A stretch of DNA of 64,000 nucleotides from Polaromonas sp. (GTDB lineage Bacteria > Pseudomonadota > Gammaproteobacteria > Burkholderiales > Burkholderiaceae_C): contig NZ_JAQSDA010000003.1 of the NCBI RefSeq assembly GCF_029945685.1, positions 62,001-126,000 of the forward strand. Reading direction: 5' to 3'. The position numbers were made by a program, and so were the translations under genes. Position 1 is the first letter of the stretch. Every line of letters begins with the position of its first letter. The notes beneath the pieces were generated by a model. It saw only the letters and a program-made list of their open reading frames with translations, did not search any database and had not been told where the DNA came from. Below, one piece after another: positions 1-64,000 of the stretch.

Positions 1-1
1 G

Positions 2-409
2 CGCAAGTTTGACCACTGTTCGATTTACCTGCTGATCGCAGGCAGCTACACGCCGTTCGCGCTGGTGTCCCTGCGCGGCGCCTGGGGCTGGTCCTTGCTG
101 GGCGTGGTGTGGAGCCTGGCGCTGCTGGGCATCGTGCAGGAAATCTGGCTGGCCAAAGGGGCGCGAGTGCTGTCACTGGTCATTTATGTGCTGATGGGCT
201 GGTTGGCGCTGGTGGCGGTGTCGCCCTTGTGGACTGCCCTGACGCCCCCGGGCTTTGCCTGGCTGGCCGCGGGCGGCGCCTGCTACACCATAGGCATTGG
301 TTTTTACGCCACCGACCACAAGCTGCGCCACGGCCACGGCTGGTGGCACCTGTTTGTGCTGGGCGGCAGCATCTGTCACTTCATCACCGTGCTGCTATAT
401 GTGGCCTGA
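2..409 (+). CDS. Hemolysin III family membrane protein (5' end outside window)
   Basis: This is the C-terminal part of a HlyIII/PAQR-type multi-pass inner-membrane protein; its start lies left of the window. The first visible residues include the family signature DHCSIYLLIAGSYTPF, followed by four to five hydrophobic segments and the conserved late histidines (ATDHK, then GHGWWHLFVLGGSICHF). In this family the histidines are thought to bind a metal. The physiological role of bacterial members is poorly defined despite the name. It ends 15 nt before ubiT on the same strand, so the two may be cotranscribed. Family call is secure; function is not. Confidence 0.85.
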   Translation, partial: RKFDHCSIYLLIAGSYTPFALVSLRGAWGWSLLGVVWSLALLGIVQEIWLAKGARVLSLVIYVLMGWLALVAVSPLWTALTPPGFAWLAAGGACYTIGIGFYATDHKLRHGHGWWHLFVLGGSICHFITVLLYVA

Positions 410-423
410 TTCTGCGGACCACC

Positions 424-948
424 ATGAAACCCCTTTCCTCATCTCCTCCCCTTGCATTGCCGCCGGCCCTCGGGTCGCTGCTGGAGCGCCTGCCGGCTTA
501 CCCTGGTTCGGTGCTGCTGGTGAGCGCGCTCAACCTGGGTCTGGCGCACCAGCTGCCGGCCGACGTGGGCCGCCTGTTGTTACACAAAAAGCTGCGCATC
601 CACGTGCGTGACGCGCGCCTGACCTTTGACTTTTCCTGGATGGGGCAACGCTTCGCCGCCTGCCCCCGGCAGCAGGCCACCGACCTGGCCATCAGTGCCA
701 GCGCCCACGATTTCATGCGCCTGGCGCAGCGCCAGGAAGATCCGGACACGCTCTTTTTCAGCCGCCGCCTCGCCATGGAGGGCGACACCGAACTGGGCCT
801 GGTCGTCAAGAACGCGCTCGATGCCCTGGAGTTGCCGGTGCTCGACCTGCAGCAGTGGGCGCCGCTTCAGTTGCTGGCGCGCCTAGGTCCACGGCAGCGG
901 TCGGCCGGTGTCGGCCCGCGTCAGCATGCAGGTAACCGCCATGACTGA
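424..948 (+). CDS. ubiT: UbiT-like SCP2-domain ubiquinone biosynthesis factor
   Basis: The 174-residue protein has an SCP2 sterol-carrier-like fold pattern (RIHVRDARLTFDFSWMGQRF, then LAISASAHDFMRLAQRQEDPDTLFFSRRL and DTELGLVVKNALD), as in E. coli UbiT (YhbT), which is the same length. UbiT binds lipid intermediates and, with UbiU and UbiV, supports oxygen-independent ubiquinone synthesis. UbiU and UbiV are not seen here, but the window is cut on this side. The start is the ATG after the preceding stop; the stop overlaps the next start (ATGACTGA), pointing to translational coupling with a DGC protein, ubiX and ubiD. That context supports the ubiquinone role. Confidence 0.82.
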   Translation: MKPLSSSPPLALPPALGSLLERLPAYPGSVLLVSALNLGLAHQLPADVGRLLLHKKLRIHVRDARLTFDFSWMGQRFAACPRQQATDLAISASAHDFMRLAQRQEDPDTLFFSRRLAMEGDTELGLVVKNALDALELPVLDLQQWAPLQLLARLGPRQRSAGVGPRQHAGNRHD

Positions 949-1375
949 GGATAGGCGCATTTTGCCGCTGGTGTATTCCTGTTCAGGATGCTCCAGCGCC
1001 GCGCAGCTGGCCAACCAGGTGGCGCTGCAGCTGGACCGGCGCGGCGTCGCCGAGATGTCATGTATCGCGGGGGTGGGCGGCGACGTGCCGCACCTGATGA
1101 AAATCGTGCGCTCCGGGCGGCCCGTCATCGCGCTCGACGGCTGCCCGCTGGCCTGCGTGAAAAGCGTGCTGGCGCGCCATGGCATCACGGCAGACCGGCA
1201 TTACCCGCTCCAGCAATACGGCGTCAAAAAGCGGACGCATGAGGATTTCGATCCCGCGCAGGCGGCGCTGGTGCTCGAGCGTGTGACGGCCGACCTACTG
1301 GCGGTGCCGCTGCGTGCGTCCACTCCCGGTGGAGGGGTTGCCACCAGAGGAGCGGACGAACATGCTCCCCAGTGA
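941..1375 (+). CDS. DGC-domain putative zinc-binding protein
   Basis: This is a 144-residue protein of the DGC family (PF08859-type putative zinc-binding proteins). Visible cysteines are C14 and C17 (YSCSGCSS), C41, and C68/C72 in the defining ALDGCPLACVK motif, a plausible metal or Fe-S site. I chose the ATG that overlaps the ubiT stop by 8 nt over an upstream GTG. It also overlaps the ubiX start by 14 nt, so ubiT, this gene, ubiX and ubiD form a tight four-gene operon. The family has no settled biochemical function. Its place between ubiquinone genes suggests a link to quinone synthesis under low oxygen, which is inference only. Confidence 0.8.
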   Translation: MTEDRRILPLVYSCSGCSSAAQLANQVALQLDRRGVAEMSCIAGVGGDVPHLMKIVRSGRPVIALDGCPLACVKSVLARHGITADRHYPLQQYGVKKRTHEDFDPAQAALVLERVTADLLAVPLRASTPGGGVATRGADEHAPQ

Positions 1376-1970
1376 CAGCGCGCCACCCCGGCGCATCATT
1401 GTTGCGATCTCCGGGGCCAGCGGCGCGGTGTACGGCACACGCCTGTTGCAGGTGCTTCATGGCATGGCCGGGATCGAGACCCACCTGGTGGTGTCCGACG
1501 CGGGTTGGCGCAACCTCGGCCAGGAACAGGGCATGAGCCGCGCCGGCGTCGAAGCCCTGGCCGACCAGGTGCACGATGCGCACGATGTGGGCGCCTCCAT
1601 TGCCAGCGGCTCATTTTTATGCAGTGCCATGGTGGTGGCGCCCTGTTCCATGCGTACGCTGGCCGCCGTGGCGCACGGGCTGGCGGACAAGCTCATCACG
1701 CGCGCTGCGGACGTGATGCTCAAGGAGCGCAGGCGACTGGTGCTGATGGTGCGCGAGTCGCCGCTGCACCTGGGTCACCTGCGCAACATGGTCAGCGCGA
1801 CCGAAATGGGCGCCATCATCTGCCCGCCCATGCCGGCCTTCTATCAGCGCCCGCAGTCGGTGGCCGAGCTGGTGGACGGCAGCGTGGCGCGTGTGCTTGA
1901 TCTGCTGGACCTGCCGCACGACCTGGCCCCGCGCTGGGACGGGCGGGCTCCCGCCACGGCCGGGGCCTGA
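1362..1970 (+). CDS. ubiX: UbiX flavin prenyltransferase
   Basis: UbiX joins dimethylallyl phosphate to FMN to make prenylated FMN, the cofactor of the UbiD decarboxylase encoded 3 nt downstream. The 202-residue protein shows the N-terminal flavin-binding ISGASGAVYG loop, the SGSFLCSAMVVAPCSMRTLAA block, LITRAADVMLKERRRLVLMVRE and the ICPPMPAFY C-terminal motif. An upstream in-frame start exists, but the ATG used here has a GAGGAG ribosome site 9 nt ahead and gives the usual family length. Its position next to ubiD is the classical arrangement for 3-polyprenyl-4-hydroxybenzoate decarboxylation. Confidence 0.93.
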   Translation: MLPSDSAPPRRIIVAISGASGAVYGTRLLQVLHGMAGIETHLVVSDAGWRNLGQEQGMSRAGVEALADQVHDAHDVGASIASGSFLCSAMVVAPCSMRTLAAVAHGLADKLITRAADVMLKERRRLVLMVRESPLHLGHLRNMVSATEMGAIICPPMPAFYQRPQSVAELVDGSVARVLDLLDLPHDLAPRWDGRAPATAGA

Positions 1971-1973
1971 GCC

Positions 1974-3458
1974 ATGCGTTACCGCGACCTGCGCGATTTC
2001 ATGGCTCAGCTCGAGCTGACCGGCGACCTGCGCCGCGTGGCCGAGCCGGTGTCGCCGCATCTGGAAATGACGGCGCTGTGTGATCGCGTGCTGCGTGCCG
2101 GTGGCCCGGCCCTCTTGTTCGAACACCCTACAGGACACAGCATGCCGGTGCTGGCCAACTTGTTCGGCACACCGGCACGTGTGGCGCGCGCGATGGGGGT
2201 GGCCGACCTGCGTGCGCTGCGTTCCTTTGGCGAGGTGCTTGCCGCCCTCAAGGAGCCTGAAGCGCCCAAGGGACTGAAAGACATGCTGGGTCTGGGCGGG
2301 CTGCTCAAAACCCTGTGGCACATGGCGCCGCGTGAATTGCGTTCGGCGCCCTGCCAGGAGGTGGTCTGGGAAGGAGCGGATGTCGATCTGGCGCGCCTGC
2401 CGGTGCAACACTGCTGGCCCGGCGACGTCGCGCCCCTGGTTACCTGGGGCCTGGTCATCACCCAGGGGCCGCACAAGCAACGGCAAAACCTGGGCATTTA
2501 CCGCCAGCAGGTGCTCTCACGCAACCAGCTCATCATGCGCTGGCTGGCGCACCGCGGCGGCGCGCTCGATTTTCGCGACCATGCTGCGGCGAATCCGGGC
2601 CAACCCTATCCCGTGGCCGTCGCGCTGGGAGCCGATCCGGCCACCATCCTCGGCGCGGTCACGCCGGTGCCCGACAGCCTGTCCGAGTACCAGTTCGCCG
2701 GCCTGCTGCGTGGCGCGCGTACCGACGTCGTGCGCGCGCTGGGCAGCGGCCTGCGCGTGCCGGCCACCGCAGAGATCGTGCTCGAAGGCCACATTTATCC
2801 GGATGCCGGCCACCCCAGCGGTTACCAGCACGCGCTCGAAGGACCCTTCGGCGACCACACGGGGTATTACAACGAGCAGGCCTCGTTTCCGGTGTTCACG
2901 GTGGACCGCATCACCTTGCGGCGCGACCCGATTTACCACTCCACCTACACCGGCAAACCCCCGGACGAGCCTGCCGTGCTCGGCATGGCCCTGAACGAGC
3001 TGTTCATTCCCCTGTTGCAAAGGCAGTTTCCCGAGATCACCGACTTCTACCTGCCGCCGGAAGGCTGCAGCTACCGCATGGCCCTGGTGCGCATCAAGAA
3101 GGCCTACCCTGGTCACGCACGGCGCGTGATGATGGGCGTGTGGAGCCACCTGCGCCAGTTCATGTACACCAAGTTTGTGGTCGTGGTGGATGACGATGTG
3201 GACGTGCGCGACTGGCACGAGGTGATCTGGGCCCTGACCACCCGCATGGACCCGGCGCGCGACACCCTGCTGATCGAAAACACACCTATCGACTACCTGG
3301 ACTTCGCCTCGCCGGTGAGCGGCCTGGGCAGCAAGATGGGACTGGATGCGACGAACAAATGGCCCGGCGAAACCCAGCGCGAATGGGGCCATCCCATCGT
3401 CATGGATGCGGCGGTGCAGGCGCGCATGGACGGCATCTTTCAGTCTCTGGGGCTGTGA
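1974..3458 (+). CDS. ubiD: UbiD prenylated-FMN decarboxylase (4-hydroxy-3-polyprenylbenzoate)
   Basis: This 494-residue enzyme, close to the length of E. coli UbiD, decarboxylates 4-hydroxy-3-polyprenylbenzoate using prenylated FMN made by UbiX. Family blocks are intact: [11 protein letters not shown] and [10 protein letters not shown] around the cofactor, [12 protein letters not shown], then the metal and phosphate region, and [19 protein letters not shown] near the C-terminus. It follows ubiX by 3 nt. Other UbiD relatives act on aromatic acids in catabolism, but the ubiT-ubiX context and length favour ubiquinone biosynthesis. Confidence 0.93.
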
Positions 3459-3514
3459 AGGGCGCGGTGTCGCCTGCGTTCTGACAGCGTCTGGCCCGAA
3501 TCGCACAATGCCTC

Positions 3515-4810
3515 ATGGACTTCAATCACTCTCCCAGGGCGATGGCGCTGCGCCGGCAGCTCGAAGCCTTCATGCAGCAGTACCTGCTGCCCTACAACGC
3601 GGCCTGGCACCGTTCGGTGCAGGAGGGAATTTATCCGCCGCCTTTTCTCGAAGACCTCAAGACTCTGGCACGCGAGGCAGGCTTGTGGAATCTGTTTCTG
3701 CCCGCCCTGCAGGAGGACGAACCCGGCACGCGCCTGGGCCACCTTGACTACGCGTCGCTGGCCGAAACCATGGGCCGGCTGCCCTGGGCCGCGGAAGTGT
3801 TCAATTGCAGCGCCCCCGACACCGGCAACATGGAACTGCTGCACCGCTTTGCCACGCCCGATCAGCGCGTGTTGTGGCTGAGGCCCCTGCTGGAAGGCCG
3901 CATCCGGTCTGCCTTTGCGATGTCCGAGCCCGACGTGGCCTCGTCCGACCCGACCAACCTGCAAACCACCGTGCGGCGCGAGGGCGGGCAACTGGTGCTC
4001 AATGGCCGCAAGTGGTTCATCACGGGGGCGGCGCACCCGGCCTGCCGGCTGCTGATCGTGATGTGCCGCAATGACGAGGTGCCAGGCGAGGCTGACCCGG
4101 CCGGGGCGCACCACCGGCACAGCATGGTGCTGGTGCCCATGGCCACGCCGGGGCTGCAGGTGGTGCGCAATATTTCCGTGGTGCACCACCATGCGCCCGA
4201 AGGGCATTGCGAAATCCTGCTGCGCGACGTGCGCGTGCCACCGGACCACCTGCTGGGCGGCTGGGGCGAGGGTTTTGCCATGGCGCAGGCACGGCTCGGG
4301 CCGGGCCGGGTGCACCACTGCATGCGCACCATCGGCCAGTGCGAGCTGGCCCTGGAACTGGCCACGGAACGCACGCTGGAGCGCCAGGCCTTCGGCAAAT
4401 ACCTCTCGGATTTTTCCAATGTGCAGGAATGGATTGCCGAATCGCGCATCGAGATCGACCAGGCGCGTCTGCTGATTCTTCATGCCGCCTGGGCGCTTGA
4501 CGAAGGCAAGGATGATGCGGCGCAACTGCGCGCGCGCGTGGCCGCCATCAAGGTGGTGGCTGCCCGGCTGCAGACGCGGGTGGTGGACCGTGCCATGCAG
4601 GCCTTCGGTGCCATGGGCCTGTCACCCGATACCCCTCTGGCGTATTTCTGGACCTGGGGCCGGGCCTTGCACCTGATGGACGGCCCCGACGAGGTGCATT
4701 TGCGCACCGTGGCGCGGCACGAACTGGCGCAGGCGAAGGCGCGCGCGGGCAGCACCGCCGCCTACTTCACCACGCCCGAACAAATGCAGGCGCCGCCGCG
4801 CATCCGTTAA
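3515..4810 (+). CDS. Acyl-CoA dehydrogenase, ACAD10/11-like
   Basis: This 431-residue FAD-dependent acyl-CoA dehydrogenase oxidises an unknown acyl-CoA at the alpha-beta bond. Seen in order are the helical N-terminal domain, the FAD and substrate motif FAMSEPDVASSDPTNLQT, the beta-domain NGRKWFITGA segment, GFAMAQARLGPGRVHHCMR, and the C-terminal four-helix domain with RQAFGKYLSDF, QAFGAMGLS and DGPDEVH. The MSEPDVASSDPTN form is typical of the ACAD10/11 branch. It is probably monocistronic, 56 nt after ubiD. Its 3' end overlaps the convergent acetyltransferase gene by 4 nt, so the two genes share stop-codon bases. Confidence 0.88.
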   Translation: MDFNHSPRAMALRRQLEAFMQQYLLPYNAAWHRSVQEGIYPPPFLEDLKTLAREAGLWNLFLPALQEDEPGTRLGHLDYASLAETMGRLPWAAEVFNCSAPDTGNMELLHRFATPDQRVLWLRPLLEGRIRSAFAMSEPDVASSDPTNLQTTVRREGGQLVLNGRKWFITGAAHPACRLLIVMCRNDEVPGEADPAGAHHRHSMVLVPMATPGLQVVRNISVVHHHAPEGHCEILLRDVRVPPDHLLGGWGEGFAMAQARLGPGRVHHCMRTIGQCELALELATERTLERQAFGKYLSDFSNVQEWIAESRIEIDQARLLILHAAWALDEGKDDAAQLRARVAAIKVVAARLQTRVVDRAMQAFGAMGLSPDTPLAYFWTWGRALHLMDGPDEVHLRTVARHELAQAKARAGSTAAYFTTPEQMQAPPRIR

Positions 4811-5379
4811 TCCAGCGGCTGTGCCTCTACGTGCGGCAAGTTGTCCTGGCTAGCAAGTACGCGGTAGAAGTAAGTCGTGTCGCACGGCTCGCCATTGGGG
4901 AGAAGCGCGTAACCCGGAATCACCCCGCAGCGTTGCCAGCCCAGCCGGGTATAAAGCCGCTCGGCATTGTCGCTGGCCGTGTCCAGCACCAGCAGGGTTT
5001 TTCCGCATTCGCGCGCGAGCTGCTCGGCGGCCTGCATCAGCGCCTCGCCCAGGCCCCGGCGCCGCGCCCGGCGATGCACCAGCATCTTCGCCACGTCGGC
5101 GCGGTGCGGCTGATTCTCGGGCTGGTCCAGCACCACCTGCACGGTACCCACGATGCCCGCGGCATCTTCGGCCACCAGCAGCGCCCGCTCACCCCGGGCT
5201 GCGCTGTCCGCCACTCCGCGCCAGAAGGCCAGTGCCCTGGCGGCGGACAGGGGATGCATGAAACTCACGGAAGCACCGCCTTCCACACAATCGATCAGCA
5301 GCCCGGCCAGCGACTGTAACTGGCTGTCGGTGACGACCTCCAGACGGCGAATGGTGTGGGCAGAGGATTCGGCGGGCAT
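4807..5379 (-). CDS. GNAT family N-acetyltransferase
   Basis: This 190-residue protein has one GNAT fold. The beta-strand AGIVGTVQVVLDQPEN leads into the acetyl-CoA pyrophosphate loop VHRRARRRGLGEALMQAAEQ, followed by LLVLDTASDNAERLYTRLGWQRCGVIPGYAL, a standard motif set. The acceptor substrate cannot be told from sequence; small-molecule amine acetylation is the usual role. A GGGAGA ribosome site precedes the ATG. It lies 33 nt downstream of the SrkA-like kinase gene on the same strand, so the two are likely cotranscribed. Confidence 0.87.
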   Translation of the reverse strand: MPAESSAHTIRRLEVVTDSQLQSLAGLLIDCVEGGASVSFMHPLSAARALAFWRGVADSAARGERALLVAEDAAGIVGTVQVVLDQPENQPHRADVAKMLVHRRARRRGLGEALMQAAEQLARECGKTLLVLDTASDNAERLYTRLGWQRCGVIPGYALLPNGEPCDTTYFYRVLASQDNLPHVEAQPLD

Positions 5380-5412
5380 GGTTTCTCCCGAAAAAGGATT
5401 TGGAATAAATTA

Positions 5413-6462
5413 TTACGCCACCAGCGGCGCTTCCTGCATGGCTTCCGTCTGTTCTTCCAGCATGTCGACCTGGCCTTTCCAGTAGTCGCTGGAGCCGAAC
5501 CAGGGGAAGTTGATCGGGAAGATCGGGTCGTGCCAGCGCTGGGCCAGCCAGGCACTGTAATGCACCAGGCGCAGGGTGCGCAGCGGCTCGATCAGCGCCA
5601 GCTCGCGGCGATCGAACTCGCGGAACTCCTCGTAGCCGTCCACCAAGGCGCCGAGTTGCTGCAGACACTGCGCCCGCTCCCCGGACAGCAGCATCCAGAG
5701 GTCCTGCACCGCCGGGCCGCTGCGTGCGTCGTCGAGGTCGACAAAGTGCGGGCCGGCGCCTTCCAGGCCCTCAGGCGTCCACAGGATGTTGCCGGGGTGG
5801 CAGTCGCCGTGCAGGCGCAGCGTTCGGATGTCTCCCACACTTTCAAAAACCGCTTGCGCCACGTTCATGGCTTCTTCAAAGGCCTTGAGCCAGCGCGATT
5901 CCATGTCCAGCGGCAGGTGGTTGCCCGCCAGCAGCACGTCGCGGCTGGCCGAACCAAAGGTTTGCAGGGTCAGCGCGGGCCGGTGCTTGAAGGGCTTGGC
6001 GCTGCCGACCGTGTGGATGCGCGCGAGAAAGCGGCCAATCCATTCGAGCACGCTGAAATCCTCCAGCTCGGGCCGCCGGCCGCCACGGCGCGGCGAGACG
6101 CTGAAGCTGAAACCGTTGAAGTGATGCAGGGTGCTTCCGCCCAGCGCCAGGGCGCCCACGACGGGAATTTCCGCCGCCATCAGTTCGGCGGCAAATTCAT
6201 GTTCTTCGAGAATCTGCGGGTCGCTCCAGCGGCCGGGGCGGTAGAACTTGACGACCACGATGTCACCCGCCGCAGAGCCCGCGCCCGCCGGCGCTTCCAG
6301 GTGGACCTGGTAGACGCGGTTTTCATAGCTGGACAGCGCCATCAGGCGGCCGTCGCCATACAGGCCCACGCTGACCAGCGCGTCCAGCACCACGTCGGGC
6401 GTGAGTTTTTCGTAGGCGTGGACGGCCTCCGGTGTCGGCGCGGCCAGGGGTTGTTCGGTCAT
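5413..6462 (-). CDS. srkA: SrkA/YihE-like stress response kinase
   Basis: This 349-residue protein is of the YihE (stress response kinase A) family with a choline-kinase-like fold. The key residues are visible: IVVVKFYRP for the nucleotide-binding lysine, the catalytic loop LHGDCHPGNILW with Asp and Asn, and FVDLDDARSGPAVQD as the DFG-equivalent metal site. In E. coli SrkA is a Ser/Thr kinase that counters MazEF-type cell death under stress. Length matches that family. It is followed by a GNAT gene on the same strand and preceded by a copy of the short repeat family. Confidence 0.9.
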   Translation of the reverse strand: MTEQPLAAPTPEAVHAYEKLTPDVVLDALVSVGLYGDGRLMALSSYENRVYQVHLEAPAGAGSAAGDIVVVKFYRPGRWSDPQILEEHEFAAELMAAEIPVVGALALGGSTLHHFNGFSFSVSPRRGGRRPELEDFSVLEWIGRFLARIHTVGSAKPFKHRPALTLQTFGSASRDVLLAGNHLPLDMESRWLKAFEEAMNVAQAVFESVGDIRTLRLHGDCHPGNILWTPEGLEGAGPHFVDLDDARSGPAVQDLWMLLSGERAQCLQQLGALVDGYEEFREFDRRELALIEPLRTLRLVHYSAWLAQRWHDPIFPINFPWFGSSDYWKGQVDMLEEQTEAMQEAPLVA

Positions 6463-6504
6463 GCCCTCATTGTCGTTGCAATCGGGATCTGCCCTGGAAG
6501 TTCA

Positions 6505-6564
6505 AGTAAAAAGTGGCTCCAGCCCTTGATGGTTAAGCGGGAGTAGCTATTAAAATAATAGCTA
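6505..6564 (+). repeat. Short dispersed repeat, copy 1 (hairpin-ended)
   Basis: An AT-richer element runs GTAAAAAGTGGCTCCAGCCC, then TTGATGG, and ends in a perfect inverted repeat TAGCTATTA-AAA-TAATAGCTA at 6544-6564. Related sequences lie at about 19473-19540, 39731-39790 (opposite strand), 42062-42113 and 49479-49532. They share the order (G)AAAAA-GGC-CCCTT-GCG-AGCTATNA. It sits between the 5' end of the kinase gene and the 3' end of the DUF2855 gene. Confidence 0.75.
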
Positions 6565-6586
6565 TCCATCGTCGCCACCAACCGCG

Positions 6587-7672
6587 TCAGAGCGTCAGGA
6601 TATGCCCGATGCGAGGATTGCCCTGGCCGGCCAGCACCTGCTGGTAGGCCGTGGCGACGGCGTCGGCACCCTGGTGGTGCTGCGTGACCAGCCAGGGTGA
6701 GGGCGCTTGTGTCACGCGCTGGCTGAACGTCTGCCACGCCTGCACCAGGCGCTGGCCCAAACCCTCCGCGCTCCAGTCGGCGCTGCGCTTCTTGATCTGC
6801 GCCGGCGCAAAAAACAGCGTGGCGCGCGGACCTGGCAGATCCCGGGCTCCGCCGAGCTCGGCCACATGGGTGCCGCCTATGGAGCAGCTGTACTTGAGGT
6901 TTACAAAGCGGCTGTGGATGGCAAGGCGCAGCCCGGCGTTGCCGGCAAAGTCCACATAAATGCACGCCGCATCGGCAGAAATCTGGTCGAGCTGCTCATA
7001 CGTCAGCACCCGGCTGTAGCAACCCAGGCTTTCGCAAAAGGCGACATTGCCCGGCGAGGTCAGGCCGATCACCTCGATGCCCGGGCGCCGCGCCAGCTGG
7101 AAGGCTGTGCCGTAAGCGGTCTTGCTCGAGGCGCTGGACAGCAGCATCACCCGGGCGCCGAAGAAATCGTTGTCGGCCAGGAAGTCGTCGATCAGGAAGG
7201 AAGTGACAAACAGCGGCCGAAGCAAGGCCTGGATGTCTTCGGTGGCGGGTGTGTAAAACGGGTCGGCACTGCAGCGCAGGTACTGGTTGTAGACAGGGTG
7301 CAGTTCGCGCCGGCGCGCTGCGCCGTCGGAAAACCCCGAGGTGTTCAGGCGTGCAGGCGTGAGCACGGTGGCCGACGCCATGGGGTAATAGCCGTATAGC
7401 CGCTCGCCCGCCGCCACACCCGGATGCAGCGACTGCACCACACTGCCAAAGCCCCACACCGGTATGGTGCCCCAGCCCTCCTCGACCGTGGGGAAGAACT
7501 GCCAGTAGTTCATCGCATCGCCAAAGGCGGCATAGGTGATGTTGTTGGAGGTCAGTGCAAAGGATTCGACCCGCACACGCACCTGGCCATCGGCCAGTGG
7601 CGTGTCCTGTGCCGTTGCCAGCCGCGTGTCGGCCAGATCGTTTTTGCGAACAAGAAAGGTGGTGGTGCTCAT
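6587..7672 (-). CDS. DUF2855 family protein (MDR-like)
   Basis: This 361-residue DUF2855 protein resembles medium-chain reductases in layout: the N-terminal GroES-like part carries VRVRVESFALTSNNITYAAFGDAMNYWQFFP and WGTIPVWGFG, and a Rossmann-type region follows (MLLSSASSKTAYGTAFQLA, then IEVIGLTSPGNVAFCESLG). No zinc-ligand set of classical alcohol dehydrogenases is evident. Substrate and activity are unknown. Immediately upstream, only 22 nt from the ATG, lies a strong hairpin followed by a T run on this strand, which is unusual for a leader. Confidence 0.82.
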   Translation of the reverse strand: MSTTTFLVRKNDLADTRLATAQDTPLADGQVRVRVESFALTSNNITYAAFGDAMNYWQFFPTVEEGWGTIPVWGFGSVVQSLHPGVAAGERLYGYYPMASATVLTPARLNTSGFSDGAARRRELHPVYNQYLRCSADPFYTPATEDIQALLRPLFVTSFLIDDFLADNDFFGARVMLLSSASSKTAYGTAFQLARRPGIEVIGLTSPGNVAFCESLGCYSRVLTYEQLDQISADAACIYVDFAGNAGLRLAIHSRFVNLKYSCSIGGTHVAELGGARDLPGPRATLFFAPAQIKKRSADWSAEGLGQRLVQAWQTFSQRVTQAPSPWLVTQHHQGADAVATAYQQVLAGQGNPRIGHILTL

Positions 7673-7693
7673 GCCGGCAACTTAAGCGAAAAA

Positions 7694-7718
7694 GCCCGCC
7701 GGTTCAAGACCGGCGGGC
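7694..7718 (-). terminator. Rho-independent terminator-like hairpin upstream of DUF2855 gene
   Basis: GCCCGCCGG and CCGGCGGGC (9 bp each) flank a 7-nt loop. On the minus strand the stem is followed at once by TTTTTCGC, the shape of an intrinsic terminator. It ends 22 nt before the DUF2855 start codon in the same direction, so it would act either on transcripts coming from the right or as an attenuator of the DUF2855 gene. Confidence 0.65.
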
Positions 7719-7755
7719 CGCTTTGGCGACACCGCCATCCGTTTAGGATGTCGAG

Positions 7756-8604
7756 ATGCCCAGCTTGCCATCCAATGCGTCCTATGAAGAGCTTTCGCTT
7801 GGTGCTCTTGATCCTGGTCGGGTAGAAGCATTCTGGCGCTATCGGGCTCACGTGCGAACAAGCCAAGTCCTGCTCCCCGATGGCCGCATGGATCTTGTCG
7901 CGCATTGCAGCTTGCGCCCGGACGGATCCATTGCTGCGTCGTGGCTGGCCTTGTGTGGGCCTGCCGACGTGCCCGGGACAGTGGACGCTCGTCCGGACAC
8001 GGTCAGTCTGGGGGTGCGCTTCCGAGTCGGCTGGGGTGGTGCCTGTCTGGGGCTGAGCCCGTCTGTCATGCGCAATGTCGTCGTTGTCGGCGGGCATGCT
8101 GCGCAGCTTATAGGTGAACCGGCACAGCAGCTGCTTCGCGCGAAGTCTCTTGAGGAAATGCGTAGCGCCATCGAGAGCGTCGTTTTGGCAAAGACGTCGC
8201 AGGCGGTTTTCAGCGCTGGGCAGAACCGCGCATTAAAAGCAATCGAGCTGATTCGCGCGGGCAGCTCAGAAACCCTGGACGATCTGCTGGCCTCCAACAG
8301 CAGGGCGCGGCGGACTTTGCGCCGTGATGTGGTGGCTGCTGCGGGCCTGCCTCTGCGCACCTTGGGGGCCATCTTCCGTTTTCAGCGTGCGATGGCCATG
8401 TTGAAGTCGCAGCGACATACCTCGCTGACCGATCTGGCTGACGCGGTTGGCTACACGGATCAGTCACATATGACGCGTGAGTTTCGACGCTTCAGTGGCT
8501 CCACGCCCGCGCGGCCGACGGCTGCACCAATCGTCGAGCGTGAGTTTTCGATGGCACATGGCCGAAACGTTCAAGACAGGAACACATGGGCGCTGGACAA
8601 TTGA
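7756..8604 (+). CDS. AraC-family transcriptional regulator
   Basis: This 282-residue regulator has a DUF6597-type N-terminal region (YRAHVRTSQVLLPDGRMDLVAH is in the usual place) and a C-terminal AraC HTH region: [35 protein letters not shown], then SLTDLADAVGYTDQSHMTREFRRFSGSTP. The second half is the standard second helix-turn-helix. The first HTH is also recognisable. It is followed after 22 nt by a PaiB-type gene, its probable partner or target. The ligand is unknown. The A+T content looks slightly higher than in neighbours (not counted). Confidence 0.85.
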   Translation: MPSLPSNASYEELSLGALDPGRVEAFWRYRAHVRTSQVLLPDGRMDLVAHCSLRPDGSIAASWLALCGPADVPGTVDARPDTVSLGVRFRVGWGGACLGLSPSVMRNVVVVGGHAAQLIGEPAQQLLRAKSLEEMRSAIESVVLAKTSQAVFSAGQNRALKAIELIRAGSSETLDDLLASNSRARRTLRRDVVAAAGLPLRTLGAIFRFQRAMAMLKSQRHTSLTDLADAVGYTDQSHMTREFRRFSGSTPARPTAAPIVEREFSMAHGRNVQDRNTWALDN

Positions 8605-8626
8605 CTTTTTTTGAATCGGCCAGCGC

Positions 8627-9262
8627 ATGCACATCCAGCCCATTTTTTCGATAGACAAGTGTGGCGAACTGCACGAACTCATTCGTGCTTACCCGCTCGC
8701 CACGATCTTCACAGCCACCGGAGAAGATGCGAATCTGCTGCCGCTAGCTCTGCTTGAGGATGGCGCAAATGGACGCCTGTCAGGTCACGTGGCAAAAGAC
8801 CACTCGCTGCTGCGCACAAGCCCGGACGGAAGTGGCGTGACGCTTGTTTTCCAAAGTCCGAATGCTTACATTTCCCCGCGCTGGTACATCAACGGTCAGC
8901 GCAGTGGCCGCTTGGCGCCCAGTTGGAACTACGTCGCGGTGCAAGTTCGTGGAAACATACGGTTTGTGTGGGATGGCCCATGGATGATTTCTCATCTCGC
9001 AAGATTGACCGCCTCTCAGGAGGCTGGGCGTGAGAACGCGTGGTCGATCGACGAGATGTCGTCAGAGTTTCTTCAACATGCCTCAGAACGCCTTGTGGGG
9101 TTTGAGATCGATATCGTGGAGATGACCGGGAAGCGCTTTCTCTCGCAGCAACGCACCGAGGCTGATCGACGCAACCTCATTCGGACCCTTGCGCTGGAAG
9201 AATCCCAATCGGCCAAGGCGGTAGCGGCCCTGATCCAGGCTTGGTCGGGGCCATCCCAATGA
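8627..9262 (+). CDS. PaiB-family FMN-binding protein
   Basis: This 211-residue protein belongs to the FMN-binding negative transcriptional regulator family (PaiB). Visible blocks are MHIQPIFSIDK, LIRAYPLATIFTATG, LSGHVAKDHSLLRT, VTLVFQSPNAYISPRWY (the family hallmark near SPSWY) and a C-terminal helix pair. It has a split-barrel flavin-binding fold. In Bacillus PaiB represses sporulation and protease genes, but in proteobacteria the family may be enzymatic. It probably forms an operon with the AraC-type gene upstream. Confidence 0.88.
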   Translation: MHIQPIFSIDKCGELHELIRAYPLATIFTATGEDANLLPLALLEDGANGRLSGHVAKDHSLLRTSPDGSGVTLVFQSPNAYISPRWYINGQRSGRLAPSWNYVAVQVRGNIRFVWDGPWMISHLARLTASQEAGRENAWSIDEMSSEFLQHASERLVGFEIDIVEMTGKRFLSQQRTEADRRNLIRTLALEESQSAKAVAALIQAWSGPSQ

Positions 9263-9288
9263 AAATGCACCCCCGAGGGGCGCATTTG
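9263..9288. terminator. Bidirectional terminator-like stem-loop
   Basis: AAATGC-A-CCCC pairs with GGGG-C-GCATTT across one A/C mismatch, with a CGA loop. It starts right after the PaiB-family stop codon and lies about 20 nt before the end of the convergent ohr gene. No long T run follows, so strength is uncertain. Confidence 0.5.
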
Positions 9289-9309
9289 GGCGAGCATGGT
9301 GAGATCTGA

Positions 9310-9729
9310 TTACTTCAGCGTGATGGTCACGTCGATGTTGCCGCGGGTGGCGTTCGAGTAAGGGCACACCTGGTGGGCGGCGTCGACCAGCGCTTGGGCA
9401 GCGGCCCGGTCCATGCCCGGCAGGCTGATGTCCAGACGGACGGCGATGCCGTAACCGGCGGGGATCTTGCCCAGGTCCACGCTGGCGTCAATGCTGAGGT
9501 CGTCCGGCAGGGTGACCTTTTTCATGCCGGCCACGGCCTTCATCGCGCCGATGAAGCAGGCGGAGTAACCGGCCGCAAACAGCTGCTCGGGGTTGGTGCC
9601 GGTGCCGGCGGTGCCAGGCGAGCTCAGCGTGACGTCCAGGCGGCCGTCGTCGGTTTTGGACTTGCCGTCACGGCCGCCGGTGGTGTGGGCGTGAGCGGTG
9701 TAAAGGACTTTTTCGAGTTGGGTTGTCAT
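9310..9729 (-). CDS. ohr: Organic hydroperoxide resistance protein (Ohr)
   Basis: Ohr is a thiol-dependent, cytosolic peroxidase that reduces organic hydroperoxides with lipoylated proteins as reductant. The 139-residue protein has the two catalytic cysteines, C58 in AGYSACFIGA and C122 in HQVCPYS, plus the conserved R20 and E48 (NPEQLF) of the active site, which separates it from OsmC proper. It lies 55 nt downstream of ohrR on the same strand. The short gap has no clear separate operator, so ohrR-ohr is probably one operon. Confidence 0.95.
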   Translation of the reverse strand: MTTQLEKVLYTAHAHTTGGRDGKSKTDDGRLDVTLSSPGTAGTGTNPEQLFAAGYSACFIGAMKAVAGMKKVTLPDDLSIDASVDLGKIPAGYGIAVRLDISLPGMDRAAAQALVDAAHQVCPYSNATRGNIDVTITLK

Positions 9730-9784
9730 GGTGATTTCCTTGAAAAGATGCTTCAGGGGTGAAGCGGGTTGAAAAATGAAGGGT

Positions 9785-10234
9785 TTATGCCACCAGTCGC
9801 TGGCGCAGGGCCTGCACCTGCTGGGTCAGTGCCACCAGTTCGGGAATCGAGCACTGGGTGGCGCTCAGGATGCAGCCCGGAATGCCGGCAGCCCGGCTCT
9901 TGAGCTTGCGGCCCGCAGCGGTCAGGGTGATGTGCACGCGGCGCTCGTCTTGCACATCGCGCAGGCGAGACACGAGTCCGGACGCTTCCAGTCGCTTGAG
10001 CAGGGGGGTCAGCGTGCCTGAATCCAGGAACAGGCGCTCGCCCAGCTCGCGCACCGTGAGGCCGTCCTTTTCCCAGAGCACCAGCATGGCCAGGTACTGC
10101 GGGTAGGTCAGCCCCAGTTCGTCGAGCAGCGGCTTGTACAGCTTGGTCATGGCCAGCGAGGTTGAATACAGCGCAAAACAGAGCTGGTTGTCCAGCCGCA
10201 GCATGGCGTCGGCAGAGATGGTTTTGCTTGTCAT
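9785..10234 (-). CDS. ohrR: OhrR MarR-family peroxide-sensing repressor
   Basis: This 149-residue MarR-type repressor carries the reactive cysteine C19 in LDNQLCFALYS, the conserved tyrosines (KLYKPLL, LTYPQYLAML) that hydrogen-bond it, and the winged-HTH region RELGERLFLDSGTLTPLLKRLE with the wing at DVQDERRVHITLT. Oxidation of the cysteine by organic hydroperoxide releases DNA. A further cysteine near the C-terminus (ATQCSIPE) fits the 2-Cys type. A 13-bp palindrome in its own promoter is the probable operator, so autoregulation with ohr is expected. The start codon lies only 6 nt after the -10 box. Confidence 0.95.
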   Translation of the reverse strand: MTSKTISADAMLRLDNQLCFALYSTSLAMTKLYKPLLDELGLTYPQYLAMLVLWEKDGLTVRELGERLFLDSGTLTPLLKRLEASGLVSRLRDVQDERRVHITLTAAGRKLKSRAAGIPGCILSATQCSIPELVALTQQVQALRQRLVA

Positions 10235-10240
10235 ATCTAT

Positions 10241-10269
10241 ATTATAGCGAGCAATTAAATTGCGTGCAA
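10241..10269 (-). promoter_or_regulatory. ohrR-ohr promoter with OhrR operator in the spacer
   Basis: On the minus strand TTGCAC (-35) and TATAAT (-10) are separated by exactly 17 nt, and the spacer contains the perfect palindrome GCAATT-T-AATTGC (10251-10263), which matches the AATT-type core of known OhrR sites. The first transcribed base should fall within about 0-2 nt of the ohrR ATG, predicting a leaderless or nearly leaderless mRNA. Confidence 0.85.
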
Positions 10270-10347
10270 TCTAAAATGAAGAGCGGGTGCCGCAGGGGTT
10301 TTGCTGCGGTTCCGCCAGCGCAGCGTGCCGGCTACTAAACTGGGGCC

Positions 10348-11274
10348 ATGCAACATTCCCGTTCCGCCGGCTCCGCCGGTTCCGGCAAGCCCGCCCGCGT
10401 GGCACCCCCCGCCAAAACCGCACAGGTGATCGAAGAGCTCCGGCCCGGCCAGTCCATCGAGCTGCTCAAGGAGCTGCACATCCTCACGCGCGAGGGCAAG
10501 CTCAACCAGGACACGCGGCGCAAGCTCAAGCAGGTCTACCACCTGTACCAGTTCATCGCGCCGCTGCTGGAAGAGGTCTCGCCCGGGGGACGGCCTTTCA
10601 CCCTGGCCGACCACGGGGCCGGCAAGTCCTACCTCGGCTTCATCCTTTACGATCTGTTTTTCAATGTGGCGCACCCGGGTGAGAAAACCGGCGGGCATAT
10701 TTACGGCATCGAAACCCGCGCCGAGCTGGTCGACAAATCGCGTGCGCTGGCGCAGCGCCTGGGTTTTGAGCGCATGACCTTTCTCAATCTGTCGGTGCAG
10801 CAGGCCACCACCTCGGACAAGTTGCCGGCCCAGGTGGACATCGTCACCGCCCTGCATGCCTGCGACACCGCAACCGACGACGCCATTGCCTTCGGCCTGC
10901 ACAAGCAGGCGCGCCACATGGTGCTGGTGCCCTGCTGCCAGGCCGAGGTGGCCAGCGTGCTGCGCAAGAACAAGGCGCTGAGTCTGTCAAAAAACCCGCT
11001 GGCCGAACTCTGGCGCCACCCGCTGCACACGCGTGAATTCGGCAGCCAGATCACCAATGTGCTGCGCTGCCTGCAGCTCGAAGCCCATGGCTACGACGTC
11101 ACGGTGACCGAGCTCGTGGGCTGGGAGCATTCGATGAAAAACGAGCTCATCGTTGCCAGCCGGCCGCAGACGGCCCATCCCGCCAAGACCCGCCAGGCGC
11201 AGGCGCGGCTGCAGAAGGTGTTGGCAGAACTGAACCTTGGCGAGCTGACGGCGCGTTTCTCTTCGCCCGCTTGA
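10348..11274 (+). CDS. SAM-dependent methyltransferase (Methyltransf_32-like)
   Basis: This 308-residue protein has a class I methyltransferase core. The SAM loop is in FTLADHGAGKSYLGFILYDLFF, an acidic ribose-binding residue occurs in IYGIETRAELVDKSRALAQRLGF, and the motif IV region is DIVTALHACDTATDDAIAFG with VLVPCCQAEVA. The HACD...CCQ pattern is typical of the family that includes METTL25-like proteins; RNA or small-molecule targets are possible. A helical N-terminal part (RKLKQVYHLYQFI) precedes the core. It starts in the region behind the divergent ohrR promoter. The substrate is unknown. Confidence 0.8.
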   Translation: MQHSRSAGSAGSGKPARVAPPAKTAQVIEELRPGQSIELLKELHILTREGKLNQDTRRKLKQVYHLYQFIAPLLEEVSPGGRPFTLADHGAGKSYLGFILYDLFFNVAHPGEKTGGHIYGIETRAELVDKSRALAQRLGFERMTFLNLSVQQATTSDKLPAQVDIVTALHACDTATDDAIAFGLHKQARHMVLVPCCQAEVASVLRKNKALSLSKNPLAELWRHPLHTREFGSQITNVLRCLQLEAHGYDVTVTELVGWEHSMKNELIVASRPQTAHPAKTRQAQARLQKVLAELNLGELTARFSSPA

Positions 11275-11505
11275 AGCGACAGGCCGGACTGGGGCGCAGC
11301 GCTCAGTCGCGGGCAGATGCGGGTGACTTCCTGAGCCCTGGTCCGGCGCGGTAAATAGTGTTTATTTAAGGTTGTCGTAGGCATTATTTAGCGATGACCC
11401 GAGACCTTCCTTCCTAGACTTTCTGTCTGGCTTTTCTGATGGCTGACGCGCGGTGCGTCAGGCCGCTCAAGCTGTAAGCAGGCTTTGCCTGGGAAAGAAG
11501 ACACC

Positions 11506-12243
11506 ATGAATATCAACCCTCACGAGATGACACAGCTCGCCGCTGCACAACCGGTTTCCCGCCTGGATATGTATGCCGGCATCCACAAGGCGCTGCGTGC
11601 GCTGATGGCAGATACGCTGCTGGCCGTCGGCCGAATGGACACCGGCGACGATCTGGAACTGGCCACAACCACGCAGCGTGTGTGCGAACTGCTTGATCTT
11701 TGCGCCTCGCATCTGGCGCATGAAAACCGCTTCGTCCATACGGCCCTGGAAGCGCGGGCCCCCGGTTCCAGCGACGTGATGGCCCACGAGCACGAGGAGC
11801 ACGCGCAGCACATTGCCAGCCTGGGTGGACTCGCTGGCACATTGCTGAAGTCGCCGCTGCCGGAGCGCGCAGGCCTGGCAATGGAGCTGTATCGGCAACT
11901 GGCGCTTTTCATCGCCGGCAATTTCCAGCACATGCATGTGGAGGAAACGGCGCATAACGCGGTGCTGTGGTCGCGTTATACCGATGCAGAACTGGCGGAC
12001 ATTCACGGCGCACTGGTCGCTTCGATTCCACCGCAAGAGCTGATGTACACCTTGCGCTGGATGGTTCCCTTCATGAATCCGGCTGAGCGTCAGGCCATGA
12101 TGGGCGAAATGCAGGCCCACGCCCCGGCCCCGGCCTTTGCTGCGGCCATGGACACGGTGCGCCCCCATCTGAGCGACGCGGAGTGGGCCAAGCTCACGCG
12201 CGGCCTGGGGCTGGCGGCTGCGCCTGGCCTGGTCGAGGCTTGA
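11506..12243 (+). CDS. Hemerythrin-like domain protein
   Basis: This 245-residue helical protein has a histidine/glutamate pattern that fits a di-iron hemerythrin four-helix bundle: H27 (GIHKAL), H69/H72/E73/H78 (ASHLAHENRFVH), an HEHEEH cluster at 94-99, and H142/H144/E146/E147 (FQHMHVEE). The C-terminal 90 residues have no clear domain. Oxygen, nitric oxide or redox sensing are the usual inferred roles. The ATG is chosen because GAAAGAAG precedes it by 6 nt. The 230-nt leader region holds no recognised operator. Two flavin-type split-barrel genes converge on it from the right. Confidence 0.72.
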   Translation: MNINPHEMTQLAAAQPVSRLDMYAGIHKALRALMADTLLAVGRMDTGDDLELATTTQRVCELLDLCASHLAHENRFVHTALEARAPGSSDVMAHEHEEHAQHIASLGGLAGTLLKSPLPERAGLAMELYRQLALFIAGNFQHMHVEETAHNAVLWSRYTDAELADIHGALVASIPPQELMYTLRWMVPFMNPAERQAMMGEMQAHAPAPAFAAAMDTVRPHLSDAEWAKLTRGLGLAAAPGLVEA

Positions 12244-12256
12244 CCCGGCGACAAAC

Positions 12257-13609
12257 TCAGTTCTGCACTTCCAGCAGGATAAGCGGCCGCATCACCTGCA
12301 ACCGGAACCGGCCGCGCCCGGTCTTTTCGATGCGAATGTGCGGGCCGTGGTCAACGAGCCTGCGCTGCAACAGCAGCAGCCGGGCTTCCAGGTTGTCGGT
12401 CACGTCGGGCAGCCGAATGGCAGGATCCAGCCGCAACTCCCGGTTTGAAAACTCGGTGCGTCCATGCACGGTGTGGTCGCTGGCCAGCTTCCAGAAAATG
12501 GCGCCGGCGACGCCTTTGATCAGATAACTCTCGTTGACGAACACGCTGTTGTTGGTCTTGAACCGCTTCAGCTTCAGGGCCTTGCCGGTGGCGGGCTGAA
12601 CGGGCGGCGCAGCAGGCAGGGGGAAGGGCGCGTCCAGCGTGTCAGGCCGGGCCTGCATCAGATCGATGGCGGCGCCCAGATGCCCTGCAAGGGTGACCAG
12701 TGCATCCTCGTCCTCGAAGCCGAAACGCAGGTCCTCCGGGCTCTCCGCGAACAGCACGCCCAGCAGCCTGCCGGCCGATTCAATGGGCACCGCCAGCTGG
12801 CTGTGTGGCTCGGTCAGCCCGGGGTAGGGAATGTCGGTGTCCAGCAGCAGGCTGGGCGCATGATCGCGCAGGCTGCTGCGAATGGCGTGGCTGTAGAGGT
12901 AGGCACTGGTCATGTGCATGATTCGGACCGGCGTGCGTTCGCGCGCTGCCACACCAATCACGCCATGGCCCATTTCGATTTCAGAGCCCACGCCCGAAAC
13001 GGCATAACCGCAGCTGGCAACGGTGTAAAGCCGCTGGGTGCCGGGGTCCAGCAGCAGAACCATGGCATGGCGGATGTCCAGAAAGTCGGCCAGGGTGGCG
13101 AGGGCTGTATTGAGCAATTCATCAAGCCCGGTGCAGCGCGCCAATTGCTCGCTGCCACGGCGCAGCGCGGTGAGCACGTGAGAACGCGATGGCAAGGCCG
13201 CCAGCGGCTCACCGGCAACAGGCTCGATCTCCTGCACTTCATAAATGTCCGAGCCGCGCAACTTGAAGACAGCCGCCATGCCACTGTGCGAGGCGATGCC
13301 GGCGAGCTGCGCTTTCATGCCTTCAAACACCGGGCCCTGCGTCTCCGTGCGCAGGTAGCGGATGTGCAGGCGAAAGAAAGCCGCGGTGACGGGGTGCAAC
13401 ACCAGCACGTTGGCATACGGGTTGGCCAGAATGTTTTGCCGGGTCTTGTTGAAAAACTGGAAAGACAGGGCGACCTGCCGCTCGTCTGCGTAAAACACCT
13501 GCGAGATGTACGCGACGTTGGGCGTGCCATCGGGCGCGCAGGTTGCCATGACCGCCGGGATCGCGCCTTCCAGGCAAGGACGTATATCGGCGAGGGTGGG
13601 GCGGATCAC
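12257..13609 (-). CDS. PNPOx-like / GAF / C-terminal winged-helix-type sensor protein
   Basis: This 450-residue multidomain protein begins with a pyridoxamine-phosphate-oxidase-like split barrel (about 1-135: ATCAPDGTPNVAYISQVFY, ALSFQFFNKTRQNILANPYANVLV). A GAF domain follows (about 160-320: LDELLNTALATLADFLDIRHAMVLLLD through QLAVPIESAGRLLGVLFAES). The C-terminal region (about 345-445) contains FKTNNSVFVNESYLIKGVAGAIFWKLASDH and FSNRELRLDPAIRLPDVTDNLEARLLLLQRRL, which looks like a DNA-binding winged helix. A redox or flavin sensor that controls transcription is a fair inference. It overlaps the upstream small split-barrel gene by 4 nt. Confidence 0.75.
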   Translation of the reverse strand: MIRPTLADIRPCLEGAIPAVMATCAPDGTPNVAYISQVFYADERQVALSFQFFNKTRQNILANPYANVLVLHPVTAAFFRLHIRYLRTETQGPVFEGMKAQLAGIASHSGMAAVFKLRGSDIYEVQEIEPVAGEPLAALPSRSHVLTALRRGSEQLARCTGLDELLNTALATLADFLDIRHAMVLLLDPGTQRLYTVASCGYAVSGVGSEIEMGHGVIGVAARERTPVRIMHMTSAYLYSHAIRSSLRDHAPSLLLDTDIPYPGLTEPHSQLAVPIESAGRLLGVLFAESPEDLRFGFEDEDALVTLAGHLGAAIDLMQARPDTLDAPFPLPAAPPVQPATGKALKLKRFKTNNSVFVNESYLIKGVAGAIFWKLASDHTVHGRTEFSNRELRLDPAIRLPDVTDNLEARLLLLQRRLVDHGPHIRIEKTGRGRFRLQVMRPLILLEVQN

Positions 13610-14118
13610 GTTGCGTCCGTCCGTGTAAAGCGCAGAGGCGCCCCTGCCCTGGGGCCTGGCGTCTGGTCAAAAGCCTGCTGAGGCTCGAAACTGATGGCCA
13701 CCACGTCCTCCAGCCGGTTGGCCAGCATGGCCTGCGTGAATGCAGGGCCGTACCCGACCCGTCCGATTTCCTGCTCCATTGACGCCAGGTAGCGCGCCAA
13801 CACGGCTTCATCGGAGGGCTCTGCACAGCGGATGCGGGCCCCACTGGCCTTGAGCTGTACCGTGCGGTGTGTTGCCGGCTCCGAAAAAACGACGGCGATG
13901 CGGCCGGTGCTTGCAACATCCTGGATCAGCTGGCGGGACTGGGGTCGCGCCACGTAGACCGTCACCGTCTGGCAACCGGCCGTGAGTGCGCTACCTACAG
14001 CCCGCACGATGCTCGGCCTAAGATCGAGGCTGCACGAACTCACGTTGACCGACACGCCCTTGTCCATCATGGCGATCAGCTCGGGCGACAGCAGCGAGGC
14101 GGGCGTGGGGTCGTTCAT
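13606..14118 (-). CDS. PNPOx-like split-barrel protein
   Basis: The 170-residue protein has a likely flavin-reductase or pyridoxamine oxidase-like split barrel: VSVNVSSCSLDLRPSIVRAVGSAL, TVYVARPQSRQLIQDVASTGRIAVVFSEPATHRTVQLKA, then an acidic helical tail. Its stop overlaps the start of the PNPOx/GAF gene (ATGA), so the two are translationally coupled and probably work together. The start is an ATG close after the end of the exporter operon leader. Catalytic residues and cofactor cannot be read from sequence. Confidence 0.7.
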   Translation of the reverse strand: MNDPTPASLLSPELIAMMDKGVSVNVSSCSLDLRPSIVRAVGSALTAGCQTVTVYVARPQSRQLIQDVASTGRIAVVFSEPATHRTVQLKASGARIRCAEPSDEAVLARYLASMEQEIGRVGYGPAFTQAMLANRLEDVVAISFEPQQAFDQTPGPRAGAPLRFTRTDAT

Positions 14119-14161
14119 TCCGCCAAAGTATAAAAGCGTTGGACCGGGCGCGCAGCTGTTT

Positions 14162-15115
14162 TCAGCTCTTGAAGCGGTTGCGCGTCAGGGCCAGCGCCAC
14201 CCAGAAACCCGCCACGGTGTAAGCCACCAGCACCAACCCGTGGCGCCAGGGCGAAGCCGGCCACTGGTCCATGAACATGGGGCGGATGATCTCCACCGCA
14301 TTGGTCAGCGGCAGCCAGTCGGAGATGGCGCGCACCAGCGGCGGCAACTGCTCGCGCGGGAAAAAGATGCCGCTCAGGAACATCATGGGCGTCAGCACCA
14401 GCGTGAAGTAGTAGGTGAAGAAGTCGTAACCCTTGGCCAGCGCATTGAAGATCAGCGCAATGCATGAAAACATGATGCCGACCAGCAGCAGGATCGGCCA
14501 GGCCAGCAGCAGCTTGGGGCTGTGGCTGATGCCCAGGGCCAGCATCACGCCGAGGATCGCTGTCACGGTGAACAGCGCCTTGAAGGCGGCCCACAACATT
14601 TCGGCCAGCAGCACGCTGTCCAGGCTGATCGGGGCATTCATGATGCCGTCCCAGGTTTTCTGCACATGCATGCGCGAAAACGCCGAGTACAGCGCCTCGA
14701 AGCTGGCGGCGTTCATCGCGCTCATGCAGATCGAGCCGCTGGCCAGGAACAGGATGTAGGGGACTTTGGCCGCGCCGTCGCCGCCCACGCTGACTTCGCC
14801 GACCAGTGCGCCCATGCCGTAACCAAAAGCCACCAGCCACATCAGCGGCTCGGCTATGTTGCCGACCAGGCTGGGAATGGCCAACTTGCGCCAGACCAGC
14901 AGGTTGCGCATGAAGACGGGCCACCAGCGCGCCGACAGGTCAGGTGCTCTCCAGAGTGATACGGCCCCCACGTTCGTCACTTCGTGTACTTCACTGCCCC
15001 CCGAGGGGGCGCTGCGCCTGCGGCCCGGCAAAGCCGGTTCCGCGGCCCCGGCTGCGGGGGAGGGAGCCGCCGGCGGCCCCGCGCTGCGTTCGCTGCCTTC
15101 GTTGGACTTGTCCAT
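14162..15115 (-). CDS. ABC-2 type permease, NodJ-like, with repeat-encoded N-terminal insert
   Basis: This inner-membrane permease partners the ATPase encoded immediately upstream (TGATG overlap). From about residue 52 it follows the NodJ/ABC-2 family: SLWRAPDLSARWWPVFMRNLLVWRK, six hydrophobic segments, and the late motif TPMMFLSGIFFPREQLP. Residues about 23-51 (beginning GAAEPALPGRRRSAPSGG) are the translation of an 87-bp dispersed repeat. The reading frame is kept because 87 is divisible by three. The only start consistent with the ATPase stop overlap is the ATG of MDKSNEG, giving 317 residues, longer than the usual roughly 260. Substrate is unknown; lipids, drugs or polysaccharides are typical. 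Confidence 0.85.
   Translation of the reverse strand: MDKSNEGSERSAGPPAAPSPAAGAAEPALPGRRRSAPSGGSEVHEVTNVGAVSLWRAPDLSARWWPVFMRNLLVWRKLAIPSLVGNIAEPLMWLVAFGYGMGALVGEVSVGGDGAAKVPYILFLASGSICMSAMNAASFEALYSAFSRMHVQKTWDGIMNAPISLDSVLLAEMLWAAFKALFTVTAILGVMLALGISHSPKLLLAWPILLLVGIMFSCIALIFNALAKGYDFFTYYFTLVLTPMMFLSGIFFPREQLPPLVRAISDWLPLTNAVEIIRPMFMDQWPASPWRHGLVLVAYTVAGFWVALALTRNRFKS
14963..15049 (-). repeat. 87-bp GC-rich dispersed repeat, copy A (inside a coding region)
   Basis: Read on the minus strand it starts GGGGCCGCGGAACCGGCTTT and ends CGTGGGGGCC. The first 50 nt are identical to copy B at 44362-44448, and all three full copies are exactly 87 nt. This copy is in frame within the N-terminal coding region of the ABC permease. 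Confidence 0.93.
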
Positions 15116-16068
15116 CACGCATCCTCCCGTATCTGGCGGCCAGTCAGTTTGAGGAACAGGTCTTCCAGGTTGGCGGGTCGGTGCAGGGTGCGTAAACTGC
15201 CGTAGGCCGCCAGACGGTCCAGCAGCGGGCGCGCATCCTGCGTATAGAAAAACACGGTTTCGCCGCTGACTTCCACCCGTGCGGCCAGCGCGCGTAGCCC
15301 GGCATGTCCAGGCGACTCGGCCAGCTCCAGCGCGCCGACCCCATACACCTCGACCACGTCGGGTTCCAGATGCTGTGCGATCAGCTCGCGCGGCTTGCCT
15401 TCGGCGATCTTTTTTCCGTGGTCCAGCACCAGCAGGCGCGAGCACAGGCGCTCGGCCTCGTCCATGAAGTGGGTGGTCAGCAGGATCGACTTGCCTTGCT
15501 GCAGCAACAGTTGCAGCCGCTCCCACATCAGGTGGCGCGCCTGCGGGTCCAGCCCGGTGGTGGGTTCGTCGAGTAGCAGCAGGCTCGGGTCGTTGACGAG
15601 GGCCCGCGCCAGGCTCAAGCGCCGCTTCATGCCGCCCGACAGTTCGCCGGGTTTGCTGGTTGCCTTGTGTGACAGCGAGGCAAATTCCAGCAGCGCCGGC
15701 ACACGGGCGCGCACCTGCGCCGCTTTCATGCCGAAATAGCGGCCATAGACCTGCAGGTTTTCGGCGCAGCTGAAGTCCGGGTCGAGCGTGTCGAACTGGC
15801 TGACCACGCCCAGCCTGGCCTTGATGGCCAGCGCGTCGCCGGGCATGCGCAAACCGCGGTCCTGGGCGCCCGCAAAATAGGTGATGTCACCGCTGTCCGG
15901 CGCTGTCAGGCCCAGACACATGCGGAGGGTGGTGGTTTTTCCGGCGCCGTTGGGCCCGATCACGCCCAGACATTCACCGGGCGCAATCTCGAAGGACAGG
16001 TCATTGACCACCACGGCGCTGCCATAGTGTTTGGTCAGGCCCCGGATCTGGAGCAGGGGAGAATTCAT
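15115..16068 (-). CDS. ABC transporter ATPase, NodI-like
   Basis: This 317-residue ATP-binding subunit shows Walker A GPNGAGKTT, Q-loop VVSQFDTLDPDFS, signature LSGGMKRRLSLARAL, Walker B LLLLDEPTTGLD and the switch histidine in LLTTHFMDEAERLC. The C-terminal 80 residues (VEVYGVGALELAESPG onward) match the extended tail of NodI and drug-exporter ATPases. The ATG of MNSPLLQIRG gives the usual start; longer upstream readings lack family similarity. The stop overlaps the permease start by one base, so the pair is an exporter operon. Confidence 0.92.
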   Translation of the reverse strand: MNSPLLQIRGLTKHYGSAVVVNDLSFEIAPGECLGVIGPNGAGKTTTLRMCLGLTAPDSGDITYFAGAQDRGLRMPGDALAIKARLGVVSQFDTLDPDFSCAENLQVYGRYFGMKAAQVRARVPALLEFASLSHKATSKPGELSGGMKRRLSLARALVNDPSLLLLDEPTTGLDPQARHLMWERLQLLLQQGKSILLTTHFMDEAERLCSRLLVLDHGKKIAEGKPRELIAQHLEPDVVEVYGVGALELAESPGHAGLRALAARVEVSGETVFFYTQDARPLLDRLAAYGSLRTLHRPANLEDLFLKLTGRQIREDA

Positions 16069-16133
16069 GCGGCTATTGTTGCCTATCGACGGCGGGCTTC
16101 TGCCGCTACGCGCCAGCCTGGGGGGGGCTGGAC

Positions 16134-16991
16134 TCAGGCGTCGTCGCCGTAGTCGTGGTCGGGGTGGTTGACCACGTCCAGTTTCCAGTAACCCCGGCCC
16201 ACGATCTGGCTGCGGTCCACGCCCAGCTGCGTGATCAGCAGCTGGCGAATGCGACGCATCGCAGCGGCCTCGCATGCCAGGTAAACACGGGTGCCGGGGC
16301 CTATCGGCGCCAGCGCACGCAGCGCCTGCTCCAGGGCCCGGCCAGCCGCGCGGTGGTCGGTGCCACGCGCCAGCCATGCCACGTCCAGCTGCGCGGCGCT
16401 GAGCAGCGGCCGCTGCTCGGCATCACTGATGACTTCCAGCAGCACTTGTGCGCGGGCGCTGGCGGGAAGGGCGGCCAGAATCGTCTCGACCGCCGGTAGC
16501 GCGCTGTCATCGGCGATCAGCAGGTGCTGCGTGGCGGCGCTGTCCACGGCATAACCGGGGCCGGGCCCCATCAGGAACAACACCTGGCCGAGAGTGGCCT
16601 GCGCCGCCCAGGTCGACGCCGGGCCTTCGCCGTGCAGCACAAAATCGACATCAACTTCCAGCGCCTCCGGCCGCACCGCCAGCGGTGTGTAGGTGCGCAT
16701 GGACACGGCGCGCGGGCCGTCCGGCAGGGGTCGGGTCGGCTCGGTTTGCCCCGGCTCCGGGAAGATGAGCTTGATATAGCTGGCGGGTCCGGCCGGGGCG
16801 AAGCCCTCGAGCTCTGCGCCATTGAGCGTGATGCGGCGCATGGCCGGGCTCAGGACGGTGATGCGGCTGACCTCCACGCGGCGCGGCGGACGGCGTTTGC
16901 GAACAGGTGCAGGGCTGGACGCTTCCTGTGCGCGTGTGAGAGGCGAAATGGGGTTGGTCAAGAAAGGCTTTCTGAAGAAAGGGGGCGTCAA
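16134..16991 (-). CDS. Siderophore-interacting protein / ferric-siderophore reductase
   Basis: This protein of up to 285 residues is of the SIP family (FAD-binding, ViuB/YqjH-like), which releases iron from siderophores by NADPH-dependent reduction. The hallmark MRTYTPL is present, followed by [14 protein letters not shown] and [11 protein letters not shown] for FAD and a C-terminal NAD-binding part ([34 protein letters not shown]). No ATG lies near the N-terminus; the first in-frame start is a TTG touching the edge of a Fur-box-like palindrome, so the start is uncertain. Iron repression by Fur is likely. Confidence 0.85.
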
Positions 16992-17006
16992 TGAGAACGA
17001 TTTTCA
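16992..17006. promoter_or_regulatory. Fur-box-like palindrome
   Basis: TGAGAAC-G-ATTTTCA matches the 7-1-7 Fur consensus TGATAAT-N-ATTATCA at 12 of 14 positions. It directly abuts the first possible start of the siderophore-interacting protein gene and lies about 165 nt before purT on the other strand. Regulation of the iron gene is the natural reading. Confidence 0.65.
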
Positions 17007-17172
17007 TCCAGAACCCGCTCGTCCGTATTTCGTAGGGCCATCTGCCGAGGCGGGCCGTGCGCCGTGGCAGTGCGTTTTTCCGGGTGAAGTAAAGTGTTGG
17101 TTACGGCGCTTCGCTCCCCGGCTCGTCTGTAGGGCGACCTGGCCTCCTACCCCTCTACCTTCTGCACATCCC

Positions 17173-18399
17173 ATGACCACCTTCGGTACCCCCCTGTCCC
17201 CCCACGCAACCAAAGTCATGCTGTTAGGCTCTGGCGAGCTTGGCAAGGAGGTGCTGATCGCGCTGCAGCGCCTGGGCGTGGAGACCATCGCCACCGACCG
17301 GTATGACAACGCCCCGGGCCAGCAGGTCGCGCACCATGCTCGCACCATCACCATGAGCGACCCGGCCCAGCTCAAGGCACTGATAGAAAAGGAAAGGCCG
17401 CACCTGGTGGTTCCTGAAATCGAGGCGATTGCCACCCCCATGCTGGAAGAACTCGAAGCCGCCGGCGTGGTGCGTGTGGTGCCGACCGCGCGCGCCGCCC
17501 GGCTGACCATGGACCGCGAGGGCATTCGTCGGCTCGCCGCTGAAACCCTGGGCCTGCCGACCAGCCCGTACGTGTTTTGCGATTCACTGGCCGAGTTGCA
17601 GGCGGCCATCGACTCCAAAATCGGTTACCCCTGCGTTGTCAAGCCGGTGATGAGTTCCTCCGGCAAGGGCCAGAGCAAAATTGCCGGCCCGGACGACGTC
17701 AACAAGGCCTGGGACCACGCCATGGCCGGCGGCCGCGTCAGCCATGGCCGGGTGATTGTCGAAGGCTTTATCGACTTCGACTACGAAATCACCCAGCTCA
17801 CGGTGCGTGCGATGGGCGCGAATGGAAACATCGAAACCCATTTCTGCGAGCCCATCGGCCATGTGCAGGTCAGCGGCGACTATGTGGAAAGCTGGCAGCC
17901 GCAGCCCATGGCCTCCCTGGCCCTGCAGAAAAGCCGCGACATCTGCAAGGCGGTGACCGACAACCTGGGGCTGGGCCATGACGGCAAGCCGGGCGGTCTG
18001 GGCCTGTTTGGCGTCGAGCTGTTTGTCAAGGGCGACGAGGTCTGGTTCAGCGAGGTCAGCCCGCGGCCGCACGACACCGGCATGGTGACGATGTGCACGC
18101 AGTGGCAAAACGAGTTCGAACTGCACGCCCGCGCCATCCTTGGCCTGCCGGTCAACACGGCGCTCAAAACCCCGGGTGCCAGTGCCGTGATCTACGGCGG
18201 TGTGGATGCGCAGGGCATCGTGTTTGACGGTGTGGCCGAGGCACTGGGTATACCCAACACCGACATCCGGCTGTTCGGCAAGCCGGAGAGTTTTGTCAAG
18301 CGCCGCATGGGCGTCGCTCTGGCCTTTGATGAGGATGTGGACACAGCGCGGGCTCATGCCAGGCTGGCCGCTTCGCGGGTCAAACCCCGCATGGCTTGA
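17173..18399 (+). CDS. purT: Formate-dependent phosphoribosylglycinamide formyltransferase (PurT)
   Basis: PurT makes formyl-GAR from GAR, formate and ATP in purine synthesis, an alternative to folate-dependent PurN. The 408-residue ATP-grasp enzyme shows the N-terminal [42 protein letters not shown] (ATP lysine loop), [15 protein letters not shown] and the metal region [31 protein letters not shown]. The ATG is the only start consistent with family length; upstream in-frame codons run through the Fur-box region and lack family similarity. The 3' end lies 11 nt from the channel gene. Confidence 0.95.
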
Positions 18400-18410
18400 C
18401 GGGATCTTTC

Positions 18411-19508
18411 ATGAAATACCCGGAGCTGACGGAAATGCTGGCCTGGGCGGACGATTCGTCGCTGCGGCTTCTTCTGGTGGCCGGCATTGCGGTGGTGCTG
18501 GCCCTGCTGGTGCACCGTGTGGGCCTGGCCGTGCTGCTGCGATTGACACGTTCCATGCCGGTCGCTGCGGAGGTGGTCCGTCACTGCAGGGCGCCGGCTC
18601 AACTGCTGCTGCCGCTGGTTGCCCTGCAGGCTGTCTGGCAGGGCGCGCCCGAGGACCTTGCGCTGATGGGCGGCGTGCGCCACGCCAATGCCCTGCTGCT
18701 GCTCACTGCCTTGACCTGGCTGGGCCTGCGTGCCGTTCGCGGTGTGGCGCACGGTGTCACCAGCCTGCACCCGGTCGATGTCGAAGACAACCTGCACGCG
18801 CGCCGCATTCACACCCAGACCCGCATGCTGGCCCGAACCGCGATGTTCATCATCCTGCTGGCCGGGCTGGCCCTGATGCTGATGACCTTTCCGGGGGCAC
18901 GGCAGTTCGGTACCAGTCTGCTGGCGTCGGCGGGCGTGGTGGGCCTGGTGGTCGGGATTGCCGCGCGGCCGATCTTCAGCAACCTGATGGCCGGGCTGCA
19001 GATCGCGCTGGCGCAGCCTATCCGGCTTGACGACGTCCTGATCGTGGAGGGCGAGTGGGGCCGCGTCGAGGAAATCACCGGGACCTATGTGGTGCTCAAG
19101 ATCTGGGACGAGCGCCGGCTCATCGTTCCCCTGCAGTGGTTCATCGAGCACCCTTTCCAGAACTGGACCCGCCAGAGTGCCGACATCATCGGCACGGTTT
19201 TCCTGTGGGTGGACTACCGCATGCCGATGCAGCCCCTGCGCGCCGAAGCGCAGCGTCTGTGCGAAGCGTCACCCGACTGGGACCGGCGCCTGTGCAAGCT
19301 GCAGGTGACCGAAGCGGGGGAGGGGGCCATGCAACTGCGCCTGCTGGTGACCTCGGCCAGTTCCGGCCGCAACTGGGACCTGCGCTGCCATGTTCGCGAA
19401 GGGCTGGTCGATTTCATGCAGCGTGAGTATCCGCAACACCTGCCGCTGATGCGTGCCGAACTGGGAAGCGCGGAAAAAACAAAGCCATTTGAGCCTTCGT
19501 CCCTTTAA
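18411..19508 (+). CDS. MscS-family mechanosensitive channel
   Basis: This 365-residue membrane protein has three to five hydrophobic helices, then the MscS pore and beta-domain pattern: FGTSLLASAGVVGLVVGIAARPIFSNLMAGLQIALAQPIRLDD, GEWGRVEEITGTYVVLKIWDERRLIVPLQWFIEHPFQNW. It probably relieves osmotic pressure. The ATG with short spacing after purT is preferred to a TTG that overlaps the purT stop. The last residues (about TKPFEPSSL) and the stop codon lie inside a copy of the short dispersed repeat, so the C-terminus has been replaced or extended by repeat sequence. Confidence 0.88.
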   Translation: MKYPELTEMLAWADDSSLRLLLVAGIAVVLALLVHRVGLAVLLRLTRSMPVAAEVVRHCRAPAQLLLPLVALQAVWQGAPEDLALMGGVRHANALLLLTALTWLGLRAVRGVAHGVTSLHPVDVEDNLHARRIHTQTRMLARTAMFIILLAGLALMLMTFPGARQFGTSLLASAGVVGLVVGIAARPIFSNLMAGLQIALAQPIRLDDVLIVEGEWGRVEEITGTYVVLKIWDERRLIVPLQWFIEHPFQNWTRQSADIIGTVFLWVDYRMPMQPLRAEAQRLCEASPDWDRRLCKLQVTEAGEGAMQLRLLVTSASSGRNWDLRCHVREGLVDFMQREYPQHLPLMRAELGSAEKTKPFEPSSL

Positions 19509-19540
19509 CGGCGTGCGTAAACAGCTATCAGGTTGATAGC
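19473..19540 (+). repeat. Short dispersed repeat, copy 2
   Basis: This copy contains GAAAAAACAAAGCC, GAGCCTTCGTCCCTTTAACG and the perfect hairpin GCTATCA-GGT-TGATAGC at 19524-19540. It overlaps the last codons and the stop of the MscS-type gene. The terminal hairpin lies between two convergent genes and may serve as a transcription end. Confidence 0.7.
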
Positions 19541-19561
19541 ATCTGGCGGATGACCGGTGAT

Positions 19562-21061
19562 CTACTGAAACGCTACCTCTGAAAAGCTGCGCAGCTTGCG
19601 GCTGTGCAACTGGCTGCTGCCCTGCTCGCGCAGCAGCTCGATGGCGCGCATGCCGATGCGCAGGTGCTGGTCGACCCGCTCGCGGTAGAAATGATTGGCC
19701 ATGCCTGGCAGCTTGATCTCGCCATGCAGCGGCTTGTCGCTGACACACAGCAAGGTGCCGTAGGGCACGCGGAAGCGAAAGCCGTTGGCGGCGATGGTGG
19801 CGCTTTCCATGTCCAGCGCGACCGCGCGGCTCTGGCTGAAGCGGCGTTGCGGCTGGTTGCCGGGCAGCAGTTCCCAGTTGCGGTTGTCGGTGGACGCCAC
19901 CGTGCCGGTGCGCATGATGCGCTTGAGGTCCGGCCCTTCCAGCCGGGTCACGTCCTTGACCGCCCGCTCCAGCGCCACCTGGATTTCGGCCAGCGCCGGG
20001 ATCGGTACCCACAGCGGCAGCTCTTCGTCCAGCACATGGTCCTCGCGCACATAGCCGTGCGCCAGCACGTAGTCGCCGAGCTGCTGGCTGTTGCGCAGGC
20101 CGGCGCAGTGGCCCAGCATGATCCAGGCATGCGGGCGCAGCACCGCAATATGGTCCGTGATGTTCTTGGCATTGGCCGGGCCGACGCCGATGTTGACCAT
20201 GGTGATGCCGCTGCGGTCGGCGCGCATCAGGTGGTAGGCCGGCATCTGCGGCAGGCGCGGCGGCGCCATGCCCAGCTCGTCGCCGGCAAAGGGCGGCAGT
20301 CCGGTGCGCCGGGTCACGACGTTGCCCGGCTCGACGAAGGCGATGTACTCACTGTCGGGTTTTGCCATCTCCGCGTGGCCCAGGCGCACGAACTCGTCGA
20401 TGTAGAACTGGTAGTTGGTGTAGAGCACGAAGTTCTGGAACCAGTCGGGCGAAGTCCCGGTGTAGTGGCGCAGCCGCTGCAGCGAGTAGTCGACACGCGC
20501 CGCGGTGAACAATGCCAGCGGCTGCGGCTCGCCCGGCCGGGGTTCGTAGGTGCCGTTGGCGATGCCGTCGTCCATGGCAGCGAGGTCCGGCAGGTCGAAC
20601 ACGTCGCGCATCAGCATGCGCCGGTCGGCGCTCAGGTTGCCTTCGATGTGGTCGTGTTCGGCAAACGAGAAGTGCACCGGAATGGGCTGGGTGCTGGTGC
20701 CCACCTCGATTTCCACCGAATGGTTCTGCATCAGCAGGCGGAACTGTTCCAGGAAGTAGCTGCCATAGAGGTCGGGGCGAGTCAGCGTGGTTTCAAAACG
20801 ACCTGGTCCGGCGACAAACCCATAACTGAGCTGGGAGATATCGGGGGTCTCCAGAATCGCGCGGGCCACGGTTTCGGTGTGCACCCGAACAAAGGGGTAG
20901 CAGGCCCGCACATGGCCGGGCAGGGTTTCGCCGGCCACGTAGCGGTGCATGGCGTCCCGCAGGTGAGCGATCTGCTGGTCATAAATCAGGCGAACCTGGG
21001 CCAGTGCGGCCGCGGGGTCGGTGTAACGGGTGGGCGCAATGAAGGCGGGCAGGTAAGGCAT
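19562..21061 (-). CDS. amn: AMP nucleosidase
   Basis: AMP nucleosidase splits AMP into adenine and ribose 5-phosphate in the cytosol. The 499-residue protein has an N-terminal regulatory domain ([30 protein letters not shown]) and a C-terminal nucleoside-phosphorylase-like catalytic domain: [64 protein letters not shown]. The ATG of [10 protein letters not shown] matches family length. It stands divergent from phnC with about 105 nt between, so it shares an intergenic region with the phosphonate transporter promoter. Confidence 0.95.
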
Positions 21062-21106
21062 GGGCTTATTGTGCCCCGCTCCCCGAAACGCGGTTTTTGG
21101 CGGCTG

Positions 21107-21140
21107 CTGACACGAAACCGACACATTGCGACCCTAGATT
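21107..21140 (+). promoter_or_regulatory. Candidate Pho box and -10 upstream of phnC
   Basis: Two 7-mers CTGACAC and CCGACAC separated by GAAA (21107-21124) fit the 7-4-7 layout of a PhoB site and match the consensus at 12 of 18 positions. A TAGATT -10-like hexamer starts 10 nt further on, the usual spacing for PhoB-activated promoters. The phnC start follows 26 nt later. Prediction by eye only. Confidence 0.5.
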
Positions 21141-21166
21141 CAATGGCAACACCACCTGGAGAGACC

Positions 21167-22030
21167 ATGGACGCTGCCATCCGGATCAACACCCTGAGCA
21201 AGACATTTGGCAACGGCCGCAAGGCCCTGCAACAGATCGACCTGAGCATTGCGCCCGGCGAAATGGTTGCGCTGATCGGGGCTTCCGGCTCCGGCAAGTC
21301 CACCTTGCTGCGGCACATGGCCGGGCTGATGGCCGGCGATGCATCCGGGGAAGGGTCCATCGTGATCCACGGCAGGACTGTGCAGCGCAACGGGAAAATC
21401 GCGTCGAACATCCGTTCCGTGCGTTCGGGCATTGGTTTTGTCTTCCAGCAGTTCAACCTGGTCGGCCGGTTGCCGGTGATTGTCAACGTGCTGGCCGGCA
21501 CCCTGCACAAGGTGCCGATGTGGCGCAGCCTGATCCGCTGGTTCACGCCTGAAGAGAAGGCCAGGGGCATCGAAGCCCTGCGCCGCGTCGGTATTGCCGA
21601 ATGTTGTGCGCAGCGTGCCTCCACGCTGTCGGGCGGCCAGCAGCAGCGTGCCGCGATTGCGCGGGCCATGGTGCAGGGCGCCAAAGTGGTGCTGGCCGAC
21701 GAGCCGATTGCCTCGCTGGACCCGGAATCCTCACGCAAGGTCATGGACATCCTGGCCCGCGTGAACCGCGAAGACCAGTGCACCGTGGTGGTGTCGTTGC
21801 ACCAGGTCAATGTGGCCATGAAATACTGCGCCCGCACCATCGCCCTGCACCAGGGCAAGGTGGTGTACGACGGCCCTTCGGTCGGACTGACGCCCGCTGT
21901 GCTGCGCGACCTCTACGGCGCCGAAGCCGACGACATCCTGTCCCTGGGCGATGCCATTTCCAGCCTCGAAGACAAGGTCAAACCCGTTCCCCACCTCGCC
22001 TGGCCAACACCTATGGCGCAGGCTGCCTGA
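21167..22030 (+). CDS. phnC: Phosphonate ABC transporter ATPase PhnC
   Basis: This 287-residue ATPase of the phosphonate importer PhnCDE carries Walker [10 protein letters not shown], the Q-loop [22 protein letters not shown] (typical PhnC wording), signature [15 protein letters not shown], Walker [16 protein letters not shown] and the switch histidine in [14 protein letters not shown]. The ATG with GGAGAG ahead is preferred over one 24 nt upstream. It heads phnC-phnD-phnE plus an HD-domain oxygenase gene, all in the same direction, behind a Pho-box-like site. Confidence 0.95.
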
Positions 22031-22067
22031 AGTCATCCTCTTCACCCACCCTCTCAAGGAAATCACC

Positions 22068-23033
22068 ATGATCAAAAAACTGTTGACCGGACTGGCCGCC
22101 ACGGCGCTGGTCGCCCTGGCGCCTGTCCATGCGCAGGACCTGAAGGAAATCAATTTCGGCATCATTTCGACCGAGTCGTCGCAGAACCTGAAGTCGGACT
22201 GGCAGCCGCTGCTGGAAGACATGGCGAAAAAGACCGGCTATAAGGTCAACGCCTTCTTCGCGCCCGACTATGCCGGCATCATTGAAGGCATGCGCTTTGG
22301 CAAGGTCCATGTGGCCTGGTTCGGCAACAAGTCAGCCATGGAAGCGGTGGACCGCGCTGGTGGTGAGATTTTTGCCCAGATGGTCAACGCCGACGGGACC
22401 CAGGGCTATTACTCTCACCTGATCGTCCACAAGGACAGCCCGCTCAAGTCGCTGGACGATGTGCTCAAGAATGCGAAGAACCTGTCGTTCGGCAACGGTG
22501 ACCCCAATTCGACCTCCGGCTTCCTGGTGCCCAGCTACTATGTTTTTGCGCAGAACAAGATCGACGCAAAGACCGCCTTCAAGGTGTCCCGCGGCGCCAA
22601 CCATGAGAGCAACGCACTGGCCGTCGCCAACAAACAGGTCGATGTGGCCACCAACAACAGCGAGAACCTGGACAAGATCAAGGACCGCCTGCCTGAAAAG
22701 TTCAAGGACATCCGTGTCGTCTGGACCTCGCCGCTGATCCCGCTGGACCCCCTGGTCATGCGCAAGGACCTGCCGGAGGCCTCGAAGCAGAAGCTCAAGG
22801 ACTTTTTCTACGGTTACGGCAAAGGTGGTCAGCAGGAAAAAGATGTCCTGATGAAGATCTCCAAGCTGTCGGCCTTCAAGCCCTCCACCAATGCCCAGCT
22901 GATTCCCATCCGCCAGCTGGAGCTGTTCAAGGAGCGCAACAAGTTCGAGGCCGATGCAAGCTTGCCCGCCGCCGACAAACAGGCCAAGGTCGCCGAAATC
23001 GACCGCAAGCTCGCCGAGCTGAGCCGCAACTGA
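22068..23033 (+). CDS. phnD: Phosphonate-binding periplasmic protein PhnD
   Basis: This 321-residue substrate-binding protein has a clear Sec signal peptide ([22 protein letters not shown], cleavage near residue 22). The mature part has the PhnD blocks [58 protein letters not shown] and [19 protein letters not shown], whose serines and threonines bind the phosphonate group. AAGGA lies ahead of the ATG. It follows phnC by 37 nt and precedes phnE by 8 nt. Confidence 0.95.
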
Positions 23034-23041
23034 GGCCGCCC

Positions 23042-23851
23042 GTGACTACCCATGTCCGTCTTTCCGTGCAGGCGCCTCCTGCGCCGCTGCAGGTGCCGCG
23101 CGCCAGCTTGCTGGGCCTGATGGCCTGGGGCGTCCTGCTCGCACTGCTGGCCTTGTCGTGGAAGGGCGCGGACATGCGACCCCTGGACCTGCTGCGCGAT
23201 TCCGGCAACATGGCCGAGTACGCGGCCAGTTTCTTTCCGCCCAACTTCAAGCAGTGGTCCTACTACCTGGAGGAGATGGTGGTGACGGTGCAAATCGCAC
23301 TGTGGGGTACGGCCCTGGCCGTGGTCTGCGCGGTGCCGCTGGCCCTGTTGTCTTCGGCCAACATTGCTCCGCTCTGGGTGCGCCAGCCGATCCGGCGTCT
23401 GATGGACGCGGCGCGTGCCATCAACGAGATGGTGTTTGCCATGTTGTTCATCGTGGCCGTGGGTCTGGGTCCGTTTGCCGGCGTGCTGGCACTGTGGATT
23501 CACACCACCGGCATTCTGGCCAAGCTGTTTTCCGAAGCGGTGGAGTCGATTGACCCGCAACCCGTGGAAGGCATACGCGCCACGGGCGCCCATGCGCTGG
23601 AGGAGATCTTCTTCGGTGTGATTCCGCAGGTGCTGCCGCTCTGGATTTCCTATACGCTGTACCGCTTCGAGTCCAACGTGCGTTCCGCTTCGGTGGTGGG
23701 CATGGTGGGCGCCGGCGGCATTGGTGTCGTGTTGTGGGAGATCATCCGCGGCTTTCAGTATGCCGAGACCTGCGCCGTGATGATCATCATCGTGGTCACC
23801 GTCAGTGTGATCGACCTGATCTCGGCGCGTATTCGTAAAGCGCTGGTTTAG
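23042..23851 (+). CDS. phnE: Phosphonate ABC transporter permease PhnE
   Basis: This 269-residue inner-membrane permease has about six hydrophobic segments and the PhnE loop pattern [35 protein letters not shown], then the EAA-like contact region and [28 protein letters not shown]. The start is a GTG; no in-frame ATG fits family length. It completes the PhnCDE importer. The next gene, an HD-domain protein, begins 50 nt downstream. Confidence 0.95.
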
Positions 23852-23901
23852 TTAACTGTGCGCACTTCCGTCAATGAAGTGAACAGACCCTGGGACCCGC
23901 C

Positions 23902-24468
23902 ATGGCATTGAAAGTTGAAGAGATCACCGCGCTGTTTCAGACGCGGGGCGCCGCGCAGTACGGCGGCGAGGCGATCAGCCAGTTGCAGCATGGGCTGCAA
24001 TGTGCCCATCTGGCCGAACGGTCGGGCGCATCCCCCGAACTGGTGGCGGCCGCGCTGCTGCACGACCTCGGTCATTTGCTTGTCCAGCGGGAACCGGCGA
24101 AGCAGACAGGCGTTGATGACCTGCATCAGTTCATGGCGCTGCCGTTTTTGCGTGGTGTCTTTACGGACGCGGTGCTCGAACCCATTCGCATGCATGTGGA
24201 CGCCAAGCGGTATCTTTGTCAGGCGGACAGCGCTTACCACGCCAGCCTGTCACCGGCGTCGCAGCGCAGCCTCGCGCTGCAGGGCGGCCCGTTTTCCCGG
24301 GAGGAAGCAGCCATCTTCATGGCACAGGCCTTTGCCGCCGATGCGGTCGCGCTGCGGCGCTGGGATGACCACGCCAAGGACCCTGCGGCGACACCGCCCG
24401 GCTGGGATCACTACGTTGGTGTTCTGGAACAGGCTTCATCTGCCGGTATGGCTGAGGCGGTCAGGTAG
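23902..24468 (+). CDS. HD-domain phosphonate-operon protein (PhnZ-like)
   Basis: This 188-residue HD-domain protein is of the type associated with phosphonate operons. Seen are QCAHLAERSGASPELVAAALLHDLGHLL with the HD pair, IRMHVDAKRYLC, and LRRWDDHAKDP, giving the histidine and aspartate ligands of a di-iron centre. The characterised relative PhnZ cleaves 2-amino-1-hydroxyethylphosphonate oxidatively together with the hydroxylase PhnY. No PhnY-like gene is in the window, so substrate is uncertain; it may act on another hydroxylated phosphonate. Its last 58 nt overlap the convergent phnN gene. Confidence 0.85.
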   Translation: MALKVEEITALFQTRGAAQYGGEAISQLQHGLQCAHLAERSGASPELVAAALLHDLGHLLVQREPAKQTGVDDLHQFMALPFLRGVFTDAVLEPIRMHVDAKRYLCQADSAYHASLSPASQRSLALQGGPFSREEAAIFMAQAFAADAVALRRWDDHAKDPAATPPGWDHYVGVLEQASSAGMAEAVR

Positions 24469-24986
24469 TCCGCCAGGCGTCGACCGGCCATCTGCAACTC
24501 GCCATCGTTGACGATCACGCAGTCGGCTGGCATGGCGGAAAAAGCAGCGTTGCGCGCCAGTCGCTCGGCAATGGCCGCGTCGCTGTCGCGCGCCCGCTGC
24601 GCCAGGCGCGTGGCCAGGCGGTCCGGGTCGGTGCTGATCCGGACCACCCGCAGATCAGGTGAACGCGGCAAGCTGTTGACATGTGCACGCGAGCCGTTGA
24701 CCACCACGAGGCGTCCGGCCCTGACTGCATCGGCGTAAGGGCTGGCAATGCCATAGCAGAATCCGTGGGCCTGCCAGTGCCAGCAAAGACCGCCCGACTG
24801 CAGAAGTTGCGCAAACCCCGGCGCCGTGACCGGGTCGTGGTCGGAGCCCGGCTGCACGGGGCGCGTCACCATGCGGCGTGCAAACACGATGTCGGGCAAC
24901 CCGCTCAGTGACTGACGGGCAAAGTCCATCACGCTGTCCTTGCCGGAGCCCGAAGGCCCGCAGACAAACACCCAGAGGCCGCTCAT
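24411..24986 (-). CDS. phnN: Ribose 1,5-bisphosphate phosphokinase PhnN
   Basis: PhnN phosphorylates ribose 1,5-bisphosphate to PRPP, the last step that recycles the C-P lyase carrier. The 191-residue P-loop kinase shows FVCGPSGSGKDSVM, FARRMVTRPVQPGSDHD (guanylate-kinase-like region), WHWQAHGFCYGI and VVNGSRAHVNSLP. The start ATG overlaps the DUF1045 stop (ATGA). Its 3' end runs 58 nt into the oppositely oriented HD gene, so the two transcripts are antisense there. Order of this small operon is phnF, DUF1045, phnN. Confidence 0.92.
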   Translation of the reverse strand: MSGLWVFVCGPSGSGKDSVMDFARQSLSGLPDIVFARRMVTRPVQPGSDHDPVTAPGFAQLLQSGGLCWHWQAHGFCYGIASPYADAVRAGRLVVVNGSRAHVNSLPRSPDLRVVRISTDPDRLATRLAQRARDSDAAIAERLARNAAFSAMPADCVIVNDGELQMAGRRLADYLTASAIPADEACSRTPT

Positions 24987-25678
24987 GACCCCAGCCTGAC
25001 ATCCATGACACGCTGAAACGGCGCGCCCGGGCGTCGTTCGACAAACAGGCAGAGCCGGTCCAGCACCAGGGGGGCCTGGGTGTTGAGGCGGTCCACGTCT
25101 GCGGCGACCGCCTGGCAGACCTGCCGGGCAAGGGGCGCATCGACGGGCCCGGTCAATGTCAGATGCAGGCGAAATCTGTCCATCACGTAGGGGTAGCCAT
25201 ACAGGTCCAGCAGCTCGGTCTCGCGGGCATCCAGCGGGGCGGCGCGCCGGCGGGCCAGCTCTGCCGCTTCGGGCGGGGCGCGCAAGTCGTCGAGTCCGGT
25301 CACGCAGGCCGCGGCCAGCGCTTGTAGGCCCGCGGGTTCCGTTGTCGGAACGAGGGCCACGAAGTTGCCCAGTACTGCGACATGCAGCGAGCCCAGCGCC
25401 ACAGGGGCCAGTGTCTGTGCCAGCCTGCCGAGGCGCGCCACCAGATCGGATTCGTCGTGTGCGGCTGACAGCCGGAAAGGCGCTTTCAGGGTGGCGTGAA
25501 ACCCGTAACGCCGCGGCTCTGCGGTGATGCCGGCAAACTCTGCGGGTGACAGTCCTTCCGGCAAGGGCTGGGCCAGCGCCGTGTTGTCGTGTTCGTTGCG
25601 GCCCAGCCAGTGCGCGCCAAACACCCACCATGGCGAGTGCCGGTCCGGGGCGAAATAAATGGCGTAACGCGCGCTCAT
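24983..25678 (-). CDS. DUF1045 phosphonate-metabolism protein, 2H phosphoesterase-like
   Basis: This 231-residue protein is common in C-P lyase operons. It carries two H-x-T motifs of the 2H phosphoesterase superfamily, FHATLKAPF and LHLTLTGP, about 120 residues apart, and starts with the typical SARYAIYFAPDRHSPWW. By fold it may hydrolyse a cyclic phosphodiester. No phnP is present in the window, so it is a candidate for the 5-phosphoribosyl cyclic phosphate step; this is inference. It overlaps phnF and phnN by 4 nt each, so all three are coupled. Confidence 0.88.
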   Translation of the reverse strand: MSARYAIYFAPDRHSPWWVFGAHWLGRNEHDNTALAQPLPEGLSPAEFAGITAEPRRYGFHATLKAPFRLSAAHDESDLVARLGRLAQTLAPVALGSLHVAVLGNFVALVPTTEPAGLQALAAACVTGLDDLRAPPEAAELARRRAAPLDARETELLDLYGYPYVMDRFRLHLTLTGPVDAPLARQVCQAVAADVDRLNTQAPLVLDRLCLFVERRPGAPFQRVMDVRLGS

Positions 25679-26448
25679 GCGAACGCTCCCGTTTCATTTC
25701 CTGCATTGATCACCAGCTGGACCCGGTCGCCGGAGAACACGGTTTCCCCGTACTTGATCGGTACGCCGGCCATGTCGACGTCCAGGCATTCGACACACAG
25801 CACCGGCCGCGTCAGCGCTTGTTTCAGCAGCCGTGCGGTTTCAGCAGACGGCATCTGGGTGGTGACGCGGCTTTCGGCGCGTACGTAGTCTTCGACACCG
25901 AAGTGCCGCAGGATGTCGGTGGTGCAGGTGCCGCGCCCCAGCATGTCGAGCAGCCCCGCGAATCGCCCGGCGGGATAGTAGGCTGTGGCCAGCGCGATCG
26001 GCTGCTCATTGGCCTCGTCGAGCATCTCCACCATCAGCACCTTGCCGCCCTTGTCCAGCCGGAGTTCCTTCGCTGCACGTTCGGGTGCGGGCATTTCCCG
26101 GGCGGTAAGCAGCTGTTTGCTCGGTAACAGCCCCTGGCGCTGAAGGTTTTCACTGAAGCGTGTACGGCGCGACAACACGTAGTCGAGCAGCTCGTGCTGG
26201 ACAAAGGTGCCGCGGCCCGGTTCGATCCGCACCAGACCATCGACCTGCAGCGCCGCGACTGCCTGACGCAGCGTGTGGCGGTTCACGCCGAAACGTGTGG
26301 AGAGTTCGTTTTCACTGGGCAGACGCCCGGTCGCCGTGAATGCGCGGTCACGGATTTCGGTGCCCAGTGTGTCGGCAATCTGCTTCCACACAGCCACACC
26401 GCTGCGCCGGCCGGGCGCGCTGGAAAGAGGGCGTTCGCTTGTCATCAT
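25675..26448 (-). CDS. phnF: PhnF GntR-family phosphonate operon regulator
   Basis: This 257-residue repressor has an N-terminal GntR winged HTH (WKQIADTLGTEIRDRAF, LPSENELSTRFGVNRHTLRQAVAALQVDGLVRIEPGRGTFV) and a C-terminal UTRA ligand domain (LMVEMLDEANEQPIALATAYYP, then LCVECLDVDMAGVPIKYGETVFSGDRVQLVI). The NRHTLRQA wording is typical of PhnF. It is divergent from phnG with about 96 nt between, where its operator should lie, though I could not pick a clear palindrome. Ligand is unknown. Confidence 0.93.
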   Translation of the reverse strand: MMTSERPLSSAPGRRSGVAVWKQIADTLGTEIRDRAFTATGRLPSENELSTRFGVNRHTLRQAVAALQVDGLVRIEPGRGTFVQHELLDYVLSRRTRFSENLQRQGLLPSKQLLTAREMPAPERAAKELRLDKGGKVLMVEMLDEANEQPIALATAYYPAGRFAGLLDMLGRGTCTTDILRHFGVEDYVRAESRVTTQMPSAETARLLKQALTRPVLCVECLDVDMAGVPIKYGETVFSGDRVQLVINAGNETGAFA

Positions 26449-26544
26449 TTGGTCATGTTGTCCGGTTGAACTAGGGTCCTGCTGCAGCCCTTGTGGTTGT
26501 TTTTACTGACATACCCAACTCTAGTGACTGATTTAGACATCTGT

Positions 26545-27009
26545 ATGACAAACGAGTCGATCAACCCGAACCGCGAACCCCGCAGGCGCTGGCTGGCCGT
26601 GCTGGCACGCGCCACCCGGCCTGAACTTGAAAAGGCAGGGGTTCTCCTCGGCGCCCTGCCGCCGCTGGAGCATGTTCGCCCTGCCGAATCCGGCATGGTC
26701 ATGTTGCGCGGCCGGGTCGGGGGCACCGGCGATGCCTTCAACCTCGGGGAGGCCAGTGTGACGCGTTGTGCCCTGCGCGTTGGCCCCGGAGCACTGGGCG
26801 TGGGTTACGCCCTGGGGCGCGACCGCCGCAAGGCTGAACTGATTGCCGTGCTGGACGCACTGCTGCAAGACCCCATGCGTCACCCGGCCCTGATGCGCGA
26901 GGTGGTTGAGCCGCTGGCCAGGCAACAGGCCGCGCAGCAGGATGCGACGAGCCGCGCCGCGGCGGCATCAAAAGTTGAATTTTTCACCTTTGTTCGGGGC
27001 CAGGCATGA
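26545..27009 (+). CDS. phnG: C-P lyase subunit PhnG
   Basis: This 154-residue subunit of the carbon-phosphorus lyase core complex (PhnGHIJ) has the family segments RRRWLAVLARATRPELE, RPAESGMVMLRGRVGGTGDAFNLGEASVTRCALR and ALGRDRRKAELIAVLDALLQDP. The ATG of MTNESINPN is preferred over upstream codons that lack family similarity. It is the first gene of phnGHIJKLM, overlapping phnH by 4 nt. Confidence 0.94.
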   Translation: MTNESINPNREPRRRWLAVLARATRPELEKAGVLLGALPPLEHVRPAESGMVMLRGRVGGTGDAFNLGEASVTRCALRVGPGALGVGYALGRDRRKAELIAVLDALLQDPMRHPALMREVVEPLARQQAAQQDATSRAAAASKVEFFTFVRGQA

Positions 27010-27608
27010 AGCAAAACCATCTGATGAGTGCCGGTTTCGCTGATCCGGTGCATGACGCACAAACCGCCTTTCGCCGCGTGCTCGATGCGCTGTCACGGCC
27101 GGGCCGGCGCTTCGTTCTTGGCGCCCCGGTTCCGGGTCTGGCCCTGGGCCCGTCCATGGGGCATCTGCTGCTTGCGTTGACCGATGACGACACCCCGGTA
27201 TGGTGGCAACGCGATGAGGGCGCCGCCCCGGATTGGCTGCGGTTTCACACCGGGGCGGGTCGGGCGGCCGCACCGCAGGAGGCCGCCTTTGCCGTGCTTG
27301 TGGATGCAGGGGTCATGCCGCCGCTGGACAGCTTCGCGCCAGGCTCGGCGCAGGCGCCTGAACGCTCGGCCACCTTGCTGGTCGAAGTACCTTCGCTGGA
27401 CGACGGCCCGGCCGTCGAGTGGCGCGGTCCGGGCATCCAGGACATGCAGACGGTGCGTATCGCCGGACTGCCCGAGCACTTCTGGACGCAGTGGCAAGCC
27501 AACCATGCCGCGTTTCCGCAAGGGGTGGACATCGTTTTCACCTGTGCCGACCTGGCACTGGGGCTGCCGCGCACGACCCGCGTACGCCGTCTGGAAGGAG
27601 TCACATGA
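27006..27608 (+). CDS. phnH: C-P lyase subunit PhnH
   Basis: This 200-residue PhnH subunit stands between phnG and phnI and belongs to the core complex that attaches phosphonate to the ribose of ATP and cleaves it. Family marks are AGFADPVHDAQTAFRRVLDALSRPG, LLALTDDDTPVWW, and the C-terminal PQGVDIVFTCADLALGLPRTTRV. Its stop overlaps the ATG of a 30-codon open frame that bridges to phnI, where a repeat fragment is inserted. Confidence 0.94.
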   Translation: MKQNHLMSAGFADPVHDAQTAFRRVLDALSRPGRRFVLGAPVPGLALGPSMGHLLLALTDDDTPVWWQRDEGAAPDWLRFHTGAGRAAAPQEAAFAVLVDAGVMPPLDSFAPGSAQAPERSATLLVEVPSLDDGPAVEWRGPGIQDMQTVRIAGLPEHFWTQWQANHAAFPQGVDIVFTCADLALGLPRTTRVRRLEGVT

Positions 27609-27697
27609 ATCCCCACGCTCACATTTTTTCGCTGCCCCACGAGGGGGCGCAGGCCGCCCTTGAGGCAGCTCGGCAGGAGGCCCGCCCATGTATGTAG
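27605..27697 (+). other. 30-codon bridging open frame between phnH and phnI
   Basis: The frame opens with an ATG that overlaps the phnH stop (ATGA) and closes with TAG 7 nt into phnI (ATGTATGTAG). It would carry ribosomes across the gap and couple phnH to phnI. Part of it (PHAHIFSLPHEGAQ) is translated from a degenerate copy of the 87-bp repeat. It is unlikely to encode a functional protein. Confidence 0.4.
27610..27651 (-). repeat. Partial degenerate copy D of the 87-bp repeat
   Basis: On the plus strand TCCCCACGCTCACA and CGCTGCCCCACGAGGGGGCG match the end of the 87-bp element, with the middle shortened. As with copies B and C it starts directly after a stop codon (phnH) and has the same orientation relative to transcription. 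Confidence 0.5.
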
Positions 27698-28848
27698 CCG
27701 TCAAGGGCGGTACCGCCGCCATCGAGAACTCCTGGCAGCTGCTGGCCGCGCAGCGCCGCGGTGATCTCTCGTTACCGGAACTGTCGGTGGCGCAGATCCG
27801 CACGCAGCTGTCGCTGGCAGTGGATCGCGTCATGTCCGAAGGCTCCCTGTACGACCCCGAACTGGCCGCCCTGGCGATCAAGCAGGCCAGTGGCGACCTG
27901 ATCGAGGCGATTTTTCTCCTGCGTGCCTACCGCACCACACTGCCGCGTTTCGGCTACAGCTTGCCGCTGGACACGGCACAGATGAAGCTGACGCGTCGCG
28001 TGTCGGCCACGTTCAAGGATGTGCCCGGGGGCCAGGTGCTGGGCGCCACCTACGACTACACCCAGCGCCTGCTTGACTTCGCCTTGCTGGCCGAAGGTGA
28101 CAGCGCGCAGGGCACGGCCGCGCCGCATGCCGTGCCGCAGCCCTTGCCGGCCAGCATGCCGCGTGTCAATGAGCTGATGGCGCGTGAAGGCCTGATGGAG
28201 ACGCCGCGACCCGTCGCAGACAGCGAACCGGGTGACCTGACGCGTGAGCCCCTGATGTTTCCGGCCGACCGGCCGCTGCGTCTGCAGGCCCTGGCGCGCG
28301 GCGACGAAGGCTGGCTGCTGGGCCTGGGGTATTCCACCCAGCGCGGGTATGCCAACGCCCATCCCTTTGCCGGTGAGATCCGGCGCGGTACGGTGTCGGT
28401 GGAAATTCTGGCCGACGAGCTGGGCTTCGCGATAGATATTGGTGAGGTGGAAGTCACCGAGTGCCAGATGATCAACCAGTTTGCCGGCAACCGCGAGGTG
28501 CCGCCGCAGTTCACCCAGGGTTATGGGCTGGCTTTTGGCGGGGCTGAGCGCAAAAGCATGGCCATGGCGCTGGTCGATCGCGCACTGCGTGCCCGCGAAC
28601 TGGGCGAGCTCGCCTTGGCGCCGGCGCAGGACGAAGAGTTCGTGTTGTCCCATGCCGACAGCCTGGAGGCCTCCGGCTTTGTGCAGCATCTGAAGCTCCC
28701 GCATTACGTGGACTTCCAGTCCGAGCTGGAACTGGTGCGCCGGCTGCGGGCTGTCCACGCGCAGCAGGGGCAGGATGAAAAAAACGCGGACCCGGGCCAT
28801 CGAGCCCCGGCCCCTCCCTCCGAACCGGCGATACAGAAAGCAGCATGA
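27688..28848 (+). CDS. phnI: C-P lyase subunit PhnI
   Basis: PhnI, with G, H and L, displaces adenine from ATP and couples the ribose to phosphonate. The 386-residue protein begins MYVAVKGGTAAIENSWQLL and has LIEAIFLLRAYRTTLPRFGYS, RRVSATFKDVPGGQVLGATYDYTQRLLDFAL, SLEASGFVQHLKLPHYVDFQSELELV. AGGAGG sits 7 nt before the ATG. The C-terminal 35 residues (QQGQDEKNADPG onward) are low-complexity and probably disordered. The stop overlaps the phnJ start by 4 nt. Confidence 0.96.
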   Translation: MYVAVKGGTAAIENSWQLLAAQRRGDLSLPELSVAQIRTQLSLAVDRVMSEGSLYDPELAALAIKQASGDLIEAIFLLRAYRTTLPRFGYSLPLDTAQMKLTRRVSATFKDVPGGQVLGATYDYTQRLLDFALLAEGDSAQGTAAPHAVPQPLPASMPRVNELMAREGLMETPRPVADSEPGDLTREPLMFPADRPLRLQALARGDEGWLLGLGYSTQRGYANAHPFAGEIRRGTVSVEILADELGFAIDIGEVEVTECQMINQFAGNREVPPQFTQGYGLAFGGAERKSMAMALVDRALRARELGELALAPAQDEEFVLSHADSLEASGFVQHLKLPHYVDFQSELELVRRLRAVHAQQGQDEKNADPGHRAPAPPSEPAIQKAA

Positions 28849-29750
28849 TGGACGAGCATTACAACTTCGGATTTCTTGACGAGCGCACCAAAAAAATGAT
28901 CCGTCGCGCCATGCTCAAGGCGGTGGCCATTCCGGGCTACCAGGTGCCTTTCGGCTCGCGTGAAATGCCGTTCGCCTACGGTTGGGGCACAGGCGGCGTT
29001 CAGGTCACGGCCAGCATCATTGGCCGCGACGATGTGCTCAAGGTGATTGACCAGGGGGCGGACGACACCACCAATGCGGTCAACATCCGCCGCTTTTTTG
29101 CGCGCACCACCGGCGTGCCGACCACGGAGAAAACCGCCGAGGCCACCATCATCCAGACGCGGCACCGCATTCCGGAAGCCGCCCTGACCGAAGCGCAGAC
29201 CATTGTTTACCAGGTGCCCATGCCGGAACCGTTGTTCCGGCTGGAGCCGCGCCGCCTCGAAACCATCACCATGCACTCGCTGGGCGAATACGGGCTGATG
29301 AACGTCAAGCTTTACGAAGACATCGCCCAGCTCGGCGCGATCTCCAAGACCTACGATTACCCGGTGCTGGTCAACGAGCGCTACCTGACCTCGCCTTCGC
29401 CGATACCGAAGTTCGACAACCCCAAGATGCACATGAACCCGGCGCTGCAGCTGTTCGGCGCAGGGCGGGAAAAACGCATTTACGCCATCCCTCCCTACAC
29501 CGCGGTGCGCAGCCTCGATTTTGAAGACCACCCGTTTGAGGTGCAGCGCTGGGAGCACGCCTGCGCCCTGTGTGGCGCGGCGGAGAGTTTTCTCGACGAA
29601 ATGATTGTGGATGACGAAGGAAGCCGCCTGTTTGTCTGTTCGGACAGTGACTTCTGCAGCGGACGCCGCGAGGCCGGGCATGTGGGCACGCAGCAGGCCG
29701 TACAGATGCCGGACGCGCTGGCGCGCACGGCAGTGGGAGGGGCGCAATGA
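28845..29750 (+). CDS. phnJ: Radical SAM C-P lyase PhnJ
   Basis: PhnJ cleaves the carbon-phosphorus bond of 5-phosphoribosyl 1-phosphonate to the alkane and cyclic phosphate. In this 301-residue protein the cysteines are C240, C243, C265 and C271 (C-x2-C-x21-C-x5-C), matching the E. coli layout in which three bind the 4Fe-4S cluster and the last gives the thiyl chemistry. The N-terminal YNFGFLDERTKKMIRRAMLKA and GYQVPFGSREMPFAYGWGTGG are diagnostic. Overlaps with phnI and phnK are 4 nt each. Confidence 0.97.
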   Translation: MMDEHYNFGFLDERTKKMIRRAMLKAVAIPGYQVPFGSREMPFAYGWGTGGVQVTASIIGRDDVLKVIDQGADDTTNAVNIRRFFARTTGVPTTEKTAEATIIQTRHRIPEAALTEAQTIVYQVPMPEPLFRLEPRRLETITMHSLGEYGLMNVKLYEDIAQLGAISKTYDYPVLVNERYLTSPSPIPKFDNPKMHMNPALQLFGAGREKRIYAIPPYTAVRSLDFEDHPFEVQRWEHACALCGAAESFLDEMIVDDEGSRLFVCSDSDFCSGRREAGHVGTQQAVQMPDALARTAVGGAQ

Positions 29751-30571
29751 GCGACGATCTCCTTCTGTCCGTGCGCGGCGCCGGCAAGCAGTTCATGCAG
29801 GGTCAGCGCCTGCGCTGGGCTTGCCGCAGTGTGAGTTTTGACCTCTACCCCGGCGAGGTGCTGGCCGTCGTCGGAGAGTCCGGATCCGGCAAGTCCACGC
29901 TGCTGCGTTTGCTGGCGTCCCGCCTGGCTTGTGACGAAGGTTCGGTCCATTACGACCTGCGGGAGGAGGCTGGCAGCGGCGTCGCCGCAGCACGCGGTGC
30001 GTCCGGGCTCGTGGATCTGGCCGGGCTGTCCGAGGCGCGGCTGCGCTGGCTGGCCCGCACCGACTGGGGTTTTGTAGAGCAGCATGCGCGCGACGGCCTG
30101 CGCATGAATGTTTCGGGCGGCGCCAACATCGGCGAACGCATGATGGCCCTGGGGGCACGCCATTACGGCAAGCTGCGCGGCCAGGCCCTCAGCTGGATGG
30201 AGCGGGTCGAACTCGACGTGGACCGCATCGACGACCTCCCGGGCACCTACTCGGGCGGCATGCAGCAGCGCCTGCAGATTGCACGCAACCTGGTGACCCA
30301 TCCGCGGCTGGTCTTCATGGACGAGCCGACCACCGGGCTGGATGTCTCGGTGCAGGCGCGGCTGCTCGATCTGCTGCGCGAACTGGTGGACCAGCTCCAT
30401 CTGGCGGCCGTGATTGTCACGCATGACCTCGCGGTGGCGCGCCTGCTGGCGCACCGCATGCTGGTCATGAAAGACGGCTGCGTGGTCGAGCAGGGCCTGA
30501 CCGACCGCGTGCTCGACGACCCCCAGCATCCCTACACCCAGCTGCTGGTGTCTTCCGTTCTCACCCCCTGA
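29747..30571 (+). CDS. phnK: C-P lyase ATPase PhnK
   Basis: This 274-residue ABC-type ATPase binds the PhnGHIJ core. It shows Walker A GESGSGKST, the PhnK-specific WGFVEQHARDGLRMNVSGGANIGERMMALGARHYG, signature YSGGMQQRLQIARNL, Walker B LVFMDEPTTGLDVS and switch HDLAV. No permease is attached; in E. coli PhnK is thought to drive core-complex turnover with PhnL. It lies 4 nt overlapped with phnJ and 20 nt ahead of phnL. Confidence 0.95.
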   Translation: MSDDLLLSVRGAGKQFMQGQRLRWACRSVSFDLYPGEVLAVVGESGSGKSTLLRLLASRLACDEGSVHYDLREEAGSGVAAARGASGLVDLAGLSEARLRWLARTDWGFVEQHARDGLRMNVSGGANIGERMMALGARHYGKLRGQALSWMERVELDVDRIDDLPGTYSGGMQQRLQIARNLVTHPRLVFMDEPTTGLDVSVQARLLDLLRELVDQLHLAAVIVTHDLAVARLLAHRMLVMKDGCVVEQGLTDRVLDDPQHPYTQLLVSSVLTP

Positions 30572-30591
30572 TTCGCCACCCGAACATCACC

Positions 30592-31290
30592 ATGACTTCT
30601 GTCCTAGAAACCAGCGATCTCTCCAAGACCTTCACCCTGCACGCGCGAGGCGGCCTCGCGCTGCCTGTTTTTTCCGGCATCAGCCTGAGCGTCGCCCCCG
30701 GTGAGTGCCTGGCCTTGACCGGCCATTCCGGCAGCGGAAAAAGTTCGCTGCTGCGCTGCCTGTACGGCAACTACAGTGCCAGCAGCGGGGAGGTGCGCAT
30801 CCGCCACCAGGCGCAGTGGATCAGCCTGTCTGCGGCACTGCCGCGGGAGGTGCTGGATGTGCGGCGCCGCACGCTCGGTTATGTGTCGCAATTTCTGCGC
30901 GTGATTCCCCGGGTCTCGACGCTGGACATCGTGGCCGAGCCGCTGCGCCGCCTCGGCGTGGCCGCAGACGATGCGCGCGGCCAGGCCGCACAGTGGCTGA
31001 CGCGCCTGAACCTGCACGAGCGTCTGTGGCACCTGCCGCCCGCGACCTTTTCCGGCGGTGAGCAGCAGCGTGTGAACATCGCGCATGGCCTGATCGCCAA
31101 CCACCCCGTTCTGCTGCTCGACGAACCAACCGCCTCGTTGGACGCCGACAACCGCCGCGTCGTGGTGGAGCTGATTCATGCGGCGCGTGCGCGTGGGGCC
31201 GCTGTGGTCGGAATCTTTCACGACGACGAAGTGCGCGAAGCGGTGGCCAGCCGCTGCCTGGATGTTGAACACTATCGAAAATCAAACTGA
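30592..31290 (+). CDS. phnL: C-P lyase ATPase PhnL
   Basis: This 232-residue ABC-type ATPase is required, with PhnG, H and I, for the first reaction of the pathway. Walker A is GHSGSGKSS, followed by LLRCLYGNYSASSGEVRIRH, the diagnostic RRRTLGYVSQFLRVIPRVSTLDIVAEPL, signature FSGGEQQRVNIAHGL, Walker B VLLLDEPTASLDADN and HDDEVRE. The ATG follows the phnK stop by 20 nt; phnM starts 14 nt after its end. Confidence 0.95.
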   Translation: MTSVLETSDLSKTFTLHARGGLALPVFSGISLSVAPGECLALTGHSGSGKSSLLRCLYGNYSASSGEVRIRHQAQWISLSAALPREVLDVRRRTLGYVSQFLRVIPRVSTLDIVAEPLRRLGVAADDARGQAAQWLTRLNLHERLWHLPPATFSGGEQQRVNIAHGLIANHPVLLLDEPTASLDADNRRVVVELIHAARARGAAVVGIFHDDEVREAVASRCLDVEHYRKSN

Positions 31291-31304
31291 ACCGGAAGAT
31301 CTCC

Positions 31305-32444
31305 ATGAAGCAGAAAATCATCAAAAACGCAAGAATTGTCACGGCCGGCGAGGAGTTCACCGGCTGTCTGGTGGTTGAAGGTGGCCTCATCCGATCCGTC
31401 GAGCGCGGTGACACCTCGGTGACCGGGGCGGAAGACTGGGCCGGCGACTGGTTGCTGCCCGGCCTGGTCGAGTTGCACACCGACAACCTCGAAAAACACC
31501 TGGTGCCGCGGCCCGGCGTGTTGTGGAACGCCCACTCCGCCACAGTCATGCACGACGCACTGTGCGCGGCTGCCGGCATCATCACAGTGCTCGATTCGGT
31601 CGTGATCGGGGACATGGACCAGGGCGGCACACGCAGCCAGACCCAGCATGTGTCGATCGAGGCCCTGCACGAGTGCCGCGCCGAAGGCCTGCTGCGCGTC
31701 GAGCACCTGCTGCACCTGCGCTGCGAGGTCTCGGCCCCCGACATCGTGGAGGTGTTCGAGCACTATGCCGACGACTCCCTGCTCGAACTGGTCAGCGTGA
31801 TGGACCACACGCCGGGCCAGCGCCAATGGCGCGATCTCAGCAAGTACCGGCGCTATGCCGAGCGTTACGGCAGCTTCAACGACGCGGAATATGAAACCCT
31901 GATCCAGGAGCGCCGGGCGCACCAGGAGCGTTTTGCCATTCCCAACCGTGCGGCCGTCATTGCCGGCAGCCGCGCCAGGGACCTGCCGGTGGCGAGCCAC
32001 GATGACACGGAAGTGGCGCATGTCGAGCAGGCCAGCCAGGAAGGCATCGCCATCTCGGAATTTCCGACCACCGTGGCGGCCGCGCGCGCGGCCCGCGCGG
32101 CGGGCATGGGCATCGTCATGGGCGGCCCCAACCTGGTCAAGGGCGGCTCGCATTCGGGCAATGTGTCGGCGGCCGAACTGGCGCAGCTCGATCTGCTCGA
32201 TATTTTTTCGTCGGACTACGTGCCCGCCAGCCTGCTGCAGTCAGCCTTTCTGCTGCGTGATACGGCCGGCTGGAGCCTGCCCAAGGCCGTCAACACCGTC
32301 ACACGCAACCCGGCCCGCTCGATCGGCCTGACGGACCGCGGAGAACTGGCCCCCGGCCTGCGCGCGGACCTTATCCGGGTCCGCATGAGCGGTGACATGC
32401 CCATTGTGCGGGCGGCCTGGCATCAGGGCATGCGCGCGTTCTGA
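31305..32444 (+). CDS. phnM: RPnTP pyrophosphohydrolase PhnM
   Basis: PhnM removes pyrophosphate from ribose phosphonate triphosphate before PhnJ acts. The 379-residue amidohydrolase shows LLPGLVELHTDNLEKHL (metal histidine plus the family HTDNLEKH wording), LPVASHDDTEVAHVEQA, IVMGGPNLVKGGSHSGNVSAAEL and the late IFSSDYVPASLL aspartate. It ends the phnGHIJKLM run. A GC-rich stem-loop sits between its stop and the convergent glutathione reductase gene. Confidence 0.96.
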   Translation: MKQKIIKNARIVTAGEEFTGCLVVEGGLIRSVERGDTSVTGAEDWAGDWLLPGLVELHTDNLEKHLVPRPGVLWNAHSATVMHDALCAAAGIITVLDSVVIGDMDQGGTRSQTQHVSIEALHECRAEGLLRVEHLLHLRCEVSAPDIVEVFEHYADDSLLELVSVMDHTPGQRQWRDLSKYRRYAERYGSFNDAEYETLIQERRAHQERFAIPNRAAVIAGSRARDLPVASHDDTEVAHVEQASQEGIAISEFPTTVAAARAARAAGMGIVMGGPNLVKGGSHSGNVSAAELAQLDLLDIFSSDYVPASLLQSAFLLRDTAGWSLPKAVNTVTRNPARSIGLTDRGELAPGLRADLIRVRMSGDMPIVRAAWHQGMRAF

Positions 32445-32447
32445 GCC

Positions 32448-32482
32448 TGCCGGCGGGAACGCGGCACCGCGTGCTGGCCGGC
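32448..32482. terminator. GC-rich stem-loop between phnM and gor
   Basis: ACGCGG-CA-CCGCGT forms an inner stem with outer GCCGG/CCGGC arms in the 42-nt gap between two convergent genes. No T run follows on either strand, so it may stall rather than terminate, or be incidental. Confidence 0.35.
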
Positions 32483-32486
32483 TTGC

Positions 32487-33869
32487 TCAGGGCCCGCGCG
32501 CCGGCTCTTTCACCGGCTCGCGCATCGTGACGAACTCCTCCGCCGCCGTCGGGTGGATGCCGACGGTACTGTCGAAAACGGCCTTGGTGGCTCCGGCCTT
32601 CATGGCCACGGCAAAACCCTGAACCACCTCACCCGCGTCGGCGCCCACCATGTGCAGGCCGACCACGCGGTCGGTCGCGTCGTCCACCACCAGTTTCATC
32701 AGCGTGCGCTCGGCGCTGCCGCTCAGGGTGTGTTTGAGCGCCTTGAACTCGCTGCGGTAGATGCTGACCTTGCCGAATTCCTTGCGTGCATCGGCTTCGG
32801 TATACCCCACGGTGCCAATGTTCGGGTGGGTGAACACGGCGGTCGGGATGAAGTCGTAGCTCATGCGCCGCGGCTTCTTGCCGGCGGCGGCGCCGAACAG
32901 GTGATCGACCACCACCATGGCCTCGCCCAGCGCCACCGGCGTCAGCTGGATGCGTGCGGTCACGTCGCCCAGTGCGTAAATTGACGGCACCGCCGTCTGG
33001 TAGTGGGCATTGACTTCAATCGCCCCCTGCGGGGTGAGGGGGACGCCCGCGTTTTCCAGGCCCAGGCCGGCCACATTGGGCAGGCGGCCCGTCGCGTACA
33101 GCACCGCGTCCACTGTGGTGCTGCTGCCATCCTGCAGTTGCACATGCAGACCGTCCGCCGCCCGGCTGATAGCTGCCACGTCGGCGTGCAGCCGCAAGTC
33201 CACGCCGGTCTTGACCATTTCCGCGGCCACGAAGGCACGCACTTCCGCGTCGAAGCCGCGCAGCACCTGGGCGCCGCGGTACAGCTGGGTGACTTTCGCC
33301 CCCAGGCCGTTGAAGATGGAGGCAAATTCGCAGGCGATGTAGCCGCCGCCCACCACCAGCAGGCGGGTCGGGAAAGGAGCGATATCGAAAATCTGGTCCG
33401 AGGTGATGACCAGCTCGCGGCCTTTCACCTCGGGCAGGCTGGGCCGGCCGCCGGTGGCGACCAGGATGTGTTTCGCACTGTAGCGACGGCCCTCCACTTC
33501 CACCGTGTGGGCGTCGGCCAGTGTGGCCCAGCCCTCGATGATCTGGACGCCCGAGCCCTGGAGCAGCTGAATGTAGACGCCGTTCAGGCGCGAGATTTCC
33601 AGCGCGCGGTTGGTCTTGAGCCGCTCCCAGTCGAACACCGGCGCCTCGCCGGTCCAGCCGAAGCCGCGCGACTCTTCAAAGGCGTCGGCAAAGTGCGCGG
33701 CGTAGCTGTAGAGCTTTTTTGGGATGCAGCCCACGTTGACGCAGGTGCCGCCCATGGCCGCCACCTCGGCCAGTGCGACGCGCGCACCGCGCTGTGCAGC
33801 CATGCGCGCAGCACGCACGCCGCCGCTGCCGCCGCCTATGACAAACAGGTCAAAGTCGAAATTTTTCAT
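32487..33869 (-). CDS. gor: Glutathione-disulfide reductase
   Basis: This 460-residue, two-dinucleotide-binding flavoprotein reduces oxidised glutathione with NADPH. It has FAD motif IGGGSGGVRAARMAAQRG, redox-active C43 and C48 in GGTCVNVGCIPKK, NADP motif VVGGGYIACEFASIFNGLG, and the C-terminal active-site segment VGIHPTAAEEFVTMR with His and Glu. Length and the GCIPKK wording fit glutathione reductase rather than dihydrolipoamide or mercuric reductase. It is monocistronic by spacing. Confidence 0.93.
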   Translation of the reverse strand: MKNFDFDLFVIGGGSGGVRAARMAAQRGARVALAEVAAMGGTCVNVGCIPKKLYSYAAHFADAFEESRGFGWTGEAPVFDWERLKTNRALEISRLNGVYIQLLQGSGVQIIEGWATLADAHTVEVEGRRYSAKHILVATGGRPSLPEVKGRELVITSDQIFDIAPFPTRLLVVGGGYIACEFASIFNGLGAKVTQLYRGAQVLRGFDAEVRAFVAAEMVKTGVDLRLHADVAAISRAADGLHVQLQDGSSTTVDAVLYATGRLPNVAGLGLENAGVPLTPQGAIEVNAHYQTAVPSIYALGDVTARIQLTPVALGEAMVVVDHLFGAAAGKKPRRMSYDFIPTAVFTHPNIGTVGYTEADARKEFGKVSIYRSEFKALKHTLSGSAERTLMKLVVDDATDRVVGLHMVGADAGEVVQGFAVAMKAGATKAVFDSTVGIHPTAAEEFVTMREPVKEPARGP

Positions 33870-33937
33870 GGATTGCCATCATTGGAAAGGGTTGGCGCCG
33901 ACCTTACCACCGGTCCGCTGCCAACGCCCGGCGGGGG

Positions 33938-34858
33938 TCATCGTCCCGGATGCAGCTGAGGCGGGGCAGCATGATTGAGCTGCAACAGTTCGGCCTTGAT
34001 CCACTCAATGAAAATCCGCGTGCGCGCCGGCAGAAGGCGCGAATGGGGATAAACCACGCTGACCGGACGCAGCGGCGGCTCAAAACTGTCGAGCACCACG
34101 GTGAGCCTTTTCTGCTGCACATAAGGGGCGACCTGGTACGAGATGAACATGCCAAAACCCATCCCTGCGACACAGGCCTCGACCGCAGGCGAAGCGTTGT
34201 TGAATTCGAGATTGCCAGTGACTGGTACCGTGAAGGTTTTCCCCTTTTCATGAAAAGTCCACCACGGGCCCGTCGGCGCGGTAAATCGAACGCAGTTGGC
34301 AGACCGCAGGTCGCGCGGATGTGCCGGCACACCGTGTTTGCGCAGGTAGTCCGGGCTGGCGACCACCAGGCGACGTATGCCGAAGACTTTCTGCGCTATC
34401 AGTGAAGAGTCTTCCAGCTCGCCGATGCGGATGCCCACATCGATTCCCTCTTCCAGGAGATTGAGCACCCGGTCGTGCAGCATCACCCGGCAGCTCACCT
34501 CGCTGTAGCGTTGCACAAATCGGGTGACTGCAGGCGCCACATACATCTGTCCGAACAACACCGGCGCGGTGATGACGAGCTGGCCGCGTGGCTCCCCCAT
34601 CTGGGGGCTTACCGATGCCTCGGCCTCCTGCACCGTTGCGAGTACCTGCTCACAAAAAATCAGGTAGCGGCGCCCCTCGTCTGTGAGCGCGATGCGCCGG
34701 GTCGTGCGGTTGAAAAGTCGCACACCCAGGTGGCTCTCCAGACTGGCAAGGGTGCGCACCATGGCGGGCAAAGACGATTCCATGACCCGCGCCGCGGCGG
34801 TCAGGCTGCCTTCTTCCGCGATGTGGATAAACGCCTGCATGGCCTTGAATTTGTCCAT
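33938..34858 (-). CDS. LysR-family regulator
   Basis: The 306-residue protein has a LysR N-terminal HTH (MQAFIHIAEEGSLTAAARVMESSLPAMVRTLASLESHLGVRLFNRTTRRIALTDEG in outline) and the periplasmic-binding-like effector domain (GQLVITAPVLFGQMYVAPAV onward), typical of the CrgA/PA-type group. It is divergent from a glutathione S-transferase gene with 120 nt between; control of that gene is likely. The intergenic region is AT-rich but I found no convincing T-N11-A palindrome. Confidence 0.9.
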   Translation of the reverse strand: MDKFKAMQAFIHIAEEGSLTAAARVMESSLPAMVRTLASLESHLGVRLFNRTTRRIALTDEGRRYLIFCEQVLATVQEAEASVSPQMGEPRGQLVITAPVLFGQMYVAPAVTRFVQRYSEVSCRVMLHDRVLNLLEEGIDVGIRIGELEDSSLIAQKVFGIRRLVVASPDYLRKHGVPAHPRDLRSANCVRFTAPTGPWWTFHEKGKTFTVPVTGNLEFNNASPAVEACVAGMGFGMFISYQVAPYVQQKRLTVVLDSFEPPLRPVSVVYPHSRLLPARTRIFIEWIKAELLQLNHAAPPQLHPGR

Positions 34859-34978
34859 GGGCCGATGCTAAATGAATTACTCCGAATTGTGGATGAGTTA
34901 AATCCTGTTTCGAGTATTTATTCATATTAATGGATCAAACAGAATACCCGCACCTGAACTCATTTTCGAAGGACATGC

Positions 34979-35632
34979 ATGAGCACACACAATACGGTCG
35001 CCCCCGCGCAGCCCATCAAACTCTACCGCGTCGCCATTTCCGGGCACTCTCACCGGGTCGAACTTTTCCTGTCCCTGCTCAAGCTGCCTTTTGAGTTGAT
35101 CGAGATCGACCTGATGGCCAAAGGGCACAAAGCGCCGGCGTTTCTGGCCATGAATGCATTTGGTCAGGTGCCGGTGATTCAGGACGGCGACGTCACCCTG
35201 GCGGACTCCAATGCCATCCTGGTGTACCTGGCGGGTCGGTATGCTGCTGGGGCCGATCATCCGTGGTTGCCACGTGACCCGCTGGGTGCCGCCAGGGTTC
35301 AGCGCTGGTTGTCGGTCGCCGCTGGGCAACTCGCTTTCGGCCCGGCGGCGGCACGCGTCAACCAGTTGTTCAAACGGCCGGAAAATGTCGAAGCAGTGGC
35401 ACGTGCCCATGCCCTGTTCGAGGTGATGGAGCAGGGCTTGGCCCACGCCCCCTTTCTGGTCGGCAGCGCGCCGACGCTGGCCGACATCGCCAACTACAGC
35501 TATGTGGCGCATGCGCCTGAAGGCAATGTGTCGCTGGAACCCTATCCAGCGCTCCGCGCCTGGCTGGCCCGCATCGAGGCACTGCCTGGTTTTGTGCCGA
35601 TGGTGAAGACCCCCATTGGGCTGGCAGCATGA
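34979..35632 (+). CDS. Glutathione S-transferase
   Basis: This 217-residue cytosolic GST has a thioredoxin-fold N-terminal domain (KLYRVAISGHSHRVELFLSLLKLPFELIEIDL, then FGQVPVIQDGDVTLADSNAILVYLA with the cis-proline and Ser-Asn-Ala glutathione contact) and an all-helical C-terminal domain (LVGSAPTLADIANYSYVAHA). GAAGGA precedes the ATG. It is divergent from a LysR gene and followed after 43 nt by a split-barrel flavin-type protein, its probable operon partner. Substrate is unknown. Confidence 0.92.
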   Translation: MSTHNTVAPAQPIKLYRVAISGHSHRVELFLSLLKLPFELIEIDLMAKGHKAPAFLAMNAFGQVPVIQDGDVTLADSNAILVYLAGRYAAGADHPWLPRDPLGAARVQRWLSVAAGQLAFGPAAARVNQLFKRPENVEAVARAHALFEVMEQGLAHAPFLVGSAPTLADIANYSYVAHAPEGNVSLEPYPALRAWLARIEALPGFVPMVKTPIGLAA

Positions 35633-35675
35633 AACGAAGGATTGTTTCCGGGGTGATTACCACAGAGGTGAGGTC

Positions 35676-36650
35676 ATGACCCCGCCCGCGTTTCACGAAG
35701 GCGAACGTGCGGTGCAGGCGCGAGTGGGCGTGCAGGAGCGCCTGGCGCAGATCGGCCCGCAGGTGATCCGCCACTTCATGCCGGACCAGCATCGGGATTT
35801 TTTTGAACAACTGCCATGGGTCATCGTCGGGACCCTGGACGCCGACGCCCAGCCCTGGGCCTCGGTGCTGGTGCAGGCACCGGGATTTATCCGTTCCCCG
35901 GATCCGCAGCATCTGGTTCTCCAGGCGCAGCCGCTGGCGGGTGATCCGCTGGCAGCCAACCTGGCGGAAGGTGCGCCCATCGGCCTGCTCGGCATCACGC
36001 CGCATACGCGCCGGCGCAATCGCATGAACGGCGTGTTGCACGGGGTGGGTGCTGCGGGGTTCACGGTGGAGGTCAGCCAGAGTTTCGGCAACTGCCCCAA
36101 ATACATTCAGGCGCGCGAGCCGGTGCATCCGGGCGACCGAAGTGGTGCCGCGCCAGTGGTGCACGAGCTGTTGCAACTCAACGCTTCGGCGCGCCGGATC
36201 ATCGCCGGCGCCGACACTTTTTTTATCGCCACGGCCTACGCCGGCGACAGCGTGCAGGCAGGCCGCGCCGGGGGCGTGGACGTGTCGCACCGCGGCGGCA
36301 AGCCCGGCTTTGTACGTCTGGACGGGGACGACGTGTTGACGGTGCCGGACTTCGCCGGCAACTACTTTTTCAACACGCTGGGCAACCTGGTGGTGAATCC
36401 GCGCGCCGGCCTGCTGTTCATTGATTTCGCCAGTGGCGACCTGCTGTACCTGGCGGTCACGGCCGACATCATCTGGGACGGCCCTGAGTTGGCATCCTTT
36501 GCCGGTGCTCAGCGATTGATGCGTTTCAGGGTGCAATCGATGCGCCTGGTGGAGTCCTCTTTGCCCCTGCGCTGGGGCGAGGCGGGGCTGTCGCCGGCGC
36601 TCCAAGGTACCGGCGCCTGGACCCAGGAGCCTGTTCCAGGCCCTGGCTGA
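35676..36650 (+). CDS. Pyridoxamine 5'-phosphate oxidase family protein
   Basis: This 324-residue member of the large pyridoxamine oxidase-like group is found beside GST genes. Segments are MPDQHRDFFEQLPWVIVGTLDADAQPWASVL, GITPHTRRRNRMNGVL, FGNCPKYIQAR, GADTFFIATAYA, and GGVDVSHRGGKPGFVRLDGDDVLTVPDFAGNYFFNTLGNLVVNPRAGLLFIDF in outline. Two split barrels appear fused. FMN-type redox chemistry is inferred. The ATG with GAGGTGAGG ahead is preferred to one upstream that overlaps the GST gene. Confidence 0.83.
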   Translation: MTPPAFHEGERAVQARVGVQERLAQIGPQVIRHFMPDQHRDFFEQLPWVIVGTLDADAQPWASVLVQAPGFIRSPDPQHLVLQAQPLAGDPLAANLAEGAPIGLLGITPHTRRRNRMNGVLHGVGAAGFTVEVSQSFGNCPKYIQAREPVHPGDRSGAAPVVHELLQLNASARRIIAGADTFFIATAYAGDSVQAGRAGGVDVSHRGGKPGFVRLDGDDVLTVPDFAGNYFFNTLGNLVVNPRAGLLFIDFASGDLLYLAVTADIIWDGPELASFAGAQRLMRFRVQSMRLVESSLPLRWGEAGLSPALQGTGAWTQEPVPGPG

Positions 36651-36656
36651 ATCGCC

Positions 36657-37580
36657 TCAGCCGATGGCTTCCTGTGCGAGTTCGCGCTCCAGCCAGGCGC
36701 GGAATTTTTGCACCGCCGGCCGTTCCCCGCCATGGGCTGACGTGACGATGTGGTAGCCCAAGCCCGCCACCGTCTGGCCGGGCAGGACCACCTTCAATTG
36801 GCCGCTGCCCAGCAGCGGCAGCACCAGCGGTGTGCGCCCGATGGCGACCCCGGCGCCCTGCACGGCAGCGGTCAGCACATGCTCGTACTGTGAAAAATAC
36901 AGGCAAGGCTGTCGGGCCGACGGCGGCAGGCCAAGGCGCTCGTACCAGGCTGTCCAGGACATCCAGGAAAAACGCATGGCCGGGTCGTGGTACACCAGCA
37001 ACGGGCTATCCAGGATGTCGGCGGCCGAGTGGATACGCGCCGCGACGGCGGGCGCCGCGACCAGCAGGGCTTGTTCCTGGAGCAAGGGTGGCGGGCCTTC
37101 GCCGGCCGGAACTACAGGCCTGAGCCGCACGGCCAGGTCCATGCCTTCGCGCTCCAGGTTCACCCGGGCTTCCGAGGCGGCGACACGCACGTCAATGGCA
37201 GGTTCGAGCCGCTGGAACTTCGCAAGTTTGGGCGCCAGCCACAGCGCGGCAAATGAAGGTGTGGTCGTGACCGCTACCGACGCCCGGTCGACCGCCAGCA
37301 GGCGGTCCACGGCCGCGGCCAGTTGCGCCAGCGCCGCGCGGGCCGCCTCATAAAGCTCGCGGCCCTGCGGCGTCAGGCTCAAACCCTTGCCGCCGCGCAA
37401 AAAGAGCGCTGTGCCCAGCGCGTCTTCCAGGATTTTGATCTGCTTGCTGACCGCCGACTGCGTGATGCACAGCTCCTCGGCCGCCGCCGTAAAGCTCAGG
37501 TGCCGTGCCGCCGATTCAAAGCCGCGTATCGCGTCCAGCGACATGGCACGCAGTGCATGGGAAGAAGAAGGGCTCAGCAT
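36657..37580 (-). CDS. LysR-family regulator, GcvA-like
   Basis: This 307-residue regulator has the HTH region LDAIRGFESAARHLSFTAAAEELCITQSAVSKQIKILEDALGTALF in outline, which carries the ITQSAVS recognition helix typical of the GcvA branch, and an effector domain (VAVTTTPSFAALWLAPKLAKF onward). The ATG chosen gives normal length. It is divergent from a DUF2917 gene with 95 nt between, a pairing commonly seen in Comamonadaceae; control of that small gene and its downstream partner is likely. Confidence 0.88.
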   Translation of the reverse strand: MLSPSSSHALRAMSLDAIRGFESAARHLSFTAAAEELCITQSAVSKQIKILEDALGTALFLRGGKGLSLTPQGRELYEAARAALAQLAAAVDRLLAVDRASVAVTTTPSFAALWLAPKLAKFQRLEPAIDVRVAASEARVNLEREGMDLAVRLRPVVPAGEGPPPLLQEQALLVAAPAVAARIHSAADILDSPLLVYHDPAMRFSWMSWTAWYERLGLPPSARQPCLYFSQYEHVLTAAVQGAGVAIGRTPLVLPLLGSGQLKVVLPGQTVAGLGYHIVTSAHGGERPAVQKFRAWLERELAQEAIG

Positions 37581-37675
37581 GGCATGAATGGCAGGAATAC
37601 CCCGGATGACAAACCTTCCGGCCACGCGGGCCGGGACGAGGGAAGAATCAAACCACACTTTCCAAGGAGACTGCC

Positions 37676-37951
37676 ATGTTTGTTGCCCAACCCCCGTTGA
37701 CGCTCGGGTCCATCCCGAAACCCCTGCGCCTGCGCCGCGGCCAGATCCTGACCTGCACCGGGGGTTGCCTCTGGATCACCAGTGATGCGCTGGCCGGGCG
37801 CCGGGACAGCGACGTCGTGCTCGAAAGCGGCGAGTCCTTTGTCACGCCGCAGGCCGCGACCTACTTTGTGGGCGCCCCGCGCGGCTGGGGCGTCCTGTCA
37901 TTTTTATCCCAGCCCACCCCTGCCCGAAACCTGCTGGAAACAACATGCTGA
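37676..37951 (+). CDS. DUF2917 family small protein
   Basis: This 91-residue DUF2917 protein is predicted to be a single beta-rich cupin-like domain: LRLRRGQILTCTGGCLWITSDALAGRRDSDVVLESGESFVTP in outline, then FVGAPRGWGVLSF. Function is unknown. AAGGAG precedes the ATG. The 3' end overlaps the enoyl-CoA hydratase start by 7 nt, so the two are cotranscribed. The divergent LysR gene is its likely regulator. Confidence 0.82.
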   Translation: MFVAQPPLTLGSIPKPLRLRRGQILTCTGGCLWITSDALAGRRDSDVVLESGESFVTPQAATYFVGAPRGWGVLSFLSQPTPARNLLETTC

Positions 37952-38730
37952 TAGAAACCGGACGCCATGGCCAACAGGTGGTGCTCACCCTCAACCGCCC
38001 CGACAAACTCAATGCGCTGAATTATGAACTGATCGATGAACTCATGGACAGGCTCAACGCACTGGAGCGCGACGACAGCGTGCGCTGCCTGGTGCTGACA
38101 GGGCAGGGCGATAAAGCCTTCAGTGCAGGTGCCGACATCGCGGGCTTTGCGCCCGACATGGCCGCATCGCCCGAGGCGGCCTGGCGCAACTTCGTCACGC
38201 GTGGGCAGGCCTTGACGCGACGCCTCGAGAACTACCCCAAGCCCGTCATCGCGGCCGTCAACGGCATCGCCTTCGGCGGCGGTTGCGAAATCATGGAGGC
38301 CTGCAGCCTGGCGATCGCGGCGGAACATGCGCGCTTTGCCAAACCCGAAATCCGGCTCGGTTTTCCGCCCCCCTTTGGCGGCACGCAGCGCCTGCCCCGC
38401 CACATCGGCCGCAAGCGCGCCAACGAGATGATCCTGACCGGCGACGCCATCAGCGCCGAGGAAGCCCTGTTGCTCGGCCTGGTCAACCATGTGGTGCCTG
38501 CCCATGAACTGCTGCCGGCCTGCCTGCAGATGGCCGATCGCATCGCCGAAAACCCCGCCGTGGCCGTGACGGCCTCGCTGCGCGCCGTGACGCGCGGGCT
38601 CAATGTGTCCATCGACGAGGGCCTGGCCATCGAGGCAGCGCAGTTCATGATTGCGGTGGCTTCGCAGGATGCGCGGGAGGGCACGGCGGCTTTTGTTGAA
38701 AAGCGCCGGCCGGTGTTCTGTCATCACTGA
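37945..38730 (+). CDS. Enoyl-CoA hydratase / crotonase family protein
   Basis: This 261-residue crotonase-fold enzyme probably hydrates 2-enoyl-CoA in fatty acid or branched acid degradation. The oxyanion-hole loops are KAFSAGADIAGFA and IAFGGGCEIMEACSLAIA; the two catalytic glutamates appear in GGGCEIM and FAKPEIRLGFP. The usual PGxGG is replaced by PPFGGTQRLPR, a minor variant. It overlaps the DUF2917 gene. Isomerase or related activities remain possible. Confidence 0.88.
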   Translation: MLIETGRHGQQVVLTLNRPDKLNALNYELIDELMDRLNALERDDSVRCLVLTGQGDKAFSAGADIAGFAPDMAASPEAAWRNFVTRGQALTRRLENYPKPVIAAVNGIAFGGGCEIMEACSLAIAAEHARFAKPEIRLGFPPPFGGTQRLPRHIGRKRANEMILTGDAISAEEALLLGLVNHVVPAHELLPACLQMADRIAENPAVAVTASLRAVTRGLNVSIDEGLAIEAAQFMIAVASQDAREGTAAFVEKRRPVFCHH

Positions 38731-38784
38731 AGCGATGTTTAAAGGCACACAGCCAGAGGTCGGGGGTGAATTCGCTGGGTCGCC

Positions 38785-39621
38785 CTATCCCAAGGCTGTG
38801 GCCCGGGTGCGGTCATAGTAGCGCGTCAACTCGATGCTGGCCACACAGACGGCCAGCCAGGCCGTGCCGGAGGCAAACCCGGCCAGCACATCGGTGGCGA
38901 AATGCACCTGGAGAAAAACCCGGCTGCAACCGACCGAAAATGCGAGGGCCGTGGCCAGCAGTACCAGCGGCAGACTCGCGTGCCGTGCCGTGGCCGGCGG
39001 CAGGCTGCGCAGCAGCACATAGGCCAGCATGCCGTAAAACACCACTGCGCCAGAGCTGTGCCCGCTCGGGAAACTCCAGCCACCGGCCTGCACCAGGGCA
39101 CTGTCGTGCATGGGCCGGGTTCGTTCAAACAGCGCCTTGAGCGTGGTGTTGAGCAAGGCGTTGCCGCTGATGGCCAGTACCCAGCCCAGGGCCAGCCAGC
39201 GCCGGCCGCGCAGCAGCAGCACCAGCGCCACGGCGAAGCCCAGCACACTCAGGCTCGCCGTGTCGCCGAGCCGCGTGACCCAGGCGAAGACCTGTAAGGC
39301 CGCCGCTGGGGTGCTGTCGCGCACGGCGTCTGAAAACAGCTGGTCCAGCTCCCCCACGCGTTTGCCGTCCCCCAGTTCCTCGGCAATTTCCGCAAAAACC
39401 GCCGCTGCACCCACCAGGACCGCAAACCCCGCGACAAGGCGGATCGAGAGATACCTGCCTGCAGGCAGTGCGCTCGTTTCGGCGCTAATGGCGTAGCGCT
39501 GCGCCAGCCACCACAGCGCTGTAGCGATTGGCAGCAGCAGCACCAGCAGTGCCAGGAAGAGCAACAAACCATGGCTGCCGAGTGTGAACACGGCTACGGC
39601 GGAAAAATCATCAGAAGACAT
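38785..39621 (-). CDS. PAP2-family membrane phosphatase
   Basis: This 278-residue, six-helix membrane protein has the three PAP2 phosphatase signatures: KALFERTRP, FPSGHSSGA and SRVFLQVHFATDV. The active site would face the periplasm. Likely substrates are undecaprenyl pyrophosphate, phosphatidic acid or related lipid phosphates; sequence does not decide. The ATG is chosen over a TTG four codons upstream. It ends against the convergent enoyl-CoA hydratase gene. Confidence 0.9.
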   Translation of the reverse strand: MSSDDFSAVAVFTLGSHGLLLFLALLVLLLPIATALWWLAQRYAISAETSALPAGRYLSIRLVAGFAVLVGAAAVFAEIAEELGDGKRVGELDQLFSDAVRDSTPAAALQVFAWVTRLGDTASLSVLGFAVALVLLLRGRRWLALGWVLAISGNALLNTTLKALFERTRPMHDSALVQAGGWSFPSGHSSGAVVFYGMLAYVLLRSLPPATARHASLPLVLLATALAFSVGCSRVFLQVHFATDVLAGFASGTAWLAVCVASIELTRYYDRTRATALG

Positions 39622-39730
39622 GGTGTGGATCAAAGCGAAGGAAAGCTCGGAAAATGCGTTCCCACAAGCTTACGCTGTGCGGGCCGTCTGCGGCCCCTGT
39701 CGGTGCTATCGGTGCTGGCTGGCCCCGAAA

Positions 39731-39790
39731 TGCTATCAATACAGTAGCTAATGGCGCACATTGGGTAAGGGCTGAAGCCTGTTTTCATTC
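39731..39790 (-). repeat. Short dispersed repeat, copy 3
   Basis: Read on the minus strand: GAAAACAGGCTTCAGCCCTT, a GCGCC segment, then TTAGCTACTGTATTGATAGC. The end can form the GCTA...TAGC hairpin. It lies between the divergent PAP2 and dbpA genes and upstream of the dbpA start by about 100 nt. Confidence 0.65.
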
Positions 39791-39889
39791 ATGTCCTGGT
39801 CGCCTGGGGCGAAGGCCCCGCCTGCGCCTGCGAGGGGCTCTCAAGGTGCGCCGGGGGGCTGGAAAAGCCCCAGCGCCGATAATCAGGGG

Positions 39890-41329
39890 ATGACTTCTTC
39901 CCCTTCGACTTCCAGCGCAGCGAGCACCGACTTCAGCACGCTGCCGCTGAACCCTGCGATGCAGGCCAATCTGAAAACCCTGGGTTACCTGGCCATGACA
40001 CCGATCCAGGCGGCCAGCCTGCCGCTGGCGCTGGCCGGCAAGGACCTGATTGCGCAGGCCAAAACCGGCAGCGGCAAGACCGCCGCCTTCGCGATCCCCC
40101 TTCTGGCCAACCTCAATGCGCGGCGTTTTGCGGTGCAGGCCATGGTGCTGTGTCCGACTCGCGAGCTGGCCGACCAGGTCGCCACCGAAATCCGCCGCCT
40201 CGCGCGCGCCGAGGAAAACGTCAAGGTGGTGGTGCTCTGCGGCGGTGTGCCGCTGCGCAACCAGACCGCGAGCCTGGAAAACGGCGCCCACATCGTGGTC
40301 GGCACGCCGGGCCGCATCATGGACCACCTGGCGCGCGGCCACCTGACCCTGGAAGCCATGAACACGCTGGTGCTCGACGAAGCCGACCGTATGCTGGACA
40401 TGGGCTTTTTCGAGGACATCGTGACGGTTGCCAAACAGTGCCCGAAAGAGCGCCAGACTCTGCTGTTCTCGGCCACCTACCCGGAAGGCATCGCGAAAAT
40501 CAGCCAGCAGTTCATGAAGACGCCGCACACCATCACGGTCCAGGCGCAGCATGAAAAAACCAAGATCCAGCAGCGTTGGTACCAGGTGCCCGACAGCGAC
40601 CACGACGAAGCCCGCCTGGGCGCCGTCGCGCAGGTGCTGCGTCACTTCCGACCGGCCAGCACGCTGGCGTTTTGCAACACCAAGTCCCAGTGCCGCGCAT
40701 TGGTGGCCTATCTGAAAGACCAGGGCTTCAGCGCGCTGGCCTTGTTTGGCGAGCTCGAGCAGCGCGAGCGCGATCAGGTGCTGGTGCAGTTTTCCAACCG
40801 CAGCTGTTCGGTGCTGGTGGCCACCGATGTGGCGGCGCGCGGCCTGGACATCTCCCAGCTCGAAATGGTCATCAATGTCGACGTCACGCCGGACGCCGAA
40901 GTGCACATCCACCGCATTGGCCGCACCGGCCGCGCTGATGAAGAGGGCTGGGCCATCAGCCTGGCGAGCATGGACGAGATGGGTTACGTCGGGAAAATCG
41001 AGGTGCTGCAAAAAGCAGAGTCCGAGTGGCACAAACTCAGCGAACTGCTGCCCGCCAGCAACGAGCCTCTGCTGCCGCCCATGGTGACGCTGCAGATCGT
41101 CGGCGGCCGCAAGGAAAAAATCCGCGCCGGCGACGTGCTGGGCGCACTGACCGGCGATGCCGGCCATGTGCCGCCGTTCATGCGCGAGCAGGTCGGCAAG
41201 ATCAACGTCAATGAGTTCTCCACCTATGTCGCTGTGGACCGCGCGATTGCCAGCCAGGCGCAGCAAAAGCTGGCCAACGGCGGCGTCAAGGGCAAAAGTG
41301 TCAAGGTGCGTTTCATGGACGAGGCCTGA
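39890..41329 (+). CDS. dbpA: ATP-dependent RNA helicase DbpA
   Basis: This 479-residue DEAD-box helicase acts in 50S ribosome assembly. Core motifs are Q-motif PIQAASLPLALAG, AKTGSGKT, PTRELA, VGTPGR, LDEADRML, FSATYP, CNTKSQCRALV, ATDVAARGLD and HRIGRTGR. The C-terminal DbpA RNA-binding domain (VTLQIVGGRKEKIRAGDVLGALTGDAG onward, ending KVRFMD) recognises 23S rRNA hairpin 92 and separates it from other helicases. The ATG shares bases with an AGGGG ribosome site, so initiation may be weak or use a neighbour. Confidence 0.94.
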   Translation: MTSSPSTSSAASTDFSTLPLNPAMQANLKTLGYLAMTPIQAASLPLALAGKDLIAQAKTGSGKTAAFAIPLLANLNARRFAVQAMVLCPTRELADQVATEIRRLARAEENVKVVVLCGGVPLRNQTASLENGAHIVVGTPGRIMDHLARGHLTLEAMNTLVLDEADRMLDMGFFEDIVTVAKQCPKERQTLLFSATYPEGIAKISQQFMKTPHTITVQAQHEKTKIQQRWYQVPDSDHDEARLGAVAQVLRHFRPASTLAFCNTKSQCRALVAYLKDQGFSALALFGELEQRERDQVLVQFSNRSCSVLVATDVAARGLDISQLEMVINVDVTPDAEVHIHRIGRTGRADEEGWAISLASMDEMGYVGKIEVLQKAESEWHKLSELLPASNEPLLPPMVTLQIVGGRKEKIRAGDVLGALTGDAGHVPPFMREQVGKINVNEFSTYVAVDRAIASQAQQKLANGGVKGKSVKVRFMDEA

Positions 41330-41340
41330 GTGGTACCCCT

Positions 41341-42054
41341 GTGAGCGAATGCCGACCCGGGCTGGCGGTGGTGGTGGGCGCCAGCGGTGCCTTGGGCGCG
41401 GCCCTGCAGACGCAACTGCAGCAGCAGGGAGACTACGGACGCGTGCTGGGCCTGGGGCGCGCGGGCGAGATCCGTATCGACTATGCGGATGAGGCCGGCA
41501 TCGCTGCTGCGGCGCAGGCTGTCGCCAGGATCTGTGCCGAGTCCGGGTTGGCGCTGCGCCTGCTGCTGGTCGCGACCGGTTTTCTGCATGGTCCGCAAGG
41601 CCAGCCGGAACGCGGCTGGCGCCACCTTGATGCCGGCTACCTGCAACAGGTCTTCCTGGTCAACACCCTGGGCCCGGCGCTGTTGATCAAACATTTCTTT
41701 CCTCTGCTGCCCCGACAGGGACGCTGCGTGGCCGGCTTTGTCTCGGCCAGGGTCGGCAGCATAGGCGACAACGCGCTGGGTGGCTGGTATGGCTACCGGG
41801 CTTCGAAGGCGGCGCTCAACCAGCTGGTCAAGACTGCGGCCATCGAGTTGACGCGCAGCAACGGGGAAAGCATTTGCGTGGCGCTGCACCCGGGTACGGT
41901 GGATTCGCCACTGAGCCAGCCCTTTGCCAAAACCGGGCTCACGGTGCGCCCGCCGCAGGAAGCTGCCAGTGATCTGCTGGCTGTACTTGCTGGTCTGGCG
42001 CCGACCCATACCGGGGCCCTGCTGGACTACCGCGGACAGCTTCTGCCCTTCTGA
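41341..42054 (+). CDS. SDR family oxidoreductase, C-factor-like
   Basis: This 237-residue short-chain dehydrogenase-like protein has a modified nucleotide loop VVVGASGALGAALQTQL and the YxxxK dyad in GWYGYRASKAALNQLVKTAAIEL. The line LLLVATGFLHGPQGQPE and the C-terminal GALLDYRGQLLPF resemble the CsgA C-factor-like group found in many proteobacteria. It starts with GTG 11 nt after dbpA, so cotranscription is likely. Substrate is unknown. Confidence 0.83.
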   Translation: MSECRPGLAVVVGASGALGAALQTQLQQQGDYGRVLGLGRAGEIRIDYADEAGIAAAAQAVARICAESGLALRLLLVATGFLHGPQGQPERGWRHLDAGYLQQVFLVNTLGPALLIKHFFPLLPRQGRCVAGFVSARVGSIGDNALGGWYGYRASKAALNQLVKTAAIELTRSNGESICVALHPGTVDSPLSQPFAKTGLTVRPPQEAASDLLAVLAGLAPTHTGALLDYRGQLLPF

Positions 42055-42410
42055 GATTTTACGTAAAAAAGGCCTGTATCCCTTATCCGTAATGCGCGGG
42101 TAGCTATAAAAACAGAAGCAAATCGGGTTTCAACCGGACGCTCGCCTAGCGTTTGTTGCGGCACCCGCGTGTGTCTGTAGGTGGCCGCACCGGGTGCGCG
42201 TCAGACCTTGCGCCTTTCGCAGATGCGCCTACATCGCCAGCATCATGGCCGTTCGGCCCCTTGCAGTCCGCTGCCGGCTTTTGCGCGCCACAATCGATGT
42301 AACGCGGCGATGCCAGCGGTCTTCCGTTGTCACGCCACCCCGCCATTTCTCCGCGAACGCAGCCTGTGTGAAGCAGGCGGGGCTGCCGCATCACTTCAGG
42401 AAGACACTGT
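42055..42410. other. Intergenic region with a repeat copy and no gene
   Basis: This 356-nt gap between the SDR and transglutaminase genes holds a short-repeat copy at its left end. The rest shows no protein similarity, no RNA-gene structure and no convincing promoter or terminator beyond an AGGAAG ribosome site shortly before the transglutaminase start. Short open frames here look like chance. Confidence 0.6.
42062..42113 (+). repeat. Short dispersed repeat, copy 4
   Basis: The order CGTAAAAAAGGCCTGTATCC, CTTATCCGTAATGCGCGGG, TAGCTATAAAAA lines up with copy 1 over about 50 nt. The closing half of the terminal hairpin is missing or degraded. Confidence 0.65.
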
Positions 42411-43310
42411 ATGGTCAGGCTTAAATTTTCGATTGAACTGGGTTACCAGGTCGCCGATGCAGGATGCGATTTCATCTTCAACATCCATGCGGCCCACACG
42501 CGCGAGCAGGTGGTGGTCAGCGAGACCCTCGGCATCAGCCAGGTGCTGCAGCCCGAGTTTTATACCGACGCAGTCAGCCGCAATCGTTACCTCAAGTTCA
42601 GGGCCATGCCCGGCCCGCTGAGGGTCAGTTACGACGCGACGGTGGACATACGCCACCATGTGGCGCAACCCGATCAGGTCGCTGAAGTCGGCGTGCTGCA
42701 GCTGCCAGGCGCGGTGCTGCCTTACCTCTACCCCAGCCGCTATTGCCAGTCCGACCGCCTGCACCGGCTGGCCGTCAAGGAGTTTGGCCAGCTTCGCCAG
42801 GGTTACAGCCGGGTCCAGGCCATCCGCGACTGGGTCAACCAGCGCGTGACCTTCACGTCCAACAGCTCCACGGGCAACACCACGGCCATCGACACGCTGA
42901 TCGACGAGGCCGGTGTCTGCCGCGACTTTGCGCACCTGATGATCGCGTTGTGCCGCGCGGTCAACATTCCGGCGCGGTTTGTCAGCGGCATTGATTACGG
43001 CGCCGATCCGGCCCTCGGGCCGACCGATTTTCATGCCTATGTTGAGGTCTATGTCGGCCACCGCTGGTACATGTTCGATCCCTCGGGCACCGCGATTCCG
43101 ATGGGTTTTGTGCGCCTGGCCACCGGACGCGACGCGGCAGATGCCGCGTTTGCAACCATGTTCGGCGGGGTCAGCTCCTCGGCGCCGGTGATCAGCATCG
43201 AGGCCTTGCCCGATGACCAGGGCCAGTTGGTGGTGCCCCAGCATGTCGCGGAGGCCTTGTCGACCGACGCAGCAGCAGGCCCCGGCGCAGACGCAGCCGC
43301 AGACAACTAG
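42411..43310 (+). CDS. Transglutaminase-like cysteine protease family protein
   Basis: This 299-residue protein has an N-terminal bacterial transglutaminase-associated region (LKFSIELGYQVADAGCDFIFNIHAAHTREQVV) and a transglutaminase core with the triad Cys in DEAGVCRDFAHLMIALCRA, His in GPTDFHAYVEVYV and Asp in YMFDPSGTAIPMG. No signal peptide, so probably cytosolic. Similar proteins are often annotated as peptidases; real activity is unknown. The last 30 residues are alanine-rich and likely disordered. It converges on livM. Confidence 0.87.
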   Translation: MVRLKFSIELGYQVADAGCDFIFNIHAAHTREQVVVSETLGISQVLQPEFYTDAVSRNRYLKFRAMPGPLRVSYDATVDIRHHVAQPDQVAEVGVLQLPGAVLPYLYPSRYCQSDRLHRLAVKEFGQLRQGYSRVQAIRDWVNQRVTFTSNSSTGNTTAIDTLIDEAGVCRDFAHLMIALCRAVNIPARFVSGIDYGADPALGPTDFHAYVEVYVGHRWYMFDPSGTAIPMGFVRLATGRDAADAAFATMFGGVSSSAPVISIEALPDDQGQLVVPQHVAEALSTDAAAGPGADAAADN

Positions 43311-43350
43311 GCCAGGGTGACCGGGCGGGTCTGCCGGACACGTGCGCGGC

Positions 43351-44313
43351 TTACGCGTCGGGCGCCGCCGCAGCGCGCCGGCGCCGCTCCAGGTAGGCCT
43401 GCAACTCGCCGACCACACCCTTGCGGAAGGCCAGCACGCAGAGCACAAAAATCACGCCGATGATCACGGTGACCCACGAGCCCACCTTGTCGGCCAGCAT
43501 GTTCTGCAGCGAGATCACGATGCCGGCGCCGAACACCGGGCCGAAGAAGGTGCCTACACCGCCGAGCAGCGTCATCAAAATCACTTCGCCCGACATCGAC
43601 CAGTGCGCGTCGGACAGGGTGGCGAAACCCATCACCAGGGTCTTGAGCGATCCGGCCAGGCCGGCCAGCGCGGCCGACAGTACAAAGGCCAGCAGCTTGT
43701 AACGGTCCACCTGGTAGCCCAGCGAAATCGCGCGCGGCTCGTTTTCACGGATCATCTTGAGCACCTGGCCGAAAGGCGAACGCACGATGCGTGAAATGGC
43801 CAGAAAACAGCCGACAAACACCGCCACCACCAGGTAATACAAGGCAATGTCCGATTCCAGCGAGAACAGGCCGAACAGCGCGCCGCGCGGCACGCCCTGC
43901 AGGCCGTCCTCACCACCGGTAAAAGGTGCCTGCAGGCAGACGAAGTACACCATCTGCGCAATCGCCAGCGTGATCATGGCGAAATAAATGCCCTGGCGCC
44001 GGATAGCGACCAGGCCGACCACCAGGCCGATCAGGCCCGAGGCCACCACACCGGCCAGGAGGCCCAGCTCGGGCGTCCAGCCCTGCGACTTGACGACCCA
44101 GCCAGTGGCATAGGCGGCCGAACCGAAAAATGCTGCGTGGCCGAACGACAGCAGGCCGGTGAAACCCAGCAACAGGTTGAAGGCACAGGCAAAAATGGCG
44201 AAGCACAGCAGCTTCATGACAAACACCGGGTAGAGCCCGAGCATGGGTGCCACCAGCGCCAGGATCAGCAGCGCGATATAGGTGATGCGGATCAATTTTT
44301 TTGCGTTATTCAT
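43351..44313 (-). CDS. livM: Branched-chain amino acid-type ABC permease LivM
   Basis: This 320-residue permease has about nine hydrophobic segments and the LivM hallmarks GFTGLLSFGHAAFFGSAAYATG, GIYFAMITLAIAQMVYF, FTGGEDGLQGVPRG, SPFGQVLKMIRENEPRAISLGYQV and LGGVGTFFGPVFGAGIVI. It is the last gene of livG-livF-livK-livH-livM. Between livH and livM lies a full 87-bp repeat. Substrate could be amino acids, amides or small acids; the binding protein does not settle it. Confidence 0.93.
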   Translation of the reverse strand: MNNAKKLIRITYIALLILALVAPMLGLYPVFVMKLLCFAIFACAFNLLLGFTGLLSFGHAAFFGSAAYATGWVVKSQGWTPELGLLAGVVASGLIGLVVGLVAIRRQGIYFAMITLAIAQMVYFVCLQAPFTGGEDGLQGVPRGALFGLFSLESDIALYYLVVAVFVGCFLAISRIVRSPFGQVLKMIRENEPRAISLGYQVDRYKLLAFVLSAALAGLAGSLKTLVMGFATLSDAHWSMSGEVILMTLLGGVGTFFGPVFGAGIVISLQNMLADKVGSWVTVIIGVIFVLCVLAFRKGVVGELQAYLERRRRAAAAPDA

Positions 44314-44361
44314 TCAAATATCCACCGAGCCGCCAAGGGAGAAAAAGTTGTAGTCCAAGCA

Positions 44362-44448
44362 GGGGCCGCGGAACCGGCTTTGCCGGGCCGCAGGCGCAGC
44401 GCCCCCTCGGGGGGCAGCGCATTACGCGAAGCGAAAAGCGTGGGGGCC
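44362..44448 (+). repeat. 87-bp GC-rich dispersed repeat, copy B
   Basis: Starts GGGGCCGCGGAACCGGCTTT and ends AGCGTGGGGGCC. It lies between livH and livM, beginning 6 nt after the livH stop in the direction of transcription. It contains three short stems (CCGGC/GCCGG, CCCCC/GGGGG and CGCG), so the transcript should be strongly folded. Confidence 0.93.
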
Positions 44449-44454
44449 AACATC

Positions 44455-45339
44455 CTAGGCCTCCTTGCCGAACAGGCCGGCGGGCCGGAACATCAGCACG
44501 ATGACCATGATGACAAACACCACGATGTTGGACGCTTCGGGGTAGAACACCCGGGTCAGCCCTTCGACGATGCCCAGGCCGAGACCGGTCAGGATGGAGC
44601 CCATGATGGAGCCCATGCCGCCGATCACGACCACGGCAAACACCACGATGATCAGGTTGGAGCCCATCAGCGGGTTGACCTGGATGATGGGCGCGGCCAG
44701 CACACCGGCCAGCGCGGCCAGCGCGGCGCCGGCGCCGTAGGTCAGCATCACCATCATGGGCACGTTGATGCCGAAAGCCTGCACCAGCGCGGCGTTTTCG
44801 GTGCCGGCGCGCAGGTAGGCGCCGAGCCGGGTGCGCTCGATCAGGTACCAGGTGCCCAGGCAGACCACCAGCGACACCAGCACCACCCAGGCGCGGTAGT
44901 TCGGCAGCACCATGAAGCCCAGGTTGGTCGCGCCCGAGAGCAGTTCAGGCACGTTGTAGGACTGGCCCGACGCGCCGTAGAGCTCGCGGAACACCCCCTC
45001 GAGAATCAGCGCCAGACCAAAGGTCAGCAGCAGGCCGTACAGCGGATCGAGCTTGTACAGGTGTTTGAGGAAAAGACGCTCGATGACCACGCCGAGCGCG
45101 CCCACCAGCAGCGGCGCCAGGATCAGCGCCCCCCAGTAATTGATGCCGAACTTGTCGAGCATGATCCAGGCGGCAAAGGCGCCCAGCATGTAGAGTGCGC
45201 CGTGCGCAAAATTGACCACGCCCAACAGGCCGAAGATCACCGCCAGCCCGAGGCTGAGCATGGCGTAAAACGCACCATTGACCAGGCCCAGCAGCAACTG
45301 GCCCAGAAAGGCTTGATGGGGAATACCGAAAATTTCCAT
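44455..45339 (-). CDS. livH: Branched-chain amino acid-type ABC permease LivH
   Basis: This 294-residue inner-membrane permease has family segments LLGLVNGAFYAMLSLGLAVIFGLLGVVNFAHGALYMLGAFAAW in outline, TFGLALILEGVFRELYG, RTRLGAYLRAGTENAALVQAFGINV, GVLAAPIIQVNPLMGSNLIIVVFAVVVIGGMGSIMGS. It pairs with LivM as the membrane core. It is separated from livK by a terminator-like hairpin and a 163-bp foldback, so its expression may be lower than that of livK. Confidence 0.93.
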   Translation of the reverse strand: MEIFGIPHQAFLGQLLLGLVNGAFYAMLSLGLAVIFGLLGVVNFAHGALYMLGAFAAWIMLDKFGINYWGALILAPLLVGALGVVIERLFLKHLYKLDPLYGLLLTFGLALILEGVFRELYGASGQSYNVPELLSGATNLGFMVLPNYRAWVVLVSLVVCLGTWYLIERTRLGAYLRAGTENAALVQAFGINVPMMVMLTYGAGAALAALAGVLAAPIIQVNPLMGSNLIIVVFAVVVIGGMGSIMGSILTGLGLGIVEGLTRVFYPEASNIVVFVIMVIVLMFRPAGLFGKEA

Positions 45340-45389
45340 GGAGACCCGTCAGTTCACGCTGTGAGAGTACAAACAATATCTAAGTAAAA

Positions 45390-45418
45390 AGTGGCCGACC
45401 GCGCTGCGACCGGCCACT
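45390..45418 (-). terminator. Intrinsic terminator-like hairpin between livK and livH
   Basis: On the minus strand AGTGGCCG pairs with CGGCCACT around a 13-nt loop and is followed by a TTTTTACTT tract. It lies about 175 nt after the livK stop and 50 nt before the livH start, so it could give partial termination and a livK-rich transcript pool. Confidence 0.65.
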
Positions 45419-45581
45419 AGTACCGCAACCCGGAAGTAGCGAAACAAAGTGAAAGTGATGACTTCGTGCCCGGGGCAAGGCGCAAGCCGCATCGAAGGCT
45501 GTTCGCCTTCGCAAGGACTGCAACGCCGCCCTGGGTGCGAAGGCGCGGTTTCATGTTTCGATATTTTCGGGTTGCGGTACT
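45419..45581. repeat. 163-bp foldback (near-palindromic) element
   Basis: The outer arms AGTACCGCAACCCG and CGGGTTGCGGTACT are perfect 14-bp inverted repeats; pairing continues with mismatches (GAAGTAGCGAAAC against ATCGAAAC-type sequence, TTCGTGCCCGGGGC against its partner) to an apex stem CGAAGGC-TGTTC-GCCTTCG at 45493-45511. The whole block would fold into one long hairpin in DNA or RNA. It starts 10 nt after the livK stop. Confidence 0.8.
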
Positions 45582-45591
45582 GAGAATCCGC

Positions 45592-46785
45592 TTACTTCTT
45601 GATCAGGGCGCACTTGGACTCGGCGACCGTGGTGAAGGCCTGGTCGCCAGGGATCTTGGCCACGGTTTTGTAGTAGTCCCATGGTGTGGTCGATTCCTTG
45701 GCCGACTTGACCTGGAACAGGTACATGTCGTGGATCATGCGGCCGTCGGCGCGGATCTGGCCCTTGTGGTAGAAGTCGTCGATCTTCATGCCCTTGAGCG
45801 TGGCCATGACCTTGTCGCCGTCCGTCGTGCCCGCAGCCTGAACGGCCTTCAGGTAATTCGTCGCGGCAGAGTAGTCGGCGGCCTGCAGGCTCGAAGGCAT
45901 GCGCTTGTACTTGTCGAAGAAGCGTTTGGCAAACTTGCGCGACGCATCGTCCTGGTTCCAGTACCAGCTGTCGGCCAGCTGCAGGCCTTCGGTGTTGGCC
46001 AGACCCAGGCTGTGCACGTCGTTGATGAACACCAGCAGGCCGGCCACTTTCATGGTCTTGTTGATGCCGAATTCCTTGGCGGCTTTCATGGCGTTGGTGA
46101 AGTCGCCGCCGGCATTGGCCAGCGCCAGCACCTGGGCCTTGGACGATTGCGCCTGCAGCAGGAAGGATGAGAAGTCGGAGGCATTGAGCGGGTGGCGCAC
46201 GGCGCCGGCCACGGTGCCGCCGTTGGCCTTGACCACGGTCGAGGCATCACCTTCGAGCGAGTAACCGAAAGCATAGTCAGCCGTCAGGAAGAACCAGTTC
46301 TTGGCACCGGACTTCACCAGCGCGCCGCCGGCCACCTTGGCCAGTGCCACGGTGTCGTAGGCGTAATGCACGGTGTAAGGCGAGCAGGCTTCATTGGTCA
46401 GGCGTGCCGAGCCGGGGCCGATGGCGATGAAGGGACGCTTTTTTTCCTCGGCGATCTTGGCCATGGCCAGTGCCGTGCCCGAATTGGTGCCGCCGATCAG
46501 CATGGACAGGCCATCCTTGTCCATCCACTCGCGCGCCTTGGAGCTCGCCACGTCTGCCTTGTTCTGGTGGTCGGCGGTCAGAACTTCGATGGGGCGGTTG
46601 AGCACCTTGCCGCCGAAATCCTGCGCGGCCCACTTGACCATTTCACCGCCGGCCGGGCCGTCGATGTCGGCATACAGGCTGGACATGTCGGTGATGAAGC
46701 CGATCTTGACGGGGCCGGTGTTCTGCGCGGAGGCGGCGGCGGCAAAGCCGATAGCCAGTGCGGCGACGAGGGTTTTGAGTTTCAT
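45592..46785 (-). CDS. livK: Periplasmic substrate-binding protein, LivK-type
   Basis: This 397-residue periplasmic binding protein of the leucine/isoleucine/valine family has a signal peptide MKLKTLVAALAIGFAAAASA. Mature motifs are VKIGFITDMSSLYADIDGPAGGEMVKWAAQDFGG in outline, AKIAEEKKRPFIAIGPGSARLTNEACSPYTVHYAYDT, and the C-terminal KGQIRADGRMIHDMYLFQVK. The ADHQNKADV region fits the ligand cleft of amide and branched-chain binding members. It follows livF by 70 nt. The AGGAGA-type ribosome site is clear. Confidence 0.92.
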   Translation of the reverse strand: MKLKTLVAALAIGFAAAASAQNTGPVKIGFITDMSSLYADIDGPAGGEMVKWAAQDFGGKVLNRPIEVLTADHQNKADVASSKAREWMDKDGLSMLIGGTNSGTALAMAKIAEEKKRPFIAIGPGSARLTNEACSPYTVHYAYDTVALAKVAGGALVKSGAKNWFFLTADYAFGYSLEGDASTVVKANGGTVAGAVRHPLNASDFSSFLLQAQSSKAQVLALANAGGDFTNAMKAAKEFGINKTMKVAGLLVFINDVHSLGLANTEGLQLADSWYWNQDDASRKFAKRFFDKYKRMPSSLQAADYSAATNYLKAVQAAGTTDGDKVMATLKGMKIDDFYHKGQIRADGRMIHDMYLFQVKSAKESTTPWDYYKTVAKIPGDQAFTTVAESKCALIKK

Positions 46786-46855
46786 GGAGTCTCCTTGGGT
46801 TGTGGTCGAAAGCGAAAAAAAAGGGAAAAGCGAAATAGGCCGGGCAGGACGACGC

Positions 46856-47560
46856 TCAGACGCCGAGATATTCCTGCAGCATGCCCATGTTCTGGGTCAG
46901 CTCGTTCTGCGCAAACTGTTTCACGATGGTGCCGTGCTCCATCACGTAAAAGCGGTCGGCCAGCGGCGCGGCGAAGCGGAAGTTCTGCTCGACCAGCACG
47001 ATGGTGTAACCCTTGGCCTTGAGCGTGAGAATCATCTCGGCGAGCTTTTGCACGATGACGGGCGCCAGGCCTTCGGAGATTTCATCGAGCAGCAGCAGGC
47101 GCGCGCCGGTGCGCAGGATGCGTGCCACGGCCAGCATCTGCTGCTCGCCGCCCGACAGGCGCGTGCCGGGGCTGGACGCGCGCTCTTTCAGGTTGGGGAA
47201 CATGGCGTAGATTTCCTCGATGCTCATGCCGCCCGGTGCCAGTGTGGGCGGCAGCATCAGGTTTTCCTCGGCCGTCAGGCTGGCGAAGATGCCGCGTTCT
47301 TCAGGGCAGTAACCCACGCCCATGTGCGCCACCTTGTGCGGCGCCAGTTTGATGGTTTCTTCACCATTGATGCGGATCGAGCCCTTGCGCGAACCGGTCA
47401 GGCCGACAATGGCGCGCATCGTCGTGGTGCGACCGGCGCCGTTGCGGCCCAGCAGCGTCACCACCTCGCCCTCGTGCACGGTCAGGTTCACGCCATGCAG
47501 AATGTGCGACTCGCCATACCAGGCGTGCAGGTTCTCGATTTTCAGGAGTTCCTTGGACAT
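46856..47560 (-). CDS. livF: ABC transporter ATPase LivF
   Basis: This 234-residue ATPase has Walker A GRNGAGRTT, in which the usual lysine before the threonine is replaced by arginine, then VGYCPEERGIFASLTAEENL, signature LSGGEQQMLAVARIL, Walker B LLLLDEISEGLAP and VLVEQNFRFA. The Lys-to-Arg change in Walker A is worth noting because the lysine contacts the ATP phosphates; sequence was read as CGCCGTTGCGGCC... on the opposite strand, so a base error is possible. It follows livG with a TGATG overlap. Confidence 0.92.
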   Translation of the reverse strand: MSKELLKIENLHAWYGESHILHGVNLTVHEGEVVTLLGRNGAGRTTTMRAIVGLTGSRKGSIRINGEETIKLAPHKVAHMGVGYCPEERGIFASLTAEENLMLPPTLAPGGMSIEEIYAMFPNLKERASSPGTRLSGGEQQMLAVARILRTGARLLLLDEISEGLAPVIVQKLAEMILTLKAKGYTIVLVEQNFRFAAPLADRFYVMEHGTIVKQFAQNELTQNMGMLQEYLGV

Positions 47561-48333
47561 CAGTGGGCTCCCTGCAGTTCGGTATTGGCGGTGCCCATGT
47601 AGGCCTCGATCACCAGCGGGTTTTTCGACACTTCGTCGTACGGGCCGTCGGCAATGATGGCGCCGCGCTGCAGCACCGTGATGCGGTCGGCAATCGAAGA
47701 CACCACGTTCATGTTGTGCTCCACCATCAGGATGGTGCGGCCGGCGGAGACCTTCTTGATCAGCTGGGTCACGCGGTCCACGTCTTCGTGGCCCATGCCC
47801 TGTGTCGGTTCGTCCAGCAGCATCAGCTCGGGCTCGAGCGCCAGCGTGGTGGCCAGTTCCAGCGCGCGTTTGCGGCCGTAAGGCAGGTTGACGGTCAGCT
47901 CGTCGGCGAAATCCTGCAGGTCCACCTCGGCCAGCAACTGGCGGGCGCGTTCATGCAGGGGAAACAGCGTGCTCTCGGCTTTCCAGAAATGAAACGAGGT
48001 GCCAAGATTGCGCTGCAGCGCCGCGCGCACGTTTTCCAGCACGGTCATGTGCGGAAACACCGCCGAGATCTGGAAGGAACGGACAATGCCGCGCCTTGCC
48101 GTCTGTGCCGGCTTTTCGGTCGTGATGTCCTTGCCGTTGAACAGGATGGTGCCGGTGGTCGGGTGCAGGAATTTGGTCAGCAGGTTGAAGAAAGTGGTTT
48201 TGCCCGCGCCATTGGGGCCGATCAGCGCGTGGATATGGCCGCGCTGGACTTTCAGGTCCACCTGGTTGACGGCCACGAATCCCTTGAATTCCTTGGTCAA
48301 CCCACGCGTTTCAAGAATGAACTCCGCTGACAA
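47560..48333 (-). CDS. livG: ABC transporter ATPase LivG
   Basis: This 257-residue ATPase has Walker A GPNGAGKTT, FNLLTKFLHPTTG, IVRSFQISAVFPHMTVLENV, LPYGRKRALELATTLALEPELMLLDEPTQGMGHED (the LivG-type signature lacks the usual LSGGQ and here reads NLPYGRKRALE) and MVEHNMNVV. It is the first gene of the livGFKHM operon. A long leader of about 250 nt ahead of it contains a motif resembling a LuxR/NarL-type response-regulator site. Confidence 0.93.
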   Translation of the reverse strand: MSAEFILETRGLTKEFKGFVAVNQVDLKVQRGHIHALIGPNGAGKTTFFNLLTKFLHPTTGTILFNGKDITTEKPAQTARRGIVRSFQISAVFPHMTVLENVRAALQRNLGTSFHFWKAESTLFPLHERARQLLAEVDLQDFADELTVNLPYGRKRALELATTLALEPELMLLDEPTQGMGHEDVDRVTQLIKKVSAGRTILMVEHNMNVVSSIADRITVLQRGAIIADGPYDEVSKNPLVIEAYMGTANTELQGAH

Positions 48334-48432
48334 ATTGCTCTCCGGCTACAGACATTGAAATGGCGGGCGCACGGGCCCGTCACAGAGAACTGCATGCTAA
48401 CGAGTCGCGTTGTGGCGCGTGAGCGGGTTAGG

Positions 48433-48450
48433 ACTTAGGTAGTTTTACGT
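48433..48450 (-). promoter_or_regulatory. Possible LuxR/NarL-type regulator site upstream of livG
   Basis: On the minus strand ACGTAAAACTACCTAAGT contains two TACNTAA-like direct half-sites spaced like heptamers of NarL/FixJ-family regulators. It lies about 100 nt before the livG start. I recall similar sequences ahead of transporter genes in related bacteria but cannot verify this here. Confidence 0.3.
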
Positions 48451-48585
48451 GCCGGCCTGCCGGAGGAAAAACACCCAGGGCAAGCCGCCTCGGGCCTGGG
48501 GCGAGCCCGCAGCTGTGTCAGGGTTTTGTCAGAAAAAGAGAACGCGGCGCGCCAACCGGTTTTCTGCAGAACGGGTGTCGGTTTT

Positions 48586-49350
48586 TCAGCGTGCGTGGGT
48601 CACGCCGCCGTCAACCACCAGTGTGGAGCCGACCACGTAGTCGCCGGCGCGCGAGGCCAGGTAGATGGCGGCGCCGGCCATGTCGGCGTCCTGCCCGACA
48701 CGCCCGGCCGGGATTCGCGCGGCGACCGCTTCGCCATGGTCACGGGCGTCCTTGTTCATGTCCGAGGCGAAGGCGCCGGGGGCGATCGCGCTGACCACGA
48801 TGTTGTCCTGGATCAGGCGCAAGGCCATGCGCCGGGTCAGCTGGATCAGGCCGGCCTTGCTCGCCGCATAGGAATAGGTTTCCATGGGGTTGACGGAAAT
48901 GCCGTCGATGGAGGCAATGTTGATCACCTTGGCGGGACGCCGCTCGCCGGACTTGCGCAAGGCGCTGATCAGTGCCTGCGTCAGGAAAAAGGGCGTCTTG
49001 AGGTTCAGGTCCATCACCTTGTCCCAGCCGCTTTCCGGAAACTCGTCAAACGGGGCACCCCAGGCAGCGCCGGCGTTGTTGACCAGGATGTCGAGCTGCG
49101 GCTCGAGCGCACCGTACGCCGCGGCCAGGCCCCTGGCCCCTTCGAGTGTCGAGACATCGGCAGGCAGCGACACGCAGTGCCCCAGGCTGGCCAGTTCTTT
49201 GGCGGTCTGGTCGCAGGCCGCGGCCTTGCGAGCCGAGATGTAGACCCGCGCACCCTGGGCCAGGAAGCCGGCGGCAATCATGCGGCCGATGCCGCGTGAA
49301 CCGCCGGTGATCAGCGCCGTGCGGCCCTGCAGGGAAAAAAGATCGTTCAT
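48586..49350 (-). CDS. SDR family oxidoreductase, RhlG/FabG-like
   Basis: This 254-residue SDR has the NADP motif TGGSRGIGRMIAAGF with an arginine cluster (SARKAAACDQT) that favours NADPH, LVNNAGAAWGAPF, INIASIDGIS and the catalytic YSYAASKAGL. The RhlG-like wording (VYISARKA, SLPADVST) is seen in 3-oxoacyl reductases. It is 250 nt upstream of livG on the same strand, so it may be a separate unit. Substrate is unknown. Confidence 0.87.
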   Translation of the reverse strand: MNDLFSLQGRTALITGGSRGIGRMIAAGFLAQGARVYISARKAAACDQTAKELASLGHCVSLPADVSTLEGARGLAAAYGALEPQLDILVNNAGAAWGAPFDEFPESGWDKVMDLNLKTPFFLTQALISALRKSGERRPAKVINIASIDGISVNPMETYSYAASKAGLIQLTRRMALRLIQDNIVVSAIAPGAFASDMNKDARDHGEAVAARIPAGRVGQDADMAGAAIYLASRAGDYVVGSTLVVDGGVTHAR

Positions 49351-49680
49351 GGTGGACTCCTGGCTGGGGGGATGGGGGAGGGAAAGGCTTGCCGGGCAGC
49401 TTATCGCCAGTGCGGCGGCGAAGGCGTCACCTGCGTGTCTGCGCTGCGCGGGGACAGGACACTTGGCGCTTGTTTTTCATGACAAAAACGGCCACAGCCC
49501 TTGATTGACAGGCGCCAACAGCTATCAAAAGAGGAGTATCTGAAGTCCCGGTCCGGGGCCTGGCATCCGTGCCGGACCGGCCCGGGCAGCGGGAGTCCGG
49601 GTAACAAGCAGGGACTTTCCTGCGGGCAGGCGCTGGCCGGGGGTAAGGTGGAGGACTCAGCCACCTGCCAAGGAGACCTC
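49351..49680. other. Intergenic region with repeat copy and stem-loop, no gene
   Basis: This 330-nt gap between divergent SDR and DUF6139 genes holds a short-repeat copy (49479-49532) and a perfect 9-bp inverted repeat CCGGTCCGG/CCGGACCGG at 49548-49580. No further gene or RNA is apparent. An AAGGAG ribosome site directly precedes the DUF6139 start. Confidence 0.55.
49479..49532 (+). repeat. Short dispersed repeat, copy 5
   Basis: The block ATGACAAAAACGGCCACAGC, CCTTGATTGACAGGCGCC, AACAGCTATCAAAAG aligns with copies 1 and 2 across about 50 nt. The closing arm of the terminal hairpin is degraded. Confidence 0.65.
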
Positions 49681-49917
49681 ATGCGTGTCGACATTTACCG
49701 CCGGGCCGAAGCCAATCGCCAGTTTTCCTACCTCGCTGTGCCCGAAGGGCGGCTGATTCCCGAGGAGGCCACGAACAGCGATTGGGAGACTGAAGCCCGG
49801 GCGGTGGAAATGGGTGCCAGCGCCGAGAAGATCAGCCAGTACGCGATTCCCCGCCCCGAGCAGCAAATTGCCGAAAAAGGATATGCCATCACCAGCGTGA
49901 ACGGCGCCGGTCACTGA
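49681..49917 (+). CDS. DUF6139-type small conserved protein
   Basis: This 78-residue protein begins MRVDIYRRAEANRQFSYLAV and has PEGRLIPEEATNSDWETEARAV and EKGYAITSVNGAGH. I recognise the pattern as a small conserved family of Burkholderiales (DUF6139), with no known function. AAGGAG stands 6 nt before the ATG. It converges with the RhlE-like helicase gene, 6 nt apart at their ends. Confidence 0.7.
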   Translation: MRVDIYRRAEANRQFSYLAVPEGRLIPEEATNSDWETEARAVEMGASAEKISQYAIPRPEQQIAEKGYAITSVNGAGH

Positions 49918-49923
49918 AACCGC

Positions 49924-51174
49924 CTAGCCTGCGCGCGCTGCCGCAGCCCGGAGTTTGTCTTTCTTGCTGGGGCGTTTGCCCTTGATGCCGCCCGTCGCAG
50001 GCGAGCTGCCGGCCTCGTCAGTTGACGGTTCCGTCGGTACCGGTTCAAAACCTTCGATCTGCTCTAGCGGCAGGCTCAGCCGCTGGCGTTTTTCGATCAG
50101 GCGCCAGTGGGCAAGCGTGTCCGCGCTGACAAAACTCAGGGCGACGCCGCTTTCTCCGGCGCGGCCGGTGCGGCCGATGCGGTGGATGTATTCCACCGCC
50201 GAGCGCGGCAGGTCATAGTTCACCACCACCGGCAACTGCGCAATGTCCAGGCCGCGGGCCGCGACATCGGTGGCGATCACCACCTTGAGTCGCGAGGCCT
50301 TGAAGTCGGCCAGCACCTGCGTGCGTTTGCCCTGGCTCAGTTCACCGTGGAAAGGCTCGGCGTTGATCCGGGCCTTGCGCAGCTTGTCGGCGACCATTTC
50401 AGCCGCATGTTTGGTGGCCACGAAGACCAGCACGCGGCGCCAGCCGTTGGTCTGAATCAGGTGGCGCAGCAGCTGGGTGCGCCGGCCGGCGTCCACGGCC
50501 ATGGCCCGCTGCACGATGTCGGGTGCCTGCTCCGGCCCGGCCAGCACGTCGATGCGGACCGGCTCGCGCAGCAGCTTCTGCGCCAGGGCCAACACGGCGG
50601 GCGGCAGGGTGGCCGAGAAAAACAGGTTCTGGCGCTGCGGCGCGAGCAGGGCGAGGACGCGCCCGAGTTCGTCCGCAAAACCGAGCTCGAAAAGGCGGTC
50701 GGCCTCATCAAGCACCAGCAGGCGGACGCTGGACAACACCACGGCGTTGTGGTCCACCAGGTCCAGCAGACGGCCGGGGGTGGCGACCACGATGTCGGCT
50801 CCGCCGCGCAGGTTCATCATCTGCGGGTTGATGGACACGCCGCCAAACACAGTCGCCACCTTCAGCGCCTGGGGCAGTTGCTGCGCCAGGCTGCGGACGG
50901 TCTCGCCGACTTGCGCCGCAAGTTCGCGTGTCGGCACCAGGACCAGCGCACGTACCCTGCGCGGCTTCTCGTGGGGGCCGGTCAGCAGTTGCTGCAGCAG
51001 CGGAAGCACAAAGGCTGCAGTTTTGCCGGAGCCGGTCTGGGCCGATCCGAGGACATCGCGTCCCTGCAGCACTGCCGGAATTGTTTCTGCTTGTATGGCG
51101 GTGGGTGCGAGATAGCCGCGCAGGCCGACGGCGCGCAGCAGGGGAGGGGATAAACCCAGGGAAGAGAAGGGCAT
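49924..51174 (-). CDS. DEAD-box RNA helicase, RhlE-like
   Basis: This 416-residue DEAD-box helicase has Q-motif PTAIQAETIPAVLQG, AQTGSGKT, PTRELAAQ, VATPGRLLDL, LDEADRLFELG, FSATLP, FVATKHAAEMVADKL, ATDVAARGLDIAQLP and HRIGRTGRAGESG. The C-terminal 55 residues are basic and disordered (GGIKGKRPSKKDKLRAAAARAG), as in RhlE proteins. It probably acts in ribosome assembly or RNA decay. The inner ATG of MPFSSLGLSPP fits family start better than an upstream one. Confidence 0.9.
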   Translation of the reverse strand: MPFSSLGLSPPLLRAVGLRGYLAPTAIQAETIPAVLQGRDVLGSAQTGSGKTAAFVLPLLQQLLTGPHEKPRRVRALVLVPTRELAAQVGETVRSLAQQLPQALKVATVFGGVSINPQMMNLRGGADIVVATPGRLLDLVDHNAVVLSSVRLLVLDEADRLFELGFADELGRVLALLAPQRQNLFFSATLPPAVLALAQKLLREPVRIDVLAGPEQAPDIVQRAMAVDAGRRTQLLRHLIQTNGWRRVLVFVATKHAAEMVADKLRKARINAEPFHGELSQGKRTQVLADFKASRLKVVIATDVAARGLDIAQLPVVVNYDLPRSAVEYIHRIGRTGRAGESGVALSFVSADTLAHWRLIEKRQRLSLPLEQIEGFEPVPTEPSTDEAGSSPATGGIKGKRPSKKDKLRAAAARAG

Positions 51175-51313
51175 GAGCGGCTTTGTGACGGGGGCGATGG
51201 CTCGGGCTAGCCTCACCGCAAGGGTCCAGTTTAAGCTGCCCCAGGTCGCATAATCGAAGGCTTGAGACTCAGGTCCGCCAGGACAGGGTCATCGATCGAC
51301 ATCAGAGGCCGCC

Positions 51314-51661
51314 GTGAAAAAGACATTTCAGTTGAATATCGAAGGAAAAAACCGCGATCGTGTGCTGGACGCCGTCAAGCATGACATTCGCAAATACGTC
51401 AAAAGGCAGCGCCGGGTACCTTTGCCGGAAGGTGTGGATTTCTGGGACTTCGACTGCCGCTTTGGCCCCACCCAGGAGACTGCCACGGTGGTGCATTTCG
51501 CAACCATCTTTCCGCTGGTGGATGGCGCCGCGAAAGAGGGCGCCGATACCTTCTACCTGGAATTGCTGGCCAAAGAGGGCCGGCGTACGCACCGACCCCG
51601 CCCGCTGGGGGTCGATGATGGAAGCGGTGTGACTGCGCAGGACGCCGAATCCGGCGAATGA
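51314..51661 (+). CDS. DUF6172-type conserved protein
   Basis: This 115-residue protein is rich in basic residues at its start (MKKTFQLNIEGKNRDRVLDA, VKHDIRKYVKRQRRVPLPEG), followed by VDFWDFDCRFG and ADTFYLELLAKEGRR. I recognise it as a conserved Burkholderiales family of unknown function (DUF6172). Its stop overlaps the next small gene by 4 nt, so both are cotranscribed. Confidence 0.7.
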   Translation: MKKTFQLNIEGKNRDRVLDAVKHDIRKYVKRQRRVPLPEGVDFWDFDCRFGPTQETATVVHFATIFPLVDGAAKEGADTFYLELLAKEGRRTHRPRPLGVDDGSGVTAQDAESGE

Positions 51662-51963
51662 GGCTGCAGTTTCTCGTTTTCGACCACAGCGAAGACCCAC
51701 AGGGAGGCGGCAGCTTTGACGCCATGGCCTCGGTGCGTCAGCCGCAGCTTGTTGCGTTGCGCGCCGAAATTGCCGAGGTGGTGGACTGGGCCGAAACCGT
51801 GTTCGCCGGACAGCGCGCGCCGCTGGACGAGGGAGGAGAGTGGGATATGGACTTGCAGGAGCAGACCGATGCGGCTTCTCCGCTGTGGCATGTGCTGACT
51901 TTGTCCATCAGCGGCAGCGCGCTCTTTTGCGCCGCGTTCATCCAGCGCTTTGGGTTGGACTAG
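51658..51963 (+). CDS. Hypothetical protein, 101 residues
   Basis: I do not recognise this protein. It opens [26 protein letters not shown] and is acidic around [14 protein letters not shown] and [12 protein letters not shown]; no membrane segment or cysteine motif is clear. It overlaps the DUF6172 gene by 4 nt (ATGA), which supports it being translated. Partner function with the DUF6172 protein is plausible. Confidence 0.6.
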
Positions 51964-52148
51964 TCCTGCAGCACGGAAGTAGCGAGGGCGCTGGTTCTGC
52001 TGCCAACTGCGAACGACTGTTTATGGCGTGCGCGATAACTTGCCCAGGTCGACGACCTACTTCCACATGGCGAAAAAGCCTACGCCACCGTGTAAGAAAA
52101 AGTGACAAGCTGTCTATTGAGCCGATCACGGCTTCAAGGAAACACGCC

Positions 52149-52679
52149 ATGACATATTTTTCATCCAAAACCCGCCTCGTGACATTGGCCATCGCCACCC
52201 TTTTACTTGCGGGGCCCGCATTGTCAAAGGGAAAGGACGATGACGACAACCATGGAAAAGGCAACGGCAAACACGCCCAGAAGTTTGAGGAAAAAGAGCA
52301 AAAACGCGAATCCAAGGAGCAGGATAAGGCCGCGAAGCGGGAGCGTAAAGAAATTCAACCGGGCAGCTATTTCAACGATCAGCAGCGTACGGTTGTGCGT
52401 CAGTACTACGTGCAAAATTACTCAAACGGCAAAAAATGCCCTCCAGGGCTGGCCAAGAAGAACAATGGCTGCATGCCCCCAGGCCAGACGCGCAACTGGG
52501 CTGTTGGCCAACCGATCCCGCGAGGCGTCACGATCTATTCCGTGCCTCAACCCGTCATTGTGCAGCTACCGCCCGCACCTTACGGCTACCGCTATGCGCG
52601 CATTGGCGGCGACATCGTATTGGTACAGCAACAAAACAACCTGATTGTGGACATTATTCAGGGTCTGCTGGGTGGCTGA
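52149..52679 (+). CDS. Secreted CigR/RcnB-like protein
   Basis: This 176-residue exported protein has a signal peptide ([19 protein letters not shown]) followed by a highly charged linker ([15 protein letters not shown], then [20 protein letters not shown]). The C-terminal domain has [60 protein letters not shown] and a final hydrophobic stretch, the pattern of RcnB/CigR-type periplasmic proteins, some linked to metal or virulence control. Function here is unknown. It has no evident operon partners. Confidence 0.75.
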
Positions 52680-52768
52680 TGCAGGGAGATAGCCGGGTAG
52701 TCATGGTGATCCAGGCATGACAACCCGGGCCACATTCCAGGAACCGGGCCTATTGGTCTTCGCGCGCC

Positions 52769-53368
52769 CTAGCCCGGCGGCAATCCCAGCGCGTTAAAGG
52801 TCAGCATGGCGGCCCAGGCATCATTGGCGGCGTAGACCAGCTGGCTTTCGCTGAGCTGGCGGTTGGCCCAGTTGGAGGTGGTGGCCTTTTTCGATTTCAG
52901 GAAGCGGCGATTGAATAACACGGCCACCGCACCACGCACGCCAATCTCTTTCGCATAACCCCTTTTCCGGAACACCACGTTGAGGTCCAGCACATTGCGC
53001 GGCTCCACGCCCAGGGTCCGGCGGATCTGCGTATGGTCGCCGGCCAGGCCGAAGCCAACCTTGGTAATGTGGCCAGCTTCCAGCAGTGCTGCCACCACCT
53101 CCCGGCAGCGCGGATCGAAAAGCTGGAACACCCAGGCACGCTCCAGCGTGGACAATTGCACCACATGCGGACCCTCGGAGACCTGGTCTCGAAAAAACGT
53201 GGGCTTGGACTCGGTGTCGAAACCGAGTGCGCTGCAGCCCGACAGGAAATTCCAGGCGTCCTCGGCCTGCGCCGCAGTGGCGACCAGCACGATGTCCGCC
53301 AGGCCCAGGCGCTCCAGTGGCTCCAGCAGCGCGAGTTCATCGCGGCTCGGCGAGGTGAATTGCGGCAT
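52769..53368 (-). CDS. 3'-5' exonuclease (DnaQ/RNase D-like)
   Basis: This 199-residue protein has a DEDDy exonuclease core: LGFDTESKPTF (DxE), VVQLSTLERAWVF, VGFGLAGDHTQIRRTLG (D) and SESQLVYAANDAWAAMLTF (Y..D). It resembles RNase D-like exonucleases of the DNA-polymerase-A-exo type. It begins 22 nt after the enamidase-like gene on the same strand, so it may be the last gene of that operon or a separate unit that reads through. Confidence 0.82.
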   Translation of the reverse strand: MPQFTSPSRDELALLEPLERLGLADIVLVATAAQAEDAWNFLSGCSALGFDTESKPTFFRDQVSEGPHVVQLSTLERAWVFQLFDPRCREVVAALLEAGHITKVGFGLAGDHTQIRRTLGVEPRNVLDLNVVFRKRGYAKEIGVRGAVAVLFNRRFLKSKKATTSNWANRQLSESQLVYAANDAWAAMLTFNALGLPPG

Positions 53369-53389
53369 GGTCGACGCGGGCGCCCGGCC

Positions 53390-54586
53390 TCAGCCCGGCA
53401 CCACCATGCTGGGAATGGTGGTGGCCGGCGGCGTGTTGCGGCTGCGGCCGCTGCGTACAATGCCGTCGATCATCACCATGCCCACACCGGGGATGTCGCC
53501 GCGCTGGACGCTGTCGAGCAGGTTCAGCCCGGATGAATGCTGGGCCTTGTCCATGAACACGAAGTCGGCATCGCGGCCGACCTCGATCAGGCCGCAGTTG
53601 AGCTGGCGGATACGCGCGGTGTTGCCGGTGGCAAAACAGAAGGCCAGTTCGGCCGGAATGTTGCCCAGGCTGGACAGCAGGGCGATGAGCCGCAACATGC
53701 CCAGCGGCTGCACGCCGGAGCCGGCGGGCCCGTCGGTGCCGAGAATCACCCGGTGCGGGCATTTGAGCTGCAGCGCGGCCTGCGCTGCGGCAATCGCGAC
53801 CTTCTCGTTGCCGTTGTGCACGATCTCGATGGCGCGCGAGGACTTCTCACAGAGCTCGCAGACATGCTGCTCGGACAGGGCGGTGTGGCCGCCGTTGATG
53901 TGGCCGATCACGTCGGCGTCGGCTTCCAGCACCACGTCCTTGTCGATCAGGCCGGAGCCGGGAATCGACGGGCCACCGGTGTGGATGGTGCTCTGGATGC
54001 CGTACTTGCGGGCCCAGGCCACCATCTCCCTGGCCTCGTAGCCGGCCTTGACCGAACCCAGGCCGACCTCACCGAGCAGCGTGACGCCGGCCTCGGCCAG
54101 CTGTTTGAAATCGTCCTCGACCATGCCTTTTTCGATGATCGGGGCGCCAGCCAGCACCTTGACGCCGCCGGGACGGAAGTTGTCGAAAGCGCGCTGCGCG
54201 GTGATGGCCAGGGCCTTGAGCCCGACGATGTCCTTGGGGCGGCCGGGCAGGTGCACCTCACCGGCCGAAATCATGGTGGTGACGCCGCCGTGCATGGTCG
54301 AATCAATCCAGCCGATCTGGTTTTGCCGCGGCGTCCAGTCGCCGAACACGGGATGGACATGGCTGTCGATCAGGCCCGGGCAAACGCAGGTCTGGTGCGC
54401 ATCGATGATGGTCTGTGCGCCCTCGGTGTCGCAGTCTTTGGCCTTGCCGACGGCGACGATCAGCCCGTCGTTCACGACAATCGTGTCCGCGTCCAGAATC
54501 GGCTGGTCGATGTCACCGGACAGCAGCAGTCCGATGTTTCTGATCACCACTTTTCCGGATTTTCCGGTCGATACAGCTTCTGCCAT
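53390..54586 (-). CDS. Enamidase-like amidohydrolase
   Basis: This 398-residue amidohydrolase has metal motif GLIDSHVHPVFGDWTP (H76, H78), STMHGGVTTMISAGEVHLPGRP, TIHTGGPSIPGSG, ADVIGHINGGHTAL and the late ILGTDGPAGSGVQ aspartate. The wording matches enamidase of nicotinate fermentation, which hydrolyses 1,4,5,6-tetrahydro-6-oxonicotinate to ammonia and 2-formylglutarate using Fe and Zn. It lies downstream of fdxA, fpr and tetR on one strand and opposite a 6-hydroxynicotinate-reductase-like gene, exactly the pairing expected. The substrate in this organism is inferred only. Confidence 0.85.
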   Translation of the reverse strand: MAEAVSTGKSGKVVIRNIGLLLSGDIDQPILDADTIVVNDGLIVAVGKAKDCDTEGAQTIIDAHQTCVCPGLIDSHVHPVFGDWTPRQNQIGWIDSTMHGGVTTMISAGEVHLPGRPKDIVGLKALAITAQRAFDNFRPGGVKVLAGAPIIEKGMVEDDFKQLAEAGVTLLGEVGLGSVKAGYEAREMVAWARKYGIQSTIHTGGPSIPGSGLIDKDVVLEADADVIGHINGGHTALSEQHVCELCEKSSRAIEIVHNGNEKVAIAAAQAALQLKCPHRVILGTDGPAGSGVQPLGMLRLIALLSSLGNIPAELAFCFATGNTARIRQLNCGLIEVGRDADFVFMDKAQHSSGLNLLDSVQRGDIPGVGMVMIDGIVRSGRSRNTPPATTIPSMVVPG

Positions 54587-54642
54587 GTTGTTTGCCCTCT
54601 CAAAGGTCGTGTGTGGGAATGTCCGCCGGCGGCGCGCAGATG

Positions 54643-55332
54643 TCAGGGGTTGAGCATCACCGTGCGCAGCACGGTGCTGGTGATGAAAGCCTGCCAGTCG
54701 GCCAGGGCCTCGGGTGTCTGCAGGTCTTCCCCGAGAAAGGCAGACAGCGTGTGGCGGTTGGAGATGTAGAAGTAGCCGGTCGCCGCGATCAGCAGGTACA
54801 CATTTCGTGCGGAGATGTCAGCGCGAAACACCTTCTTTTTCACCCCGCTTTCCAGCAGCTTCTGGATGATCGCGATGGCGGGCGACGAGTATTCCCGGGC
54901 ACGCATGGACTTGGAGATGTGTTTGCCGCGGTGCAGGTTTTCGGTGTTGAGCAGCGTGATGAACTCGGGGTTCTTGCTGTAATAAGTCACGACAAAACGG
55001 ATGACTTCCTTGAGCGACTCCACCGGCTGCTCCAGGTCGAGGTCGAGCTCCAGCTCGGCATCGTTCATCCGGCGGTACATGTCTTCCAGCACTTCGATGA
55101 ACAGGCCTTCCTTGCTCCCGAAGTAGTAGTAAATCATCCGGTCGAAGGACTTGGCCGACAGCGAGATTTTTTCCACGCTGCCGCCCTCGTAGCCGTACCG
55201 CGCAAAGACCTTGGTGGCGGCACGCAGGATATTGTCGCGCGTGGTTTGCGCAGCCTGCTCCCGCACGCCCGGCCGCTTTGCTGAGGCGAGCCGGGCAGTC
55301 GCCGAGCGTGGGGATGTGGGTTTGGTGGCCAT
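54643..55332 (-). CDS. TetR-family regulator
   Basis: This 229-residue TetR regulator has a basic tail (MATKPTSPRSATARLASAKRP) followed by the HTH region TRDNILRAATKVFARYGYEGGSVEKISLSAKSFDRMIYYYFGSKEGLF in outline, then a C-terminal ligand domain of about 130 residues. It is encoded between fpr and the enamidase-like gene, so it probably controls this pathway and its own operon through the palindromes between fdxA and the reductase gene. A full 87-bp repeat lies between it and fpr. Confidence 0.9.
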   Translation of the reverse strand: MATKPTSPRSATARLASAKRPGVREQAAQTTRDNILRAATKVFARYGYEGGSVEKISLSAKSFDRMIYYYFGSKEGLFIEVLEDMYRRMNDAELELDLDLEQPVESLKEVIRFVVTYYSKNPEFITLLNTENLHRGKHISKSMRAREYSSPAIAIIQKLLESGVKKKVFRADISARNVYLLIAATGYFYISNRHTLSAFLGEDLQTPEALADWQAFITSTVLRTVMLNP

Positions 55333-55380
55333 GGCGTCAGCTAGCAGGCAATAAGCGTGGAGGTCTTCTCTTCACCAGCC

Positions 55381-55467
55381 GGGTCCGCGGAGCCGGCTTT
55401 GCCGGGCCGCAGGCGAAGCGCCCCCTCGGTGGGCAGCGTCGTAGGCGTAGCGACAAGCGTGGGGGCC
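55381..55467 (+). repeat. 87-bp GC-rich dispersed repeat, copy C
   Basis: GGGTCCGCGGAGCCGGCTTT at the start and AGCGTGGGGGCC at the end, again 87 nt. It begins 4 nt after the fpr stop in the direction of transcription and separates fpr from tetR in one operon. It differs from copy B at only a few positions in the first 58 nt. Confidence 0.93.
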
Positions 55468-55471
55468 ATAT

Positions 55472-56245
55472 TCACTGCTCGGCAAACGCGCGTTCGATCA
55501 CGAAGTCGCCGGGTCTGGAGGTGTTGCCTTCCACAAAGCCGCGTTTCTCAAGCATGTGTTTCAGGTCCTTGAGCATGCCCGGGCTGCCGCAGATCATGAC
55601 GCGGTCCTGCGCGGGGTCCAGCGCAGGCAGCTTCAGGTCTTCGAACATCTTGCCGGTTTCCATCAGGTCAGTGACGCGGCCCATGTTGCGGTAACTCTCG
55701 CGCGTCACGGTCGGGTAATACAGCAGCTGCCTGGACACCATGTCGCCGAGGAACTCGTGTTGGGGCAGATGGTCCACGACCAGGTCGTGGTAGGCCAGCT
55801 CGTCGGCCTGGCGCACGCCATGCACCAGAACGATCTGCTCGAACTGTTCGTAAGTTGCCGGGTCGCGGATGATGCTCATGAAGGGCGCCAAACCGGTTCC
55901 GGTGGACAGCAGGTACAGCCGCTTGCCGGGAAGCAGGTAGTCGATCACCAGGGTGCCGGTCGGCTTGCGCCCGACAATGATGGTGTCGCCCACCTTGATG
56001 TGCTGGAGACGCGACGTCAGGGGGCCGTCGGGCACCTTGATGCTCAGAAACTCCAGGTGTTCCTCATGGTTGGGGCTCACGATGCTGTAGGCCCGCAGCA
56101 GCGGCTTGTCGTTGACCCGCAGGCCTATCATCGTGAAATGGCCGTTGCTGAAGCGCAGCGAGGTGTCACGGGTGGTGGTGAAAGTAAACAGGCGATCCGT
56201 CCAGTGATGCACGGACAGGACACGTTCTTCGTTGAAGGCGCTCAT
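55472..56245 (-). CDS. fpr: Ferredoxin-NADP reductase
   Basis: This 257-residue flavoenzyme moves electrons between NADPH and ferredoxin. It has FAD motif LLRAYSIVSPNHEEHLEF, HIKVGDTIIVGRKPTGTLVID, the NADP-binding region LYLLSTGTGLAPFMSIIRDP and VLVHGVRQADEL, and the C-terminal MICGSPGMLKDLKHML with a final aromatic-poor VIERAFAEQ. It follows fdxA by 39 nt. In this operon it would charge the ferredoxin that feeds the 6-hydroxynicotinate-reductase-like enzyme. Confidence 0.94.
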   Translation of the reverse strand: MSAFNEERVLSVHHWTDRLFTFTTTRDTSLRFSNGHFTMIGLRVNDKPLLRAYSIVSPNHEEHLEFLSIKVPDGPLTSRLQHIKVGDTIIVGRKPTGTLVIDYLLPGKRLYLLSTGTGLAPFMSIIRDPATYEQFEQIVLVHGVRQADELAYHDLVVDHLPQHEFLGDMVSRQLLYYPTVTRESYRNMGRVTDLMETGKMFEDLKLPALDPAQDRVMICGSPGMLKDLKHMLEKRGFVEGNTSRPGDFVIERAFAEQ

Positions 56246-56284
56246 GGTGGTGAATGTAGGGGCTGAAGGTTCGGGTTGGATGAT

Positions 56285-56614
56285 TCAGCCGTCGAGATGA
56301 ATGCTCGCCAGCTTACCGGTTTTGTCTTTCCATTGCTCCGCCGTCGCCAGGGGCGCGATGCGCCTGGAAATGGTGGGCCATTGTCTGGCGAGGCGCTGGT
56401 TGAGCTCGAAAAAGGGTTCAAACTGCGCGGGCATGTCCGCGTCGGCGTAAATGGCGTTGACCGGACATTCGGGAATACACACGGCGCAGTCAATACACTC
56501 GTCCGGATCGATCACCAGAAAGTCCGGACCTTCCTTGAAGCAGTCCACCGGACAGACGTCCACACAATCCGTGTATTTGCATTTGATGCAGGCATCGGTG
56601 ACGACGTGGGTCAT
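56285..56614 (-). CDS. fdxA: 7Fe-type ferredoxin FdxA
   Basis: This 109-residue ferredoxin has two clusters: [25 protein letters not shown] and [17 protein letters not shown], the 3Fe-4S/4Fe-4S pattern of FdxA. The start is the ATG of MTHVVTDA; upstream in-frame codons cross the operator region and lack similarity. It is the first gene of fdxA-fpr-tetR-enamidase. Being placed opposite the reductase gene and next to fpr, it is the likely electron donor of that reductase. Confidence 0.95.
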
Positions 56615-56678
56615 GGGATCCTTGGGGAGGGGGCTGCAGGTCAGGCCGCTGGCGCTCGATGGCGTCAATGTGCCATAC

Positions 56679-56722
56679 AAATGTAGTGAATGCAACATTT
56701 AAATGTAGTGCCCATAACATTT
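56679..56722. promoter_or_regulatory. Tandem palindromic operators O1 and O2
   Basis: Two adjacent 22-bp blocks of the form AAATGT-N10-ACATTT lie end to end: 56679-56700 (inner AGTGAATGCA) and 56701-56722 (inner AGTGCCCATA). They sit about 65-108 nt before the fdxA start. Their symmetric form fits a TetR-family dimer, and the tetR gene is in the same operon. Confidence 0.78.
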
Positions 56723-56756
56723 TTTGAGTGTTGCCGGACCTGACGCGTAAACACTA

Positions 56757-56785
56757 TTGCACAGACCCGATGTATGCGCTACATT
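56757..56785 (+). promoter_or_regulatory. Promoter for the reductase operon
   Basis: TTGCAC (56757-56762) and TACATT (56780-56785) are separated by 17 nt. The -10 lies within a CGCTACATT arm that pairs with AATGTAGCG 7 nt on, so regulator binding should block it. The predicted start is about 6-8 nt further, just before operator O3. Confidence 0.6.
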
Positions 56786-56791
56786 GATTTC

Positions 56792-56813
56792 AAATGTAGC
56801 GAGCGCAACATTC
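56792..56813. promoter_or_regulatory. Palindromic operator O3
   Basis: AAATGT-AGCGAGCGCA-ACATTC has the same layout as O1 and O2 and lies 65 nt before the reductase start, mirroring the O1 distance to fdxA. A half-site CGCTACAT recurs at about 56826-56833. Confidence 0.75.
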
Positions 56814-56877
56814 CAGTTAAGCAAGCGCTACATCCGGAATGACGTACAGGATGACCGGCGGTACGAAGGCAAACACG

Positions 56878-58512
56878 ATGACCGAGCATACAAAAACGGA
56901 CGGCTTACCAGGCATGGATTCCCCCGGGCTTCCCCAGGTCCTGGAAAAGGCCCGGCCGCGCAGCGAGCGAATGAACAGCGAGAAGATTGAATGCAATGCC
57001 TGTCCTGTGTTGTGTCAGATCTCCGACGGCCGCAGCGGCGCCTGCGACCGGTATGCCAACCAGGGCGGCACGCTGGTGCGGGTCGATCCGGTGCTCTTGC
57101 TGCGGCGCACCCTGGACGGCGGCGAGCCTGTGCTCGTGCCGTTCACGGCCCGACCTGTTGCTGCGGATGCGCCCGATGCTGCCGCATTGCCCGATGCCGC
57201 GCCGGAAGAAACCTCCTGGCGTGGTGATCTGCTGCTGGCCGACGAGGTGTTCGTCACCGGCGTGGGCTCCTCGACGACCTACCCCGACTACAAGCCGGCG
57301 CCTTTCATTGTGTCCTCCCGGGTAGCGGGGGTGGACCTGGTCACGGTGGTCACCGAGGGCATCTTCAGCTATTGCAGCCTCAAGGTGAAGATAGACACCG
57401 ACCGCTTCCTCGGCGCCGAGCAGGCCAACGTGCGCTTCAAGGGCGAGGTCGTCGGCCATGTGACCACGGCGGAATACGGCTCCCAGATGCTGTCGCTGGG
57501 CGGAGTGCACCACCTGACCGGGGGCAGCAAGAAAGAGGGCCGGGTGACGGTCGAGATGATGATGGCGCTTGGCAACAAGCAGCCGGCTGAACTCACGATT
57601 GACGGCGGCTCCCAGATCCTGATCCAGGCCGGCCGGGCACCCGTCGTCAACGGGGTGGAGGAAAAGCGCATGCGTGTGGGTTGTGGCTCGGCCACCATCG
57701 GCATTTTCGCGAAACAGTTCTACGGCAAGCTTGACGAGGTGGTGGTGGTCGATGATCACATCACTGGCGTGCTGACCGAGCACCAGGCCGGCCGCTGCCT
57801 GGACATGCGTCCCTCGGGGATCAGGATGCAGGGCCGCAAGTCGACGCCCGGACGATATTTCCAGGTGGCCAACCCCGGGACGGGGTGGGGTGGCACGGAC
57901 ATCGCCGATCCACTGGCCATCATTGAAGGGTGGGACGCCGAGGCGGCCTGGCCGGGCCTGCGGCTGCTCATGACGTCGACCACCGGCGAGCACGCCGGCT
58001 GGTATGTCCTGGACGACCAACTCCAGCCGGTGGAACAGGACATGCCTGAAGAGGTGCGCCGCATCGTCGAGCGTATCGGCGAAAACTGCGAGCCTTCGCT
58101 GACCACCGTGCTTTTTCTGGGCGGCGCCGGCGGCAGCCTGCGCGCGGGGGTCACGGAAAACCCGGTTTTGCTGACGCGCGCCATCAAGAACGCGCTGGTC
58201 AATGTCACCTGCGGCGGGGCGCCCGCCTATATCTGGCCCGGTGGCGGAATCACCGTGATGGTGGACGTCATGCGCATGCCGGACAACAGCTTCGGCACCG
58301 TACCGACACCGGCCATCGTCGCCCCGATTGAATTCAGCATGAAGCTCGATGACTACCGTGCATTGGGCGGCCACATGGATCATGTGCGCACGCTGGACGA
58401 TGCACTGCGGCGGGGAGCCTGGCACAACGAAGGTGCGCCCACGGCCCGTCAGTGGGTGCAGATGCCCGCAGCCAATCCGTGGCCGCTCGCGCGGCCGCCA
58501 CTGCTGGGCTGA
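56878..58512 (+). CDS. 6-hydroxynicotinate reductase-like iron-sulfur protein
   Basis: This 544-residue protein resembles the ferredoxin-dependent reductase that turns 6-hydroxynicotinate into 1,4,5,6-tetrahydro-6-oxonicotinate. It starts with a cysteine motif C39-x2-C42-x3-C46-x9-C56 (ECNACPVLCQISDGRSGAC), a likely Fe-S site. Later blocks are VFVTGVGSSTTYPDYKPAPF, GVDLVTVVTEGIFSYCSLKVKIDTDRFLGAE, GGVHHLTGGSKKEGRVTVEMM, and GGSLRAGVTENPVLLTRAIKN. The bacterial fermentation enzyme has covalent flavin and Fe-S clusters. The ATG with GAAGG at 8 nt is preferred; an inner ATG at codon 32 would still keep the cluster. Substrate here is inferred. Confidence 0.85.
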   Translation: MTEHTKTDGLPGMDSPGLPQVLEKARPRSERMNSEKIECNACPVLCQISDGRSGACDRYANQGGTLVRVDPVLLLRRTLDGGEPVLVPFTARPVAADAPDAAALPDAAPEETSWRGDLLLADEVFVTGVGSSTTYPDYKPAPFIVSSRVAGVDLVTVVTEGIFSYCSLKVKIDTDRFLGAEQANVRFKGEVVGHVTTAEYGSQMLSLGGVHHLTGGSKKEGRVTVEMMMALGNKQPAELTIDGGSQILIQAGRAPVVNGVEEKRMRVGCGSATIGIFAKQFYGKLDEVVVVDDHITGVLTEHQAGRCLDMRPSGIRMQGRKSTPGRYFQVANPGTGWGGTDIADPLAIIEGWDAEAAWPGLRLLMTSTTGEHAGWYVLDDQLQPVEQDMPEEVRRIVERIGENCEPSLTTVLFLGGAGGSLRAGVTENPVLLTRAIKNALVNVTCGGAPAYIWPGGGITVMVDVMRMPDNSFGTVPTPAIVAPIEFSMKLDDYRALGGHMDHVRTLDDALRRGAWHNEGAPTARQWVQMPAANPWPLARPPLLG

Positions 58513-58524
58513 GCCAGGCGACCC

Positions 58525-59442
58525 ATGGATGCCCAACGCACGCTTCTGCCCGACGGCCGCTGGCACTTCCAGCATGGTCCGATGGACATCGTCATTGGGG
58601 CCAGCGGCCGTCCGGCCTGTGTCGAGGCTGCCCATGCGGCGGCGTGGGAGCGCTTCACCGGCATGCTGGACGAACTGGTGCAGGAGCTCGCTGCCATGCG
58701 ACAACCGGTGAGCGGCGACTGTCCCTTGCGGGGCCCCATCGCCCGGCGCATGTGGCACGCCTGCCAGCCTTATCAAAGCAGTTTCATCACCCCGATGGCC
58801 GCAGTGGCCGGCGCCGTGGCGCAGGAACTGGTGGCCTGTTACGCCGTTGATGGCGTGACGCGTGCATGGGTCAACAATGGTGGTGACATCGCCTTGCATC
58901 TCACCCCCTCGCAGTCGGTGCGCATCGGGCTCTATGCTGATCTTTCGCGCCTGAGCATCGGTGAAATTCTCGACGGGGTGCAGACCGATGGTCAGTTCGA
59001 GGTGGCCAGTGTGCTGCCCGTGCGCGGTGTGGCCACCAGCGGCTGGCGCGGCCGCAGCTTTTCGCTTGGAATTGCAGACAGCGTCACGGTTCTCGCACGC
59101 ACCGCGTCCGAGGCCGACGCCGCGGCCACCGTCATTGCCAATGCGGTCAATCTGCAGGATGCCCGCATCCGCCGCCGGCCGGCCTGCGAATTGAAGGATG
59201 ATTGCGACCTCGGCGCGATTCCCGTCACGGTGGATGTCCCGCCACTGGAGCCGGCGCTGGTGCAGCAGGCCTTGCGGGCCGGCCTGAAGCGCGCGCAGGC
59301 TTTGCGCGCCGCAGGCCTGATCTGGTCGGCCGCGCTGGTTTGCCAGAATCAGGTGATGACCACCGATGCGGCGGAACGGGTGACCCTGAAAAACCGGGTC
59401 GCCGACGGTCGCAGAATGCAACTTGGTTCAGTATTTGCTTAA
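58525..59442 (+). CDS. UPF0280 family protein, ApbE-like fold
   Basis: This 305-residue UPF0280 protein has the flavin-transferase-like segments of the ApbE superfamily: WVNNGGDIALHL, GVATSGW, SVTVLARTASEADAAATVIANAV. It starts 12 nt after the reductase gene and is followed by two PF06684 genes. ApbE attaches FMN to target proteins; the relative of the neighbouring reductase contains covalent flavin. A role in flavinylation is an attractive inference, though UPF0280 itself has no proven activity. No clear flavinylation target motif of the DGATS type was found in the reductase. Confidence 0.8.
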   Translation: MDAQRTLLPDGRWHFQHGPMDIVIGASGRPACVEAAHAAAWERFTGMLDELVQELAAMRQPVSGDCPLRGPIARRMWHACQPYQSSFITPMAAVAGAVAQELVACYAVDGVTRAWVNNGGDIALHLTPSQSVRIGLYADLSRLSIGEILDGVQTDGQFEVASVLPVRGVATSGWRGRSFSLGIADSVTVLARTASEADAAATVIANAVNLQDARIRRRPACELKDDCDLGAIPVTVDVPPLEPALVQQALRAGLKRAQALRAAGLIWSAALVCQNQVMTTDAAERVTLKNRVADGRRMQLGSVFA

Positions 59443-59464
59443 TGAAATGGATGGACGCCAACCG

Positions 59465-60106
59465 ATGATTGAAATACGACGTATCTTCACGCATGTGGAG
59501 CAGATCTGGCACGAGTTCGGCCCGGTCGCCCCGGTGCCGCTGATGCGCGGCGCCATAGCAGCCGTGCTGACCAATCCGTTTGCCGGTCGTTACGAGGCCG
59601 ACATCCTGCCCATGATGGACGGGCTCCAGCCGGTCGGCATCGACATGGCCGAACGGTTGCGCGCGGCGATGGGCGTGCCGGCGGAGCGCATCGAGGGTTA
59701 CGGCAAGGGCGCCATCGTCGGCGCGGCGGGTGAGCTCGAACACGGTGCACTGTGGCACGTTCCCGGCGGCTACGCGATGCGGGAACTGCTGGGCTGGAAG
59801 GGTGATGCCGCGGCTTATGCCAAGGGGCAAGGCGAGGAAAAATCCGGGCGCCCCGGCAATGCCCTGTCCATCGTGCCTTCCACCAAAAAGGTGGGCGCGC
59901 CGGGCACTGCGCTGGATGTGCCGATGACGCACATCAATGCTGCCTATGTGCGCAGTCATTTTGACGCGATCGAAGTTCGCGTTCCCGGCGCCCCCCTGCC
60001 GGATGAAATTGTCTTTATTCTTGCCATGAGCACCGGTCCCCGTGTCCACGCCCGTGTGGGCGGGCTGGCAGCCCACGCCATCAGCAAGTGGGACGGTCTG
60101 CGCTAA
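59465..60106 (+). CDS. Amino acid synthesis family protein (PF06684), paralog 1
   Basis: This 213-residue protein is of PF06684 (formerly DUF1185), whose structures show a chorismate-mutase-like fold; function is unproven. Segments are IRRIFTHVEQIWHEFG, AAVLTNPFAGRYEADI, YGKGAIVGAAGELEHGALWH, GNALSIVPSTKKVGAPGTALDVPM and the conserved AAYVRSHFDAIEVRVPGAPLPDEIV. A later paralog shares these. A second group of about 15 residues (GWKGDAAAYAKGQGEEKSGR) is extra compared with paralog 2. The start is the ATG of MIEIRRIF. Confidence 0.8.
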   Translation: MIEIRRIFTHVEQIWHEFGPVAPVPLMRGAIAAVLTNPFAGRYEADILPMMDGLQPVGIDMAERLRAAMGVPAERIEGYGKGAIVGAAGELEHGALWHVPGGYAMRELLGWKGDAAAYAKGQGEEKSGRPGNALSIVPSTKKVGAPGTALDVPMTHINAAYVRSHFDAIEVRVPGAPLPDEIVFILAMSTGPRVHARVGGLAAHAISKWDGLR

Positions 60107-60147
60107 AGCGCCATCTACACAACGACAATACGCAAGGAAGAAGCAGC

Positions 60148-60732
60148 ATGACAGCCATGATCAGAAAAATCATCGTCCAGGTCGACGAGACCCGGATGGA
60201 AATGGGGCAAGCGGTCCATCCACCGACGCGGCGGGCGCTGGCCATGGCGGTGATCGCCAATCCGTTTGCCGGCAAGTACGTCGAGAACCTTGACGAGCTG
60301 ATCGCCATCGGGGAAGAGCTCGGCGGACTGCTGGGTGAAAAATGCGTGCAGGCGCTGGGCATCTCGTCCGACCAGGCACAAAGTTACGGCAAGGCGGCGA
60401 TTGTCGGCGAGGCTGGAGAACTGGAACACGCCGCAGCCATCCTGCACCCCAAGCTGGGTGCGCCCCTGCGCCTGGCGGTCCAGAAAGGCGCGGCGCTTGT
60501 GCCCTCCAGCAAGAAGCGGGGCGGCCTCGGGACCGCCATTGACGTTCCGCTCGGGCACAAGGACGCGGCTTTTGTGCGCAGCCATTTTGACGCCATGGAG
60601 GCGCGGGTCGCCGATGCACCGCGTGCCAATGAAATTGTGGTTGCTGTCGTCGTCACAGACAGCGGCCGGCCACTACCGCGCGTGGGCGGCTTGCAAGTCC
60701 ACGACATCAAGGGCGAGGATGGGCTCCGCTAG
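60148..60732 (+). CDS. Amino acid synthesis family protein (PF06684), paralog 2
   Basis: This 194-residue second PF06684 protein begins MIRKIIVQVDETRMEMGQAV and carries AVIANPFAGKYVENLDEL, YGKAAIVGEAGELEHAAAI, VPSSKKRGGLGTAIDVPLGHKDAAFVRSHFDAMEARVADAP in outline, and a C-terminal VVVTDSGRPLPRVGGLQVHDIKGEDGLR. AAGGAAG precedes the ATG. Two paralogs side by side suggest a heteromeric complex in which one handles a ring-opened intermediate, but no function is established. Confidence 0.8.
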   Translation: MTAMIRKIIVQVDETRMEMGQAVHPPTRRALAMAVIANPFAGKYVENLDELIAIGEELGGLLGEKCVQALGISSDQAQSYGKAAIVGEAGELEHAAAILHPKLGAPLRLAVQKGAALVPSSKKRGGLGTAIDVPLGHKDAAFVRSHFDAMEARVADAPRANEIVVAVVVTDSGRPLPRVGGLQVHDIKGEDGLR

Positions 60733-60781
60733 GCGGCGCTCCTCACCATCCATTCCGATCCACGACAAGCAGGAGTTTTTT

Positions 60782-61987
60782 ATGAAGATGCAATACAGGA
60801 TGCTGGGCACCGTGACTTTTCTGGGTCTGATGGCCTCGCTGGGGGCCGCCCACGCGCAGGGGGTCATCAAGATTGGCGAGATCAACAGCTACAAGGCCCA
60901 GCCCGCCTTTCTCGAGCCCTACAAGAAGGGGATGGAGCTGGCTGTCGAGGAAATCAATGCCGCCGGCGGCGTCAACGGCAAAAAGGTCGAACTGATTGTC
61001 CGCGACGACAACGCCAACCCCGGTGATGCGGTTCGTGCTGCCGAGGAGCTGGTGTCGCGCGAAAAAGTGGACGTGCTCACCGGCTCCTTTCTCTCGCACA
61101 TCGGCCTGGCACTGACGGACTTCGCGAAGCAGAAGAAATTTTTCTTTCTGGCTGCTGAGCCGCTGACCGACAAGATCGTCTGGCAAAACGGCAATCGCTA
61201 CACCTACCGCCTGCGTGCATCCACCTACATGCAGGTGGCCATGCTGGTGCCCGATGCGGCCGCGATGAAGAAAAAACGTTGGGCCGTCGTGTACCCCAAC
61301 TACGAATACGGCCAGTCCGCGGCCGCCAGCTTCAAGAAGCTGCTCAAGGAGGCGCAGCCCGATGTGGAGTTCGTTGCCGAACAGGCGCCGCCTCTGGGCA
61401 AGGTGGACTCGGGCAGCGTGGTGCAGGCCCTGGCCGATGCCAAGCCGGACGCCATCTTCAATGTGCTTTTTGGTGCCGACCTCTCCAAGTTCGTGCGTGA
61501 GGGCAACACCCGCGGCCTGTTCCAGGGTCGCGAAGTGGTCAGCCTGCTGACGGGAGAACCCGAGTACCTCGATCCTTTGAAAGACGAAACGCCCAATGGC
61601 TGGCTGGTCACCGGTTACCCGTGGTACGGCATCCAGACGCCCGAGCACAAGGCCTTTTTCCTGGCTTACCACGGCAAGTACAAGGACTATCCGCGCCTGG
61701 GTTCCGTGGTGGGCTACAGCGCCATCAAGTCGCTGGCAGAAGGCATGAAAAAAGCCAAGTCGACCGACACCGAGAAGATGATTGCAGCCTTCAGCGGCCT
61801 GAAAGTCAGCACGCCTTTTGGTCCGGTGGTCTACCGTCCTGAAGATCACCAGTCCACCATGGGAGCCTACGTCGGGCGCACCAAAAACGAGGGTGGCAAG
61901 GGTGTGATGGTGGACTACCGCTACATGGACGGTGCGAAGTTCCAGCCGTCAGCCGCAGAAGTCAAGAAGCTGCGTCCGGCCGACTGA
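60782..61987 (+). CDS. ABC transporter substrate-binding protein, LivK-type
   Basis: This 401-residue periplasmic binding protein has a signal peptide (MLGTVTFLGLMASLGAAHA) and the amide-urea type family wording: VIKIGEINSYKAQPAFLEPYKKGMELAVEEINAAGGVNG in outline, VDVLTGSFLSHIGLALTDFAKQKKFFFLAAEPLTDK, YGQSAAASFKKLLKEAQPD, and VDYRYMDGAKFQPSAAEVKKLRPAD. It sits between the PF06684 pair and a LivH-LivM fusion, so it probably captures the substrate of this pathway. CAGGAG precedes the ATG. Confidence 0.9.
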   Translation: MKMQYRMLGTVTFLGLMASLGAAHAQGVIKIGEINSYKAQPAFLEPYKKGMELAVEEINAAGGVNGKKVELIVRDDNANPGDAVRAAEELVSREKVDVLTGSFLSHIGLALTDFAKQKKFFFLAAEPLTDKIVWQNGNRYTYRLRASTYMQVAMLVPDAAAMKKKRWAVVYPNYEYGQSAAASFKKLLKEAQPDVEFVAEQAPPLGKVDSGSVVQALADAKPDAIFNVLFGADLSKFVREGNTRGLFQGREVVSLLTGEPEYLDPLKDETPNGWLVTGYPWYGIQTPEHKAFFLAYHGKYKDYPRLGSVVGYSAIKSLAEGMKKAKSTDTEKMIAAFSGLKVSTPFGPVVYRPEDHQSTMGAYVGRTKNEGGKGVMVDYRYMDGAKFQPSAAEVKKLRPAD

Positions 61988-62139
61988 GCGGGCTCAAACG
62001 CTGCGAAGCCCAGTCCGGTCCCGCGCCGTCCGCGCGGGCGCCGGCTGCGGGGTTCGCCGCCAATGGACTCCTGCCCGGCGGCCCATGCCTGTCACGGCGC
62101 CTGCAAGGGGCTGCCTCCTCCCGTATAAAAAGGTAATTC

Positions 62140-64000
62140 ATGAGCTTTTCAGGCTTTGTCGTCCAGTTGCTCAACGGGCTGGCCGGTGCTTCGTCGCTGT
62201 TTCTGGTGGCGGCCGGCTTGTCGCTGATCTTTGGCGTGACACGCATCGTCAACTTCGCACACGGCTCATTTTTCATGGTCGGCATTTACGTCGCCTATTC
62301 CCTGGTGGCCAACTTGGGCGGCACGATAGGCTTCTGGCCGGCCTTGCTGCTGGCCGCGCTCGCCGTCGGTGTGCTTGGTGCGCTGGTCGAGGTACTGCTG
62401 CTGCGCCGCATTTACCGTGCACCCGAACTGTTCCAGCTGCTGGCCACCTTTGCGCTGGGCCTGGTGATCAAGGACGGGGTGTTGTGGTTCTGGGGGCCTG
62501 AGGAATTGCTCGGCCCGCGGGCGCCCGGCCTGACCGGTTCCGTGTCCATTCTTGGCCGGCAATTTCCTTCCTACGATCTGTTCCTGATTGTTGCCGGTCC
62601 GGTGGTTCTCGGCCTGCTCTGGCTGCTGCTGACCAAAACCCGGTGGGGGACGCTGGTGCGTGCCGCCACGCAGGACCGGGAGATGGTCAGCGCGTTGGGT
62701 GTCAACCAGGCCTGGCTGTTCACCGCGGTGTTTGCACTCGGTGCGCTGCTGGCGGGACTGGGCGGTGCGCTGCAGCTGCCGCGCGAACCCGCCAACCTCG
62801 AGATGGACCTCAACATCATCGGCGCCGCCTTTGTGGTGGTGGTGGTCGGCGGCATGGGCTCCATTCCCGGCGCCTATGTGGCGGCGCTGCTGATTGCGGA
62901 GTTGAAGGCCATCTGCATCTGGCTGGGCCTGGTGGAAATCTGGGGCGTCAGCATTTCGTTCTCCAAACTCACCCTGGTGGTGGAGTTTCTGGTGATGGCC
63001 GTCGTGCTGGTGGCCCGTCCCTGGGGTCTGTTCGGTCGGCCTCAGGCGACCAGCCGCCACGCCGGCACCGCCGAGGAACCCCTGCGGCCGCCTGATCGCC
63101 TCTACAAGTTCGGCGGCGCCGCCTTGCTGGCCCTGCTGGTCCTGATGCCTGCGCTGACCGCACAGTCGCCCTACGTGACGGTCCTGCTGATCGACCTGCT
63201 GGTGGCTGTGCTGTTTGCGGCCAGCCTGCACTTCATCATGGGCCCGGCCGGCATGCATTCCTTTGGCCATGCGGCTTACTTCGGCTTGGGTGCCTACGGC
63301 GCGGCCCTGGTGGTGCGCAGCCTGAACCTGCCGATGGAGGTGGCACTGGTCGTCGCGCCGGCACTCGCGGCGCTGGGGGCCTTCATCTACGGCTGGTTTT
63401 GTGTCCGCCTGTCAGGGGTGTACCTCGCCATGCTGACGCTGGCGTTTGCCCAGATCACCTGGGCGATCTGTTACCAGTGGGATGCCTTCACCGGCGGCAG
63501 CAATGGCCTGACCGGCGTCTGGCCGTCCGAATGGCTGGCCGACAAGAAGATGTACTACTACCTGACGCTGGCATTGGTGGCCGGGGCCGTGCTGATGATG
63601 CACCGTATGTTGTATTCCCCCTTTGGTTACGCCATGCGTGCTGCACGCGATTCAGTGCTTCGCTCAGATGCAATAGGCATCGACGTCAAACGCATGCAAT
63701 GGGTGGCGTTTGTCATCGCCGGCACCTTCGCTGGCCTGGCCGGTGCGCTGTATGCCTTCTCCAAAGGCAGCATTTCCCCGGAAAGCCTGCATGTGAGCAA
63801 ATCCATCGACGGTCTGGTCATGGTGCTGCTGGGCGGTGTGCAGACACTGGTGGGCCCCATTGTCGGCGCCGTCACCTTCACCTGGCTGCACGACACGGTG
63901 GCGCGCAACACCGACTACTGGCGCGCCATGCTGGGCGCCATCATCCTGATTCTGGTGCTGCTGTTTCCGCAAGGAATTGCCGGCTTTGTCCAGCAACTGC
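62140..64000 (+). CDS. Fused LivH-LivM permease (3' end outside window)
   Basis: At least 620 residues read without interruption. The first half is LivH-like (MSFSGFVVQLLNGLAGASSL, TRIVNFAHGSFFMVG, GGMGSIPGAYVAALL); after a linker near residue 310 (GLFGRPQATSRHAGTAEEP) a LivM-like half follows (SFGHAAYFGLGAYGAALVV, SGVYLAMLTLAFAQITWA, FTGGSNGLTGVW, SPFGYAMRAARDSVLRSDAIG). It ends beyond the window. LivG and LivF ATPases for this transporter should lie to the right. AAAAAGG precedes the ATG by 6 nt. Confidence 0.9.
   Translation, partial: MSFSGFVVQLLNGLAGASSLFLVAAGLSLIFGVTRIVNFAHGSFFMVGIYVAYSLVANLGGTIGFWPALLLAALAVGVLGALVEVLLLRRIYRAPELFQLLATFALGLVIKDGVLWFWGPEELLGPRAPGLTGSVSILGRQFPSYDLFLIVAGPVVLGLLWLLLTKTRWGTLVRAATQDREMVSALGVNQAWLFTAVFALGALLAGLGGALQLPREPANLEMDLNIIGAAFVVVVVGGMGSIPGAYVAALLIAELKAICIWLGLVEIWGVSISFSKLTLVVEFLVMAVVLVARPWGLFGRPQATSRHAGTAEEPLRPPDRLYKFGGAALLALLVLMPALTAQSPYVTVLLIDLLVAVLFAASLHFIMGPAGMHSFGHAAYFGLGAYGAALVVRSLNLPMEVALVVAPALAALGAFIYGWFCVRLSGVYLAMLTLAFAQITWAICYQWDAFTGGSNGLTGVWPSEWLADKKMYYYLTLALVAGAVLMMHRMLYSPFGYAMRAARDSVLRSDAIGIDVKRMQWVAFVIAGTFAGLAGALYAFSKGSISPESLHVSKSIDGLVMVLLGGVQTLVGPIVGAVTFTWLHDTVARNTDYWRAMLGAIILILVLLFPQGIAGFVQQL

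Follow-up and report, generated by a model that had tools for sequence, protein, structure and literature searches.

The window analysed here (64,000 nt of Polaromonas sp., contig NZ_JAQSDA010000003.1, positions 62,001–126,000) carries, at 53,390–64,000, a gene cluster that we read, with good confidence in the explanation as a whole, as a self-contained catabolic set for nicotinate and nicotinamide of the Azorhizobium type. The reductive nicotinate pathway itself appears highly probable from the encoded proteins. This pathway is already known from a few bacteria; what comparison adds is a predicted role for UPF0280, the apparent tracking of ring opening by PF06684 proteins and a putative alternative ring opener. 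The window provides a fuller betaproteobacterial example of a known, little-studied vitamin B3 route, whose gene set was present in at least 591 genome stretches.

Sequence itself establishes the gene content, the families of Ena, of the importer parts, of the nicotinamidase and of the glutaryl-CoA dehydrogenase, the repeats in the DNA, the synteny and the predicted ApbE-like fold; from these we infer the following catalytic steps, electron path and transported compound. A Liv-type importer would take up vitamin B3, a nicotinamidase would convert nicotinamide to nicotinate, and NicAB, whose own cytochrome c domains would receive the electrons, would hydroxylate nicotinate to 6-hydroxynicotinate. 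The 6-hydroxynicotinate-reductase-like enzyme (Hnr) would reduce this compound to 1,4,5,6-tetrahydro-6-oxonicotinate (THON), with electrons flowing from NADPH through Fpr and FdxA, and the enamidase (Ena) is expected to open THON to 2-formylglutarate and ammonia. Decarboxylation would yield glutarate semialdehyde, a step for which the PF06684 pair are the best candidates, and a semialdehyde dehydrogenase encoded elsewhere would oxidise it. A CoA-transferase would then activate glutarate, with glutaryl-CoA dehydrogenase acting next.

Gene order and genes past the window edge

The sequence-only reading had claimed ten genes, and all ten open frames were confirmed in position and strand. Its route also stands in outline, with sequence matches pointing to a 6-hydroxynicotinate-reductase-like enzyme, a true enamidase relative, FdxA, an Fpr-family reductase, an importer and a TetR regulator, but its doubt about the substrate and the implied novelty do not. 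Such a route in an aerobe had already been reported for Azorhizobium and Bradyrhizobiaceae, where the accessible part of PMC3511419 describes a conserved cluster leading through THON to a glutarate exit. Compared with the Azorhizobium caulinodans/Bradyrhizobiaceae cluster as that part presents it, the Polaromonas cluster resides in a betaproteobacterium, has a tetR-fpr-fdxA-ena arm running divergently, encodes a nicotinamidase and adjoins glutaryl-CoA genes. Our guess is that the two unknown proteins in that part of PMC3511419 correspond to UPF0280 and PF06684.

A survey of conserved synteny, proposed in the same reading, found the gene order kept across 50 long loci (each >21 kb, out of 80 loci surveyed). 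The genes hnr, UPF0280, PF06684-B and livHM were each present in 50/50, nicA, ena and tetR in 48/50, PF06684-A in 47/50, fpr in 36/50 and fdxA in 11/50; the genomes are related by descent, and these co-occurrence counts are therefore not independent trials.

The importer genes on the forward strand encode a substrate-binding protein (60782–61987; Peripla_BP_6, E 1e-71) and a LivHM-type fused permease (62140–64000; BPD_transp_2 in two stretches, E 4.1e-71) that is still open at the window end. Beyond the window follow livG, livF, nicotinamidase, NicA, NicB, CoA-transferase, glutaryl-CoA dehydrogenase and a LysR gene. The statement that no nicotinate hydroxylase lies in the window is literally correct, but reflects an edge effect: NicA-like (Fer2/Fer2_2, [2Fe-2S]) and NicB-like (MoCoBD plus cytochrome c) genes occupy 2.3–6.6 kb past the edge and probably encode a nicotinate hydroxylase with cytochrome c. 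The nicotinamidase exceeds its NF008623 cut-off (181.1 versus 174 bits), matches 2wt9 with E 1.5e-84 and carries a Tat-like leader.

The earlier suggestion of another pyridone, lactam or N-heterocycle as substrate is countered by the nicotinamidase, NicAB-type hydroxylase and glutarate genes just beyond the window. An adaptation of Hnr and Ena to some other lactam or pyridine, such as a chlorinated nicotinate or a different pyridone, is very unlikely. In strain SG-6C, 6-chloronicotinate does enter the same route via 6-hydroxynicotinate, according to the accessible part of PMC3511419, but here the genes lying downstream in the same direction include a NicAB-like hydroxylase and a nicotinamidase that scores above its curated cut-off, and nicA recurs in nearly all long loci.

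At the glutarate end, the CoA-transferase has NF052585, 'succinate--glutarate CoA-transferase', as its best NCBIfam match (569.9 bits, next 282.7), below the equivalog cut-off of 750 bits, and the glutaryl-CoA dehydrogenase matches 3gnc with E 1.3e-226. Both glutarate activation and glutaryl-CoA dehydrogenase are represented in this way, the former by a protein under its cut-off. Among 120 loci of relatives, 3 have a caiB match, one of them at 60%, and none has gcdh, with most flanks ending short of the place these genes have here; the pair may form a glutarate or lysine locus of general use that adjoins the cluster by chance. The clusters yielded no recognisable semialdehyde dehydrogenase or known decarboxylase; in 120 loci, a single aldehyde dehydrogenase turned up. 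A member of the succinate-semialdehyde-dehydrogenase family is encoded elsewhere in the genome (TIGR01780, 697.1 versus a cut-off of 646.35 bits).

The reductase, its electron supply and UPF0280

In the nicotinate fermentation of Eubacterium barkeri, a ferredoxin-dependent reductase and an enamidase reduce and open the pyridone ring. The Polaromonas set resembles this system in its enamidase, homologous over the full length, and in the Hnr family, as judged through the accessible part of PMC3511419; it differs in having NicAB with cytochrome c domains, separate FdxA and Fpr, and a glutarate exit. For the hnr gene (56839–58512, forward strand), relatives point to a likely start at 56878 (MTEHT) rather than at the frame start. 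The protein gave no match in Pfam, NCBIfam or PDB sequences. Its homologues on 26 plasmids are 57–77% identical to it, an identity that places it probably among Hnr-type reductases; 17 of them are annotated '6-hydroxynicotinate reductase' and the remaining 9 carry no annotation, no feature or the label 'hypothetical'. The link to the E. barkeri enzyme runs through a Bradyrhizobiaceae homologue, which is 42% identical to that enzyme and lies inside the conserved cluster in the accessible part of PMC3511419. The gene was detected in 24/300 genomes of the order and 32/398 of the phylum. Cysteines 59, 69, 179, 282 and 417 are present in 120/120 homologues, and cysteines 52 and 55 in 118/120.

On the reverse strand, the longest fdxA frame has its first ATG at 56698. 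The FdxA model begins at residue 29, which makes 56614 the likely start, and the gene was trimmed to M29 (56285–56614). The product exceeds the equivalog cut-off of FdxA_Protbact NF045490 (156.7 versus 135 bits). The adjacent fpr (55472–56245, reverse strand) encodes a member of the ferredoxin/flavodoxin-NADP reductase family, with NF008178 as best NCBIfam match at 150.9 bits, below the cut-off of 390. On a Sagittula plasmid, a gene annotated 'ferredoxin--NADP reductase' is located directly upstream of hnr. Ferredoxin would be the electron donor of Hnr in Polaromonas; since fdxA occurs in so few of the long loci, another donor can serve.

The UPF0280 gene (58525–59442, forward strand) encodes an ApbE-like protein above the NF003322 cut-off (405.6 versus 290 bits). 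Such proteins were found above cut-off in 24/300 genomes of the order, 23 of these being among the 24 Hnr genomes. Structure prediction gives UPF0280 the fold of ApbE flavin transferases; this fold, together with the near one-to-one co-occurrence, suggests that the protein probably attaches the reductase's flavin. UPF0280 would mature Hnr by covalent flavin attachment, and we lean towards this assignment as its flavin transferase.

It is nevertheless quite conceivable that UPF0280 is another factor needed by Hnr, such as a flavin-binding chaperone or an Fe-S helper, with an inherited ApbE fold. Pfam ApbE (PF02424) gives 18.9 bits, under the gathering cut-off of 25.6, which would make the protein a distant branch rather than ApbE proper. 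In a weak profile alignment with the genome's own ApbE (probability 27, 48 columns), an 18-column gap falls on the stretch that presumably holds the catalytic His of ApbE, and no His loop is seen in the sequence. Two methanogen controls also contain UPF0280 matches, though under the cut-off. On the side of a flavin transferase, it shares with the ApbE/Ftp/FmnB enzymes the predicted fold and the ATSG and ADAxAT blocks of an ApbE (in the weak profile alignment), and with the DUF375 structure 2o34 it has NGGD in common. The presumed target lacks the exact ApbE acceptor motif, given in the accessible part of PMC12052999 as D-x-x-[S/T]-G-A-[S/T]: Hnr has two D-x-x-[S/T]-G stretches, DGRSGAC (63) and DHITGVL (306), neither exact. 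Around the second, DDHITG[VI][LVM][TS] is invariant in 120/120 homologues, with the Ser/Thr one residue late relative to the motif.

Ring opening and the PF06684 pair

The ena product (53390–54586, reverse strand), an amidohydrolase, aligns through residues 11–390 with residues 2–381 of 2vun_A, the solved E. barkeri enamidase, over the full length (E 3.8e-110, 371.9 bits; next PDB match 28.7). It is by sequence a close relative of the characterised enzyme, and the phylogenetic separation that the earlier reading named as refuting its assignment is not seen for the enamidase. Conserved in that alignment are HVH, the E of GEVGLG, the H of HTGG and of HINGG, and the D of the GxDxPxG stretch; we take these residues to be metal ligands. 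Among 53 reductase-bearing genomes, 24 have the enamidase and 31 one hydantoinase/oxoprolinase subfamily, with both in 2 and neither in 0; the two are apparently interchangeable ring openers.

The two PF06684 paralogues, of the 'amino acid synthesis' family, lie on the forward strand at 59468–60106 (A; E 2.6e-67, clade A) and 60088–60732 (B; E 2.4e-72, clade B), and pass the gathering cut-off of 27 bits with 226.1 and 242.5 bits. The closest solved relative of B is 2qtp (SPO0826; E 8e-86). The family occurs in 48/53 Hnr genomes; it is absent from four of 97–100% completeness (G010, G103, G271, G434) and is hence not strictly required. At the locus, B was found in 17/17 enamidase-only genomes with a large locus versus 1/24 HyuB-only genomes. 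The pair thus seems to track ring opening, B almost only with the enamidase, which suggests a step on 2-formylglutarate. We regard a role at or after ring opening as an evenly balanced proposition, and a decarboxylase specifically as doubtful.

A serious possibility is that 2-formylglutarate needs no PF06684 protein to decarboxylate, doing so spontaneously or on Ena, and that PF06684 instead tautomerises or dehydrates the aldehyde, assists an aldehyde dehydrogenase or helps Ena. B follows Ena and not the whole pathway, and the family is missing from the four near-complete genomes. Nothing decisive speaks against these roles; a module of Ena and PF06684 A and B apart from hnr in one genome (G418, stretch L240) is compatible with ring opening itself or any later step. 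Outside the nicotinate clusters, in which PF06684 is found in Hnr genomes, the family often adjoins monooxygenase, flavin reductase, hydrolase or aldehyde dehydrogenase genes. Loci with oxygenase genes, which we take to be trigonelline-like, have these in place of reductase and enamidase, and their PF06684 proteins form a separate clade. The trigonelline (Tgn) pathway is alike in placing PF06684 beside a ring-catabolic set ending in a semialdehyde; there, the accessible part of PMC7913881 reports a stimulating effect of the homologue TgnF on TgnE-dependent oxidation of succinic semialdehyde, and none that could be detected for the PF06684 protein HcdD.

Participation in amino-acid synthesis, as the Pfam name has it, is hardly credible: the proposal drew on a fold resembling chorismate mutase and on nearby genes for branched-chain amino acids, transporters included, but the same transporter type is present in the Polaromonas cluster, SPO0822–0825 beside 2qtp/SPO0826 are such ABC genes, and in Hnr genomes the family sits in the nicotinate cluster, elsewhere often near the gene kinds named above; the accessible part of PMC2954203, the source of the proposal and of structures 2qtp and 3byq, shows no function.

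A joint reading would make UPF0280 a dedicated cytosolic flavin transferase that matures Hnr through an acceptor outside the canonical motif (Thr309 or Thr/Ser313, for instance), PF06684 a new cofactor-free decarboxylase of 2-formyl dicarboxylates common to nicotinate and trigonelline breakdown, and ring opening the work of two unrelated, nearly mutually exclusive enzymes: HyuAB, ATP-dependent and of the hydantoinase/oxoprolinase type, and the metal enamidase. In this full form it is rather unlikely. If true, it would correct the misleading Pfam name of PF06684 and assign two functions. The roles of UPF0280 and PF06684 and the replacement of enamidase by HyuAB are directly testable with single genes of ordinary environmental bacteria.

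Regulator and divergent promoter

The tetR product (54643–55332, reverse strand; TetR_N, and TetR_C_29 with E 4.2e-42) is a TetR-family regulator that would bind operator repeats and keep both divergent operons repressed, with the substrate or 6-hydroxynicotinate as presumed inducer. A palindrome, CTACATT-N6-AAATGTAG, at 56779–56799 (expected 0.00) is likely its operator, as predicted from the DNA. Three operator-like pairs AATGTAG-N7-AACATT occur in the window on the forward strand (expected 0.00), at 56680–56699, 56702–56721 and 56793–56812, the last overlapping the palindrome; the divergent promoter houses these repeats. The 300 bp before hnr contain ATGTAGC/GCTACAT in 53/121 regions, versus 0/121 stretches inside hnr.

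Gene content of the cluster and the predicted route

The window covers positions 62001–126000 of contig 3 in a genome of 4.74 Mb, and the open frames and family profiles recovered all ten cluster genes as the sequence-only reading had described them. The longest open frames overstate the starts of two of these genes, fdxA and hnr. According to the curated FdxA model, FdxA starts at 56614, and the 6-hydroxynicotinate-reductase-like Hnr probably starts at 56878, since MTEHT is the start in relatives. No nicotinate hydroxylase had been seen, which holds for the window itself; the absence is an edge effect, because NicA/NicB-like hydroxylase genes lie beyond the window end. Directly 3' of the LivHM fusion, outside the window, are livG and livF, followed by a nicotinamidase (NF008623, 181.1 bits, cut-off 174; 2wt9, E 1.5e-84) with a Tat-like leader recognized by eye, a NicA-like protein carrying a pair of [2Fe-2S] domains, and a NicB-like protein of 1254 residues with molybdenum-cofactor and cytochrome c domains. 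Beyond NicB, on the opposite strand, a CoA-transferase (best NCBIfam model succinate--glutarate CoA-transferase, 569.9 bits, under the 750 cut-off) adjoins the gene for glutaryl-CoA dehydrogenase (3gnc, E 1.3e-226); the last gene noted is of the LysR type. About 4 kb ahead of the cluster, a LivG-like ATPase and an SDR dehydrogenase, assigned by eye, were observed at 47560–49350; the upstream flanks of two other loci (L074 and L075) contain livF/livG-like genes too.

Read by gene order, the route would lead from nicotinamide through nicotinate, 6-hydroxynicotinate, 1,4,5,6-tetrahydro-6-oxonicotinate, 2-formylglutarate and glutarate to glutaryl-CoA. The gene set matches the nicotinate route worked out in Azorhizobium, the details of which are reportedly given by Kitts in 1992; passages of PMC3511419 and PMC9304392 touch on this route. 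The reductive ring opening proposed from the sequence was right in outline. The route is already known and the window cluster is a well-conserved member; the added value lies in three cheap function tests, for UPF0280, PF06684 and HyuAB.

The enamidase-like Ena aligns end to end with the Eubacterium barkeri enamidase 2vun at 371.9 bits (second-best PDB sequence, 28.7), and the HVH, GEVGLG, HTGG, HINGG and GxDxPxG stretches are kept. Hnr has no match among Pfam, NCBIfam and PDB sequences, and its probable identity as a 6-hydroxynicotinate reductase rests on homologue annotation, which carries that name in 17 of 26 plasmid homologues, and on PMC3511419, a passage of which describes a Bradyrhizobiaceae homologue as 42% identical to the E. 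barkeri enzyme. All 120 homologues keep cysteines 59, 69, 179, 282 and 417 of Hnr, and 118 of them keep Cys52 and Cys55, as would be expected of an Fe-S enzyme. In the one-contig genome G315, the Hnr match comes in two overlapping pieces, each in its own frame (contig 1, 2969820–2971261, within locus L155), which may represent a frameshift, a sequencing error or a true two-part form.

Between fdxA and hnr, a palindrome (56779–56799) and three AATGTAG-N7-AACATT pairs were identified, each with an expectation of 0.00 in the window. Of 121 regions, 53 have ATGTAGC or GCTACAT in the 300 bp preceding hnr, versus 0 of 121 stretches inside hnr, these controls being coding DNA of a different base make-up. 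We infer that the repeats are putative TetR sites.

Distribution of the cluster and of two probable ring-opening enzymes

Hnr was detected in 24 of 300 order genomes and 32 of 398 phylum genomes, 53 different genomes altogether, as well as on 26 of 72,556 plasmids and in at least 591 genome_contigs stretches; the 80 best of these were retained. Among the matches listed, its nearest four relatives are labelled Polaromonas (84–94% identical), and strains of Variovorax and Acidovorax as well as Paraburkholderia xenovorans LB400 also appear. Gene content was counted by tblastn with window-genome queries in the 50 loci longer than 21 kb among these best 80 of at least 591: hnr, UPF0280, PF06684-B and livHM are each present in all 50, livG in 49, tetR, nicA, livF and ena in 48 each, PF06684-A in 47, sbp in 40, fpr in 36, nicB in 32, nicotinamidase in 25 and fdxA in 11, the nicB and nicotinamidase counts being lowered by the 10 kb flank limit. 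The UPF0280 count in the 300 order genomes omits five with matches below the cut-off; such matches were likewise observed in the controls Methanocaldococcus jannaschii and Methanosarcina acetivorans. One locus of genome G084 (L221, 3732–10955) contains UPF0280, PF06684-B and a LivHM-like gene and lacks hnr; either the cluster has decayed or the contig is misassembled.

Of the 53 Hnr genomes, 24 encode an enamidase with 62% identity or more, a count that excludes, by a decision made after seeing the data, matches in G052, G137 and G175 dropped as paralogues at only 38–43% identity. Two of the 24, G614 and G487, have one stop within the enamidase match; as G614 also lacks HyuB, it may have no working ring opener. 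In each of the remaining 29 genomes there is a HyuB (hydantoinase B/oxoprolinase, PF02538) that shares 65% identity or more with that of a Sagittula stellata plasmid, where HyuA/HyuB lie near hnr (L241, 3642–7381). At a threshold of E 1e-150, chosen by us, HyuB occurs in 31 of the 53, G418 and G487 carrying both enzymes, and no Hnr genome has neither. The subfamily is absent from all 80 Hnr-free genomes picked by hand for comparison, 32 of them PF06684-bearing, the search of the Hnr genomes serving as positive control. Judged by coordinates, 12 of the 31 have HyuB and hnr on one contig, no more than 20 kb apart.

In the Hnr tree, built from 52 genomes and leaving out G315 with its split Hnr, the enamidase/HyuB state changes at least three times, two changes being forced by well-supported branches. 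Together with the distribution, these changes point to a non-homologous exchange of the ring-opening enzyme, and HyuAB is likely an alternative ring opener in relatives. A genome-wide search of the window genome found no HyuB of the Sagittula type, and the exchange is a matter of relatives. At the locus level, before the genome-wide searches, 123 loci comprised 78 with ena alone, 10 with hyuA/hyuB alone, one with both (its hyuA only 35% identical) and 34, many of them short, with neither in view. HyuAB has PDB kin in 6yra and 7hk5. Hydantoinase/oxoprolinase relatives use ATP, and a HyuAB-type opener would presumably do the same. The hydroxylase seems to have been exchanged among relatives as well, with NicAB at some loci and a fused Mo/[2Fe-2S] protein plus FAD subunit at others.

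The PF06684 family

PF06684 was identified in 38 of 300 order and 59 of 398 phylum genomes. It is present in 20 of 24 order and 31 of 32 phylum genomes with Hnr (48 of the 53 different genomes), and in 18 of the 276 order and 28 of the 366 phylum genomes that lack Hnr. Fifteen PF06684 loci away from the hnr cluster were surveyed, ten selected neighbours being confirmed by Pfam and the remainder named by eye. Eight (L227–L229, L232–L236) contain an aldehyde dehydrogenase with at least one of a luciferase-like monooxygenase, a flavin reductase and an alpha/beta hydrolase. An FAA hydrolase is present in four (L230, L237, L238 and L239), some of which have Zn-alcohol dehydrogenase or TctC genes, partly assigned by eye. 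L226 encodes a BKACE together with an aminotransferase and an aldehyde dehydrogenase, the L231 locus has none of the gene kinds seen in the other 14, and L240 of G418 features a module of enamidase and paralogues A and B.

The family tree sets apart clade B (support 96), the monooxygenase-associated type and clade A, within which the FAA-hydrolase-associated type is nested. Clades were counted in 43 of the 53 Hnr genomes at the loci read, which in G118, G157, G284, G029 and G418 lie apart from hnr, and some genomes hold further unclassed copies elsewhere. On this basis, clade B occurs in 17 of 17 enamidase-only genomes versus one of 24 HyuB-only genomes (G658); the Sagittula plasmid with hyuAB also bears it. 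Clade A occurs in 10 of the 17 and 21 of the 24, and the HyuB-only G103, G010 and G434 have neither clade at the loci read. Fisher tests would take these related genomes for independent ones, and their values have a descriptive use only.

The nicotinate and trigonelline routes both proceed via a 2-formyl dicarboxylate, which loses CO2 to give a semialdehyde. In trigonelline breakdown, the PF06684 homologue TgnF is described in a passage of PMC7913881 as stimulating succinic-semialdehyde oxidation. Given this effect and the chemistry common to both routes, we see about an even chance that PF06684 proteins act at or just after ring opening; decarboxylation is the leading, though tentative, guess for the step. 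Residues N36, P37, K80, E89, E91, H92, H97, R105, R162, E180, R192 and R196 (numbering of window paralogue A) have a rounded conservation of 1.00 across 202 sequences, a set rich in close relatives; a polar active site common to the family would fit this. In PMC2954203, His93, Arg176 and Glu90 of BB2672 are placed at a cavity, and the family name is backed by adjoining branched-chain amino-acid genes, including transporters.

In L240 (8456–10818, G418 contig 11), genes for a nucleoside hydrolase and for a different type of ABC transporter adjoin Ena and both PF06684 paralogues, and the hnr of this genome is on a different contig, raising the question of a second enamide pathway. In G052, an enamidase-like paralogue of 43% identity adjoins a PF06684 gene away from hnr (contig 434, 1845–3616).
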